From positions 19,966,441-20,030,440 of the forward strand of contig JAJEKV010000016.1 of assembly GCA_021234155.1 (NCBI GenBank): a DNA stretch of 64,000 nucleotides. Direction: 5' to 3'. Position numbers and translations under genes: made by a program. This DNA is from Isoetes taiwanensis. Lineage: Eukaryota; Streptophyta; Lycopodiopsida; Isoetales; Isoetaceae. Position 1 is the stretch's first letter. Each line of letters starts with the position of its first letter. Under the pieces are notes generated by a model. That model had not been told where the DNA came from. It saw nothing but the letters and a program-made list of their open reading frames with translations, and did not search any database. Positions 1 to 64,000 of this stretch are shown piece by piece.

Positions 1-136
1 TGCAAATGTATCATGGACTCACTCCTTCTCTAGTTGCTTTTGAATTGTGTACAGATACGTCATCAGATATTCTTTCTCAATTTGCTTCCCAGTCAGTATT
101 GCACCATATATTCCAATATTATCTTTGAGGTGAATT
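1..136 (-). repeat. Degenerate duplicate of the 3' end of the DUF7796 gene's last exon
   Basis: This stretch aligns, with many substitutions and small gaps, to about positions 247-399, which lie inside the last coding exon of the DUF7796 gene. Shared blocks include the 'atgtatcat...actcactcctt' stretch and the 'caatttgcttccca' stretch. It is therefore a partial downstream duplication of the exon, separated from the original by about 110 bases. It has no long open frame and is probably a relic. Confidence 0.6.
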
Positions 137-170
137 CTAAATAGTGCAGAAAGCAACTTGCTCAAATTTA

Positions 171-2474
171 TTAAATAGTTTTTAATATACATATATCCTG
201 TACTGAATGTCCGTACCAAGAGTTCCATTTCTTGTAAAAATTGTCCAAATGTGTCATGCACTCACTCCTTGATTGTGCACGGATGACTTCTCTAGTTTCT
301 CTTGAATTGTGCACGGATACATCATCAAATATTGCTTCCCAATTTGCTTCCCAATCAGTATTGCCACCATAACATATTCCGATATTATCTTCGAGGTTAG
401 GTGTCCATCCATCTGCTCCTAGGCTTGAAAGCATTTTATTGGCATCATTACCAGTTATATTAGGAGTACATGGCCTACAATATGCTCCATTCAAGGCCCC
501 TTTTGATGCTATAGAAATGAGTGGGACATTTTCCTCCCAAGAGAATTTTCTATGACTAAGTACGCAAAATGAGAATGATTCTGTCTTGATATGCATGTGT
601 GAAAACCGTATTTGTTGCAAGAACAATCTTTCTGAATTTAACCTTTTATATCCTTTGGCAAATAAAAATGGAAGGATGCTTAACCTTTGCAATGCTTCTT
701 TGCTAGTTTGGTAGTCTCCAACACCCATTCTGTCATTTAGTCCTCCAAACGCAGAACTTAAAGGTATGGTGTAGTACCCTTTCTTGAATGATGTCACAGT
801 TTGAAGTGGTGCATTCCAAAAGGTATCTAGTCTTGTTCTAATTATAACGTCATATGATACATTTTGTTGTATTTGATAGTGTTCAATCAATTGCCAACAA
901 CCTTCCACCAAGTTAAAGTATTCAAGCAATCCCTAAGTAAAAGAGATCACAATAAGTGCATTGAAGAGACCTAGAGATTGATATGATATTAATTGTTTAT
1001 TTTTTATAATATTTATTAATATTAATCTTTATAATACATATTTATATTGACTAATCATTATAGGCAACTAATGCATACTTGGTTGTGGCATTGATAAATT
1101 TCATCAAATGATTATTTATCTGCCACATCCAGCCCATATAGTTAGTTATTCTCCTCTTGTTTTAGAGAATATAATTCAATAGATATGCATTACATTTACT
1201 TGCATACAAGGGTAACGGTTTAAAAATCCTCCTCCTCCTCCTCCTCCTCCTCATCATCATCATCAGTTAATTGTAGCTTTAAAATACTTTACACCATAAG
1301 ATCATCCATTACCTATGACTGCCTCCTCCTTAGTTATTAGTAGCTTCGCAATACTTTACACCATAAGAGCGTTCACTACCTATGTATATCAGTAGTTGGG
1401 TCTTCTTACATGACACATTTTATATCATCTTCTTAAACTAAGAGGCTTCTAATGATTCAACACAAGGTAGTGCATTGTTTTGTTATCAAGGGTGAATGGA
1501 GTAAGGTAATTTCCTTACCAACTTGAAGTGAAACCATACTAAAGCATGCATAATTTTTTTCTTGAGATGTGGATTAACGTGATTTCCTTACCAAGTTGAT
1601 GTGCAAACCATACTTAAGCATGCATAAGTCCTCGTGTGAACTAAGGTGGGCTCGTCATTTAAGTGAGCCAAATCTTTGGCCTTGGATTTATTTTATAGCT
1701 ACTATACCTTGGAAGAGAAATTTCCATTTGTGGTATTTGTGGCTGTTTTTCACGTCTTTTTTTTCTCTGATTTGGGATCTCTTGATGCAGATGAAACTAA
1801 GCATATTTATTTAGTTAAGTTTCATCATATTTATTTAGTTAATTAATATAACTACTGGACTGCCGAGCTAGACAGAAAAAAAAAAGCAGTGTTTGGACTT
1901 ACTTGGACACCCTGGGGAGAACCCCCTGCTCTAAGAAGCTTCCGATACATGCTGGTTACGTTTACATGGGGCTGCTGCACAATTCTGATCGATGCAAAAC
2001 TGTAATTCCCGTCCAAAACCGAAAGCTTATAAGTATCATTGTCAAACGGAACATGCACAAAAATATCTGCTCCTTTGTACTCATCAAACACATATTTTTT
2101 CAATGTCGGTCCTGTCAGTTCCAAATTCCTCGCACCCCCAACCAAACAAATTGCAACTCTCGCATCCTGAATTCATAAAAACAAATACACATTATTCACA
2201 AATTAATCACATCAAAACTTCACAAATTAATCACATCAAAACACAAATTGAACCCGGAATTTTATCATATGATTCATAAACTTGCCTTTGGAAAAAAACC
2301 CAAATCAGGACCGGCCGTCCATTGCCGAAACAAATCGGCGAGGGCTGATCCATAGAAAATGCAAACTGTGGCCGCTGCAAGCAATCCGGTCTGAAAACTG
2401 AATTTGGTAACGCAGATCTTCTTCTTTGAAGGTTGGAAGTGGCCGCTTTTGTGGAAGAAGGGAGCAGTTGTCAT
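171..2474 (-). CDS. DUF7796-family membrane-anchored protein, 3 exons (2474-2286, 2166-1903, 932-171)
   Basis: Joining the three exons gives 1215 nt, a 404-residue protein with no internal stop and all junctions in phase 0. Residues 1-63 hold one hydrophobic segment near residues 28-46 (around LLAAATVCIFYGSALA), which looks like a signal anchor. Residue 64 on gives the family core, with motifs CLVGGARNLELTGPT, DIFVHVPFDND, EYFNLVEGC, YDVIIRTRLDTFWNAPL, GGLNDRMGVGDY and YCRPCTP. Plant DUF7796 proteins show the same order and similar length. They look glycosyltransferase-like, but I know of no proven reaction, so the function is open. The RTRLD motif may be a metal-binding DXD-like site (inference). 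Intron 1 has a GC donor (AAG|GCAAGT) with an AG acceptor. Intron 2 (1902-933) is GT-AG. The start at 2474 is the only Met ahead of the hydrophobic segment. The gene appears intact. Confidence 0.85.
933..1902 (-). other. Intron 2 of the DUF7796 gene, with simple and duplicated repeats
   Basis: AT-rich and non-coding. It contains a CCT/CAT microsatellite at about 1228-1265, a duplicated block of roughly 60 bases built around 'aatactttacaccataaga' (about 1281-1311 and 1350-1380), and a second imperfect direct repeat (about 1509-1553 and 1582-1628, sharing 'ccttacca' and 'aagcatgcataa'). No gene is visible. Confidence 0.6.
2167..2285 (-). other. Intron 1 of the DUF7796 gene, GC-AG type
   Basis: On the minus strand exon 1 ends CCAAAG and the intron starts GCAAGT, the usual form of the rare GC donor. 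It ends ATTCAG before GATGCG. Using these borders the frame reads FFPKDARVAICLVGG, which fits the family. No GT donor nearby gives an open join. Confidence 0.75.
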
Positions 2475-3359
2475 GATAAATATGGCAGGGTTCTAAGTCT
2501 GACACGATTACAGAAAAAAATAAAAATAAAGGAAGTACAATTCTGGGCCTTTCATAAATTGATAAGGGCAGAAACAGCGATTCCCAGAAACAGCGATTCT
2601 GAAAAAAAAGCAGTACAATCCTCGGCCTTTCCTTTTGGCTAAGATAAAGGGTAAAAATCGATAAGGGCAAGACCAGAAACAGCGATTATGGAGATTTCCT
2701 TTGGAAACAGATCTGGAGTTTTGTTTTGTTTGCGGAAGAACAGAGAAACAAAAAACATGGTTTGTCGTTAGGGCATATTGCAAGTGGGCACCAACACAAA
2801 TTATTGTTCCTGCCTTAGGCAGTTATTTTCTTAAGAAAAAAAAAAACATCATTGAGGGTGAAATTAAATTTACCCTTCATATCGTGATTTTGCAAAATAA
2901 TATCATGATTTTGCGAAATCACACGGTGCTGATTCCATCCCGCAGAATCTTCATCGGTCGTGATTCTGCCACGACACTACATCAAGGGTAAATTTATTTT
3001 CACCCAGAGCCAAGGTATTGATTGTGGAGAACATGTCAAGTCGTGTTCTTGCCGGCGGTTTATGACTTGGCACTTTTGTCACTATTATGTGAAATGTACA
3101 GAGACCCATTCAAATTCAACCCTTCAATCTAAGGCTTCTAGTAAGATGCATTGGCCATTTTTAAGTTCATCACTTCCTTGACGCCGTGCCTTTTCAAACC
3201 ACCTAGATCTTTGCCTAGGTCTCATCGGTTGTGCCATGTGAGGAACTCCTTTTATATTATATATTCTGCAATAACACATAACGAGAACCCTAGAAGACTA
3301 CAAGTGGGGGCGACCTTTGTTTCTTAGAAGCGCCCACAAACTCAATTTAATAACCACAG
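2475..3359. other. Intergenic region upstream of the DUF7796 gene
   Basis: No coding region is supported. The only local structure is an imperfect direct repeat of 'cagaaacagcgatt' at 2570-2600 and 2670-2685, plus a short repeated 'atgattttgc(g/a)aaat' block near 2884-2920. The promoter of the DUF7796 gene should lie here, but I see no decisive TATA box. Confidence 0.4.
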
Positions 3360-4165
3360 TCTCATGTTAATATGATATTAAGTTGTGAAACTTTAAGGTT
3401 CGCAAAAGATTTTTATGGGGTGGTTTTTCAGTGGTTGGGGGTGGGGTGGTGTTTTTTTATTTTTTTGGTTGAAGGTTTTTTTTTAGGAATTAGATATGAT
3501 GTCACGTGGGTCGTGTCTTATCTGCTGTTGCGAACCAGAAGCTGTGAGAACTAGGAGCTAGCAATGGCGGCCGAAGGAGATAGACGCCAGGTATTGGCAG
3601 ATTGAATACTGGAATAAATTCGTTTGTACATACTGCTTTGGGTTTGCCGGGGTTCAACTCCCCGCCCGGTAGATCTTCTGTAGAGATTTTGTTGGTTTTC
3701 TGTTCTTCCACCATTTCGGTTCTTGCTTTTATTTTGGATTTTCTTCCAGGTTTGTTCGTATCGGATTTGTTGGGTTGCAACGACGTAAATCTCCTGTATA
3801 GCTATGGCTTTGCTTATCTGAATAGATTATTCCTAAAACTTCTTATATAGAACAGAAAAGGAGCAGCCGGATATTTGAGCCGGATCCAAACCGGATATTT
3901 GAGGTGGATTAAGCACGGCAACGGCCGGGCATGGCGGAGGCAGCAAGCTACAGCCGGATTTGTGGAGTTTCTTGTTTTCTTGTTTTCTTATTTTCGGATC
4001 ATTGTTCTTATTTTTTTCGGATTTTCGGATCATTGTTGCTTTACCGGAGCTGTTCAAGTTGAAGCTCTGTGCCATTCAAATGCTCGTATTTGGGCGTATT
4101 TATGTGTTTATTAGTATTTAACAAATCCAATGGTTTATAATCCAATGGTTTAGCAAAAAAAGTAA
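3360..4165 (+). repeat. Dispersed repeat, copy 1
   Basis: This segment resembles 31830-32480. Both have a G/T-rich block, a 'gatgtcacgtggg' or 'cgtgtcacatggg' stretch, a 'cttgctttttattttggatt'-like stretch, and both end with a doubled 'aatccaatggtttataatccaatggtt' motif followed by an A run. Two diverged copies of one element family are the simplest reading. No coding capacity or terminal repeats were found, so the class is unknown. Confidence 0.45.
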
Positions 4166-4193
4166 GGTGTGATAAGGTATGTGATAAGGTATG

Positions 4194-4255
4194 GTGTTTG
4201 CCTCCACTTATTTCTTTAAGTTGTGAAACTTAAAGAAATAAGTGGAGGCAAACAC
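4194..4255. repeat. Perfect 29-bp inverted repeat with a 4-nt loop
   Basis: Positions 4194-4222 are exactly complementary to 4227-4255, separated by the loop GTGA at 4223-4226. Transcribed, it would form a 29-bp hairpin capped by a GNRA-type tetraloop. It lies just downstream of the dispersed repeat. A foldback MITE remnant or a small-RNA hairpin are both possible. Confidence 0.85.
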
Positions 4256-4299
4256 TATCTCTCAAAATAATGTTGATCTCAATGTAATGACCATGGATT

Positions 4300-4365
4300 A
4301 GAATAGTTCTAAGACCAAGAGGAATGTTCTTTCTAATAGTTCTAAGACCAAGAGAAATGTTTTTT
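4300..4365 (+). repeat. Short tandem duplication (unit about 34 bp)
   Basis: The block 'agttctaagaccaagag(g/a)aatgtt' occurs twice head to tail at about 4305-4330 and 4339-4364. No gene is associated. Confidence 0.7.
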
Positions 4366-5256
4366 CTGCATATTTAGAGCCACGTAATGCCACGAGCAAT
4401 ATAACCGACATTTCTTGGATTGGGACACCGATCATTATTTCCTCCTATTTATATCCCCATTTTTCTAAGTCGACGTTCTCGAGCTTCTCATATTATTGTT
4501 GCTTTACCTCTACTCATCTTCCACAATCGATTTACCGTTAAAAAACAAAAACAAAAAGACAGTTTCTTCTATTAGTTTCCACGCTCGAAGTGCATCAAGC
4601 TCGAACTTCCACACTCCACAAGCAAATTTCCTACAAGGTATGGTTTTCAGTATTTTCATTTTCTTTGTTGATTGCGTTCATTTGTTTTGCTTGTTGTGCA
4701 TCAGTATGGCTGTGTAGGGCTCTAGTTACAGGATCAAAATCATTGGATGGCTGCAGGTTAGCCTTTTTTTTTTCTCTACCTTTGTGTTTGCATGGATCTC
4801 TTTGGTTTTGCGAGTCGTGGTTTTTGATTCGTTGCCTTGACTCTGAGTGTCACGTTATCTCAAAGCCTAGCCTATCCACGTCTTAAAAAATGATCTGGAC
4901 ACGTTCATTACCGTTGGATTTCGATCTAAACTAATCAACGACCGAGAAAGATAAGGATGGGCAACGGTTCGAGAAGGACGACGTCCATTTCTCGAACGCC
5001 CAAGGTGCTTTGCGGTGGGGCGTATCGTTTCAAATACTCCTGGGACGGTGAATCCATTCCTTAACCTAATCCAAGCAGGGAATGCTTTTTCGGGAGCCTG
5101 CTAAAAAGAATGTCTTAGCACTGCTAGATTTGCCCTTATTTCTATTTTGCATATCCTTAGCTTAGATTGGTCTTCAAGCTGCATATCTTTTCCAGAGCCA
5201 TCACAAATCGGCAATGTAAAACCATTTTCGTCACTCATTTTACCTCTGTTTTGCTG
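4366..5256. other. Intergenic region left of the copia element
   Basis: No supported gene. Short open frames near 4496-4886 show no recognisable domain and no conserved splice structure. Ordinary intergenic DNA as far as I can see. Confidence 0.35.
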
Positions 5257-5261
5257 CCATT

Positions 5262-5496
5262 TGTTGCTAAAGTAAAAACAGTAGATCACAAGAACGTAGA
5301 AGAGAGCAAGAACCAGGAAACTTTGAATTGCTTTTGGCTGATTTCTACAAGCGGATCTGCCCGCCTTATATCATGGCAGCAACGGCTAGATCAGAACAAT
5401 GATGTAGATCTACAACAACTTCTAAATATGGAACTAAGATCTAACTAACAGATGACACATGTCAGGCATCTTTTTTTGTTGGTTCGTTTGACAACA
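5262..5496 (-). repeat. 3' LTR of the copia element
   Basis: 235 bp, starting TGTTGCTAAAG and ending TTGACAACA on the plus strand. It is nearly identical to 21085-21321. The left flank CCATT is one half of the target duplication. Confidence 0.95.
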
Positions 5497-5503
5497 TCCC
5501 CAC

Positions 5504-6543
5504 TCAAGATGTCTGACTTAGCTCTGAACATGATGATGTCCCCACTTCAGAGCTAAGCACACCAATTTGGTGAAGAAACTTACTCAGTTTGATGTGAGAG
5601 AGTGCCTTCGTGAACATATCAGCAGGCATGGAATTAGTGCTGCAGTAAGCCAATCGAATCTGCTGAGTCTCCACAAGATGGCACACAAAATGATACCTCA
5701 GCTCAATGTGCTTCATACGGCGATGGTGAACAGGATTTTTGCTCATGGCAAGAGCTCCTTGATTGTCTGAATAGAGAAGAAGACCGTTGGAAGAAGGCAT
5801 GCCAATGTCGGTGCATAAGCGATTGAGCCAGACTGATTCCTGAGCTGCATGAGACAAGGCAACATACTCCGCCTCAGTAGAGGACATGGCAACACAGGTC
5901 TGCTTACAACTGCTCCAGGTGATTGCACCACCAGCAAAGATAAAGACATATCCAGATGTGGATTTTCGGTCGGATTGATTGCCAGCCCAATCTGCATCAG
6001 AGAAACCTACGGGAGAGGGATCCCCACTTGCCTGATAGATAATTCCAAGATGAAGTGTGCCAGAGATATATTTCAAGACACGTTTAAGACTGAGACAATG
6101 AGTGTCAAGAGGGTTTTGATTGAACTGAGATAGTTTGCACAAGGGAAAGGCCAAATCTGGACGGGTGCAAATGGCAGCATAATTGATCATGCCTAGCAGA
6201 TTGAGATATTGATCTCGGATAGGCAGAAGACCAGCAGAGCAAGGTGAAGAGTCTTTGGAAAGAGGAAGACCAGGATCAAGAGGGGTATTGGCGGGATGGC
6301 ACAGATCAAAATGACACTGATGAATGAGATCTTGGAGGTATTTTTGATGGGAAAGGATTAAGGTGAGAGAGACGGGATCTTGGATAATCTGCATGCCAAG
6401 GAAGTAATGAGCCAGACCGAGATCCTTCATCTTAAATTCAGCACTAAGAGAGGTCTTGAAATGATTAAGGGCTTCCATGGACTTTGCAATAAGGAGCAAA
6501 TCATCAACGTAGACAAGCACATAAAAAGGAGAAGGAGCTACAT
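5504..6543 (-). pseudogene. Copia pol, C-terminal part: RT YVDD motif to RNase H
   Basis: The open frame starts at the transposon junction (6543) and reads through the RT catalytic motif YVDD about ten residues in. It continues through conserved connection sequences (GMINYAAICTRPDLAF) to the RNase H signature (SDADWAGNQSDRKSTSGY, then SSTEAEYVALSHAAQE) and a normal C terminus. It is the downstream half of the polyprotein whose upstream half ends at 17920. Joining 17920 to 6541, keeping one AT, restores the frame. The half itself is open, but it is cut off from its start. Confidence 0.93.
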
Positions 6544-7080
6544 TAGAGAAAATATGGGGTCTCTTTTGGGCCCGTTATGAATATTCAAAAAATACACGTC
6601 AGACTTTTAAGTTAGCCAATAAGAATGTAGTCCATTTGTTTCTAATGCATACTACGTGGCAAAAGTTTTCTTTAGCTCTTGTGAGTTAGCATCCACATGG
6701 CATAATTTGTATGGTTACATCCTCTAATACCAAATTAATGTTTTGGTTATTGGGCCATAATCTTGTTCACTATCTTCTTCAAAGATACGAAATATTTTAT
6801 GGAAATGTGTAACTTCGAAAGTAGGGCTAGGCCCATTAAAAATTTTAGGCGCCAATCGTATTCAGGGTTTAGGGTTACGTTCACTTTGGCTATCAGCATC
6901 TCTGGCCATTTTATCCTAATCCGGTACTTGCTGATGATTTCTTGATCAATCCGGTACTGACTGGCGATTTCACTTACTGGCGATTTCAACATTCCAATTG
7001 ATCCGGTACTTGCTCATGTTTTCTTGATCAATGGAATGCATATGCCATTCATTTTTTACTTCTATTGATCAATTCATTTT

Positions 7081-10000
7081 GTTTTTTAGATCATGTCCAT
7101 GCTCAGGTCAGAGACAAAAACAGTTATATTAAGAAACACAAAAGACTCTAGTGGAGAATGGATCGATTTGGTTGTTTCTGTTGGTTCATGGATTACCATG
7201 CAACCTAAAACTTCAGGTGAGCATGGAGTACCAAGAGCCAGATTAAATGATCTCAATGCCCATTGGAAAGGCCGTGTCAAAAAATTTATTTATGGGCCTG
7301 GAGGCATGACAGTCTTGGAGATCCTTGTGGAGCACGTTTATGACGCTAAGGCTATGGCAAAGGAAAAAAATATTTGAAAGACCTTCATTTCGTCCCCTTG
7401 AAGTAAATTATTTATGCTCTTCTGATTTTTTTTTTTTTTTTTGAAGAACTGTGTCAGCAATATATTAAAAGAATGGTAATGTTACAAAGCAAGTGAGGAG
7501 GAAGGAGAACGCCCCAAAGAGACCAGTGATACCTCGACACTCCACAACAACTGCAACTCCATCTTTGCATAAACCGACCATCACCATCTACCACACCCAA
7601 GAAGTCCGCCAAATGGAAAACTTCCGCTCTACTAATCAGGGGAACACCAAAAGCTTTGAAATAGCTTGTACCGAAGTCGAGGAATCGGGAGAGGGCCGCA
7701 GTCATTGAATCCTCGAAAGATCCACAACCGCCGCCGCTTCCAAATCAACCACACCAACCAAGCCAATGACGGATGTAAGGCTTTGCCGCGTCTGGCGGCC
7801 AAGCACCGGGATATACATGAAGCAAAGCAATTGTTGGCTATTCAATCTCACGAAACAGAGCCCGACCCAATCCCGTGCAACCCGCAAGTGAGGGCATAAA
7901 ACCGCACAATGCTCCACGGCCTCACGATGAAGGCCACAACAAGGGCAAAGAGGGCTTACACCCGCCTAAACCGACTCCACAAGGACATTCACCCCGATAC
8001 AAATGGTGCACCACCGCCACATAAGCACCGAACCTTCGGGGGAAGTGAGCTCCATGTCCATGTCCAAACCGAAGCGCCATCGAGAACAGGAAGCTGCAGA
8101 GACCACTTGCACGAAGGGGCAGAGTGTCATGAATAGCCAACACCCGGTAACAAGACCGCACAAAACAAGAAGATACAACATCCGGATGAACCTTCCAAAC
8201 CTCGCACCACCACATCACCCCGAGGGACTATAGGTATGTGTAGCGGAATGCTCCCCGCCACTTGTTCCCTGATAGCCTTGGCCATCGCCCTTCAGCGGTA
8301 AAGCGAGCTCGAAGAACTCCCACGAAGTTAGCTGACCATCCCAATACCAATCCTCCAAGGTGAGCACGGCTTCGCCTCCAACGGGCTCCCGGCGTCCAGA
8401 GCATGCATGATGGCGCCAAAGGGCAAGTACGCAGGAGGTAGAGGAACCCACAAGAAAGGAGAAGAGTGGTGATAAACTGAGGCATAATCTAGCTGGAAGA
8501 GCACACGCACGTGATCCCAAGCCCGCAACACCCCCGTGAGAAAAGGGGATGCATGTGGGAAAGGCCGGAGACCATACAACAGTGCCCAGGGCAACTCTAC
8601 ATGCACGGACGACTTTCCAAATGCCACACAATGGCTAAGAGATTGCCACAATAGTGCCGCACCGGGAGAAGATGCTCCATCTGCAGAATGCTCCAAATAA
8701 ATTTAGAGACCAACACCTTACTATGCAAGTGCCAAAATCGAATGGCCAAGCCCCCATCCTCCCGGGGCGGAGACACTTCCACCAAGCCACTTTAACAACC
8801 GCCCCTTCATCATCCCCGCCCCACACAAAATTTCGAACAATCTTATCCAAAGCCTGTATCTTACCCTCAGGAGCTAACATCGCAGATGCTGTATACACAT
8901 GAGTGCTACAAAGTACTGACTTGGCAATAGTGATCCTACCTGCCATGGACAACTTGCTACCCTTCCACCAATTGAGGTGTTTCTGCAACCCCTGCAAAAT
9001 CTCATCCCACACCCTCCCCATGGAAACATTTCCTCCAAAGGGAATACCCAATGACTTTAGTACACACATTACCTGGAAGCACCTTCCAAGGGAATAGAGC
9101 CAAACAAGGGGGAGGCGGAGTCAGCTGGGCCCATAATGCGGAGCATTTACCCCAATTCAGAAGAATGCCCGAGGCCAAGGAGAAAGTATCCAGCAAACCC
9201 TTCACATTCCACAAATTCCTCTCTTCTGCCACCAAGAAGAGGAAAGTGTCATCGGCTTAACCGGTTAATAATCAACGACTACCATCCCGCATCCCAAGCC
9301 CATCCACCACCCCCTCCTCCACTTGCAGCCAAAAACAATCGGAGACAATTGCCTCCGCCCACAATCGTAAACAAAAATGGTGCCAAAGGGCACCCCCGAC
9401 GCCTTACCCTCTGCAAGGGGTAAGGAGAAAAGGCGGAGGGTTCACCCCTCGCACACCACCGTAGCGTCTTGGCCGACCTATGCAGCTTCATGATCGTCTC
9501 GTAAAAGCGTGGACCCAGCCCAACGCTAACATCATGGCGGAGACAAGAACTCCTAAGCGGACACTATCATAAGCTTTGGCAAAGTCAAGCTTAAGATAGG
9601 CAATGCCTTGACTTCTCTTGGCCCAATAAAGGCCCTCATAAAGGCTGCGGCAACATTAGTCAAAATGTTCCTCGGGGAACAAACCCGGTCGCACCTTACT
9701 AATGGAAGAAGTCAACAGAGGCTTCAACTTCTCGGCCGGGGCTTTTCGCCAATAATCTTGTACCACAGAGGACAACAAGGATATAGGCCTCAATCATTAA
9801 TAGTAGAAGGTCGCTTAACCTTAGGAATCAAGGAAATGCATGCGGTATTCAAGATCCTATCCATGTGAGAAGACCGCAAACAACTCAAGATACACACGGT
9901 ACAAGACTCACCAGCCCACTCCCAATAAGTCTGGAAGAACTCCGCGGGGATGCTATCCAGCCGGGACATTTATCCTTGGCCATGCACATACATGCCTCCG

Positions 10001-11406
10001 CTAAATCCTCTGCGGAGAGCTCACGCTCCAAGCTCTCACGTTGGTGAGGCAAAATAGATGGTTTAATGACCCCCAAAACAAGCTCCTGCATCTCTGCTCA
10101 TAGGGAAGAGGCATTTGCGCAAAAACCCGAGAAATGAGCATGCACATACCTCTGCAACTCAGCGGGATCCTCCAAAGTCCGGCCATCGGGCAAAGCAAGG
10201 GACGCCATAGATCTTGATATCGCCACGCTTAGCTGCTCAAGAAGAACACCGGCGAACTTGTATCCCCCTCCTTCAACCAGGTAAGGGCTGCCTTCACAGC
10301 GCCTCATGCACTTTAACCTGCTCCCAAAGCAACAATACGTTGCAACCTTTGCATTCTCCCTAATGCCATCGGAAGGTCTACCGAATCTTCTCAACTCGAT
10401 AAAGACTATGCAACTCCCCGCCGCCTCGCCCCGCGCACCGCGCCTACCAAAGACCTTAGCAAAAACGCTTCACCCCTCGCCAACGCCCGGTCACCATACC
10501 GCACATACCCTTCAGAGATGAAAAGGTATCAAGCCACAACTCCTGGCACTGGGCTCTTCTGATTTTATTGACATTGTTTCTGCGAAAAGTATAACAAGTG
10601 TGCTTCAAGTATATCATTCTGAAATAGGGAAGGCAATATTTGAAGATTATACATTTTCAGAGTTGCGAGAAAAAGGCATTTGGTTCTACAGGTATCATTA
10701 TATCATATCAGCAAGGGGTGTTGGTAAACTAATTGAAATTGATCCCCCTGGCCTTAAGTTAATGGGGGCTGAGTGTACAGATGCCAAGCTCTTACTAGCA
10801 TGCAAAGAACAACTTGGAAGAGAATTTTACAAGACATTGACAGAAAGAGGAGGCGTTAGATGTGCTGGTAAGCTTTTCCTACCTATAAGTGTGTTCTCTT
10901 TCTTATTTCAGAATGAGTCCTCTGTAAGAACGCCTCAAATGTACGTAATCAGTAAACCATCTAGTGAGACATTGGAAAGTCTAATTTCCAACAAATGGAA
11001 GAGAAAGGAACACGTGACTGGCAATGAGATTATTGAATCTTCCCTTGCAGACGATACCATTGCTTTCAGGTAAACTTTTTTAATTATCATTTGCTGAGCT
11101 TTGCACTGTAACAGCTCTGATTTTCTTCACAGATATAGAATATCAAAGCAGAATCTTTACTTCAACTATTTTGTGGAGAGGAGAAGAAGGATTCGAGAGG
11201 GAAATCATTGGGTCTGGAAGCCCATAGAGGAACATCGTTCTAAATCTTCTTCAATGAAGCTGACTATTGCATGTGGAAATTTTGGAGACAAAGTCATTGA
11301 TGTTGAAGAAGATTGTACTTTGCTAGAGTGCAAAGACCTTTTAAATACATTTAGATTATATGGTGACTTCTGTTTTCTTCTAAATGGTACATTAGAGGAA
11401 AAATGA
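7081..11406 (+). pseudogene. Plus-strand gene of the nested transposon, unknown function, split by a LINE and a MITE
   Basis: The first visible exon follows an acceptor-like TTTTTTTAG at about 7078-7090 and reads ETKTVILRNTKDSSGEW and onward to 7377. One extra A in the run at 7366-7372 shifts the frame. Past it, the frame runs to the LINE at 7429 and resumes at 10553 through YHSEIGKAIFEDYTFSELRE to a donor at 11069 (CAG|GTAAAC). A second exon starts at 11133 and ends in a short ubiquitin-like-sized segment (MKLTIACGNFGDKVID...). At 11391 the MITE begins, and the last codons and stop lie in or at it. The protein would be over 400 residues. I do not recognise the family. A DNA-binding or accessory role in transposition is only a guess. 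Upstream exons, if any, were not found. Confidence 0.6.
7430..10552 (-). mobile_element. 5'-truncated L1-type LINE
   Basis: A poly(T) run starting at 7430 is the 3' poly(A) tail of a minus-strand element. A 14-bp target duplication, gctcttctgatttt, flanks it at 7416-7429 and 10553-10566. On the minus strand, broken frames give plant L1 signatures in order: a KDKCPG-type RT block near 9950-10020, RRGCPLAPFLFTIV near 9370-9420, an ADDTFLF catalytic box near 9240-9262, then the post-RT region LGIPFGGN...WWKGSKLSMAGRITIAKSVL at 8850-9060, and a degenerate zf-RVT-like tail. The endonuclease half is missing. Many frameshifts make it dead. Confidence 0.92.
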
Positions 11407-11941
11407 GATCACATTTTGTCCCATTAAGGGATGCTTAAAATGCCATGTCAGCTTTTTAAACTGCCCAATAAGAGAAGAGCTCTAGTATATCTCATTCCAG
11501 TATTATGTGGCAGCCTGTAATTAATGCATCTGCAACTAACTTCTGTAGAATCATTTTTTCATTATAACTTTTGATCCAGAACTCCGATTCAAAAACTTTT
11601 TGTAGCAATGGGTTCGTCTTCACAAGATCTATCTAGTGATAACCCATTTATATATCTTTTACGATATAAATATATAAGAAATAAGCAAAAAATCATTTTT
11701 TTTTAAGGTTAACGCATGTGACCATATTGAAATACATCATAACCATATATCATTGGAAAGATCTTTTCATTCCGCATCTAATGCAACAAACGCCGCAACA
11801 TTTTGACAAGTGGATCAAAAGTTATGGGGGAAAAACAACAGCAATGAAGTTGTTGGTGCTGCATTAATTGCAGTTAATAGAGGGTAGCCATTCCATTGGA
11901 GGATTCTTATGGGGATGAAATGAGATCTCAAATTTCCTCTA
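11393..11941. mobile_element. 549-bp MITE related to the large nested transposon
   Basis: Ends are inverted repeats: left TAGAGGAAAAATGAGATCAC, right GAGATCTCAAATTTCCTCTA, flanked by AT at 11391-11392 and 11942-11943. The first 130 or so bases align with the left end of the 11.4-kb element (both run through 'gtcag...ttttaa...gccaataagag' and a later 'gtggca'), so it belongs to the same family as a non-autonomous derivative. It has no coding capacity. It sits at the stop codon of the plus-strand gene. Confidence 0.85.
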
Positions 11942-11949
11942 ATGAGAAA

Positions 11950-13540
11950 GTTGGATACCGGCATGAGTCTTCTACTAAGTGTAAAGATTGTCAAGCTCCA
12001 AATAAGTTTAGCATCAAATTGTTAGCTTGATAGGAAAATAAAAATATATCTTGGTAATTCAGGTCCAAATCCTGAGATATACAATGTTTATAGTTCTAGA
12101 TGGTCCATTCTTTTTACAGGTGGCTGTATCATAAGTCAGAATGCTTAAAAATCTGATATTGGAAATTCAATACCCCAGGCAATTTCGATTTGATCTGTAG
12201 TCTGAGCCCGAGGACTATTTATTTCTCCTATTTTCTGTTGAATGGATATGTGAAAGACAAACTATACCCAAGTTTCAACGATCAGGACTCAGTACTGGTC
12301 TTTGGAATGATCCTTTAGGTTTATTCAATTTATCCTACCCAGGCTTTGTATGTTGTTTATGTTTAAATCTTCTATGGTGTTACTAGATGCTTAACAAAGA
12401 AGCTCATTTATACCAGCAAAGATATATCTGCAAATATATTCAGATCATTTATATACTTACAATAGTGCATGCATGTTCAATGGAGGTGATGAGTAGGTGA
12501 AGGAACTGAGAAAGAATGGAAGGTACTGAGACCAAATGTTGCATGGGAGCAAAAATGGGTTAAATTGGGATAGTAGAGGATAGATGGCGATTTTCAATTG
12601 ACTATCTTCCATTTTTTAAGTTCGAGGCTTTTAAGTGTAGAGATATTTTATGGTTGACTTGCATCTTTTATGGCATTGAAGTCTTTATCATAGTTGAAAT
12701 ATGGTCTTAAGGCATTTGTTTCTATTGTAGGTCCAATTTTCTTTATTGAATAAGCTCTCTAGGATATAATAAGGCCTATGACTGCACATATGCATTTGGA
12801 ACCTGTAAGAAAAGAATGACGTATACATGATGTAAAACCAAATGGACACCAACATTTAATTATGTTCAACCTTGTTGCCAAATTTTTTTAGTTGATCCAC
12901 ATAAAACCATGACATGTTTTCTAATATAGAAATAGTAATTCATGAACCTTAAGTTAAAATGTGTTTTCTAACTTAGTAAAATGCAAATCAATGAAATGTA
13001 ATAGTCAAAGATGAATTGGTGGGACTACAATGTTGAGCTTTCCAAAAGCTCCAATAAGTGCTTCAATGCTAAAAAAAAAAACTTGTACTTGTCCACATGT
13101 ACTTCCAAATGCACATGGACTCCACATGGACTGCTGACATGGCATGCCACATGGACTACCACATGGATTGCCACATGGACTACTGACATGGCATGCCACA
13201 TGGACTACTGACATGCACTGACATGCACTGCCACTTGGACTGGCACATGATGACAGTATGTGGTGATGATGACTAGGTGGCTCATTGAATGCTGGCATGG
13301 ACTGCCACATACACTACCCCAAAAAAAAAAACTTATACAAAAAAACTTACCACATACACTACCCCCAAAATAAAAGTAGAATATTCTAAGGATCTATATA
13401 GGTCCTTAGTGTCCTATATAGGTCCTATCGAGCTTGTATTATAGCCCTACCTTTTGTCATAGGATCTATATAGGTCCTATATATGATCTATAGAGGGTAG
13501 TCATTTCTGCATGCAAAATTTCGAATAAATTTCGAACATC
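11950..13540. other. Non-coding interior of the nested transposon
   Basis: AT-rich DNA with no supported gene. It contains a tandem repeat at 13084-13256 and, at 13386-13500, several copies of 'ggatctatataggtcct', partly inverted. Otherwise nothing is visible. Confidence 0.5.
13084..13256 (+). repeat. CACATGGACT-type tandem repeat
   Basis: Repeats of 'ccacatggact(a/g)c' and 'gacatggcatgccacatgg' occur about ten times with variable spacing. The unit is built from the palindromes CATG and GCATGC. It is a local minisatellite. Confidence 0.75.
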
Positions 13541-13548
13541 CGAACATA

Positions 13549-13839
13549 TTGCTTCACTCTAGAAACAGTCTGACAGCTCTAGAAATGGCGCGGACCAAGA
13601 TCACCGAAAAGAGGCCAATGGAGGAATCCGTCGGTTCTTCTGAAAAGCTTCAAAAAATTAGTGCAAGAGCCAGGTTCAGTTGTTCCCAGGTGATGGTTTT
13701 GCAAACCGAGGGAGTTTTGGTTTCTGAGAAAGTGCAGCATTGGGTATATCGTTCCTGCTTCCATGAGGAACGCCTTCTCAAGATGAAGATTGAAGTTGAT
13801 GGAGACGGTGCCCTCAAAATTCAGCTCAAGATGCCTTAA
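13549..13839 (+). CDS. Small unknown ORF in the nested transposon
   Basis: An open frame of 96 codons. The more likely start is the second Met at 13585, giving about 84 residues that begin MARTKITEKRP. The N terminus is basic and the rest mixed, with no recognised domain. It lies between the two convergent transposon genes and could be a last exon or an accessory ORF. The MARTK start recalls histone H3 but nothing after it does. Confidence 0.3.
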   Translation: MLHSRNSLTALEMARTKITEKRPMEESVGSSEKLQKISARARFSCSQVMVLQTEGVLVSEKVQHWVYRSCFHEERLLKMKIEVDGDGALKIQLKMP

Positions 13840-14444
13840 AGTGATCTGCAGTTTATCTTTTGCTTTTTATCTTCATTGTAAAGTATCTGCAGTATGCTTT
13901 TTATCTTATGCAGTATATTATACTTTATGCTTTTTAGTTTTTCGGCAGTTTTATACTCACAGGGTTGTGAACATATGTACTAGACATTTTGATATAACAT
14001 AAATATAACTGTCTTTTTTTGCTATGTGTAAACAAGTGTGCATTTTTGTAAACAAGTTGAATGATCCTAAGTGAACTGATGCCCTTTGCTCTGTTTCCAT
14101 TTAAATGGTCCTCTTTCAATTGTTTCCAACAGAATTTAGTTTTTCCTCAGTCAAACAGTTGATGCAAGTAAAATGTCTTCACATCTTCGCTGACTAACAA
14201 TGGCACAACCACCTAGACAAGCAGATTTATCATAAGGCCAAGCAAATTGAGTAAGAGGAAACTGATAAAATGTGTAAATTCATTTGCTTACAGATAAAAT
14301 GTGTAGATTCATTTGCTTACAGATGTGAGCGAGCATGTTTCTTAAACAGCTGTCTGAAGCAGCACTTACCTACACACACACAACAATATATTCGAACATT
14401 ACACACAACAGATTCCAACGTTATTGAACGAAGAAAGAATTTAA

Positions 14445-14699
14445 ATGGCACTTATAATTGATAACCTACTCTTGGAATATGATCTTTACTTGCAAGAAGA
14501 AGTTTTTCCAGAAGAACTTCCACTTATCTACAGCAATAATACTTCTGCTTGTTCAGGGTTTAGGGTAAATACTCCAAGCTGCAGGAAATATAAGAAACTT
14601 GAAAACAGGTTGAAAAAATTGAAAACACAGGTTCAAATATTTCTGAAGCATCTACAGGCCAATTGGCTGATGCATTTGCATATGGATCAGGCCATGTAA
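14445..14699 (+). CDS. Possible small ORF, unknown
   Basis: An 84-codon frame with a lysine-rich stretch (RKYKKLENRLKKLKTQ) that could form a short coiled coil. There is no homology I recognise. It ends about 160 bases from the convergent minus-strand gene. It may be a chance frame. Confidence 0.2.
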   Translation: MALIIDNLLLEYDLYLQEEVFPEELPLIYSNNTSACSGFRVNTPSCRKYKKLENRLKKLKTQVQIFLKHLQANWLMHLHMDQAM

Positions 14700-14860
14700 A
14701 GCCACAACAGGCTTTATCTCGTGGACTTGTGTAGGATCTTACAACACATGAAAGGTCAACAAACCTGTCAATAGAATAACTTAAATGCTATATTTGCTTC
14801 AAATTCAAATAAGATAGCTTAAGTACCTTTGTAAAGAAGACAAACTGTGTGCAATAATAT

Positions 14861-17446
14861 TTACACACAGTACTTGCTACCAATCCTTCGCCTTTTCTCT
14901 CTCCATTCACGCAATTTGCTACTTGCATCAGAATTTTTCCAAGCATCTTGCTTACGTTTTTTTGCAAGCTCCGCTATTGCACTATGGACTTTTGGGGAAG
15001 CTCTTCTCGCCATGTTCTGCTCATGGCGTGTAAGCACTTTCCTATAGAACCAGTGGCCCATTTGTATAAGCGGATTTGCTTTGCCATTTTTATGACATCC
15101 ACCGCATTGAGTTTTTCTATTGAAAGCCATTTTGGCCTGCTTATGGGATTTTTCCATCCCTTGAGTGTTCCATATTGCAAGGCTGCCATATTTATCTGCG
15201 AACCAGGGCCCGTGCGCATATATTATATGAATATAATGTGTAACTTCAGATTCTCCCCAAGCTTTTATGTATGTAAAGTTCTTCACTGCCACACGAAATA
15301 GTTGTTTATCTGCGACATCGAAGTATGACGTTTGGAAAATAGTGTTAAGATCAGAAAGTGCTTTCCAAGCTTGTAGCTTTCTTGCTTCTGCACGCAGCCC
15401 ATCAGTCCTATCTCTTTCAGCCTCTACTAATCTTTTACCAAATCCAAAAGCACCTTGACTTACACCATCTACACCATTTAAAAACCTTCTTGCTCTATCG
15501 CCGCCTATTGACACTTTAGCAGGAACAGAACTTCTACCATTTGACCGTTTAGTATCTTTCTCTAACTTTACGCAACCGCCATGTAATCCTGCCTCTGATA
15601 GAACATTTTCCACCCGTTCTATACCTTCAAGTCGCTGCTTCTCATTCCTTATATTCCATACAAAACATTCTGAATGCCAAATCATTCTCTCAATGATACG
15701 AACAAAAGCATGTAGCGTGCAAATGTGTAACGCTCTAATGGTATAGGCAATATTGGCTGGAATGTAACATCCTTTATATCACAATCTGGTGGCAAGTCTT
15801 GGTTACACGATAAAGTGCTTTTGGATGTCCCATTCTTCACTTTCAATGTATGACAACAATATGTACAATTTTTCGTGGTTTTTGCACCTGAAGAGCTCAT
15901 GTTAAGCATTGCCTTTTCTGTTTTTAAGTCAGAGGCTAAGTGAAAATTGACCAAAAAAGAACCAAAACCTTCAACGTGTAACTTCTCACCATTATGAAAT
16001 ACACTTATGAGTCTCGGAATATCAGTCTGGTCAAAAACCCACTTTAACATGGTGTAATTTTCTTTGCGCACCTGGAACATCCCTAACCACCATGTATGGT
16101 CCTCGGATTGAACAGAGAACCATTCGGCATCTCTCTTCTTTTTCTTCAATTGCCTTTGTTTCTCATAATCAGCTGAAAGTGCTTTGTTCATAAGAGTTAA
16201 TGATACTCTTTCAAACTTTTTCTTGTGAGTCAGCTCCATCTCATCAAGTTTTAAGCAGATTTCTAATTTCCCATCAACATCACCCTCATATAAATTATAA
16301 TAAACAACCATAAATGCTAGAACCTTCTCTAAATCAAACCAAACATTGTTACTTGCATTCAACCCAATAATATCAGGCTCATCATTTGCCTTCTTACTTT
16401 TCGAAGACTTTAAAGACTTGTTTGGAATGCCTGATTCTAGTGAGTACATGCTGCCCAAGATATTAATTGTTGTGTTCTTTCTTGTCTTTACTTTTTGCAT
16501 GCTATAAGGCCTTGGAATTATTATTTTCTTTGTGCCCATGGATTTTATGGCATCATGGAATGGTTTAAAAAGAAGCCTATAACCTTGCTAGCTGATTACA
16601 GCTGAATCACAAATGCCTTGCACCTTATCAACATTCATTTTAGAATAGATCTCACCTATTACCATCTCAATTATACGCATCCTCAAGCTCACATTGCATG
16701 GTTCTTGTAACATCGCTATAATTTCATCCGGTGTTACTAACTTTTTCAGAACTTGACCCACTTTCTCTCGCATTATTCCCTTTTCCTTATTTGTGTGGAG
16801 CACTTGACGCACTGCATAGATTCGTCTCTTAGCAGCTCCACATCTAAGATTCTTTAATTCTTGAATTGGCTTCATTCCTTTTTTTCTTTCACGAAGGCCA
16901 AGAGACGTCTTCTTTAACCCCTTAAACCTACCATCCAATAAGCAAATCTGCTTCTTAAACTTCTTAGTTTCAGATTTTAAAATCAAATTTTCATGCTCAT
17001 GTTGTTTGATAACAAATTCCATAAGAGTCTTATCCTGTTCCAACTGGAGATTCCTCTCTTGTAAATGGCTGAATTTATTTTGATTCTCCTTCATTTCCAA
17101 TTTCAACTTTAAGATCTCTTCTTCCTTCCTTTGGATGCATAAATTTGCATTATTAAGGTGAAATATCAATTGTGCACTGTACTGGACCATGCTTTCACAG
17201 TAACCGAGCAATCCTCTTTTTCCTTCACAAGCAAATATGACTAAACTTGAAACTGAAGTAAAGTTTGGATGCCTACCTGTTAGAGGATTGCATGGATAGA
17301 GCTCTCCCTTACACCATAGATTAGCATGTTTTGCACCAGCCATCCGAAGTAAATTTTCATCTACATCCTTGAGCAAGTTACCCCTGCGTTTATTGGTTGT
17401 CTGAGCATACTCATCTGAAGGTAGATTGATTCTAATTTGAGCCATT
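14861..17446 (-). pseudogene. Transposase-like gene of the nested transposon, with one stop and one frameshift
   Basis: Reading from the Met at 17446 (MAQIRINLPSDEY) the frame is open to a single TAG at 16588-16590, then continues in the same frame to about 15742. There a missing base in a CGN-Arg codon shifts it, and the next frame runs on to 14861. Repaired, the product would be about 860 residues: a Cys/His-containing N-terminal segment, a strong coiled coil (about residues 100-200), a middle region with a CTYCCH cluster, and a C-terminal part with HIIYAHGPWFADKYGSLAIW followed by TQGMEKSHK and a CGGCHK cluster. The H...YGS...QG.E..HK layout occurs in transposase-like proteins of eukaryotic DNA elements (from memory), so this is the likely transposase. 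The superfamily is not certain. Confidence 0.65.
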
Positions 17447-17919
17447 GCAAGCCAAACGAAAGTTTTAAATCTAAGAAGCTTCATATTTATATGCCTGTTT
17501 CTAAATTCTGTGTGGGAAATGCCGTGATACCACAGTTTGAAAATTCAAATTCAAATTTAGATTCAACCCTAGAACTTGAGATTCAAGCGCCAAATCGGTT
17601 TACCTTAGCTCGTTTCGGTAAGAGAGATGGCTCAAACAGAAAGGTGGAAATCTCCACTAATCGAGGAGAACACTGACTCCGGTTGCTGGCATCACTACTC
17701 GTGCACAAGGGAGTCGAGATCCCAAAAAAATTTTGCTATCAAGGTTTACACGGGGAAAAATATTTTGCTATCAAGGTTTACACGGGGAGATATTGGACTG
17801 GATTTTTCTCTTTCTACAATAATGGTTAGGGAGAGGGTTAGAATATATGACGTGGATATCATATAAAAATTATTTTATTTTCCCTTAGGGGGACCATATG
17901 AGACCCCAAATTTTCTCTA
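17447..17919. other. Right subterminal region of the nested transposon
   Basis: Contains the presumed promoter of the minus-strand transposase-like gene and ends in the 20-bp inverted repeat. A short direct repeat, 'attttgctatcaaggtttacacgggga', occurs twice (about 17730-17756 and 17763-17788). Confidence 0.5.
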
Positions 17920-17921
17920 AT

Positions 17922-20900
17922 GATACAGACTGGGATCAACACTACTGGGCTGGAATTGTAGTTGAAGAAGGGTATTATGAAGACGAGCATACCAGGCCCG
18001 GGGAGCTTGGCGCAGGCCTGGCAATATAGACTTCTTCAGTGAGAGGACCATTGAGGAAGGCATTGGCAACATCCATTTGATGAATATGATAGTGTTTCTG
18101 AGTGGCATAAGCCAGAAGCATGTGAATGGAGGAAATGCGAGCAACAGGAGCATATGTTTCATCGAAGTCGATGCCATGAGTCTGGTTGTAGCCTTTGGCA
18201 ACAAGTCTAGCTTTAAAGCGGTCAACGGATCCATCGGAGTGATACTTGATTTTGTAAACCCATTTTGTACCAATAACAGGATGATGCGAAGGAGGAGGAA
18301 CGAGACTCCAGATGTGGCATTCAACAATAGATTGGAGTTCAGTGTGCATGGCTTGAAGCTATTGTTCACGCCAGGGACCATTAGAGGCTTCATGAAAAGT
18401 GAGAGGTTCAAAAGGGGTATCCTGTGCAACCATAGAATAATCTTGAGTCCAGGAAGGAGGCTTTCGGTTGCGAACAGGCCGACAATCATCAGAGGGACTT
18501 GAAGGAGGTAGTAGTGGAAGATTAGAAGGAGGTTCTATTGAAGGAGAGGAGGTAGCCAGTGAGGGAGCATCAGAGAGGGGAGGTGGCAATGGATCAACGG
18601 GTGCATCTAGAGGAAACTGAAGTGTAAGAGTGGGAGGAGGAAGATTGGGAATATGGCATCGACAAGTCTCATGAAATTGAACATGACAAGGGAGGAGCAG
18701 ACGATGGGTAGTGATATCAAATAGACAGTAGGCCTTGCGAGTATCAGAGTAACCAAGAAGCATGGCAGGGCGAGATCTGGCTGTCAATTTGGATTGAGGA
18801 TTCTGATACACATAACACTGGCAGCCAAAGACACGTAGATGATGTAAGGTAACAGATTTTTGGAGCCAAACTTCTTCAGGCAACTGTTGTTGAAGAGCAG
18901 AATGGGGAGCACGGTTGTTGATGTAGACAGCGGTGGCAATAGCTTCTGCCCAGAACCGATGATGAACATCCATGGAGATGAGCATAATGCGAGCCATGTC
19001 CAGCAGGGTACGATTGAGGCGTTCAGCTCTCCCATTTTGTTCTGGAGTGTAAGAGGTGGTGAGTTCCCTGCGAATACCAAGATTAGTGCAGAAGGAATTG
19101 AAAAGACCAGAGAAAAACTCTCCGCCTCCATCACTGCGCAAAGTAATAAGTCTGGAGTTGGTGAAACGTTCTGCTTCAGCATGAAATATGCGGAACTGAT
19201 CAAATGCTTCATCTTTAGTGCGAAGAAAATAGACTGTCGCCCTCCTGCTAAAATCATCCAAGAATGTAAGTATATATCTGTAACCTCCAAAAGAGGGTGG
19301 AGAAATTGGTCCACATAAATCAGTGTGGACTAATTCAAGTCTGGTGCTTGCATGAGAATTGGAATGAGGAAAGGAAGCTCGAGTGAGTTTGCCTTGAAGA
19401 CAATCATGACAGGGATCTGGCTTCTCTGTAAGCAGTGGCAGATGACTATGAGACACCAAAGATTGTAGACGATGTTTTCCAATATGTCCCAAACGCTTAT
19501 GCCATAGAGTATAGCTGTCAGGAGTAGAAGTCACGTAATTGGCTTGATCTGTCTGCTGGAAGGAAGGAATAGAAAGTCGAAACAGATTGCCTTGTCTACA
19601 ACCAATCAAGAGGGGAGGGCAATTGGGCAATTGAATAAGACATGTGTCTTTGTTAAAGAGGACTAAGTAACCAGCATCCACAATTTGACTGACTGAGAGC
19701 AAATTTTGTTTGAGACCGGGCACATGCAAAACATCAAAGATGCGTTGAGTAGAATGGTCAGGAAGTGTAAAGGCAACAGAGCCAACTCCAAGAACAGTTT
19801 GTTCAGAGGCATCTCCTAGACGCACAGTGTGATGAGAGACAGAGGGAGTATACTGCGAGAAAACGGATCGAAAGGGAGTCATATGTGACGTTGCCCCAGA
19901 ATCTAGGTACCAGATGCTAGCCGATGAAGACACAGGAGAACAAACAGCCATAAAAAGAGAATCTTGAAGAGTGAAAGGATGAGAGCAATCCGTGGCTAGA
20001 AGAGGAGGAAAACCAAGAGGATGTGAGGAGGAAAAGGTCGGAAGATTTTGGGCAAGAGCGACCATGTGGAAAGGTGCAGTTAAAGGTGGACGTGTAGAAA
20101 GAATAGGTGGAGAAGAATTAATAGGACTCTGAACGGATGGTGTGGGATTGACAGAAGGAATGGATGGTGGAGGATGAAAAGGAGCAGATGGAGAGGGAGG
20201 AGGCGGCAACGAAGGAATGGTCACAGGAATTGGTGTATGGCATTCACGTGCATAGTGTCCCGTTTGCGCACAACGAAAGCATCGAATTGCACTGCGAGGC
20301 TTCTCGAATGCTCCTTTTGATTTATCTTGATGGGTCAGTAGCACAGCATCCTCAATGATCTTGGAGAATTTAGATTTTTGCAGAGCTTCATTTCTGACTC
20401 GGGTCACAACATCTTCAAATTTATAGGCAGTGAGAGAGCTCTCAATAGTAATAATAAGAGTCTCAAAACTTCGTGGAAGACTGTTGAGCAGAGTCTGGGA
20501 TTTATCTTCATCTCGAATGGGTTCTCCAATTTTATGGAGTTCATCAAACAGACTTTTCATCTGTGAAATATGCTCATTCACAGAGTCCCCTTCAAGAAGC
20601 ATAAGATCAGCAAGCTTCTTCTTGACATAATGGCGATTGGCAGCATCAGAGGCAGCATAGCGATTGATGAGTGTTTGCTAGATTTTAGAAGCTGTACCAC
20701 AGCTTTTAACAAGGCGAGCAGCAACATCTCCCAACCCAAGGCAGATCAGCAACTTGGCTTTGTCCTCCTTAGCTTGGAGGTATCCGATAAATCAAGAGCA
20801 AGCCCATCTGCAGGGCAAACTACGTCCCATAATCCTCTCTCCTTGAGGATCATTTCCATTCTCCATTTCCACAACTAGCAATCCTTTTCTTCAAACCTTT

Positions 20901-20952
20901 CAACTAATTTTAAATCCATGTTGGAGGAAACAAGAGTGCCAGAAGGTGCCAT
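17922..20952 (-). pseudogene. Copia gag-pol, N-terminal part: gag, protease, integrase, start of RT
   Basis: A Met at 20952 starts a copia gag (MAPSGTLVSSN...), with TAG stops at 20875 and 20678 and a frameshift near 20775. From about 20670 the frame is open for some 750 codons. It shows a CCHC zinc knuckle (CFRCAQTGHYARECH), the protease DSGATSHM, the GAG-pre-integrase HKRLGHIGKHRLQSL with CHDCLQGK, and the integrase core with HTDLCGP, DDFSR and the later EQNGRAERLNR. Another in-frame TAG lies at 18359 before the RT start (WVYKIKYHSDGSVDRFKARL, then DYAPVAR-type motif). A frameshift near 18005 follows, and the frame reaches DPSLYH at the transposon junction. Several lesions make it inactive. 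Confidence 0.93.
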
Positions 20953-21056
20953 AATCAGAAAAGAAAGATTTTTTTTTTTTTTTTTTGATAGGGAGCAACT
21001 GACGGAACTAGATTGATGGATAGCACAGAAGGAAAGATGGCGGAATTGCAGATTCA

Positions 21057-21084
21057 AGCGGAAGCATGGAGTGGGCCCATAACC
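21057..21084 (-). promoter_or_regulatory. Copia primer-binding site matching the inside of initiator tRNA-Met
   Basis: Directly next to the 5' LTR the plus strand reads TGGGCCCATAACC (21072-21084), which is the anticodon arm of plant initiator tRNA-Met. The match extends left through AGCGGAAGC, with one substitution and a 2-base gap. The element would thus be primed by a 5' half-tRNA rather than by the tRNA 3' end, as known for Drosophila copia. The tRNA sequence used is from memory. Confidence 0.8.
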
Positions 21085-21321
21085 TGTTGCTAAAGTAAAA
21101 ACAGTAGATCACAAGAACGTAGAAGAGAGCAAGAACCATGAAACTTTGAATTGCTTTTGGCTGATTTCTACAAGCGGATCTGCCCCGCCTTATATCATGG
21201 CAGCAACGGCTAGATCAGAACAATGATGTAGATCTACACCAACTTCTAAATGTGGAACTAAGATCTAACTAACAGATGACAGATGTCAGGCATCTTGTTT
21301 CTGTTGGTTCGTTTGACAACA
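21085..21321 (-). repeat. 5' LTR of the copia element
   Basis: 237 bp with the same TGTTG...CAACA ends as 5262-5496, followed by the CCATT target duplication at 21322-21326. Confidence 0.95.
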
Positions 21322-21326
21322 CCATT

Positions 21327-22529
21327 AAGATGTCGATCAGCTATGCTCAATGTTATGGTTGTTATTTTTTTTTTCCCCTTTCAAACACATTCCGGAGCAT
21401 TAGGCTAGAGGTTGCACCTCCAGCCGATACTTCCAGCGGCACAATTCGAGGTATGTGGATTAGCGATTATTTCTACTCTGTCGGTACTTTCATCTCCAGA
21501 ATTTTTTGTCTTGTTGTGCACATTTTGTTGTGTAATTCTAGAAGGAGCTGGGCACCTGCATCTCCGGCTTTCGAAATTTATTATGCATTTGTTGAAGAAA
21601 CTTTGGCACCTACTTCATTGCATGCAGGTCCCCTCTAGTTGTGCCATTCCTAATCCCAACCTCATTGCTTCAAAAGACACATTAGCCGTCATTTCAAAAA
21701 TAATTATACAGAATGTTAGACATATCCTGTAGCCCTTGTTCTTGCAAAATTATACTGTTCTCTGTCCAACGCGAGGAAAAAGAAAGCAAAGACAAGAAAT
21801 AGCATTTGCAATGAGCTGCAGACAAACCTTCTAGAAAGCTGTTTTTGCATTAATACATCTTTCCTGCTTATTTTCAGGTGTGTACATGATGAACATATAA
21901 TAGAATCATTCAATGGATTAGGAATGAATTAGGAATGGCAGTCCATCACCAACAAAGAAAGTACTATTTGCGAAAAATACAGCATCAAAACAAGAGGTAT
22001 AGCACTATATTATTCTACATTTGTTGATGCTTTACTATAATTTTAGTAGAGACATGGAACATCCAGAGTTCTATTGTTTGGATCGTCTATTGTAGAGTTT
22101 AATTGTTTGGACCGTCTATTTTTGTCCGACATTTCTTGCATGCTACATTTGTTTTCTTCATCTTTCCAGAGACTATTAGCTTTTAATAATGCAGTATTTA
22201 ATTGCCATGCCTCAAATTATCTATAGCGGCTTCATCTTATTGATTAGAAGGATATATATAAAGCTTCAACTTGGCCATGCTTGATGATTATCAAATGTAA
22301 ACATGTACTATGGATGATGAAAATGCTTAAGCATTGCCCAAGAAAAGCTTCCAAAACCAGTTTAGTTATTTTTTATAGATATGCTTAGGCCATTTTTAGA
22401 TTCAGTTGGATGATTTGGCTTACAAACTGATCTGAAGCATCAATATTCTTACGTGCTTATCTTGCAAAAATCTTAAGCCATGTTCTTACAAGCTTTTATG
22501 CATGTACTTTATCCTTTTATATACCGTAT
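21327..22529. other. Region between the copia element and the EXECUTER-like remnant
   Basis: No firmly supported gene. A short frame near 21400-21455 (RLEVAPPADTSSGTI) followed by GTATGT could be an exon of the gene at 22530, but I cannot link it. The rest is AT-rich and looks intronic. Confidence 0.3.
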
Positions 22530-22728
22530 AGGCAGTTCATTTGAAGAGGGACCAGCCTGAAGCTGATCCATCAAAGAAGATTAAGAAAGTTTAAGATGTT
22601 ATTGCAAGGAAGGCGTCAAATGAAGACAAAGTAGAAGGTTCTGACAATGACACGGGAAAGAAAGAAGACAGTCATGAAGAACAAGAGAAGGTGAATGACC
22701 GTATAAACCTTCTAAAAGGAAGAGTTCC

Positions 22729-24359
22729 TGTGACGGTCCAGGGGAATATACGCCATAAATACGTATATTCCGGGATCCGTCACTATACAAGTCTATCTTC
22801 ATAGCCTTGTATACCATAGATTGTGGCACTAGGGGGCATGGCCAAGTTATTCTCATAGCTTAGCCAACCATAGGTTAGACCATTATCCACGTGGCCTTAA
22901 CCTATTGGGGGCACCCGCCACACAGGACTCACCCGATTGGTGCCACGTGGCATCCTAGGTGGACCTAACTTATATAGGCTGGAACCCTAACCCTAGGCCT
23001 CTTTCCAGCCCTAGCACCCAGAGACTCACCTACTCGTTCGAAACTCCGTTTCGAACATCGCTTGTTGTGGCATAGGCAAAGCAGCCCGGCGAGGTGGACT
23101 TCGTTCTTGGGCAGAGCAGCATCACGTGGGTCGAAGACCATGGAGGCACACGGATCTGGAGGGAGAGCATCAGGAGCAGGTATGTAGGGTAGTAGTTGTG
23201 ATAGCCCATCTGGAATTAGCATTCCAGATGTGCTAGTATCTTGTATCTAGAGTAGAGCCATCCTAGAACCCGTATTCAACATCTTGAACCCTAATCAATG
23301 AACCCTAACCATTAGTTAGATTGTATGATTAGGTTAAGATGTTCTTCTTATGATCATTCTTAGGATATGATGATTATGTGATGTTGGTTGATCATGTTTG
23401 CTCCTCTTGTATTGGGAAGGGGGGTAGAGACCTAGGGCCATATGTAGTATGCTCCTAGAGTAGATCCCTTAGTTCCTATTAGTTCTTTGTCGTGGTAGGG
23501 AGCCCACTGGGGCTATGGAGGCTATGATATGACTCAGCACCAGATAACGGGGCTAGAGGGAAAGTGGAGGGAGGATCCCTGCCGAGTGGGGGCTTCGGGG
23601 GATCCCATAGTGGGCTAGGCTTATGGTCGGTCACTTCGTGTGGGCCGAGCATGGGTCCGACACCTCCTGGGGCAATGGTGTTGCCCTGCCTCTCGAGAGC
23701 TGCAAGGGAGGGCTTGGCTCTCGTTTTGGGGTTTGATGGTACGAATGGGTGTGTGCGTCCACGATTCTCTAGCCGCCCGGCACCTCTAGACCCTGGGAAG
23801 GGGAGATGCAACCCTTCCTGCCTCATCGGACCAGGGAGATGCAACCTGGAGTAGTCCCGATGGGTGATGCCATGGGATTGCGTATCCGGAAGGCTAGAGT
23901 CCTGTCAGAGCCTGATCTAGCCCATCTGCAAAGTATGCACAGGAGGGGCGGATGGAGTGGTCAACCCTAGCCATTGTTCTATGCCAGCCCTCGCCATTGC
24001 CATGACTCGGTCTGCTCTATCTTGAGGCCTAGCCCGTCGGTCACCCTCCTTACGAAGTCTGAGCCGGGTAGGAGCTCTCTTTTTATGGTTTGTGATTATC
24101 ATCTTTGCATTGGTTTATAATGCGATGCACTACCCTCCGAGGTAGTATTTGTATATGTTTTATGCTAGTTACGACGTGTTATCGCTTTGTTATAGGAGCC
24201 CATAGGGAAGGGGCGCCAAGACACCTTCAGTGTTCCCTCCCCGCACTAAGAGTCACCTCGAGTGCGGGTAGGCGAAGGGCCCATCGGTTTGCCGAGCGGA
24301 TGGGGGATTTCCTGCCAAGTGTACGGCCGGGCGCCGTATGTTTAGCAGGGAGCGTCACA
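22729..24359 (+). repeat. 5' LTR, 1631 bp
   Basis: Begins TGTGACGGTCCAGG and ends GGGAGCGTCACA, so the ends are TGTGACG...CGTCACA inverted repeats. It is immediately followed by the primer-binding site. The same sequence, inverted, forms 61710-63320, and a truncated copy forms 27999-28932. Confidence 0.93.
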
Positions 24360-24360
24360 A

Positions 24361-24372
24361 TGGTATCAGAGC
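24361..24372 (+). promoter_or_regulatory. Primer-binding site, initiator tRNA-Met 3' end
   Basis: TGGTATCAGAGC starts one base after the LTR and is complementary to the 3' end of initiator tRNA-Met, the commonest primer of plant LTR elements. Confidence 0.92.
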
Positions 24373-24935
24373 AATGTTCTTGGTTGACCAAGAACTAGCA
24401 CTGACCACAACCATGAAGTAGTCTAACAGGCCTATAGGGGTGTGAAATAAACGTTTCCACCATCGAACCGCGAAAATGGGGGAAAAATTTTCTCCTAGGT
24501 AGTGGGTCAGGACTTAGGTTAAGTGTTAGACGAAAGTTAAGTGAGTCAAACTCATCTTCTAGTAAAATTGGAGTGAAAATCATGCATCTGCATCAAATTT
24601 CACCTACAATGGGTCGAAGAATCATCCCAATCGGAGACCCAGGTGAAAAATGGCGCAAATCCATAATTCACACTTCAAACCATTAGGAAATTGGAAATTT
24701 CAAAGGTATAATACGAATTTTTAGGTGTATTAAGAATTAAACATATATTAAAATTAAGGGTACTATGGGGTAATTAATAAGGGGGGCTAACAAGTAGGCC
24801 TATTAATGGTAGGAGAATATTCTCAGGGGCCCTTCCTTTTAAATATCTCTGACACCTCATTTTTCCCTCCAAACTTTCCTCCACCTTCTCTCTCTGACCA
24901 GCCTATCCCCACCTCGCTTAAGTAGACCGCTAAGT

Positions 24936-25521
24936 ATGGCCGTAACCAAACAGACCTACAGAAGCTGTGACAATTTCACACTCGGGACATGGCTTAACCT
25001 AGCAAATGGACGCCATGTGAAGGAGGACTTAGCTCTTCAGCTTTGAAGGAGGATCGCCTCTGTATCGCACAAATACCAAGGCAGCCAAGAATACCTTCGC
25101 TGGACAAGGTATAAATGACTGCATCAGCCTTCTACTGTGAACGCCCAACATTCCAGGCGGGAGGGGAGGCCACAGTTAACCTCCCACTCACCGGCCACAG
25201 CCCGAGAAGCCGAAGAAGACCCACCATGGGCCTAACTCGGTACACTCCCGTGTCTTCCGGGAGATTAGACACTTTCAACAGTGCACTAATCTCCTGATTA
25301 GGAAGGCACCTTTTGAGCGACTCATGCGGGAGGTGATGCAGCAGTTCGTCACCGACTACAGGGTGACGTCGCTCACAACTCGGGTGTTGCAAGTAGCCGC
25401 TGAGGCCGAGCTCACCCAGTTGTTTGAGGAAGGGAACCTCTGCGCGATCCACGCGAAGAGGGTGATCTTGATGCCCAAGGATGTATACTTGGCGCGTCGC
25501 ATCCGCAAGGAATACCCTTGA
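24936..25521 (+). pseudogene. CENH3-like histone H3 copy inside the LTR retrotransposon
   Basis: The frame opens MAVTKQTYRS, close to the H3 tail MARTKQTARKS. After a degenerate, frame-disrupted tail and linker it reads RRRP...TRYTP, then after a frameshift near 25245 [19 protein letters not shown], and from 25324 an open stretch through the histone fold to [17 protein letters not shown] and [10 protein letters not shown] with a stop at 25519. EIRHFQ and TNLLI are typical of plant CENH3 rather than canonical H3 (EIRRYQ, TELLI), and the loop-1 region ([11 protein letters not shown]) also resembles CENH3. No introns interrupt the fold region, which fits a cDNA-derived copy. Because of stops in the tail it is annotated as a pseudogene. 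A shorter functional protein is not excluded. Confidence 0.72.
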
Positions 25522-25695
25522 GGATGCATTTTTGTCCAAAGTAATGTAATTATTAAGTCTCCCATAAATATAAAATTTTGTTGTAAAGTGACTTCAGTTT
25601 TTGTATAAAAATGTGTTTGGGTTGCTCAAATTTTAGTTTAGTTGTAGCCATCATGACTGTAAGCATCCAAATAGAATAATTTAGTAAGAGTACTA

Positions 25696-26115
25696 TAGGC
25701 AAATTAGCCAAATTTCGGCCAAAATAGCCGAAATCGGAAGGGTGTGCGAAAATAGCCTTTCCGCCCTTGACGGAAGGCCCAAATTCGCATAGCCATCCGA
25801 TTTCACCATATCCAGGCCAAATTTTGCCCAATTAGCCCAGGAAAAGTTCCAAATTAGGTTAGAAATTCCCAAATAAGTATGTTAGGACCTTTAAATTCTC
25901 TAAAACTCTTGATAGAAGTCCCAAAGATCCGAAATCGGAAGGCTATGCGAAATTGGCCTCTGCACCCTTGACTTCTCTAAAACTCTTGATAGAAGTCCCA
26001 AAGATCCGAAATCGGAAGGCTATGCGAAATTGGCCTCTGCTGACCCTTGACCGGAAGGCCCATTTTCGCACTGACCACCCGGTTTCATCATCGCATCTGT
26101 CTCGAAAATTTGGCA
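25696..26115 (+). repeat. Tandem and diverged repeats downstream of the CENH3-like copy
   Basis: A 77-bp unit containing 'ccgaaatcggaaggctatgcgaaattggcc' is duplicated head to tail (starting at 25896 and 25973). Diverged relatives of the same motif lie at about 25720-25790 and 26040-26090. It may be a short satellite-like array. Confidence 0.8.
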
Positions 26116-26221
26116 AAATTGCAATGAAGAGTTCTGAGTGCATATCCTAGCCTTTTCCATGCATTCTAGTATCATGCAGACTCTATTCTAGCTTTTCAAT
26201 CTATTTGAACCTCATCTTAAA

Positions 26222-26305
26222 AGAATTCCCACAGTAGCGGGAATCAAACCTCCCACCCACAAGGTTGAACCCCCAAACCCCAGGTGCCAACCCCGGAGGG
26301 GGCAT
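26222..26305 (-). repeat. Possible tRNA-related SINE head
   Basis: On the minus strand there is a B-box-like GGTTTGATTCCCG preceded about 50 bases upstream by an A-box-like TGGCACCTGGGG. The spacing fits a tRNA-derived pol III promoter. No clear tail or target duplication was found. Confidence 0.3.
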
Positions 26306-26309
26306 CGTT

Positions 26310-27998
26310 TGTGTTTAAATTAGGATTCTTAATTAAATTTAAGCTTTAATAATGTTAAATAATATTAATGGCCAAGCCTTAGATTTAGAACCAAGAACCT
26401 TAAGCTAGATAGAGACAGCACCTGCACTCATCATAGCTTACTTGTCGTCTTATCTTGCTAAGTGTCTTCTTTCTACATGTAGGTAGTATAATTAAACCTT
26501 TTTCATAGAAACCCAGCTAGTTGCCAAGGCCTTAGAAATTGTTGTCACACGTTGGTAGGGTACACCAACACACGTTATAGGTGCACTATCATCAAGTGTC
26601 TTCAGCCATGCCTTGTATCATAGATAATTATCTAGGAATTCATTCTATTTAAGTAATTTAGTCTTAGCACACCAAGTACACTCAGTGAATAAATCTCCTT
26701 CTACCACCCCCACGATAGTAAATAAGTACCTTTCTCAGTGCCTAGTAGAGTGCCATATGCCAAGTGGGTCATTTGAGGTAGAGTGGATAAAGGTATAAAA
26801 ATTAGGGTTTGTAGAGTAAGTAAACGTAAATAATTGTTCTTGCGGTAGTATTAATTGCCTTGTGCTTAGGGCAGTAAAATAGGTCAGGAGAACCTTCGTC
26901 ACAGATCCTCGAGCCTCGACATTGGAGAGACTCGACAACATCAACGAATTGAAAGAAGAGGGCAAACTATGGAGGAAACTTCAACAAATCAAAGGCCAAG
27001 ATGGTGTACAGGGAAGCCCGAACACGAAAAATAAAGGAGAGGCTATAGGAAGAACGACCCCACATCGATGACTAATGCCACAGCTACACCACCAACAAGT
27101 ATACTTCATCGACTTATGATATCAAGAGCCCTAAAAGATGAGACTGGATACACCTCCGAGGAAGGGCAACTATCGCAGATATACAGGACATAGTAGTATC
27201 AGATCTAGATTCCAAGCAGACATGCTTTGACTAAGGAGGTATTGCAAGCCAGCAAGGGTAGGTTCCTCAGGAGTAGGCATATGGCGAGACGGCAACAAAT
27301 TTCTTCCTCATCAGCCCCAATACTTCAGAGCGCCTACATCAACCTCGGCAACACCATCGCAAGCTCATGATGATCTTCGATCTTCCACCTCAGAGATTGG
27401 AGGTCAAACACCATCAAGAAGAGGCATCATGGGGGACCAAATACCAGCATTATTAATTGATCAGTCAAGATTAGTCCCTGCAGATGGATGCACATAAACT
27501 CATCTCAGCAAGAGAAGTTGCACAGTTAGAAGCGGTAAAGCACCCAACATTGTCATCAGCCTTATAACAACAACATGCAACCAGCAAGACGAAGAATAGA
27601 ATCGACAAGGTCAAACACAACAATAGCAATTCAGGAGTTGGAAGAATCATCCTCGAATCTCGTAACCTCCAAGGCAGATGAGCGACATGAAAGAACATTA
27701 TCTTCAAGCTCTTGGGATGCGACACCGAGCGTTATGTTATCTACATCAGCAAGTCCACTAAGAGGGATAATGTTAATGAAGGTAGTCAGCATCAACATTA
27801 AGGACGAGCAGAGTCAAAATATGTTCAATAAAAAAAGCGGGGCACTTGAAGGACCATAAAGAACTCAAGGATACCGATTCTTTTCAACAAATTATGGATC
27901 ATCGCCTTGCCACTCCAACGACTAATGTCTACACCAGCTTTGAGCAAGCTAGGGGACCCTATCGAGATAGTTGAGTTTCTTAGAATTATGGGTGATAA
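26310..27998. other. Internal region of the LTR retrotransposon, no recognisable gene
   Basis: No gag or pol motif is seen in any frame. Short open frames near 27471-27859 are low complexity and overlap on both strands. This is expected for a non-autonomous element. Confidence 0.5.
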
Positions 27999-28932
27999 CC
28001 TAGGGCCATATGTAGTATGCTCCTAGAGTAGATCCCTTAGTTCCTATTAGTTGGGCGGCTTTGTGCATAGGAGCCCACCAGGCTATGGAGGCTATGATAT
28101 GACTCAGCACCAGATAACGGGGCTAGAGGGAAAGTGGAGGGAGGATCCCTGCCGAGTGGGGGCTTCAGGGGATCCCATAGTGGGCTAGGCTTATGGTCGG
28201 TCACTTCGTGTGGGCGAGCATGGGTCCGGACACCTCCCCGGCAATGGTGTTGTTCGCCTCTCGAGAGCTGCAAGGGAGGGCTTGGCTCTCGCTTTGGGGG
28301 TTTGGTCTGGTACGAATCGTGTGTCGTCCACGATTCTCTAGCCGCCCGGCACCTCTAGACCCAGGAAGGGGAGATGCAACCCTTCCCCGCCTCATCGGAC
28401 CGGGGAGATGCAACACGGAGTAGTCCCGATGGGTGATGCCATGGGATTGCGTATCCGGAAGGCTAGAGTCCTGTCAGAGCCTGATCTAGCCCATCTGCAA
28501 AGTATGCACAGGAGGGGCGGATGGAGTGGTCAACCCTAGCCATTGTTCTATGCCAGCCTCGCCATTGCCATGACTCGGTGCGCTCTATCTTGAGGCCTAG
28601 TCCGTCCGGTCACCCTCCTTACGAAGTCCGAGGCGGGGAGGAGCTCTCTGTTTTATGGTTTGTGATTATCATCTTTGCATTGGTTTATGTGCGATGCACT
28701 ACCCTCGAGGTAGTATTTGTATATGTTTTATGCTAGTTCTCGACGTGTTATCGCCTCATTTGTTATAGGAGCCCATAGGGGAAGGGCGCTGCCAAGACAC
28801 CTCACCGTGTTCCCTCCCCGCACTAAGAGTCACCCTCGTGAGTGCGGGTAGACGAAGGAACCCATGCGGTTGCCGAGCCGGATGGGGGGATTTCCGCCAA
28901 GTGCGGCGGGGGCCGTATGTTTAGCGAGGAGC
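27999..28932 (+). repeat. Truncated 3' LTR
   Basis: Matches the 5' LTR from 23431 (CCTAGGGCCATATG) nearly to its end. It lacks the first 702 bases and the terminal CGTCACA-side bases, stopping at GAGGAGC. There are several small indels relative to the 5' LTR. The deletion explains why no target duplication is visible. Confidence 0.88.
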
Positions 28933-29339
28933 CAAGGTTCAGATTTAAAATTAAAGGTTGTGAAGGTTTCTGGGCCAGACATCGGGGAAGATGACATACC
29001 TAAGATTATTGACAAGCTCATAGAAGGAAATATTAAGGAGGAGGATCAGTTGAAGGGTGAAGAAATTCTTCAAAATCAATTGGAAGAGCTTGAAGCAAGT
29101 ATTGCAGACATCGAGAAATCCCATGAAAGGGAAGTGCCTATAAGAGTTGTCTTAGGTGGTGCATCGCCGACAAGCCGAGAAGACATCTCATCAAATCAAG
29201 CAGTAAAGACACCAGCTAAACTAGAAAAGATTGGTAAAAAACAGTTTTTATTTCACTTAGAAAGTGCAAAGGATATTGCACACAACTGAGGAGTCAGAGG
29301 AAGTAGCAAAAATCTCTGCAATTTCAGCAGATCTTATGT

Positions 29340-31829
29340 CAGGCAGATAGACCGTCCATTTGGCACTTTCAATCATGGACAGAAGCTACAAGGGTATAAC
29401 TCTGTCCACCTATCCTCTTGTGTCGTATTGCTACCCTAGATCAGAATCTACCTTCAAGTCTCCCCAATACATAGGTTTTTAATATGTTGTAGAGCCTGCA
29501 TCGGTTGTTCAGCGTGCCACAGCAATAGAAATAAGATGCTTCAGTTTTGACAAGGCAAAAATTGAGCACTTAAAATCCTCTATTAGTTCCAGCTTCTCTT
29601 CTTGAGAGTATATGCGCTATATTTTGATAAATTGTTGAAGCAAGCGTTAGCTTTTATTATCCATGCCCATTGAATAGGGCGATCAAGTAGTGTTTAGAGG
29701 AATCTGGTCCACTTTCGTCGGCAGATCTTAGGGAGAGACTTTATTTCGTCGGCCGTTGAATGGGGCAATCAAGTAGTTTCCAAAGGAATCTGATCCACTT
29801 CAGTTCGCAGATCTCAGGGAGAGACTTTACTGCCCAACAAATGAATTGGTTCAGCATGCAAATCCTTCTAGCTATTTTTTAATAGAGGTTCATATTTCAT
29901 GTGGATTCTGTGGTTTCATTCTAATGTCAATGACATAATTGATTTTGTGATGCTGCAGAATGTCTTCTAAAATGGTTGAAGACATCCAGAAACCACAGAT
30001 ACAAAGACTGCAGATACTTGAAAGTACTTCCATCCATTCTAGGCACATCTATTTCACAGAATTATTAGATCCCTCTAGGCTGCAATTTAAGCCAATAGTA
30101 ATGATCATCATTTATGCAGTTTTCTTCCAGATGGTGCAAGACTTTCAAAACATCATAGTCTCTATTTGACAGCTAAAAACTTTAAGCTATAATGCCTTAA
30201 AAATGTCCATCTCCTAATAAAGTACGTCATCCCACTCCAAAAAATAATAAAGAAAAACCCTGCATTAACCTTGCGGCCCATAGGAATATCCATTTCTTAA
30301 TAAGGTATGTCATTTCACTCCAAAAAAGTAAAGCAAACCCTACATTGACCTTCTGGCCTATAGGATACACATTCTATTGGTTGATTACCATGAGAATCCC
30401 CTCATTCATAGATCTCGACCCCAAAATGTTGTTCTTGTGGCTAAATTATTCCATCTAAAATTTATGAAAACAATCTATGAATCCAAACATAATCCTACTC
30501 AATCTGATTTCTGGTATAATAAGGCCAGATACTTTCTTTATTATATAATCTCATTCTCGCCTTTCCATCATCTCTGAAGAAGGATATATAGCCTCCAATC
30601 CAGGGGGACAAGAAAATTATTAGTATCTTTACTCATTATATTGGGAATATGAAGTTTCTAATGGACAAGCTCGAGAGTCCACTGTGATTATAGACAATCT
30701 CAAAAGTGGCACTCGATAGTTTCTTCGAATTTGAGACACCTAGGTCAAGCATTAATGGTCCTATGCTAGAATTGCCAAATAAAGGATTCAAATTTAGGAT
30801 ATATTGGAGATTTCTATAGATACTTGAGATTTTCCTCCATTCTTTTCTTTTCAATACCCCCCTTGAGATACATAGTGGCCTCTTGGTTCCTATTGCGGAA
30901 TGATATGTATCTCTGGCTTTGAACTTTACCTTTGAACTTCTAAGCCAAACCATTTGGGCAGGGTTAGAAAAATATTTGAGGTACAACTAGGAAATTTGTC
31001 GGTGTATGTTAATGTATACCAGACTTCCTTTACAGTAAAGCTAAAAAATACCGGATTTTACATATAAACTCTATTTTTGCTACTAATTTTTTTCCTGACG
31101 TGCAAAAGTGTCAACTTGAAAATAAGAGCTTCAACCGGCAATCCTCGAGCCTAACCCCCACTTTTTCAATCCTAACCCCCACTTTTTCAATCCCTGCATT
31201 TGGGTTAATATTATATATTACCAAAGGTCGGATAAAGAGTCTGGCTTGAGTTATCCTCCATGCTACCAACCAAGTTATAGAAATCTATCTAGATCATGTT
31301 CTAGTCGAAAGGATCTTTAAAATAATTCAGACCTTTGGCTTGCCAACTCTTGACTTGATATGAGAAGTGTCTAGAAAGGGTATCCATAGGTATGGTTCAA
31401 ATTGAGGCTCTCCAACCCCTCATAGGTACCTCTTACCTCCATCTATCCACTTCTTTTTATGAGAAGGAGGCTACTTGGAGGGATGTTGAAGCAGAAAGAG
31501 TTCTCTAGAAGATGCATCTTTAACCCTCTCACGTGGCATTTGCGAATGTATTGTAAAATATTACTAGAAAAAAAAAACAATAGACAATTGACAATAAACC
31601 AAATGAATTTGAATTTGTGCCGAATTAAAATAGTTGGATATCATGTTTCAAAGTCGTAGCCACCCTTATATATCATGTTTCAAAAATATAGGTGTAGTCA
31701 ATCCGAGGACCCACGCTAACTAATAGTGCAACTCATGTTTTTTTTTGTTCTGGGGTGATACAAGGATTACCCTATTGACTTTATATATATCATTTTAGGT
31801 TGTGAACATTAAATACTATTAAATACTTT
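29340..31829. other. Intergenic or intronic DNA, no supported gene
   Basis: AT-rich. Two blocks of about 70 bases are similar to each other (29692-29750 and 29760-29835, both with 'ggcaatcaagtag...agatct(t/c)agggagagactt'), and a second pair lies at 30190-30290 and 30285-30360. No gene is supported. The open frame near 29960 has no recognisable domain. Confidence 0.4.
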
Positions 31830-32480
31830 CAATATGCATGTTGTATAGAAACACATAAGGTTTGCAATAGATGATTTGCATCTATTTTTTAAAGGTTGGG
31901 GAGGGTTTTAAATATTTTGGTTCTCGTAATGGTTTATTTTTAGACAGTTTACGTGTCACATGGGCTTCCACTTTTGGCTGTACCACAGAGCGATGGTGGG
32001 AAATTTAGTTGTTGCACCTACAGATAGCTCTTTTTTGAATTTCTTGCACTGTCATTTCTCTAGATCAGCCCCACTAAGTTTTCGCTGGAGTTGAGCGCCC
32101 CAGTCAGTAGATCTGTTGCAGGGCACCAGGAAGGGCTCTTTTTGTGCTTGCCTCAAATTCGTATTCTGGATTTCGTTCTTGATGTGGATGTATTGTTTCT
32201 GTTCTTGCTTCAAGCTTTATTTTGGATTCTTATCTCAGATCTGCTACAGCTCATGGCCATGCGTGGTCAGGGACATATTTGGTTTTTCGTCCTTGACGCC
32301 TCTGGTTGCCTGGTTCTTGACGGATTTGTGCTTCCACCGGGCTTTAAATGAGTTTGATTTGCACTGGCCTGATTTCTGCTTCCACCGGGCTTATAGATTT
32401 TGATGTTTTCGTTGTTTGGACTTAAAAATCTAATGGTTTATAATCCAATGGTTGAACAAAAAAAAAAAAAAAAAGTTGCA
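31830..32480 (+). repeat. Dispersed repeat, copy 2
   Basis: Diverged counterpart of 3360-4165, ending with 'aatggtttataatccaatggtt' and an A run at 32458-32475. An A-rich 3' end in both copies would suit a retroposed sequence, but no target duplication is clear. Confidence 0.45.
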
Positions 32481-32869
32481 CTTAGCGATAAGGTCGGTGT
32501 AAGGTCGGTCTATTGCAACTAGGTATTACAGCAATTTTGGAAGCTAGAGTGACGATTTGCATCAAATCATTCGATTTCCCGCCATCGAGCCCCAGGCCCC
32601 CAGCCCCCCAGCCAAATATTTGCCCGACAGCTTGGTTGGACCTTGGAGCCGTGCATGTGGGCAGTGAAATGGCGTTATCCTGTTGGAGAAAAAAAAATTG
32701 AAGGTGTTGGCCGGCTTCTCTTCTTTACATCATGCAAAAGCACTCATCAACAAAGATGGGAAAGAGAGCTTGCCAATACCTCAACGGTATTTCCGACGGC
32801 CCTCAAATTGAGTTCGATTACCGTTCGCTTTGAGCTTAACCTGTGAAATTCGGGCTTTGGGCGAACCTG

Positions 32870-33390
32870 TGGATTCCTGCCGCAACCCAAGAAGTTGAGG
32901 GTGGCTGAGGTGGCGCTTACCCACCGGTTCTTCGGCCTGCCGTAACCCAACCAGGGTTAGTTCGCCGGTCGGATCGGCAGATTCGGTAACAAGGTAATCG
33001 GTTCGGCCTGGCTAACCCTTCGGTCAAACTGGCGGTAATGTGCCGCAGCGGATCGGAATCAAGACGGGTGCCTGTGTAATACAGCGATTCGCTCGGCGAA
33101 CCCCAGGTCAAATCGGCGGCGTCACAAGCCGTGGTGGCAAAGGCCAAGGTGGCTTAGGTCAGCCGGGTTCGGCGACCAACCCCTAATATTCAAGCACGCC
33201 GACCCCCCACCTAAGGCCAACCGAATTTTTCAAGTAAATTCCAAGGCCACCGAATTTTTCAAGTGGGAGGGGTGGAAAGAATTTTTGGTTCGCTTAAAAG
33301 CGAACCCGCGGGTTGAGCCAATATTTTTGGCTCAACTTCGCCCCATCATCCGCTCAACCGCCATCCGCTCAACTTCGCCCGTGTTCCAAG
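32870..33390. repeat. GC-rich non-coding block with short motif repeats
   Basis: GC-rich DNA in which motifs such as 'ttcggcctg', 'gaatttttcaagt' and 'ccatccgctcaac' recur. It resembles 36350-36720 in composition and in 'gggttcgcc(t/c)ggcgaa'-type motifs. Together they may be ends of one unrecognised element. Confidence 0.3.
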
Positions 33391-33424
33391 TCGTATGGCC
33401 TTTTTTTTTTTCTAGTACTTGATA

Positions 33425-33600
33425 TTGATTAGAAAGATATTGATATTGATACTATTAGAAAGATATTGATACTATTGATATTCATTAGAAACATATTGAT
33501 ATTGATATTGATGTTGATACAATTAGAAAGATAATCGATTCTACTACTTGATTTATCGATTCTACTACTAAAGATATTAAATCTATTACTTGTTTCCCAT
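33425..33600. repeat. GATATT/GATACT microsatellite
   Basis: Repeated 'attagaaagatattgatattgata' units with interruptions. Simple-sequence DNA. Confidence 0.85.
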
Positions 33601-33837
33601 TCATAAAACAAAAATTATACACTGTTTTTGTCCATGCTGAGGACGTGACAATTTGATGCAACCACTTGCATCATTATCTGCACGCCAAAGATCGCTTTCA
33701 TCTTTATTTGGCTCGTTGAGCCATTCTACCATCGTTGACACGCGGGAACGCCGGGACGCTAAAGGCAATCGAAGCTCCCTTTCACTCATCCTTGCGACGA
33801 TGGTGAAAGGAGCGGGAGAAGCAGGGGGATTGCTGCC

Positions 33838-34008
33838 CTTTGGAGGAGGAGGAGGAGGAGGAGGGGGGGTCACTGGAGACGACCCTTGGAGGAAGAGGAG
33901 GAGGAGGATTGCTGCTAGAAGGGACATACCGCCTGTGTGGTCTTTAACCCGGACCATTATAACGAGATGGGCAAGAAGATTGGAGGAGGAGGAGGAGGAG
34001 GAGGAGGA
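33838..34008 (+). repeat. GGA microsatellites
   Basis: Two GGA runs, at 33840-33868 (ending in G8) and 33980-34008, with a related short run at 33891-33905 between them. Confidence 0.85.
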
Positions 34009-34036
34009 TTGAGGGATTGAGACTTATAAAGTGGAT

Positions 34037-34124
34037 GTAGGGTTAGGGTTGGGGTTGGGGTTGGGGGGGTTGGGGGGGTTGGGGTTGGGGTTGGGGTTAG
34101 GGTTAGGGTTAGGGTTTAGGTTTA
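34037..34124 (+). repeat. Telomere-like TTAGGG/TTGGGG array
   Basis: About a dozen units of GGGTTA and GGGGTT, with two G7TT units in the middle and a terminal GGGTTTAGG. The mixture of TTAGGG, TTGGGG and one TTTAGGG unit is interstitial and short. It has no coding meaning (the reverse frame is only Pro-Asn repeats). Confidence 0.85.
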
Positions 34125-34425
34125 GTTGCAAACCACACATTAAGGTTGACATGACAACTAGCATGGAAGTAATAAAGCATATTAATTTGGATTTGGATTT
34201 AAATGCTATTTGTTCTATTTGTGTTTTGTGAAGACCCCAATGCATCAATAGGTTTGTACTCAGGCTTGTGTTAATGTTCACCTGTACCTCAGATATCTAT
34301 TCGAGACCGTCGAGAACCATGTCTTATTCAGATGCAGTTCCACCAGTTGGCATGGAGGAGCGTCCCCTGCCGTTTGGCCTACAGAGCGGCGCCAGTCTTC
34401 CCGGACGCATCGGTAGCATTCTAGA

Positions 34426-35977
34426 ATGGTACCCCAACTAACATTGTCCGAACCCGCCCGGGTTTGTTTTGTGTGCTTGTTAACCGTGATTTGTTTTGTG
34501 GCGGTGGAATACCATGGCATTTGGTGCCTCGTCCGCAGGGTCACGTCGGTTGAGAGCGGCCGGGCCCCAACAATTGCGCAAGGGTGGATTTGCACAAGCA
34601 CTGGGTGCAATCACTATGTCGACAGGATACGTCGTGACCCGGGAATTCCGGGTTTGACGCGTGACGGAGCATGGGGCCACCACCAGAGCCACCACCCAGA
34701 TCTTTGGTGGCCCACCGACGCATATTCCGCCACGGTCCGCATAATCGCGAGATGCGTAGGTGGTGTCCGAGCGGAGAGGGCATTTAAACGCCGAGAAGAT
34801 CCCCGCCAAAGCCGCGCGTAGGGTTGAGGCTGCCGCAAGACATTGTGGAAGCGAGCGGCAAGGCGCAACAACAATGCGCCTACAACATGTCCTAACCCCG
34901 TGAGGCCGCTTTGATGCCTTTCCCCGAGGGTCGGGACGCCATGTTCCACGCAGGCCACCACAAAGACAAAGCGGAGGAGCTTGAGAGGATGCAGCCCTTT
35001 ATGAAGGTTGCATTAGAGCCGAGTTGGTGCCACGTGGCGGCCCCGAGGAGGATAGGACCGCGACATGCCCTTCTCAATGACGGGCCATTGCAGACACGAG
35101 GATGGGTGGTCATTTGCCCACAGGAGGGGGAGAGCGCTAGCCGAAGCTCCTCAGATACGGAGTCTCGGCCAAGGTTAATGAAAGAGGGTCCATCTTCACA
35201 AAGTCTTTCGGTAGCCCGCAGCGTCCACACTCCTATCGATCCCTCATTCGCCCTCCAAGGATAGTGAATTGCATGGCGATTATGGACGAAGTTCCGGTAG
35301 AGGTAGGGGCTAGGTCGACGCAGAGGCCCCTCTCATGGGACACGTCCGTTCGGGCTGATCCGTTTATGGCCACCCCCTCCTTCCATAGGGCGCCATGCGG
35401 TGGCAAGTCCCGACCTGGGGGCCGCCAGTCTTCGACGACATAGTGAGGACCGCAATGGCGTGCACCTGCATGGCACACACTTTGACCTCGCCATTTCGCA
35501 CCAAGCCGCAATGTCGAGGCGAGGCATGGATGAGAGACCGAGCCATGGGTTTCTTCATGTACCACCTTGAGAGTTTGACGGGCACACCATCCGGAGCTAC
35601 CGGTGTGTGTACCCATTTGAGGTTAGTCCGGCCCGCCATCGAAGGTCGGGACGAGTTCGAGCACTTGCGGATCCGGTGCCGGCCGAAACCTCCTTCGGGA
35701 GGAGGTTAGGATGTTCACCCACTTCTACGGCCCGGCCAGATACCGAGCATCTCACGCCGGGTCGAGGAGGGAGGGCGTCCGGATAGCGCCGCCACCGGTG
35801 TTGCGAGGGCCGCCCAAAGATGCATGCGGCGTGCAACTCACTGTTGACCTCATCGAGGCTTGCACACCCGATGGACGGTGGGAGGAGGGACATATAACGA
35901 GTGTCGATGCAGGTGCGTGTCCGTTTAGTTTGTATCTATTGATGTCGACATCTAACCACCGAGTTCCTTGCACGTAG
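34426..35977 (+). pseudogene. GC-rich possible Agenet/Tudor-like gene, degenerate
   Basis: This 1.7-kb stretch is much more GC-rich than its surroundings and has broken open frames on the plus strand. The segment at about 35600-35700 gives EFEHLRIRCRPKPPS and that at 35820-35910 gives TVDLIEACTPDGRWEEGHIT followed by a GTGCGT donor-like site. A 'V.A.....WWEG.I..V' block together with 'EHLR.RP.PP' is the pattern of plant Agenet-domain proteins, which read histone marks. An upstream frame (GHHKDKAEELERMQPFMKV) may be another exon. The reading needs several frame changes, so it is likely a fragment or pseudogene. The call is tentative. Confidence 0.3.
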
Positions 35978-36208
35978 TGCCTTGCGCCACATGCTACCGG
36001 AAGGGCGTCGCGAAGTTGTTGATGGTGGACCCTGGTCTACCACGACTTCGTCCGTGGGAGAGACACATAACGCGGTGTCCCGAGGAGTGCGTCTCCCACT
36101 TTCTTCCTGGTGAGCATCCTGATTGAGGTACACTTCGTCTGATCCTATGGCCCATCGTCACAAAGTAAGTACACAAAGTAAGTACGCAGTTCTTTGCTTT
36201 AGTTTCAA

Positions 36209-36720
36209 TTGGTGCCCAGGCGAATCGTTCTTTCAATCGTTCTTTCGTTGGGCATGCGTGATAGCAAAATGTGGGCATTTAAAAAAACTTGGGCATTAAA
36301 AAAAACTTGGGCATTCAAATTCGGGGTTCAAAAAAAACTCCCGCATTTAAAAATTGTGGGGGCACTGACACCGACCGCGCCCGCCCTACCGATTGGACGG
36401 GTTCGGGTTTTTAACGAACCGACGCCCAAACGCCTGAAAGCGTCGGCGGTTGCCACCGACGCCCTGCCCCGATTTGGCCGTGGGTTCGTGAAAATCCGCT
36501 GAACTGGCGCCCGTACCTTTCGAGCGGCCGACCGATGCTCGCGCGGCTTCCCAGGGTTTGGGTTGCCCAGCGAACCTCGGCAGTAACGCTTACCGGCCGC
36601 CCGTCCCGGCCGATTGGCGTGGGCGAATCCTCCGGGTTCGCCTGGCGAATCTTCGGGGTTCGCTTGGGCGAACCCTCTTGGCGGTTTGACGATTTCGGGA
36701 GCCAATAAAGTTGGCGTGTA
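36209..36720. repeat. GC-rich repeat block with short direct repeats
   Basis: Contains four copies of 'tgggcatt(t/c/a)aaaaa(a)act' at 36266-36320 and several 'gcctggcgaa' or 'ttgggcgaa' motifs at 36600-36690. No gene is supported. The block lies 3' of the TilS-like gene. Confidence 0.4.
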
Positions 36721-37287
36721 CCAAGTGCTGCAAAAGTACCACATTTATAACTCTTACATTGAGCAAGGAATCCTGCAACATAACCGCTTTCAAATTCACA
36801 GACATGAAATGAAAACTCTTGACCTTGGAGTTTACTCTTGGCCGTTCTTAAGAAATTCTCCCAATCCTATTTCCGCCGTGCATTCCTCTGTGCCCTCTGT
36901 TTCCTTCTATAAGAAATTGGTGCCCTCAAATGTTTCGACTGTGACTGGTATGCAAGAAGACAGTGATCCTATGTCCATACTTACAGACCACTTTCAAGCA
37001 TGCTCTTCAATGATAGAAGTTTGTTGGCGCAACCTACACGAAAGAAACTTCATACTACTGTTAAAATATGTCCTAAGAATGAGAGGTAACAAATATAAGA
37101 TTATGAAGCTGGAGTGCACAAGTAACCTGTATAGACTTCTCCTAGTATAGCGTGAATTTGGCATTCTTCCTGGGTCGCAAAAACGATCATCCCTTTCCAA
37201 TTACTTCCTCCCAATTCTTGCTATTCACCATACTCTGTGTATGCTAAGATGGATATTCTTATCAGAGCCAAGATGAGCGGCCCCCTC

Positions 37288-40200
37288 CTAAAGGAACTCT
37301 TGGCTCAAATGATGCGACAATGGAGATGTATGGACAATGTTGAAATTCAATATTCTGCAACAATACAGAAAAGTCAGCAGACTCCTTAAAAAAGGCCACA
37401 TCACGTGCCTAGGACTTAACAGTGTTAAAAGGCATACCGGAACACCAAGAAGCAAATTCTGCTCAGTAACAAATACTGGCAACCCACGTCGTACAGGAAT
37501 TGGAAGTGATTTCAACAACAACAAGGCCTTTCTAGCTTTTCTCACAGTATAGTTCATGGCCAACGGTTTACCCTCTGTTTGATCAGCATCCAGACGAGCA
37601 GCACAGCAACAGACATCAACTATACAATCCTCAGTACTACCTTTGGCAAGTTTAGAAATGTAAATCCAATCCCTTTCTTCAAAATGGCGAACCTTCACTT
37701 GCTTTTCCTTTCTAAGCGTGCAACTTTGTTTTATTTCTCTACTTAGAGTATGTTCACCAGTATCTAACAATTCGTTTCTCCAGGTCACAAAAAACCGATC
37801 CATAAAGTACGCAGAATCTCCAGATGTAAGAATTACGCTTGGATTATAGATTTTGGGACTAGTAGTAGCAGAGTGACTTTGCTTGTTCCTAAGTTCATTC
37901 ATAATCTTGTTGCTGCCTTCAAACATGTCTTTGGACATGTCTTCAGCTAGTGTGATTAATGCAGAAGCAGTACTTTCTGAAAACAAGCTCAGAATAGCCT
38001 TGTCTATTGTCAGAGATGAGTTAGATTTCTGTACTATTCCAAGATTTTCATCGCTTTCTTCGTCATTGTTCAGATAGGATGCATTGCCTCTGCTAGACAA
38101 CCCTGTCCTCGATGACCTTGGCATATCTGGAGAGAAGCAGACAAGAACCTTTGTAGATTTTGAACCAGGCTTTAAACATGCATAGCAGCCACCTAAAGTC
38201 AAGGCACCCTGGAAAAGGGGTTGTCTTTAGCTAGGCCATACACCAAAAGAAAAGACTACAAGATGCATGCCTAGACTATAAACTTAGAAGTATACCAAGT
38301 GGATGTCTAACCTGCAAGGGAGGAGAACGATTGATGAACTTCATAAATGCTGTTAATGCCCGTCCTCTGACAGGCCTCTCTTTCTGAGCAACAAACTGTA
38401 TAGCAAGAAAGCGATGATATATTTGATACAAAGAATTAAGGGATGACGCAGAGAGATCGAAGAAAACACCTGGATTAATGCACCTAATGCACGCAAAATT
38501 ACTGCTTCATCATATAAGCCACTGCTCAATTTTTGGATATCTAGGACTGCATACCCATAGACCTTAAAATGGATAAAATAAATTATGTAAGACATGGTTA
38601 TTGCCAACATTGAGAAGAAATTACTTTAGTACTTACCTCATCAATATGGACTGTTTCCATTAATAGCTTATCCCTAGCATCCTCTAGGCACTGCCTATGC
38701 TGACGTAGGATAGAAATTGCAGAAAGGATTTCCCGTCTAAGTGAGCCTGGTTTCAAGTTATAGCTTAGAGACCCACAGTTTACTAAACAGACCTCATTCC
38801 CAATGCAAAACATTCAACCAAATCGTTGAAATATGTAATCTTTATCTATTTCCTATTCATGCCATTATTGAGAACAATTTTCTTTAAGTATAGAAATCCA
38901 AATTCAGGTGACATGAACATGTGTGCTACGGCTCAGAAGCTAGAAACTGGATCATTGGGAATGCAAAACTATCTTAATCAAACATAGAAGATGACAATCC
39001 AAATAGGCACCACTGCAGAAATATTTGCAAGGACAGATGTGCATTTACACACATGTGGACATCTAACAAGACTCTGAAGCTAAAACTACTTCTGTCCAAC
39101 TCTTTTGCTGCACGCTGCTATGTCAAGTGCACTAGGAGGTTGGATATGTTTGGAAATTAAACGGTAAATAAACAACTGCTTTTCTGTCGAATGATTGATT
39201 TGAATAACTAAAGTTGCAATTGAAAAATCTAACAGTCATTAGCGCCACCTAATATAAAGCAAGTTACTCGCCAGCTTTATCATGTAAAAGAAAGGATAGA
39301 GCAGAAATTTCTATTGGAATTCAATAGATCAAGATCTCCTTTCGCTTTAGGCATGTCCCCTTTCCCATGATGTGTATTTTTTACATTGGATCTGATTCTT
39401 ACAAAGCCTGTCACTAACACATGTTCATTCAGACTATGTGTATTCTTAAAATTCCTAAAAGTGTGCTTGCACTTGTCAGCAAAGAGGACATGCGATCACA
39501 TAAATTGTGTTCTCAGGCAATGAAGTGGAAAGCTGCATACCTGAGTATGTTTCGAATAGCACATTCCGAATGCGATTACGCACAAAAAGCAAATTTTGGT
39601 TTGTTGGGTCTTCAACCCAAGCTTGTTCTGCTTGTTCACAAATCTAGTGCGATGTAATCAAGCAATAAAAGTTATAATCTGAAAAATCCCACCAAGACTA
39701 CGTTGATGTCAGGTGTATTAGTTACCCCGTATAGATCACGTTTCGAGAAATCTAACAAGGGATGCACAAGGAATAGACTTTGATGAACTTCTTCTGCAGG
39801 CTTAATTGGCCTGTAAAATATTTCAGTTAAAAATCCCATCCCAGCCAGCCCAATGGGTCCACTCGATCGTGAAAGTCGCAGAACAAACAACTCAGCCTGC
39901 TCAAAAAATACAGCAAAGATGGTGTTGATATGCATCCAAGCCCAATCTTGTTGTTATTACTTCTCCTATAGGATGAAAGGACAAAACCCACTAACCTGGT
40001 CATCTGAATGATGCGCTGTCAGAAGTATTTTTATCTTGTTTTCTAGGCATTCATTGGAAAGTAGGGAATATCTGATGTCATGCATTAAGCAGTTCCATTT
40101 AGTTTCAAAAGCAAAATAACCAGCTTTAGATATATTAAAAAGATGAAACATTATTGTGTGTGACATATAATCAACTTGCCTACCCAACAACTTACAAGGC

Positions 40201-42507
40201 CACAAGCTATCAAGCTTTTTAGCCACCAGAAAAAGAATAGTGCGCAGTTGATATGCATCTTATTATGCGGTAGCCATAGATATGTCCACTTGGGCTACAA
40301 ATATCCTGTTTACACAAATATGTCAAAATGTAAATATTTTTGCTACCTTTTCTTCCATATGCAGGAACATGTACTGTGTGGGTGAGCTTGGATTTGGAAT
40401 CTCGACAACCCAGTTTGTTTTATGGCAAGCTTATGCACAAAAAAATAGTCCTGAGTCTGCTTACTCCTGGATTAAGCTTATTCTAATGTGTGGGGAACAG
40501 AAAGTTATCTGAAATAAACATTTTTAATTTTCAGAATTGTATCTAGCTACTCCAACTCAAGCAACATTATGACTTTTGTCCTATGCTGAGGCAAAGAATT
40601 CCTTCGCTGACAAGTGTGTCAAAGTTATTGCCTTCCATGTTCTTCTTCAAGCATAATGACCACAAAATCTGTCGGTTGCGTTCAACTCAGTTGCAACATA
40701 GAAAGGATCTATTTAGACAAACACACAGAATCATTAGTTCTACTTACGGATTTTCATGAGTCAATGTTGATGTTAAAAGTCCTGACTAAATATTTCTGGA
40801 TGAGAATGGCAGAGTTTGGATGCAGCACTGCTTTTCACAAGGTTTACAAAAGGAGTTCCATCCCTCAGGTTCCTGTGACGATAAACGTAAATTACACCTT
40901 CACAGCTCGCAATACTATTGTGTATGGAAAGCCAATAGTAAGTCCCCGCTCTTTTTAACTTAGGGGGTGCATTTCCTGTTTGAGACAGCTTATAACAGTT
41001 TATTGCAACATCCCCTAAAGTCCACAAAGAAAAATTTTAAAAATGCCCATACCATTGTATAGGCATTTTGTGTACTCTGCATTGTAGACAACTATACTAA
41101 CTCTGATAACTTTGAAAAGGGAGGCAAGATTGCGTCCTGTTTATTCTGGGTTTTCTGACCACATACATCGTCTGTGAAAAAAACTATCCTGCAAACAAAC
41201 AGTTGATAGTGATACTGCTCTAGATATCACAGTTGCTAGTGACTGCTCTAGATATCATCTAACTTATCTTTCCAGAATATGGATATGCCTTCTTCCAGGT
41301 ACCAGATTCAATGTGTAAATAAATACATCCACATCCAAAACGAAAACATTCCATCAATGCAATTAAAAACACTCGACCTTGCTTTGCGTGCAGCTTCTTG
41401 AATATGTCCAGGAGAAGGTATGCCTTCCTCCCAAGTACACTTCAATATTTTGCATGTTATACCTATCAAGAGAATTACAGCCTTCAAATTAATTCTAATT
41501 GTACATGGATCAAGAAGAAAAAGCTAAGTTTAGATACCTAGATTTGAAACCCATTCCTGGACTTTTTCTGACTCCAATGTGCTCTCTGATCTCAGACCAT
41601 GGTCAACAACAATAGCTATGAGGCTTTTACATGCTTGATCTGTGATATTAGTATTTGTTAGCTTCCACCTCATCGTAAGGAGACAAAGTGCCATGCTGTC
41701 TGGGCCACCTGAAACAGCAATTGCTGGAACCCACCAAATGCAATTCATCAGCCTTATCATCATACTGAAGTAATTTAACATCACGCAATTCCTCAGCATC
41801 ATGTGCATTACATAGAGACAACTATCATTAATCTTATCATTAATCTCAATCAGCCCGACAAACTCTGTTAGAGACCCTTTTCAATATCTTTGAAAATCCC
41901 AAAGTGCTGTTGCATTTGATAAAATCAATGATTAGGCTCCATCTAGATAGGGCGATCTTGATTACAATCTTGAAGGTAAACTATCTGTCCTACAAGACTA
42001 CAACATCACAGTGATACAACGTTAACCATGAAAACTGTAACTTCCTTTCTAGAAAAAAGCTTGCGTGGGAGCTTGTTCATAAGCCCCTGGGCTTCATACA
42101 CAAAACATCTGTTTCACCAAATTGCTTAAGAGTAGAAACCTATATTCTGAGATGCGCTATAACTATAACAACATTACGTTCAGCTACAAGAGAAAAAAGG
42201 TACCAAGTGGTTCTTCAGGGGAGATGCCAGCCATGCTCATTCTTCTTGAAAACATGTGATCATAATCTGTCTTTTCATCCAATTGGGCATTCCGCTTACA
42301 AGGTTCACTAATGGTCTGTAACACATCCTGCTGGGCATTCACAATCCTCGGGCTTGGCTTGTTAATATGTTGGCCAGCATCCAAGCTCCAAGTATGGGCG
42401 TGATCCAACAAGTGCCGTCTCAGAAGCGGCGGATGGCATCCAGATTTGGTTGTAAAGAGAGGTCCTATTGCCGTTGATGCCATTCTACATACGAGTAGAG
42501 GCGCCAT
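37288..42507 (-). CDS. tRNA(Ile)-lysidine synthase, plastid type (TilS/RSY3-like), 10 exons
   Basis: Exons: 42507-42204, 41723-41538, 41462-41378, 40071-39996, 39896-39726, 39643-39541, 38746-38637, 38562-38470, 38395-38312, 38208-37288. Introns are GT-AG, phases agree throughout, and the sum is 2133 nt (710 residues; 702 if the second Met at 42483 is used). The first ~95 residues look like a plastid transit region. The enzyme core follows: PP-loop AVSGGPDSMAL, VVDHGLRSES, EEGIPSPGHIQEAARKARY, LLTAHHSDDQAELFVLRLSR, GLAGMGF, EDPTNQNLLFVRNRIRN. TilS joins lysine to C34 of the CAU-anticodon tRNA-Ile so that it reads AUA. In plants the enzyme serves organelle tRNA. The long last exon holds a weakly conserved C-terminal half, with a PIPVRRGLPVF block like the TilS C-terminal domain. 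The gene looks intact. The exact C terminus is less certain. Confidence 0.92.
38747..39540 (-). other. Intron 6 of the TilS-like gene
   Basis: 794 nt, GT-AG, no other gene visible. Confidence 0.7.
40072..41377 (-). other. Intron 3 of the TilS-like gene
   Basis: 1306 nt, GT-AG. Open frames on both strands in it have no recognisable domain. A short near-duplication 'gatagtgatactgctctagatatca' / 'gctagtgactgctctagatatca' lies at about 41206-41252. Confidence 0.7.
41724..42203 (-). other. Intron 1 of the TilS-like gene
   Basis: 480 nt, GT donor in CTTG|GTACC, AG acceptor TTCCAG|CAATTG. It splits the PP-loop exon from the transit-peptide exon. Confidence 0.75.
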
Positions 42508-42720
42508 AGCAGTTTTTTCATTAAGATTTAGTTGTACGCCTGTGCAAAGTTTCGGGAGCTATCAAGACAAGCAAGGATTATCGGACAAAATGCCCCTACA
42601 AGGTATGCTACTCATCCAAATGCTCAAAGGACTATAGGACAAAATGCTCCTACAAGGAAGCATAGAAACCGAAGCTTCTTCCTAAGGTGTTTGCTAGATT
42701 TTGTCACGTATTGCATGAGA

Positions 42721-42730
42721 TTATATATAC
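42721..42730 (-). promoter_or_regulatory. Candidate TATA box of the TilS-like gene
   Basis: Minus strand GTATATATAA, about 215-240 bases upstream of the two possible start codons. It would imply a 5' UTR near 190 bases. A large inverted repeat begins 17 bases further upstream. No transcript evidence is available from sequence alone. Confidence 0.35.
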
Positions 42731-42746
42731 ACTAAAGGATCATGTA

Positions 42747-42863
42747 TGGTGGCATGGCCACCGGGACCACATTCCCGTGTGGACCGGTGGGGCCCCGCGA
42801 CCGGCGGAGCCGGGAGCGGGTCACCGGCCACACCGGAATGTGGGACCGGTGGCCATGCCACCA
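42747..42863. repeat. GC-rich imperfect inverted repeat (about 44-bp arms)
   Basis: The left arm (42747-42790, starting TGGTGGCATGGCCACCGG) is the near-complement of the right arm (about 42821-42863, ending CCGGTGGCCATGCCACCA), with a GC-rich loop of about 30 bases. Each arm also holds a shorter palindrome (GGTGGCATGGCCACC). It could form a cruciform or long hairpin and lies immediately upstream of the TilS-like promoter region. Confidence 0.85.
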
Positions 42864-44599
42864 CAACATGGAAATGGGGCGCCCATTTTTTTTTTCTTGG
42901 TCTGGCGATGGCGATAGTCTGGCGATGGCGATGGCGATGGCGCTCTGCGGGTATGGCCCTCGGGCCGCTCCTTGTGCTCTGACGGCCATGGCGCTCGGCA
43001 TTTCCTGCCGTTGAGCAGTTAGGGCGCTCATTTTCTTGGTTGTGTTTCTTTTTATGAAGATTTATTTCACGATTCCTTTCTATTCTTGAGGAAAAGCGGC
43101 TCTTTCATGATTTCAATATGTTCTTGAGGAAAAACGAGTAGATAGTAGTGATCTTTTGTGTCTCATTGTAGTTTTTTCTTCTTTTTTTTATGGTTTCAAA
43201 CTATTTTTTCTTTGCACGCAGGTCCGGGATGTTGTTTTGTGCACGCAGATGGGGATACAGGTCATGCAAAGATTCAGATGCGAGTCTGGTGCAAAGATTC
43301 AGATGCAAATGCGAGTCTGCTTGCTTCTGCTGCAACGATGAAGAGATACAGAAAGGCCAAGCCGGACTTGCAGCAGTAAAGTGAAAAAAAAAGGGGAAGC
43401 CGATGCTACCTTTTCATTAGAATAGCCTCCGTTTCATTTCTTTTCATTGCTTTTGTTCCTTTCTGTATACAGAGGCTACTGTAAAAGATTTCTGTGAAAG
43501 ACTTGTCTATTTTGGGGAAGCGGTATAAGATTTCTGTGTAAAAACTTGTGTCTATTTTGGGAACCGGTTGTAGCCTGTAAATATATGTATGTGCGGAATT
43601 GGCTTCCCACTTTCCATTCCGGATTGTAGGGATATGCCACATGGCAGCACGTAGTTTATCTTCAGACAAAAACGGCGACCCCATTTCCATGTTGTATACA
43701 AGAAGTCCATTTGGCATATAGACATCCCAAGAATGTTCTTCCCTATAACGTGGGGACAACTTATCTTCATTTCTCAAAGGTAAATATTCTTGAATGCTAG
43801 GTAAATCACTCGAACATCGAGTAAGTCGAGCAGAATCCTAGGTAAATTCAACAAATTGATGGGTAAATGTTGGAGAATTTCATATTGTAGCCTTCTTCAA
43901 GAATCAATGGCATTTTCTTGAATTGCATATAGAAACATGGCGTCGCGCCATTAGATGACGAGCCATAATTGAAGGTAAATTGTTTTTATGTATTTGGTGA
44001 CAATAGCACCACTTTGTCATCTAGATAAGGTGTATGACATGATCAGTATTGGAGTTTTTTTATATAATATACGGGTCCTTCTTTAATAGTGGTGTACAAA
44101 AAAGCGAAATCCCAGCATGTCCTAAGCACCTCATCCCCCCCTTTTTTTTTCATCTGCTCAGCGTGACCGTACGGGATTAATGAGCTAGTGAAGTCTGGTG
44201 GTCTGGTGCAAGACCATGATGAATGGTTCCGACGACCTCAACAATGCACGCCAAATTCTGTTTCCGTAAACGTCCTTGTCATTTCAGAATTATCAAAGCT
44301 GAAGCTAAGAAGGTACGCCCTGTCCCCCCCTGGAGGGGGGGGGGGGGGGGAGGGGGAGGTCTGAGAGGTGCGCTTAGTTTCTTTGTGGGATTCTTTGCTT
44401 GATCTGGCAATGGATTACACATTGAAGAAGGCATCTTTTTCTTTCTGAGTACTTGAAACCCTGAATTTATAACGTTCCTAACCGACATGCCTTTACCCAA
44501 TTGGGCAGAACCGTCTAGATGTTTATGAGTAGTCGCTTCTACCCATTTTTGTCAGTGGTTCAGAAACGTCACACCAAGATCTACTCAAATGGTCTCTCA
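42864..44599. other. Intergenic region with simple repeats, no firm gene
   Basis: Contains a GCGATG run (42903-42945), a duplicated 'gcaaagattcagatgc' block (43265-43310), and a poly(G) tract at 44331-44350. The minus strand at 43406-43777 is open for 123 codons (…EEHSWDVYMPNGLLVYNME…) and could be an exon of an unknown gene, but nothing confirms it. Confidence 0.35.
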
Positions 44600-47413
44600 T
44601 GGGTTTGTCACAGAATTCTAACACCTATTTTTTCTTTTTGCAGCTTCTGGTTGCTTTGACAGAGTACGAGTTTGCCACTTTTCGCAAGTCTGCCTTCTGT
44701 GGAAAAGAAGTCAAAGCAATTAAAGCCAAGAGATGTCTCAGAAATAGAATGGCTGCAAGTTTGAAAGTAAGCTTTTGATAGTGACAAAATGAAGATGAAG
44801 GAGGTCAAATCAACGTTTAGGGCGGAATTGGTAGAGCTCATCCACAAGGTTTATACAAAGAAAATGGTGAACAATGAAGTGAGAACTCGGTTGCAAGAGC
44901 ATTTGCTTGGCAGTATATAAATAAGGCTTTAGCAAACAAAATGGATTATCTTATGAACTAGGCTTCTTTTGCTGCAAACTCGTACAAGGATTCATTAAAG
45001 AAGTTGTTCAAGAAAATCCCTTCAACTAGATTTGATAGGACACCCAGAGTTTCAGGAGTAGGGTTAGGAAGTTGTGTGAAATGAAAGCCGAGGCAGAGAG
45101 CAGGCTAAACAGTGTTATTCAATGGGATGAAGGTTGCAGAGAGTCGTCTACACAACTTCACCAAGCACCATAACTTGCCCTTGCCCGAGGGTTTCGTTGT
45201 AGTGTCTGTGGAAGTCATTCTTGATGGGAGCATTCCGTTGCCTTATCCGGAACCCGAGATTGCAATACTTGCAGAGTCCGTGAGGAGTTTCATCCCGTGG
45301 TCGAGAGAGACGTGGATCGCGACTTGAAGATAACACGCCGCCTCCACTCGGCCCGACAGCATAAAGAGGTGGAATTGGTTGTCGTTGAGGATCCCATGAC
45401 TCCGATGCCGCTTCGATTACATCGCCATAGTGGTATCTCTAGGGAAGAACTTGTTGAGAAGAATTGCACACTTTTGCATGAATGCCGTGATATGCCTTAT
45501 GGCCGGTGTGATCATCTTCACCGATCCTAATCATGCAGCTTGTCGATACCGCACTAGGTGATGACTCGGCTGCCACCGCGGATGAAGTTATGCCCCATGC
45601 CGGAAAAGACCGCCAATGAGATGTCGCTTGTGGGGCCGATGCCGCATTGCATGATTTGATGAAGTGGTCGAACGCCTTTGGTGTTAGTAGACAATGTAGT
45701 CGTGGTCCACACTCATAAAGACCGCGAGAGAGACAGTCATTGAAGCGGTAACCATATGCCATGCAAATTGATGTCTAAAAAGGCACCCAAAAGGATGTAT
45801 AGAATGGTGAAACGGGACTCCACGTAAAAGCTGGTGTGGTAAAGCCCGGAGAAAGATCATGGCATCTTCAATTTTAGGTTTTCAATCTTCGATTCATTTG
45901 TATGAGAAGATCTTTGCGCAAACTTCTCAACCGCAGAGATTAGTAGCATGCGCATCTTCTTCTACGGAACTTGACCGCCGAGAGGACCACATTTGTTTTT
46001 AATATGTTAGATGTTTGTTCAGAGAACGGACAGTGAAGATGCTCATGCTAAATAACAAGGTGTTTGTGTGAAAGCATGGCATATAGCATATGGTATTCCA
46101 ATGTCCACTTTCTATAAGTGGCTAAGACTTTTCCTTGATGGTCACAGAGTTGCTGAACATGGGAACACGGGCACAAAAACCAAGGTCTCACACTCCAGCG
46201 TGGGAAGGCCGTCTTCGCCTATGTATATAGATGAGAACGCCGAGACAATGCCCCACGTCGAAAATCAATAATCAAGGTGTAAGAGAGAATGTGAAGAGGC
46301 TCCCTCCTGTTTCTAACCAAGAAGGACATTCTTCAAGAGGTGAACGCCAATGTGAAGGAGATGACAGCAAGCGTGTCTCCGACTCATCATTTTCACGGGT
46401 GGAAGCGAGGATCATAACGAGGTTGCAATAGCTAAAAGGATAGCTTTCTCTAAATGCAACACATGTATTGTAATCAAAGAAAAATGGCTAAGACAAGAGA
46501 TCCAAGGGAGTGAAGAGATTTGCAGATTGAAAGGAAGGCACACATGACTGCCCAGATCTCTTGTAGGAGCTTGTACTGGCCATGGAGAGCTCTGTCCCAT
46601 CGATCACCAGAACAGGCGCTTACCATTATACATGATAAAATGGACCAAAACAAGACCATGATTCCAAGACTAGAGAAACTCGCAAAGTCAGTATGGAGAG
46701 GTGAACGCTTGAAAGTTAGTGTTACTGGTGCACTGATGCATGGCCATGGCACAGGTGCATTGGGACATTTCTCACTAGACCTTTGGAAGGATGATTCGAA
46801 TTTTCATGTTGGTTCCTTGAATCATGCTATCAAAACACTAGAAACAAAGTTTAAAATGAAACGCACTAATTTGCTCAAAACGCACTTCAAAAGGAATCTT
46901 TGAAAGATTCCCTAAAATCCCCCCAAAAAGGTCCCTTTTCATGGTATATTTGTGACAAGTGTGACAATTTGAAAATTTTAGGCATCATTTTTGAGGGGGG
47001 TTATGAACTTAGCTTCCATTCAAAATTGTTTGACATCCCTTTTTGGCCCCCCTAGTTTGGTTTGAGAAATAGTAATATTTTCAAAAACTAAACAAAATAG
47101 ACATTGAAAAAAACAGCAAGCACACTAAAGTGCCAAAAAGGTATTTTATTCAAAGTTTTCAAAATCACTACAAAACTATGAACAAAACTGTAAAAAATGC
47201 AACACATTTTTACATTGCCTCATTGAAGCAAACATTTTCACATGAAAGTATGCCTCATTGAACAAGCTTACACTTTGAAGCACAAGTTGGAGTCGAAGAC
47301 GCTCGCTCTTCGTCTTATATACTTGCTCTTATTTGCTCATCCGTCTTGCTATAGACTTATGTATACCGCGATGACAATGCGTGGACATAACGTTTTCAAA
47401 ATAAATTTCTGGG

Positions 47414-47692
47414 TGGTATAAATTTATACCACAATAGGTAGTGCTGTGCGGATATAACATGCCAGAGAGTTCGCATGGTATAAATTTATACCGCAAATGG
47501 ACTCGAGCGGTACAAATTTATTTATAAGTGGACTCGAAAGCGGTATAAATTTATACCGCGAGAGCTCTCGATTCATCATGTAGAGAGCCCCACGGTATAA
47601 ATTTATACCGTGAGAGCTCCCTCATTATACCGCGAGAGCTCTCTCGGTATAAATTTATACCGCGACAGCTCTCTCGGTATAAATTTATACCG
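47414..47692. repeat. Array of GGTATAAATTTATACC palindromes
   Basis: At least six perfect copies of the 16-bp palindrome GGTATAAATTTATACC (47415, 47477, 47542, 47594, 47646, 47676), often extended to CGGTATAAATTTATACCG, plus partial copies near 47508. Several are separated by a second palindrome, CGAGAGCTCTCG or a close variant. Two further, partly degenerate copies sit at about 51641-51690 in the second duplicated unit. Confidence 0.92.
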
Positions 47693-48001
47693 CAGACAAC
47701 CTTCAGACAATCAATTTATACACATATATATGTGTATATATATGATAATATATATACATACTTACATATATATACAAGAAATTTAACACGTCCTACGGTG
47801 CATGTTCCAACAGTGCAAATTCCAATTTTAGCATTCCGTTATATTCTTCAACTTTAGCATTCATGAAGATTCCCTTAGATTCTCTTAGAATTTTCTATTT
47901 TGATTGAAGTGCTTACCCATGAGCATTTAAAACCTTCCAAAATAATCTATCTTGGATCTGTGCAACATGTCTAAAACACTTTCTATTTTTAGACTGGGGC
48001 G

Positions 48002-50595
48002 CAGTGTGGGAAATTCAACTTATTTATTGTATTTCTTATGACACGCTTTTTAAAATATCGATGTGTCAATTGACACACTTCCAAATTTTTTGTGTCTCAT
48101 TTGACGCGTTGTGAACACCATTAACACACTTTTTTTTATGTTATCAAATGTAGAAAATAATTTGAAATTCTACAACAAAAAGATTACAAAATGAATGTTG
48201 CTAATGAAAGATAAGTTTATATAAATATAATGAAAGATAAGTTTATACAAATATATAAATTCTATTGAATATTAATTCTTCTTGTTTTACCTTGCTCATT
48301 GAGCCAAATGTTATAGATCTCATGCCAATCAACAACCTCATAAGGATTGCCTGACAAAGAAATTAATAAATGAGCATCTAATGTGTCATTACACATTCTA
48401 GCTCTTTTTTTGCATCTTACTTCATTTGTCCTGGAGAATCCACGTTCGCCATGTGGCAGTGTTCATGGGAATCACCATAATTGCTTGCCATAGCTTTATA
48501 AGTTCAGGATACAATAGAGACCAATAACTTGTATCTCCATCACCATTACTTGCAATACAATACCTCCAAGTCGCTATCATATGTTTTTCTCCACGGGGAG
48601 ACATTCATATTTTCAATAAATCCTTCACGTTCAATCCTGCACTTCTCTACATCAACACCGGCTCATAAGCATCTGCTCTTGCTGCCATGCATGCATCAAT
48701 AGGCCCATCATTTTCGCCTAATTGCACCCTGTCCCATATTGCAGCAGCACATTTATGATGGTCGGTACCTTCATGCCTCTTCAAAGAACTTGCATACATT
48801 ACCTTGAACCTCTTGTGAAAGAGTTGGCTTTTTTTTGCAAACAATACAATACTTGCATTTAATCACTATAATACCGCTTGAGACTCGGTGCAATCCGGAA
48901 AGCGTATTCTCCACTTATCATTAAATTTCCCGATAGACTTTTGCTCATCCACAATATCTTCATTATCCAAATCAATTTGGTCTTCATCCACATCCTCTTC
49001 ACTATCACTAGAAACATCACCTCCAAACAAGTCTTCCAATACCTCTCTTAGATTCGGTGGGATTTGTAGATGAAGAGGCCCTTGGATTCTCATCATCTCG
49101 AACATCTTCTTGCGTGCTACGCATAAAAAGGACTTCAAATTGGATTGCCCTACAATTTACCGGTGAGTTTTATTAAAGAGATTAAGAGGAAACCGCAAAG
49201 AATCGTAAGCCACATACCACTTTGAACATCCAGGATTTTCGCTTTTGCGTTTCTCCATTGAATAAACAAGTGATAATTAGAGCAACATGGAGTTTTAGAG
49301 AAAAAAATCTGAAACTTATTCCACGATGCAAAATCTGAAACTTATTAACACAAGTGAAAAGCTTCGATACACATTTAAAAATCGAAATGGGATTTAGAGT
49401 CGGCAAATATTGCACTCAAAACTTCTTGAGCAATTCATTCTACTATGAGTAGAAGGATAAATGAAGCTTCTTGATACACATTAAAATTGAAATGGGATTT
49501 AGAGTGTGGCAAAATCAAGCAAAGAACTTCCGCGCAATTCATTCTACTCGAGCAAAACCGCAATTTGGGCAAGAAAGAAAAAGTAGAAGGATAAATGCTT
49601 ACCTCTAACGGTTCTTGAAAAAAGAGTATCCTCTTGTCTTGCAGCACATACAAAAGACTTTGAAAGGACAGTTTCTTGTTTGCCATAAAAGGACATTTAT
49701 TTAATTATGTAATCCTGTGATACCAAAACAAAGGCTTCATCGCATCTGTAAAAATCCATCGCACAAATCAGCATAAATCTTCTTTTTTTCCCGGAAGAAA
49801 AACCATATATTATGCTTGCCTTTGCGGTGCCCTTTCAATATAATCCCAAAAGGCAAACGAGAACATTCCATCTATTCATCTCATATACTCCGAAATTTGG
49901 AAGAGCTTTGATACAAAGAGAATTCGAAATGGGTCAAATAATCCGCAAATCAAAGACTTAGAAGTCATGAATCGTTCGATTCTCCGTGGGCAAAGTGGAA
50001 TAAGGCAAATCCGGTTGGTTTTCTTGCATGCACTAGAATCTGACAAATCCGTTTGCCTTTTGGCATTCGACCGCATGCCTTTTAGAGAAGCTTTCTAGAA
50101 GACCTTTGTTGAGGATTTCGATTTGTGCCTCTATAGATTGAAATCAAAAAAAAATTCATGGTAGGCCGTTTCTAGAAAAAATCCGATGAGAGGAGAGGGC
50201 ATTCTCGATTGGGGAAACATTCTAACTAAATGAAATCGAAATGGGAGGGAACACGTTATTCTAAATAAGGGAAATTTGAATTAAGGGAAATTTTATCATA
50301 TGCCATAATTTTTTTGAGCATAAATAACTTGAATTTAAATTTGGTAGCATTATTAAGTATACACATACATTAAGCCTTGTGCAGACAACTCTTGTGTATT
50401 TGGGGCTCTAATTTTTTTTGACACACTTAATATTCTTAAGTGTGTCAAATGACACATTTAAAAATTTTTAAAGTCTCTTTTGACGCATTTTATCAAACTA
50501 TAAATTCTCTTTTGACACATTTTCTCTACGAAAGATGTCTCTTTGACACATTTTTTTGCTTTTGACACCCTCTGGGGTGTCAAATTCCCACACTG
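48002..50595 (-). mobile_element. hAT transposon, 2594 bp, with a perfect 8-bp target duplication
   Basis: The element is flanked by CTGGGGCG at 47994-48001 and 50596-50603. The ends are CAGTGTGGGAAATT and, reversed, CAGTGTGGGAATTT. Both ends are rich in TGACACA-type motifs (for example 'gtgtcaattgacacac' left and 'aagtgtgtcaaatgacacatt' right), the subterminal sites expected for hAT transposase binding. The 8-bp duplication and the CAG...CTG-type ends assign it to hAT. Confidence 0.93.
48290..49138 (-). pseudogene. Degenerate hAT transposase fragments
   Basis: Minus-strand fragments in order: an acidic stretch (EEDVDEDQIDLDNEDIVDEQ) at about 48920-49020, a zinc-finger-like region with C..C followed by FHKRFKVMYASSLKRHEGTDHHK (48770-48830), then ELIKLWQAIMVIPMNTAT at about 48460-48520 and GNPYEVVDWHEIYNIWLNE near 48290-48350. 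The last two match the C-terminal dimerisation region of animal-like hAT transposases (ELIKLW...IPMNTA, then L.G.....). The catalytic middle is missing, so the element cannot move on its own. Confidence 0.6.
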
Positions 50596-50892
50596 CTGGG
50601 GCGCTTACCCTGAGCATCTAGAACATTTTTTTTGCAAGATTTATATTGTATACCTTTATTATGAAACATTTTAGAACATTCTATTGTGGCTCTTTGCAAA
50701 ATCTTAAAAAAATTCTAAGATTTCATCAAGATCTTTTTAGATTCCCTTAGATATTATGAAGATTCCCCTAGATTCAACTAGATTTTAAGAGATTCCTTTA
50801 GACTTGTAAATATCTTCCTAGATTCTCTTATAATTTATGAGATTTCCTTAGATTCTCTTTAATTCTCGTAGATTCCCTTACATTTTACAAAT

Positions 50893-50959
50893 TTCTAAAA
50901 CATTCTAGAACTTTCTGGAACATTCTGAAACTTTCAAAACATCCCAGAACTTTCTGGAA
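50893..50959 (+). repeat. Heat-shock-element-like TTC/GAA repeat, first block
   Basis: TTC and GAA triplets alternate at 5-bp steps (50893 TTC, 50903 TTC, 50908 GAA, 50913 TTC, 50918 GAA, 50923 TTC, then a small slip, 50947 GAA, 50952 TTC, 50957 GAA), the layout of a heat-shock element. Confidence 0.6.
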
Positions 50960-51059
50960 GTATTTCCCTATTTCCTTACATTCCCAAAGATTACCTTACA
51001 TTTGGAAGGATTCTCTTAGATTCCCCCTAGATTCTCTTATATTCCAAAACATTTTAGAA

Positions 51060-51135
51060 TTCTAGAACTTTCTAGAACATTCTAGAAGATTTTAGAACTT
51101 TCTAGAGCCTCAGAACTTTCTAGAACTTTCTTGAA
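51060..51135 (+). repeat. Long TTC/GAA heat-shock-element-like array
   Basis: Sixteen consecutive 5-bp steps carry alternating TTC and GAA (51060 TTC, 51065 GAA, 51070 TTC and so on to 51133 GAA), with only three imperfect steps. This is the pentamer arrangement bound by heat-shock factor trimers. It sits just before a tRNA-like segment in copy 1 of the duplicated unit. The matching part of copy 2 (about 52245-52330) is much degraded. Confidence 0.65.
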
Positions 51136-51215
51136 TTATCTAGAATGTTATATTGTATTTTATCTTAATTAAGAATTACCTTTAAGTATATTTGAAACAT
51201 AAATTATTCATAGAA

Positions 51216-51300
51216 TTAATGCTTGGTCTAGTGGTTAGAATGGGGGGCTGGGGGGTTAATGACCAGGGTTCGAATCCCCCCAATAACATAAAAAATTTTA
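51216..51300 (+). repeat. tRNA-related (SINE-like) segment, copy 1
   Basis: A-box-like TGGTCTAGTGGTTAGAATGG and B-box GGGTTCGAATCCCC at pol III spacing. The T arm pairs for only about 3-4 bases and no acceptor stem is seen, so it is not a tRNA gene. The same segment occurs at 52397-52480. Confidence 0.65.
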
Positions 51301-51339
51301 AAAGCCTTTCCTTAAAATTTGTTGAAAATACCAAGGCCC

Positions 51340-51595
51340 GAGCATGCAATGTGAGCCGCAGGATCTTGGACCAAGGATTATGATCAATCTGGACCGTAGG
51401 ATCATGTAGGATATATCTAAAGCAACGTGAGCCGTAGGATCTCGGACCAACGGTCAGGATCAGATCAACCTGGACCGTAGGATCGCTTACATATAATCGG
51501 TCACAAACTCCCAAGCCACCTGGGCCATAGGATACGTCCCAAAGCCACGTGAGCCGTAGGATCTCGGATCAACGGCCGGATTCAGGAGGACAAAC
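51340..51595 (+). repeat. GAGCCGTAGGATCTCGGA-type short repeats
   Basis: Degenerate units alternating 'gtgagccgtaggatctcggaccaacgg' and 'tggaccgtaggatc' repeat about seven times. Similar units are at 52510-52800 in copy 2. Confidence 0.8.
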
Positions 51596-52396
51596 ATAAG
51601 AACATATATATGTTATGATATCCGAAGAAAAGAGAACTCTTGCGGTATAAATCTATACGGAGAAACGGTATAAATTTATACCGAATTGCATATATATATA
51701 AAATGTTTATATATATATATATATGTATATACAAGAAAATTAATACGTCCTACGACGCATTGTTCCAGTTTTAGCATGTTCTTACGGTGTAAGGCCCTAT
51801 GGTGCTCTAGATAACCAACGATTCTACTGAGATTCTCTTAGATTCTCCTAGATTCTCTTAGAATTTTCTGTTTTGATTGTGGTGCTTACCCATGAGCATT
51901 TAAAACCTTCTAAAATAATCTATTTTGGATCTGTGCAATATTTTTAAAACATTTTCTATTTTTAGACTAAGGCGCTTGCCCTGAGCATCTAGAATTTTTT
52001 TTTTTTCAAGATTTATATTGTACACCTTTATTATAAAACATTTTAGAACATTTTATTGTCGCTTTTTGTAAAATATTAAAAAAACTCTAAGATTTCATCA
52101 AGATTTTCTTAGATTCCCTTAGATATTATGAAGACTCCCTTAAAATCAATTAGATTTTAAGAGATTCCATTAGACTTGTATATTTTCCTAGATTCTCTTA
52201 CAATTTATGAGATTTCCTTATATTCCCTTTAATTCTCTTGGATTCCCTTACATTCTAGAAATTTATAGAACATTTTAGAACTTTTTGGAACATTTTGAAA
52301 CTTTCAAAACATCCTAGTCCTAGAATATTATAGTCTATTTTATCTTAATTACAACATTACCCTTAAGTATATTTGAAACATAAATTTTTTATAGAA

Positions 52397-52480
52397 TTAA
52401 TGCTTGGTCTAGTGGTTAGAGTGGGGGGTTTGGGGGGTTGAGGACTAGGGTTCGAATCCCCCCAATAACATAAAAAATTT
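52397..52480 (+). repeat. tRNA-related (SINE-like) segment, copy 2
   Basis: TGGTCTAGTGGTTAGAGTGG and GGGTTCGAATCCCC, over 85% like copy 1 at 51216. Confidence 0.65.
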
Positions 52481-52859
52481 TAAAAGCCTTTCCTTAAGGA
52501 ACGAGCATTCAATTTGAGCCTTAGGATCTTAGACTCGATCAACGATCAAGATCTCACCATATAAAAGCAATATGAGCCGTAGGATCTATTACATATAATT
52601 CCCAAAGCCACGTGGACCGTACGATGTGTCCCCAAGCCACGCGGAGCCGTCTGGATCTTGGACCCGTGGTCGGGATCGATCAACGGACCGTAGGGACCAC
52701 GGTACACATATTATATGTAAACTCGTGCCATCCGGACCGTAGGATATGTCCCAAATCTCACGCGGAGCCAGCCGGATCTCGAACGGACGGTCGGATAAGC
52801 GCGAAACATAAGAACATATATAGATCAGATATATATGCAGTCCAGAGGTAAAGTATATA

Positions 52860-53960
52860 TCGTGTAAAATCTTTTGGGGTCTTTCTTACTCGCCAAAGGG
52901 TTTGGCAACTGAAAACTACTAAAGTAACACACATAAGGGATAATTTTACACACTTTTCTTAGTTTTTTAGTCTAAAAAGTTCTAAAACGGTTCTAAAATT
53001 TCTGAGCTTGTAATGCAATGTTAGAGCATAAAGTAGTCGAATCATGTTGTTATTTCTACTTTTTTTTCTCTACATACATGCGAACTTCACTAGCTAAAAC
53101 ATTGCTACTAAAGGTAAAGAACTCCAAAATATTATGGTGACACAGGTGTTTGACTAGAAGGAAACCACGTGGTTTATCCAGAGGGGAGCGAGGAGTAGCA
53201 ACCCCTCAGAAGTTTACCTATTTATTTACAAAATATTTCGGAAAGGGTAAGGCAGACGAATACTTCACTGCCAGAGAAATGTGCATGGTGCCCACTGCTG
53301 CAGATGACGTAATTGTGATGAATATGCTCAACATTGCTAAGGAGATCACTATCTCCTGAGCATCACCATGTTGTAGATTGGTATGTGCGTTCAAAAATAC
53401 ATCTCCGAGAATAAAAAAGGAGGGCATGTAATCACATGGCTTCATTACTTCAACTTTTGTATCCTTGGTATAAATTTATCTTGCATCATCAACTAAAACT
53501 TCAAACTTAACTACAAAATATCGTGGATGTATTGGTAATTGTAATACTATGTGATGCAAAAACAATGGTTTGTCATTCAAGAAGTTTGTTCAACTGCCTC
53601 CCAATGTGTTTTAAGGTCCATTAGGATGTTCAGCCAAAATGGTTGTGAAATAACAAATTTCCGTCTTCTAAAACGGCTAATATAAAAATTTTCAGGGGAC
53701 AAGGTACAAAAGCATCTAATTTCTTCATACTAATTTGCCCCATAGTAAATCTTTGAATTTCATTGTAGTTCTTTCCCCTCTACAATGGGATTTTTTTGTG
53801 TGTGTGTGTTTTTCCTTAATACTAAGTCTTCTTAAAATGTCTGCGTTTTTCACGGCGGTTTTATAAATCTTTGGACTAAAGGTAATAAAAAGACCCTTTT
53901 AGAGGGATTTTAATTTTATAAATTTTCAGAAGGAATCTTTCAAACGCACTTCTTAAATAA
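52860..53960. other. Right part of the 7.1-kb element, no firm gene
   Basis: The open frame 53150-53359 (69 codons, RERGVATPQKFTYLFTKYFGKGKAD...) might be a captured exon, but it matches nothing I recognise. The rest is AT-rich. Confidence 0.3.
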
Positions 53961-55503
53961 GTGCGTTTCATTTTAAACCTTGTTTAGAGGATACTTCCGA
54001 AGATAATTGGGGCCACTTGAGAGAAGAAGGACGTCCTCAGGGCATGTGGGTCAAGTGCACTTCTCAACGGTCTTGGGGTTGAGGACCAAAAGGGCAACAA
54101 AGATCGGGCAAGACTTTGTACTACACGCTAAGGAAGCATCGCGACTTTTAAGATGTTACTTATGCGACTATACTTGCAACTAGACAATTGCTCTGGGCAG
54201 AATAAGAACAGATATCTCTTCTCTTATCTATCCTATCTTGTGTGGTTGGGTGTATTTGATCAGATACAGCTGGGCTTCATGATGGTAGGCCACACTCATG
54301 ATGACATTGATGCACTATTCGGTAATTATTCAACATTAATGCGCAGGTCTGATGCTCTAACTCTTCCAGAACTAATGCAACTGTTCCGAGAATGTAGCAC
54401 GAAGGCACCAACTCCATATCTTGTTGCCGAGGTTCCGGATTGGAAGGGTTTCATCGAAGGATATATTCCTGATAAGAAGGATCGTTTGGTTGGTCACCTG
54501 GAGCCATTATTGTTTAAGTTTTGCATGAATGATGGATGGCCAGTAATGTATTACAATATGAGACCTGGTCATAGAGAATGGTTGCCAGAGAAGGGTATTC
54601 GGATGTGGAAAGCAGATGATAATGGTTTCCCAATGATACCGACAGGGTCGCCCAAGACTCTTAAGCCATATGCAAGTCTCAAAGACATAGGAGCGTTGAG
54701 ATCATCCATTGCGAAGTACATGGTGCATTGGGCTAATATCTCCAGGGCTGGTGTGAACTCGTGGTCCAATACTTACATGAACGAGGTCATAGACTACTGG
54801 TGCGAAGTGATGCGTGTTCTAGGAGAAATACCCCCGGGCAATGCAGAAATTCCGAACTTCTGGCCTCGCACAAGGCAAGTTGTGCTTGACGAGCCTGAAT
54901 CTATTCAGGTTGATCGATATGACGCTCCGACTTGCTTCATTGGACCTGCTAGGGATAAACCCAAGAACGCAGTGGAAATATTTGATCCATACCAAGATGT
55001 ACAGAAAGGTATGTTTCTTCTTGTAAGACCAGCAGATGCATGTCCTACATGGGTTGCGTATGCGGAAGAGGATCCAATACAAGATCCCACTGCCCCTCAT
55101 TATAACGAGGTTTTTGTTTCTTGGTGGGAGCCTGTGGCTAGGAAAGGCACCCCCCCACGCCAACAAGATCGGACTGGCCGGCATAAGAAGTGGAGGCGAA
55201 TCCTAATGATGGAACGCTATCTATCAGCCTCTCAAAACGATAGACTATGCTTGGTCTGTGGAACCGAAGCCATTATTGGTTGTGATACCTCCTACTGTAG
55301 GAATCCAGCTACAGGAATTGCTTGCTAAAGAGGCATCTGAGGATGGAGATGAAACTTGAGTCTTACAGGTACATTAAAGCATTTCACAATAGACTATTTA
55401 TTATCCATAACATCACTACAATAGACTATTTATTATTCATTACGTCTTGCATTTTTCATCTTAACACAAGAGCTCTTACACTATAACACGTTGAACAGGT
55501 GAT

Positions 55504-55746
55504 TCATTCATCTTCAGGATCTGTAGTAGTGATCCCTGATATCTCATAGCTCATGCGCTCAGGAAGCCAAATCAGATGGATCATCACACGAATTGACGCA
55601 GGGCAACGAATCTCAGCGCCCAAAGCTTTTCTTCGCAGGTAGGGATCAAGAAGAAGATGCCTGTCTAGGCAACCAACAAGATCAGAGTGGCTCATTGAGC
55701 ACTTGATCGCCTCGATGTGGTGAACTGATGAAGGCGAAAAATCCAT
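55504..55746 (-). CDS. Small unknown protein, copy 1 of a tandem pair
   Basis: An 80-residue open frame starting MDFSPSSVHHIEAIKCS and ending ISGITTTDPEDE. It is acidic at the C terminus and has a conserved core shared with copy 2: SDL..C, LDP(Y/W)L, V.IHLIWLPE..YE(I/L).GIT. There is no known domain, signal or membrane segment. A TATA box (TATAAAAA, minus strand) lies about 40 bases upstream. The gene lies antisense, about 175 bases beyond the DUF7869 stop, so it may be an accessory gene of the same transposon. Copy 1 is open and could be functional. Confidence 0.5.
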   Translation of the reverse strand: MDFSPSSVHHIEAIKCSMSHSDLVGCLDRHLLLDPYLRRKALGAEIRCPASIRVMIHLIWLPERMSYEISGITTTDPEDE

Positions 55747-55780
55747 GGGAGATGAATGAACTTTAGCCCGGAAGTGAGAA

Positions 55781-55790
55781 GTTTTTATAG
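55781..55790 (-). promoter_or_regulatory. TATA box of small gene copy 1
   Basis: Minus strand CTATAAAAAC within TCACTATAAAAAC, conserved at the same distance from the ATG in copy 2. Confidence 0.55.
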
Positions 55791-56115
55791 TGAGGTAGAA
55801 TTATTGGGGTAGACTTTACCCCAATTATTGCGCGTGTATAAGACTGTTGTATACATACAAGTATAATATATCTTTCGTATGGATATGTTTTGTGGATTCA
55901 TGATGGTAGAAGTTTTTGTGCTTTTATAGTAATTCAGGTGTGATTGAAAAGCTTGCAGATATAGTGGAAGTCGAAGAGCACGCCCCCTACACTACACTTA
56001 GGTATGATACATTAAACAATATTCATTGTGCTATTACATCCTTACATAGTTTATAGGTGCTCATACCATTATTATATCATAAACAGATACAGTAGTCATC
56101 ACTGATAACATTGAT

Positions 56116-56359
56116 TCACTCATCATCAACATCAAAGCTCGTGATGCCATTCAGCTCATAGATCTCCTTATCAGGAAGCCAGTAAATGTGGACTTTAACA
56201 CGAGTGAGCTTCCTGCAAGCACTAGCAGGACCATCAGCCTTAGATTGGAGCCATGGATCAAGATTAACACCATTTCTTGCGCATTCATTCAGATCGTTGT
56301 AGCTCAAGTAGCACTTTGAAAGATCGGATGTGCTCTGGACGAGGCATCGAGGAAGCCAT
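56116..56359 (-). pseudogene. Small unknown protein, copy 2, with a one-base frameshift
   Basis: Starts at ATG 56359 (MASSMPRPEHIRS) in the position matching copy 1. The frame needs a one-base shift near 56320 to reach the conserved part (KCYLSYNDLNEC...VHIYWLPD..IYELNGIT). The span is 244 nt against 243 in copy 1. A TATA box at 56395-56402 matches copy 1. Confidence 0.5.
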
Positions 56360-56394
56360 GGAAGATGAATGATCTCTACCCCCGAGTCGAGCTG

Positions 56395-56402
56395 TTTTTA
56401 TA
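56395..56402 (-). promoter_or_regulatory. TATA box of small gene copy 2
   Basis: Minus strand TCACTATAAAAAC straddling these positions, identical over 13 bases to copy 1. Confidence 0.5.
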
Positions 56403-56409
56403 GTGAAGT

Positions 56410-56929
56410 GAAAATTATTGATGTAGAACGTACAAGTATAACACATAATTTATATGTATATGTGTATGTTAATTACCTCATGTTTGTTGGGCTCGAGAAC
56501 TAGGTGAAAGTATTCGTGCTTGAACAAATAAGGTGTGCTTAAAATTCTCAAAATTGCGTTATTTTATCCAATTAATGAAATCATGCTTAAAAGAAGGGGA
56601 GGTTGCTATTAAAGCAATATATATACATACATATCAATAATGAACAATGAGATCAACAATTATGCTGCAGACATAGTTGTTGTCTTAAAAATCAATGCAA
56701 ACAAAATTAATCCTAACCTCCTTCATGGAGCTACACACTAACTAAAACTGCTTTAGGTAGGCAATCTGCATGAGGACTCGCATCATGCATCTAAACCGCC
56801 GAAGGCTCTTTCATTCATTCATCTCAGCAGGTGTTTTACATTGGTTTAGAGTGGGTAGCCACACATTGCAGGCTACCCAAAAAACTAAATATAAATTATT
56901 ACAATTATGCAACTAAAAATAACTCCTCG
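56410..56929. other. Intergenic region
   Basis: AT-rich, no gene seen. The first part repeats the region upstream of small gene copy 1 ('cgtacaagtataa'). Confidence 0.4.
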
Positions 56930-57239
56930 AGGGTAAAAGCATGAAAGGGTGTACGTACATCGTACTGAATTGAAGGACGAATTTGTGCTTTTTTGGGGTA
57001 CATTTTAGATGTACATCAAGATACTATGGTTTGTCGTTTTGTGTCAGATATGCAATGATTGCAAGATCATCCCTGACATTCCCCCCGAAATTCTTGGTTA
57101 ACCACCGAACCACCGAACCAATTCGAATGGATCCGTCCCTCCCTTTCCGAAATTCCCCTTTCACGGGGCTAACAATCAAGGAATTTCGGAAAGCAAACAC
57201 ATGCCAATTGAATCTACAAGAAATACAAATCAATTTCAA

Positions 57240-60145
57240 TCTGTTCATGGAGGGTGAGAATTCCAATGGAAGTGATGGTTCTAAGCGCAAGTATGCCGAC
57301 ATTGGCCAGTTTTATGCCACAAAACAAATAAAGAAGCGTGTTTGTGTCGGTGGATTGCATCCTCGATTCTTCGACAAACGCTTCGGTCCAGATCAAAGAT
57401 TAGTTTTTGTGATCGTTTGTTGCAAGATGATGTGCTTTTTTTCGTTTTCGAACACAGTAATTGGAAATCCTTCGAAGTTATTGTTATGAAATCAATGATC
57501 GAAACTTGAAAGATGGGCTTCAAGAAGTAAAGTGCGCTAATAGCAAAGATAAATTGGTCGCAAAACATTCAATGTTATCAATGATTGTTGGAAAAAAAGG
57601 AGATATAAACAAGAATGTTTCTTCAAAATTGCTAAAGATACAGCCAAGAAATTTATCCAAAGCTGCAGCAAGAAGGAAGATAATGTCATTAAGTGGAGCA
57701 AATGTATGGGCTTTAGCAGGAAGGATGCCAAGATCAAATAGAATCGATGATTCAATCAAATGTCAGGTTCGTGAATTTTGGCTTGACAATACCAAAGTTT
57801 CACCAAAGGTTAGAGATGTCATGAAGAGGAGAACACAAGCAATACAATACCTTGATATCTCACAGGTTTGCTCTTGTAATTGAATCAATTCAGTCTTGAA
57901 GTTTATGTTTTCTTCCAAAATTCTTTCATGACTTTCTTCTGTACATTCTAGTTCTGTTCCGAGTGACATGTTAATGAATACACATGGTTTTCATGAAATG
58001 TATTCCATTTTACATTGTTTACATTTATACATTGTTTACATAGTAGCAGTAAATCTTGCAAATGATGTGCTATTAGGTACTTTTTTAGATGTACATCCAT
58101 TAACACTTACATGTCCATGCATTTTGCATTTACATGTACTTGAATATCAAAATTACATCATTTTACATTTTAGTGTACTTTCGTGTAATAAAGCCAAACA
58201 AATCGACATATGTACATTAGTTGTACTAATATTGTAGCATTAATGTGATGTACTAATATTGGAACATTAATTAGATGTACATTGGATGTACATTGATGTT
58301 GATTGGAACTGTTATCGTACATTAGATGTATCTTCAGACATTAGATGTACATTATATGTACAAGAATGCATCGATTGGAACTGTTGGATGGACATTTTAT
58401 GTACATAGAACATACATTAATTGTACAATAGTATAGTTCAATACTCTTTTGGCATCCGGTTGCCGACATCATTTTGCTAACATGGTCTTTAATGCTTTTG
58501 TTATTGCAAACCGAGCTTTATCAACAGTTTGTATATTAGAATCGATACCAAAAAATTCGGCGGTTTGAGTATCCGAAACCTGATTGCATAAGGAAATTGA
58601 AGGAGAGAAACACATGTTGTTGTGTCAAACATGAGCAAGCGATCTGTCTGTAAAGGCCTTCAATGATATGAGGAGATCCCTACATGTTAATTGCACTTGC
58701 TGGCGTAGTGTACGTGCATCCCAAAGAAAACAATGGAGTATGTCAAGCAAACAAGAAAACTTTTGATAATGTTAGTATCTTGTGGAGGTCAACAGCTTTT
58801 GCGAGAAATATGTGACGGATGAATGGCATAAACTAAAATGCATCAAAGGCGAATGTGATGAATGTGGAGTGAAGAAATTAGACATCTGTCCAAACGAGGA
58901 AGATGGAATTGAGAATGTGGACTGGCAAGTATATGCATATGTCAATGAGCCATCCAAAAAGGTACATCCGTAAGGCTTAGATTAGTTGATCGAATGACAA
59001 AGCATCTGCTTTGTTAAAGAACATGAAAAATCAGCTTGCTAAGTTTACTGATCATAACTTTACAAAGAATCGGGCAGAGCAAAGCAGTTTAAAAGATGTG
59101 TTGAGAAACTCCCGGATAATAGTGTGTTGTCCGCATTTGTTGACTTTTTGCAAGAGAACTACACATTGAAAACCGAGGGACGAAGTGCAATCCGAGCATT
59201 GGAATCTCGATCAAATTAGTATTTTGGTCCATATTTCAATGATGAAAATAGAAGGTAAGCTTAAAAAGCGATTGCATTTCTATGTTTTGATGATGACAGG
59301 AAGCATGACACTCATTTTGTGCAAACATGGTTTTAAATTACATTTGGGGTGGCTTAAGAATAATGGAGGTGGACACATAAACCTTCATTATGTGTGTGGT
59401 CGGATGGTTGTGCATCTCAATTCAAATCAAGACGGGCATGGTATGGAATCTGTAGATACCATGTTGAAAATAAAATTCGAAAGTGATATGGAATTTCTTT
59501 GGATCCGCCATGGGAAAGGCACACATGATGGCGAAATTTGGTATAGCAAAGTTGTGGCTTGAGAGCGAAAGCAAAAAAACAAAATGGCATGCCGGTGAAA
59601 AAGCGTAAACAAATTTTGTGCGCTTTTTAAGGGCCAAGGAATCGGATTGTGAAAGGGTGTTTTGGGAGGTTGGAAAACAGATGTGAACAGCAAAGAAGCA
59701 TTCAATTGCAAGACTTTACACGGTACTCAAAGATACATTTCAGGTCAACTATAAACCCAGCCAGATCCAACAAAGTTGCTATGCACCACTCTCGTGCTTT
59801 TGTGATGCTTGCATTAACTTCAATTGGTTGAATTGTGAGAACATTAAACATTGTGGAGAATGGTCTCTAAAAGTTTGGAGCCCAGAGATCATATTGCCAT
59901 CTCTTGTTGAAGCTGAAAATGATGTGGATGTTTTGTATGCAGAGGACGAGGCTGGTTTAGATGACACCAGTCGCTTTTTGGATGTATTTGTGTCTTTGCA
60001 AAGACTGCACAATGTGGAAGGTGTTTCATACTATGTTCTCATGTGCACCGTGGAAAAGCATGCATTGGAAGAAGATTCAATTGATGACTATAGAAATGAA
60101 TACTCACGGGCACTAGTGTCATTGAAGGACAATATTATGAACTAA
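57240..60145 (+). pseudogene. Plant transposase-like pseudogene
   Basis: Fragments in three frames follow the order of a large plant transposase-like family: RKIMSLSGANVWALAGRMPR with VREFWLDNTKVSPKVRDVMKRR (57670-57835), WHKLKCIKGECDECGVKKLDICPNE (58820-58900), then the core region with frameshifts (EHWNLDQISILVHIS near 59195, LHYVCG... near 59390, then FLWIRHGKGTHDG near 59495-59535), and a C-terminal part CDACINFNWLNCENIKHCGEW (59805-59865). Residues resembling the 'SDG..QFK' box are present but changed to 'CGRMVVHLNS'. Many shifts make it dead. Confidence 0.6.
58060..58440. repeat. ATGTACAT-rich region
   Basis: The palindrome (A/T)TGTACA(T/A), mainly 'gatgtacatt', recurs about ten times, for example at 58270-58300 and 58330-58410. 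A similar cluster lies at 60425-60490. Confidence 0.8.
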
Positions 60146-60419
60146 TCCTGTGCTGCCACAATAAGTATAAACCGCTTCCTACTAAGAATGTTTTGGTACC
60201 GCAGAACTGTGATTGGGGTTGAATCCCATTCAAGAAAGTAAAACACAAGTGAAGGGGGGCAAGCACAAAGATTTCACTTGCCGATGAAGTCCATGAGACA
60301 TTGTTATCACAACTTCCAAAGAATTGTAGATGACATGGACTAAGTCAGATCTGTAGTACTTTCCTGAAATATTGTAATACTTTGTTATAAGAACTGAAGA
60401 ACTGGACTACTTCAGAAGT

Positions 60420-60492
60420 GCATTATGTACATCAATGTACATAAGATGTACAACAGATGCACATCTTATGTACATCTGTTGTACATTCCAGA
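60420..60492. repeat. ATGTACA repeats forming nested inverted repeats
   Basis: 'tgtacataagatgtacaacagatg' and its near-reverse complement 'cacatcttatgtacatctgttgtac' lie back to back, so the region can fold on itself. Confidence 0.75.
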
Positions 60493-61039
60493 AATTTTGT
60501 TAAGTGTAAGTTGATTAGAATTGAACACAAGAAAGTTGAATTGCATAAACACTAAAAATGGTTTCAGTCATGGCAAAGATAAGAAATGGGTAGAAGCATG
60601 AAAGGGTGGGCAAAAAAAGTGCCAGTATTTTACATTTACAGATTCAAAATGTAATGAATTCAAGTCTAGTGTACAAATTCAAAATGGATGATCCATGTTT
60701 GATCCATTGAGGAAAGTTCAAAATGTGCGCCAAGATTTCGGAAGAATTTGGTATAATTATGGAGAATATTGGACGTCAACCACCTTTATTAATGATAGGC
60801 AACTCCATGTAAAATTCAAAATGTACATTACAAATACTTTAACCCAGTTCATTTTTTTACATTAATATACAAAAAAATTCAATCACCCTTTTATGCTTCT
60901 ACCCAAATGGACAGGTTTTCATGTACAAATGGTTGATATATTTATATTGTGGACATAAATATAACACACCCGAAAATGAGCATGGCTCATAATTCATGAC
61001 CAAGCTTCAAAATGTCAGTAGGAGCCTGATATCTTATGA

Positions 61040-61413
61040 CTATTGCATCATGTCTTCCAGCCCGCGAGAGGCTGAAGAGATATCCTCTAAAGCAGTAGTC
61101 CATGCGGTTTCTATAGCACGTGCCACTGGCAAACCTTTCCATCCTACATGGCCTGCATCTTCCAGGACACGTGCCTTCCCCCAAGGGTTGTGCAACAAGT
61201 GATTTGTTGCCAATATACCTTTCATGGTTGCTCGTTCCTCATAATTTTCAATTTGCTCAACCTTTTCCCAAAGTTCAGAACAATAAAGATAGAGGCGATA
61301 ATCGGTCCCCAACCCTATGTACTTGCAGCTTGTGTTGGTTTGTATTACCTCTGGGTGCAGCAGAACTCTATCTCTTAGTTTCTTAATAGTCTTTTGTGTT
61401 TCAGTCCATTCAT
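61040..61413 (-). CDS. Last exon of an unrecognised host gene
   Basis: On the minus strand an acceptor TTTGTAG precedes a 374-nt exon coding for about 124 residues and a stop at 61040. It reads EWTETQKTIKKLRDRVLLHPE, CKYIGLGTDYRLYLYCSELW, then ATMKGILATNHLLHNPWGKA and GLPVARAIETAWTTALEDIS. It is soluble-looking and well behaved, with no stops and balanced codon use, so it is probably real. I do not recognise the family. Upstream exons would lie to the right, beyond the LTR at 61710-63320, which would then sit in an intron or have broken the gene. Confidence 0.55.
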
Positions 61414-61709
61414 CTACAAAGCAAATGAAGATCACTTAATTATGTATACACACTCATAATTGTACCAATAAGAAAGACAAGTAAGAATAGAGTACTCAAG
61501 TGCAATGAACAAAAACTTTGATACATATATTCATAACATTTGAATTTGTACATCACCAAAGTCTGCACTCAACAATGGGCCGAGAGGCCAATAACATGAT
61601 GGCGTTTCTCCATTCCTTGTCTCAGATATTGACTAAATTTAGGCAGCAGAGCACCCAAGTTGCTGCCATAGTTTGCCAAAGAAAATCTGTTCCACTCGCC
61701 GATATGCCA

Positions 61710-63320
61710 TGTGACGCTTCCTCGCTAAATATACGGGCCTACCGGCCACTAATTCTAAGCAGAAATCCCCACCCCGGCCCATCAACCGCATGGGCCCTCC
61801 GTTTAACCCGCACTCGAGAGAATCCTAGTGCGGGCAGGGGACACGAAGGTGTCGCGGCGCCCTTCCCTATGGGCTCCTATCACAAAGTGGAAGCATAAAC
61901 AACGCAGGACTAGCAATAACAATACAACATACTACCTCAAGGGTAGTCCATCACATATCCACAACCGCAAAGAAGATAATCCTATGCCATAAAACATAAG
62001 AGCTCCTACCCATGGCTCCGACTCATAAGGAGGATGACTGACTGGCTAGGCCTCAAGATAGAGCAGACCGAGTCATAACAATGGTGGGGCTGGCATAAGA
62101 CAATGGCTAGGGTTGACCACTCCATCCGCCCCTCCCGGTGCATACTTTGGATGGGCTAGATCAGCTCGGCATGACTCTAACCTTCCGGATATGCAATCCC
62201 ATGGTATCACCCATCGGGACTACCTGTGTTGCATCTCCCCTGGTCCGATGAGGTAGGAAGGGTTGCATCTCCCCTTCCTGGTCTAGAGGCTCCACGGGCG
62301 GCTAGAGAATCGCGGGCGACACACCATCTGCACCGACCTGAACCCCCAAAATAAGAGCCAAGCCGACACTTGCAACTCTTGAGAGGAAGGGCAACACCAT
62401 TGCCCTGTGAGGTGTCGGACCCATGCCCGCCCACACCTAAGTGACCGACCATAAGCCTAGCCCACTATGGGATCCCCCCCGAGCCCCCTTTCAGCAGGGA
62501 TCCTCCCTCCATCTTGCCTCTAGCCCCGTTGTGTAGTGCTGAGTCACATCATAGCCTCCATAGCCCGGTGGGTTCCTATGCACAGGTCGCAACTAATAGG
62601 AACTAAGGGATCTACACTAGGAGCATACTACATATGGCTCTAGGTCTCTACCCCCCTTCCCAATACAAGAGGAGCAACATGATCAACCAACATCACATAG
62701 CATCATAACATGATAATCATCATAAGAACATCTTAACCTAATCATACATATCTAACTTACGCTAGGTTTCCTTGATTAGGTTCAAGATGTTGAATACTTG
62801 TTCTAGGATGGCTCTACTCTAGATACGACATACTAACCCATCCGAGTGCTAACTTCCAGATGGACTACTAAGAGCACTACTCCACATACCTGGTCCGAAG
62901 CACTCCCTCCCAACCCGGGCGCCTCCATGATCTTCAAGGTGTTCGAGGTAGGTCCCACTCCTGGCCGATGCGCCACGCTAACGGGGGGGCACGCTATGTG
63001 CAAGGCTAAGAGACGGTTCTCAAAACGGAGTTTCGAAAACACCTTAAGAAGGTTCCTGCACTGATTTGGAGCGTAAAAGAGGCCTAGGGTTAGGGTTTAG
63101 GCCTTTATAGGTTAGGGTTCACATGTTATGCCACGTGGCTCCAATAGGGTAAGTCCGTGTGGCGGGTGCCATAACCTAAGGTTGGCTAAGTTATATGAAT
63201 AACTTAGTCATGCCCCCTAGCGCCACAATCTATGGTATACAAGGCTATGAAGATAGACTTGTATAGTGACGGGTCCAGGAATATACGTATTCATAGCGTA
63301 TATTCCCCTGGAACGTCACA
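61710..63320 (-). repeat. 3' LTR of a second long-LTR element (minus strand)
   Basis: Reverse-complement copy of the LTR at 22729-24359, complete with TGTGACG...CGTCACA ends and 1611 bp long. On the minus strand it follows a purine-rich tract, as a 3' LTR should, so the rest of the element lies to the right beyond the window. Confidence 0.9.
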
Positions 63321-63335
63321 TTCTCCCCCCCTTAG
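63321..63335 (-). other. Polypurine tract of the second long-LTR element
   Basis: Minus strand CTAAGGGGGGGAGAA immediately before the LTR start. This is the usual plus-strand priming site of LTR retrotransposons and marks the LTR as the 3' one. Confidence 0.75.
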
Positions 63336-64000
63336 GACAATGCTATTCTCAGCATTGCGCTAAGGTGACTAACCTACCTTATGCCTGCAAAACAACATAA
63401 CATACTCTTTAATTCAATTTAGACGGTCAATTTCCTATTAAAAGTTACTTGTCAAAATTTAGGCTATATTTGTACTTATACAAAATTATATAGCCTTAAC
63501 AAGGTTACTTCTTACAATAATTCAAAACATTATTATAAGAGTTATTAGGGTTCATAATCTAAATTATGGTTCCCCCATCTTCTCGTAATGCGCCCCACCT
63601 CGAAACTCCTTCTCACTTGCCTGCACATGGAGCACATTACGTTAGTTTAATTAATAAGTTTGTGGTTTTAGGGGACCACCCCCCTTACCATACCTTGCAC
63701 TCGATCATGGCCCTTTCGGATTTGAGCTTAGGGACCATTTAAGATGATCCCATCATCGCCCATGATCAAGTGCTACCTTGTACTTCTCTGCTACCCCAGG
63801 CCGAAAACCCCTAGTGCATCATGCCCCAAGGGTTTTAAGTTAGGGAACGCCTCACATCCCATCATCGCAACATGATCACTTTGACCTTCACCATGACCCC
63901 CTATGGCCAGGTGTGCGACCCCACACATCGTGGCATAGAGAGCATCCCCGACCGATGTCCCATCATCACAAGACCATGCCTTTTCCTTTTCTCTCGCATG
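63336..64000 (-). mobile_element. 3' internal part of the second long-LTR element
   Basis: No pol domain is visible in these 665 bases. They are taken to be the 3' untranslated internal region. The element continues past the window edge. Confidence 0.5.

What the first reader, a model, noticed from the sequence alone, without database searches (positions are those of the whole stretch)
24936..25521. CENH3-like histone copy carried inside an LTR retrotransposon
Seen: an H3-like tail start and an intron-less histone-fold frame ([33 protein letters not shown]) lie between the primer-binding site and the truncated 3' LTR of a non-autonomous element. Known: EIRHFQ and TNLLI are CENH3-type features, canonical H3 differs there. 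Inference: a CENH3 transcript was captured by the element. Capture of a centromere-determining histone by a retrotransposon would be unusual and could affect centromere function or give small RNAs against CENH3.
Basis: partly seen in the sequence, partly recalled or inferred. Interest (0 to 1): 0.82.

Follow-up and report, generated by a model that had tools for sequence, protein, structure and literature searches.

The report
Retrotransposon family carrying histone H3
A very abundant family of jumping genes in what is most likely a quillwort genome carries its own version of histone H3, a protein that packages DNA, and natural selection has kept that histone working, so the element may be making its own chromatin protein.

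Summary
In detail: window 25237-25518 encodes an H3 histone fold inside an LTR element, between primer-binding site and truncated 3' LTR. The window copy is a damaged, non-autonomous relic of a large family in the same genome, most likely Isoetes taiwanensis. Longer copies run LTR, PBS, ORF1 (H3 tail, charged linker, H3 fold; about 360 aa), ORF2 of unknown function, gag, protease, RT, RNase H, integrase, chromodomain; one has both LTRs and a 5-bp target duplication. No copy read had an unbroken pol. Exact-pattern scans give 2,164 sites for NLCAIHAK and 1,334 for MARTKQT-x-RK, host genes included; 15 full-length host H3 genes were found. 18 of 20 loci picked by ORF2 alone have the H3 fold upstream. 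Fold dN/dS in nine of these is 0.055 (0.069 in eleven), so the histone is a selected part, not a passenger. Fungal hAT DNA transposons carrying H3 are published; the paper listings I saw showed no LTR retrotransposon doing so. CENH3 origin is undecided: loop 1 has canonical H3 length and Trp84 is absent, but trees do not reject it. Function as an element-made H3 variant is inference; expression was not testable.

The parts
22729..24359 (+). 5' LTR, about 1.63 kb, ends TGTGACGG...GCGTCACA
   Evidence: Alignment with the 3' LTR and with L026-L029; ends read and from the C1099 element
24361..24372 (+). primer-binding site TGGTATCAGAGC (initiator-Met tRNA type; label recalled)
   Evidence: sequence; the same word in L026-L029 and upstream of a group-B copy, L054
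24936..24965 (+). damaged H3-type N-terminal tail MAVTKQTYRS, start of ORF1
   Evidence: MARTKQT(A/Y)RK in 14 of 15 other group-A loci examined; not in frame with the fold in this copy
24966..25236 (+). shortened remnant of the charged ORF1 linker, about 500 bp missing relative to L027
   Evidence: alignment breaks
25237..25521 (+). H3 histone fold, 94 residues plus stop, C-terminal end of ORF1 (open frame begins at 25180)
25522..26086 (+). element sequence between ORF1 and ORF2, shared with longer copies; includes a short repeated motif
26087..27997 (+). segment with no match in the 10-kb cuts of four longer copies; its first ~1 kb (as far as the fetched loci reach) is shared at 97% with two other copies (L018; L015/L024). 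Lies where longer copies have ORF2, gag and pol: a non-autonomous subfamily
27998..28932 (+). 3' LTR, truncated (first ~700 bp missing; last few bases damaged, so the target duplication is not certain)

Best explanation
The window holds a broken, non-autonomous copy of a chromodomain-bearing Ty3/gypsy LTR retrotransposon lineage whose first gene (ORF1) is a modified histone H3. In the window's own group (A) ORF1 is an H3 tail, about 200 residues of charged linker and an H3 fold. In a sister group (B) a different N-terminal domain is fused to an H3 fold about 87% identical to the host's. Shown: the H3 fold is a regular and strongly selected part of the element, and residues that pair H3 with H3 and most that contact DNA are kept. 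Inferred: ORF1 is translated, enters the nucleus, pairs with host H4 and acts as an element-made H3 variant on chromatin, most likely on the element's own new DNA copy or its insertion site. There it would help the copy become chromatin on the element's terms (access, escape from silencing, or integration together with the integrase chromodomain). My confidence is about 0.93 in the anatomy and selection, and about 0.4 in this nucleosomal role over the rivals.
For: H3 fold in the window. Own-genome protein search: 150 scored of 8,888 candidates, 6 of the 150 with a stop inside (ranked by score, so biased). Open ORF1 of about 360 aa in several copies. PBS, ORF1, ORF2, gag, PR, RT, RNase H, INT and chromodomain, pieced from L026, L027 and L041. 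One element with both LTRs and TSD GCTTG, G000:C1099:866213-879305. Genome-wide exact patterns: 2,164 NLCAIHAK sites and 1,334 MARTKQT-x-RK sites, host genes included, reversed-pattern controls 0, against 15 full-length host H3 genes found. All 12 tail sites that I picked by hand from the 100 listed have an H3-fold match within the next 1.3 kb. 18 of 20 loci chosen by ORF2 alone have the fold upstream. dN/dS of the fold: 0.055 (codon-bootstrap 0.032-0.088) in 9 of those 20, or 0.069 (0.042-0.106) in 11 when two with a changed end are added; pattern-chosen open copies 0.028 (B, n=6) and 0.049 (E, n=4), and for A (n=5) pN/pS 0.168, because synonymous sites are near saturation. ORF2 of A and B is homologous (E 4e-12) at only 20% identity, while their folds are far closer. 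C110, H113, D123, L126, R49, R63, K64, R69, R72, R83, K115 and K122 are the commonest state in all groups A-E except K64, which is Arg in E (residue roles recalled).
Against: No RNA, protein or localisation data, so translation and function are not shown. No copy read has an unbroken pol, so present activity is not shown. Groups B and C lack the ARTKQT tail in the copies read, so a tail-based role is not universal. Group A has lost R42, T45, K56 and mostly K79, which could weaken nucleosome formation. Purifying selection shows use, not which use. The copies in the residue table were chosen by protein score or by the NLCAIHAK pattern, so conservation there, and of C110, H113 and K115 in the pattern-chosen rows, is partly by construction; the ORF2-chosen set is free of that but still needs a readable fold. 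ORF2 is also under selection (dN/dS 0.128 in five loci), so a low ratio is not unique to H3.
Confidence: 0.5

Rival explanations
1. Histone decoy or mimic. ORF1 does not build nucleosomes; its H3 tail and/or fold binds and titrates H3 readers, writers or chaperones (for example K4 readers, K9 methyltransferases, ASF1 or CAF-1) so that silencing of the element is weakened.
For: ARTKQT-x-RK is found exactly at 1,334 sites (host genes included) while the linker that follows is very different between the lineages read. Position 87 differs from host H3 in all groups A-E and position 90 in A; these sites are recalled as setting chaperone choice.
Against: Groups B and C have no such tail in the copies read, yet the fold is constrained in B too (dN/dS 0.028). 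H3-H3 and DNA contact residues are kept, which a simple titrator would not need.
Confidence: 0.22
2. Tether. ORF1 is a nucleic-acid- and histone-binding structural protein that carries the gag/integrase complex to chromatin and sets target choice together with the integrase chromodomain.
For: The element has a chromodomain (E 6e-8) and ORF1 lies before gag in the same element. The chromodomain of the fungal element MAGGY is reported to read H3K9me (PMC3350952, passages seen).
Against: Nothing links ORF1 to integrase directly. A tether would not obviously need near-complete retention of the H3-H3 interface.
Confidence: 0.2
3. The histone of the window's branch (groups A and G) descends from the centromeric histone CENH3, and the element targets or disturbs centromeres.
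For: EIRHFQ, TNLLI, APF and Thr85 in A, and LIPRAPF in G, are CENH3-like states. The best tree puts A+G with plant CENH3 at 69/85, and forced CENH3 groupings are not rejected (p-AU 0.106, 0.341, 0.598).
Against: No loop-1 insertion and no Trp84 in any element fold aligned. The tail is canonical ARTKQT-x-RK. In the tree without group G the CENH3s stand apart from A, weakly (77/84), and A is joined with B (and B with D) by homologous ORF2. PDB matches shown are canonical H3. CENH3 references are few, recalled and long-branched.
Confidence: 0.22
4. Passenger. A host H3 transcript was caught by chance, is carried along and decays without function.
For: Many copies are frameshifted or have stops, including the window copy's ORF1. 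Gene capture by LTR elements is common in plants (PMC7264820, passages seen).
Against: dN/dS 0.055-0.069 in copies chosen without reference to H3, presence upstream of 18 of 20 ORF2 loci, and several divergent lineages keeping the fold.
Confidence: 0.03

Closest known systems
Histone H3 'transduplication' in hAT DNA transposons of Dothideomycete fungi (Pyrenophora tritici-repentis, PMC3538342; Pseudocercospora fijiensis and relatives, PMC6710886; passages seen)
   Same: A mobile element carries a host-derived H3-like gene and multiplies it, in tens (P. tritici-repentis) to hundreds (P. fijiensis) of copies.
   Different: Those are cut-and-paste elements with terminal inverted repeats and, in P. 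fijiensis, 8-bp target duplications. The H3 copies are either nearly identical and recent, or RIP-mutated. Here it is an LTR retrotransposon with a 5-bp target duplication in a plant, with over a thousand sites, divergent lineages, long fused domains and measured purifying selection on the histone.
Orchid Ty3/gypsy elements with an acquired m6A RNA demethylase ORF (PMC9289625; part of the abstract and passages seen)
   Same: A plant Ty3/gypsy lineage fixed an additional host-derived working gene.
   Different: The acquired gene is an AlkB enzyme, tested in vitro. Here it is a chromatin structural protein, not yet tested.
[quoted passage not shown] passages seen)
   Same: Extra ORFs outside gag-pol, sometimes upstream of it.
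   Different: The word 'histone' does not occur in the main text of that review. It says the most frequent extra ORFs lie between pol and the 3' LTR.
Plant chromoviruses (PMC3350952, PMC2864245; passages seen)
   Same: gag-pol order with a chromodomain after integrase.
   Different: No H3 ORF is mentioned in the passages seen. The lycophyte SM-Tcn1 described there is 5.7 kb with two ORFs; the element here is 13.1 kb with two extra ORFs before gag.
Plant CENH3 (reference sequences recalled)
   Same: EIRHFQ, APF and LIP-type states in groups A and G.
   Different: No loop-1 insertion, no Trp84; tail ARTKQT-x-RK.

Membership tests
Ty3/gypsy chromovirus (the family, longer copies) | gag, protease, RT, RNase H, integrase in that order, with a chromodomain after integrase | tested here: met
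   Pfam on pieces of L026, L027 and L041: Retrotrans_gag, RVP_2, RVT_1, RT_RNaseH, H2C2, rve, SH3_Tf2-1, Chromo E 5.8e-8; frames of pol are broken in the four copies read
Ty3/gypsy chromovirus (the family, longer copies) | LTR pair, PBS, short target-site duplication | tested here: met
   C1099 element: LTRs about 1.63 kb at 93% with gaps, TSD GCTTG/GCTTG, PBS; one element checked
Ty3/gypsy chromovirus (the family, longer copies) | placement of RT inside a named chromovirus clade | not tested
   no reference RT set on hand
Non-autonomous LTR retrotransposon (the window copy) | LTRs and PBS present, gag-pol absent | tested here: met
   26087-27997 has no match in the cuts of four longer copies
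Histone H3 | H3-type histone fold | tested here: met
   PF00125 E 8e-27; PDB H3 chains E 1e-29; 57% identity to host H3 in the window copy, 80-88% in the open full-length B-E folds read
Histone H3 | canonical tail ARTKQTARKS and normal length of 135 residues | tested here: not met
   A and G keep ARTKQT-x-RK but add a long linker; B and C lack the tail; the N-termini of D and E were not seen
CENH3 | longer loop 1 than canonical H3 | tested here: not met
   alignments: no insertion in any element fold aligned, insertion in all four CENH3 references
CENH3 | Trp at the F84 position | tested here: not met
   Val in group A (16 of 16 recent, 5 of 6 older) and Phe in B-E; Val in the five G folds
CENH3 | phylogenetic grouping with CENH3 | tested here: inconclusive
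   p-AU 0.106 and 0.341 for A; p-AU 0.598 for A+G with all CENH3s, and 69/85 for A+G with plant CENH3
CENH3 | centromere localisation | not testable with these tools
   needs ChIP or cytology
hAT transposon carrying H3 | hAT transposase, terminal inverted repeats, 8-bp TSD | tested here: not met
   the C1099 element has LTRs and a 5-bp TSD; no hAT domain among the Pfam hits of the pieces scanned

The most novel reading that the evidence does not exclude
A retrotransposon lineage codes for its own nucleosome: ORF1 replaces host H3 on the element's cDNA or on fresh insertions, giving element-specific chromatin that the host's silencing machinery reads differently, while the retained ARTKQT-x-RK tail is used to recruit or mislead K4/K9 readers. 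In the A/G branch this histone might have begun as CENH3.
Probability: 0.3. Interest if true: 0.96.

Novelty: new variant of a known kind. Interest (0 to 1): 0.86.

Why it matters
Transposable elements are held down largely through marks on host H3. An element that brings its own H3, keeps the fold under strong selection and, in several lineages, keeps the first nine residues that readers and writers of K4 and K9 recognise, would be a direct counter-move in that contest. It offers a natural experiment on which H3 residues an element needs. It also puts a large H3-like gene set into a lycophyte genome, which can confuse histone gene counts and chromatin assays. The fungal hAT cases show that mobile elements can pick up H3; this case shows that one can keep it under selection across divergent lineages.

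Tried and rejected
Single-sequence structure prediction of the window fold gave mean pLDDT 54 and was not used. A viral-contig scan, which finds close relatives only, found none, so a viral source has no support. PDB searches with the group-B N-terminal domain and with ORF2 gave nothing better than E 0.28; Pfam gave nothing for the ORF2 pieces scanned. An Arabidopsis CENH3 fold query in the own genome put host H3 genes on top (150 scored of 6,892 candidates) and showed no CENH3 gene, which introns could hide. The first tree with group G held a wrong segment for L146 and was redone with the right one. Small RNAs against host H3 are unlikely because shared words are too short.

Rows dropped before counts. 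For dN/dS, 9 of 20 ORF2-chosen loci were used; of the other 11, 2 have no fold, 7 are broken inside the fold and 2 (L134, L135) differ at one end. Adding those two raises the ratio to 0.069. 3 of the 9 hold a stop, and leaving them out gives 0.046. From the 60 pattern-chosen loci (the first 60 of the 100 listed, of 2,164) only open, single-frame folds were used: 5 of A, 6 of B, 4 of E. The A five are near synonymous saturation, so their ratio is rough (381 of 1,000 bootstraps undefined). By my reading, 57 of those 60 show element-type sequence, 2 are host H3 genes (L103, L108) and 1 (L064) is unassigned. In one search one ORF2 copy was counted twice (L005 and L027 are the same place); one search repeats it with five distinct loci. 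Results against my reading: CENH3 grouping not rejected; single origin of all element folds not starred (72/87; p-AU 0.492).

Full report
What is in the window. The frame 25180-25521 is open and codes for an H3 histone fold. It lies in an LTR element: 5' LTR 22729-24359, PBS 24361-24372, a damaged H3 tail at 24936, the fold ending at 25521, and a 3' LTR that lacks its first ~700 bp at 27998-28932. The two LTRs differ at 27 of 873 aligned bases, gaps aside. About 500 bp of the linker between tail and fold is missing compared with L027, and tail and fold are in different frames, so this copy cannot make the whole protein. The stretch 26087-27997 has no match in 10-kb cuts of four longer copies; its first ~1 kb, as far as the fetched loci reach, matches two other copies at 97%. 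The window copy therefore seems to belong to a non-autonomous branch.

Where it comes from. The window lies in a genome of 1,658,258,908 bases in 1,110 contigs. The published Isoetes taiwanensis assembly is 1,658.30 Mb in 204 scaffolds plus 909 contigs (PMC8566536, passages seen). The match makes that species very likely, but it is an inference. The word 'histone' does not occur in the main text of that paper or of the Isoetes sinensis genome paper (PMC10541799), by word search.

The family. Searching the same genome with the fold gave 150 scored matches out of 8,888 rough candidates, 6 of the 150 with a stop inside. Several copies have an open ORF1 of about 360 codons: MARTKQT(A/Y)RK, a charged linker, then the H3 fold. 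Longer cuts show ORF1 after the PBS, then ORF2 (about 500 aa, no Pfam match and no PDB match better than E 0.28), gag with a zinc knuckle, protease, RT, RNase H, integrase and a chromodomain, pieced from L026, L027 and L041. In the four long copies read, pol is broken into several frames, so the family is autonomous by gene content; an intact copy was not shown. One copy, G000:C1099:866213-879305, 13.1 kb, has both LTRs and the target duplication GCTTG on both sides.

How many and how constant. An exact degenerate pattern for NLCAIHAK hits 2,164 places, and a pattern for MARTKQT-x-RK hits 1,334; the reversed patterns hit none. Both counts include host genes. A search with plant H3.1 found 15 full-length host H3 genes at 96-98% identity and then 135 more distant matches at 71-86%. 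Of the first 60 fold-pattern places listed, 57 show element-type sequence by my reading, 2 are host H3 genes and 1 is unassigned. 12 tail-pattern places picked by hand from the 100 listed all have an H3-fold match within the next 1.3 kb. I also took 20 loci spaced down the ranking of an ORF2 search (150 scored of 6,485 candidates), chosen without reference to H3: 18 of 20 have an H3-fold match at the expected place upstream, several of them badly decayed.

Lineages. Group A is the window's own. Group B fuses a different N-terminal domain of about 300 residues to a fold 84-88% identical to the host H3. C (one copy), D (one copy) and E (four open copies) are further lineages at 80-88%. Group G has the exact tail MARTKQTARK, long linkers and divergent folds. 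ORF2 of A and B is homologous (E 4e-12) but only 20% identical; B and D share 39%. D carries RT and RNase H. The fold is thus kept much better than ORF2 across deep splits inside one kind of element. ORF2 and pol were not examined for E and G.

Selection. In 9 of the 20 ORF2-chosen copies, pooled dN/dS of the fold is 0.055 (codon-bootstrap 0.032-0.088); without the three that hold a stop it is 0.046; with two more whose fold differs at one end it is 0.069 (0.042-0.106). Pattern-chosen open copies give 0.028 (B, n=6) and 0.049 (E, n=4); five A copies are near synonymous saturation, with pN/pS 0.168. ORF2 in five distinct A loci gives 0.128 (0.076-0.202), and the fold in the same five 0.066 (0.009-0.160); these intervals overlap. 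The histone has therefore been used. C110, H113, D123 and L126 (H3-H3 pairing) and R49, R63, R69, R72, R83, K115 and K122 (DNA contacts) are the commonest state in groups A-E; part of this follows from how those copies were chosen. Group A has lost R42, T45, K56 and mostly K79. Position 87 differs from host H3 in all groups, position 90 only in A (residue roles recalled).

H3 or CENH3. All element folds aligned have the loop-1 length of canonical H3; all four CENH3 references have an insertion there, and none of the element folds has the CENH3 Trp84. The tail is canonical. But the A and G folds share EIRHFQ, APF (AAF in two G copies) and Thr85, and G also LIP, with one or both plant CENH3s. 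Holding A with CENH3 is not rejected (p-AU 0.106, or 0.341 for plant CENH3). With group G added, A+G is a supported clade (98/96), its grouping with plant CENH3 is weakly favoured (69/85), and a single origin of all element folds is not rejected (p-AU 0.492). I leave the source open, with canonical H3 more likely because of the tail, the loop and the ORF2 link of A with B, and of B with D.

How it most likely works. Shown: anatomy, abundance, regular presence and selection. Inferred: ORF1 is translated, pairs with H4 and acts on chromatin as an element-made H3 variant, perhaps on the element's new DNA, beside an integrase that carries a chromodomain. Decoy and tether roles are real alternatives. 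I had no expression, localisation or binding data.

What is known. H3 inside hAT DNA transposons of fungi is published (PMC3538342, PMC6710886; passages seen). A Ty3/gypsy lineage with an acquired RNA demethylase is published (PMC9289625; part of the abstract and passages). Searches of open-licence PMC papers for retrotransposons or chromoviruses carrying histone H3 listed no report of an LTR retrotransposon coding for H3; I saw only the listings (1 of 1, 20 of 151, 0 of 0, 12 of 146, 12 of 15, 10 of 257 and 12 of 28 papers) and passages of a few of them. Word searches inside the gene-capture review PMC13317346 and the extra-ORF review PMC7264820 found no 'histone'. Most subscription papers and all bioRxiv preprints are missing from that library, so absence from print is not proven. 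I file this as a new variant of a known kind: element-borne H3, in a different class of element and with evidence of lasting use.

Noticed in passing
window 61704-62746, minus strand: A second LTR piece of the same or a near family, 83% identical to the LTR of copy L027, in opposite orientation.
   Followed up: partly
window 26087-27997: Segment that lies where longer copies have ORF2-gag-pol; its first ~1 kb is shared at 97% with L018 and L015/L024, which suggests a non-autonomous subfamily still carrying the H3 fold.
   Followed up: partly
L141-L152 (tail-pattern loci): A further set of lineages (group G) with a perfect MARTKQTARK tail, different charged linkers and folds with LIPRAPF or LIPRAAF; how they relate to ORF2 and pol of group A is not known. 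L147 looks like group A.
   Followed up: partly
L027:3477-4994; L058:96-1499; L060:235-990: ORF2, a protein of about 500 aa of unknown function, 20-40% identical between lineages, dN/dS 0.128 in five A loci, without Pfam match.
   Followed up: partly
window 5262-5476 and 21085-21300: Direct repeats 97-99% identical, 15.8 kb apart, which could be LTR pieces of another element.
   Followed up: no
window 50626-52317: Direct repeats about 1.37 kb apart at 90% identity.
   Followed up: no
window 22600-22728 and 28940-29300: Flanks of the element; by eye they look like another repeated or formerly coding sequence into which it was inserted.
   Followed up: no
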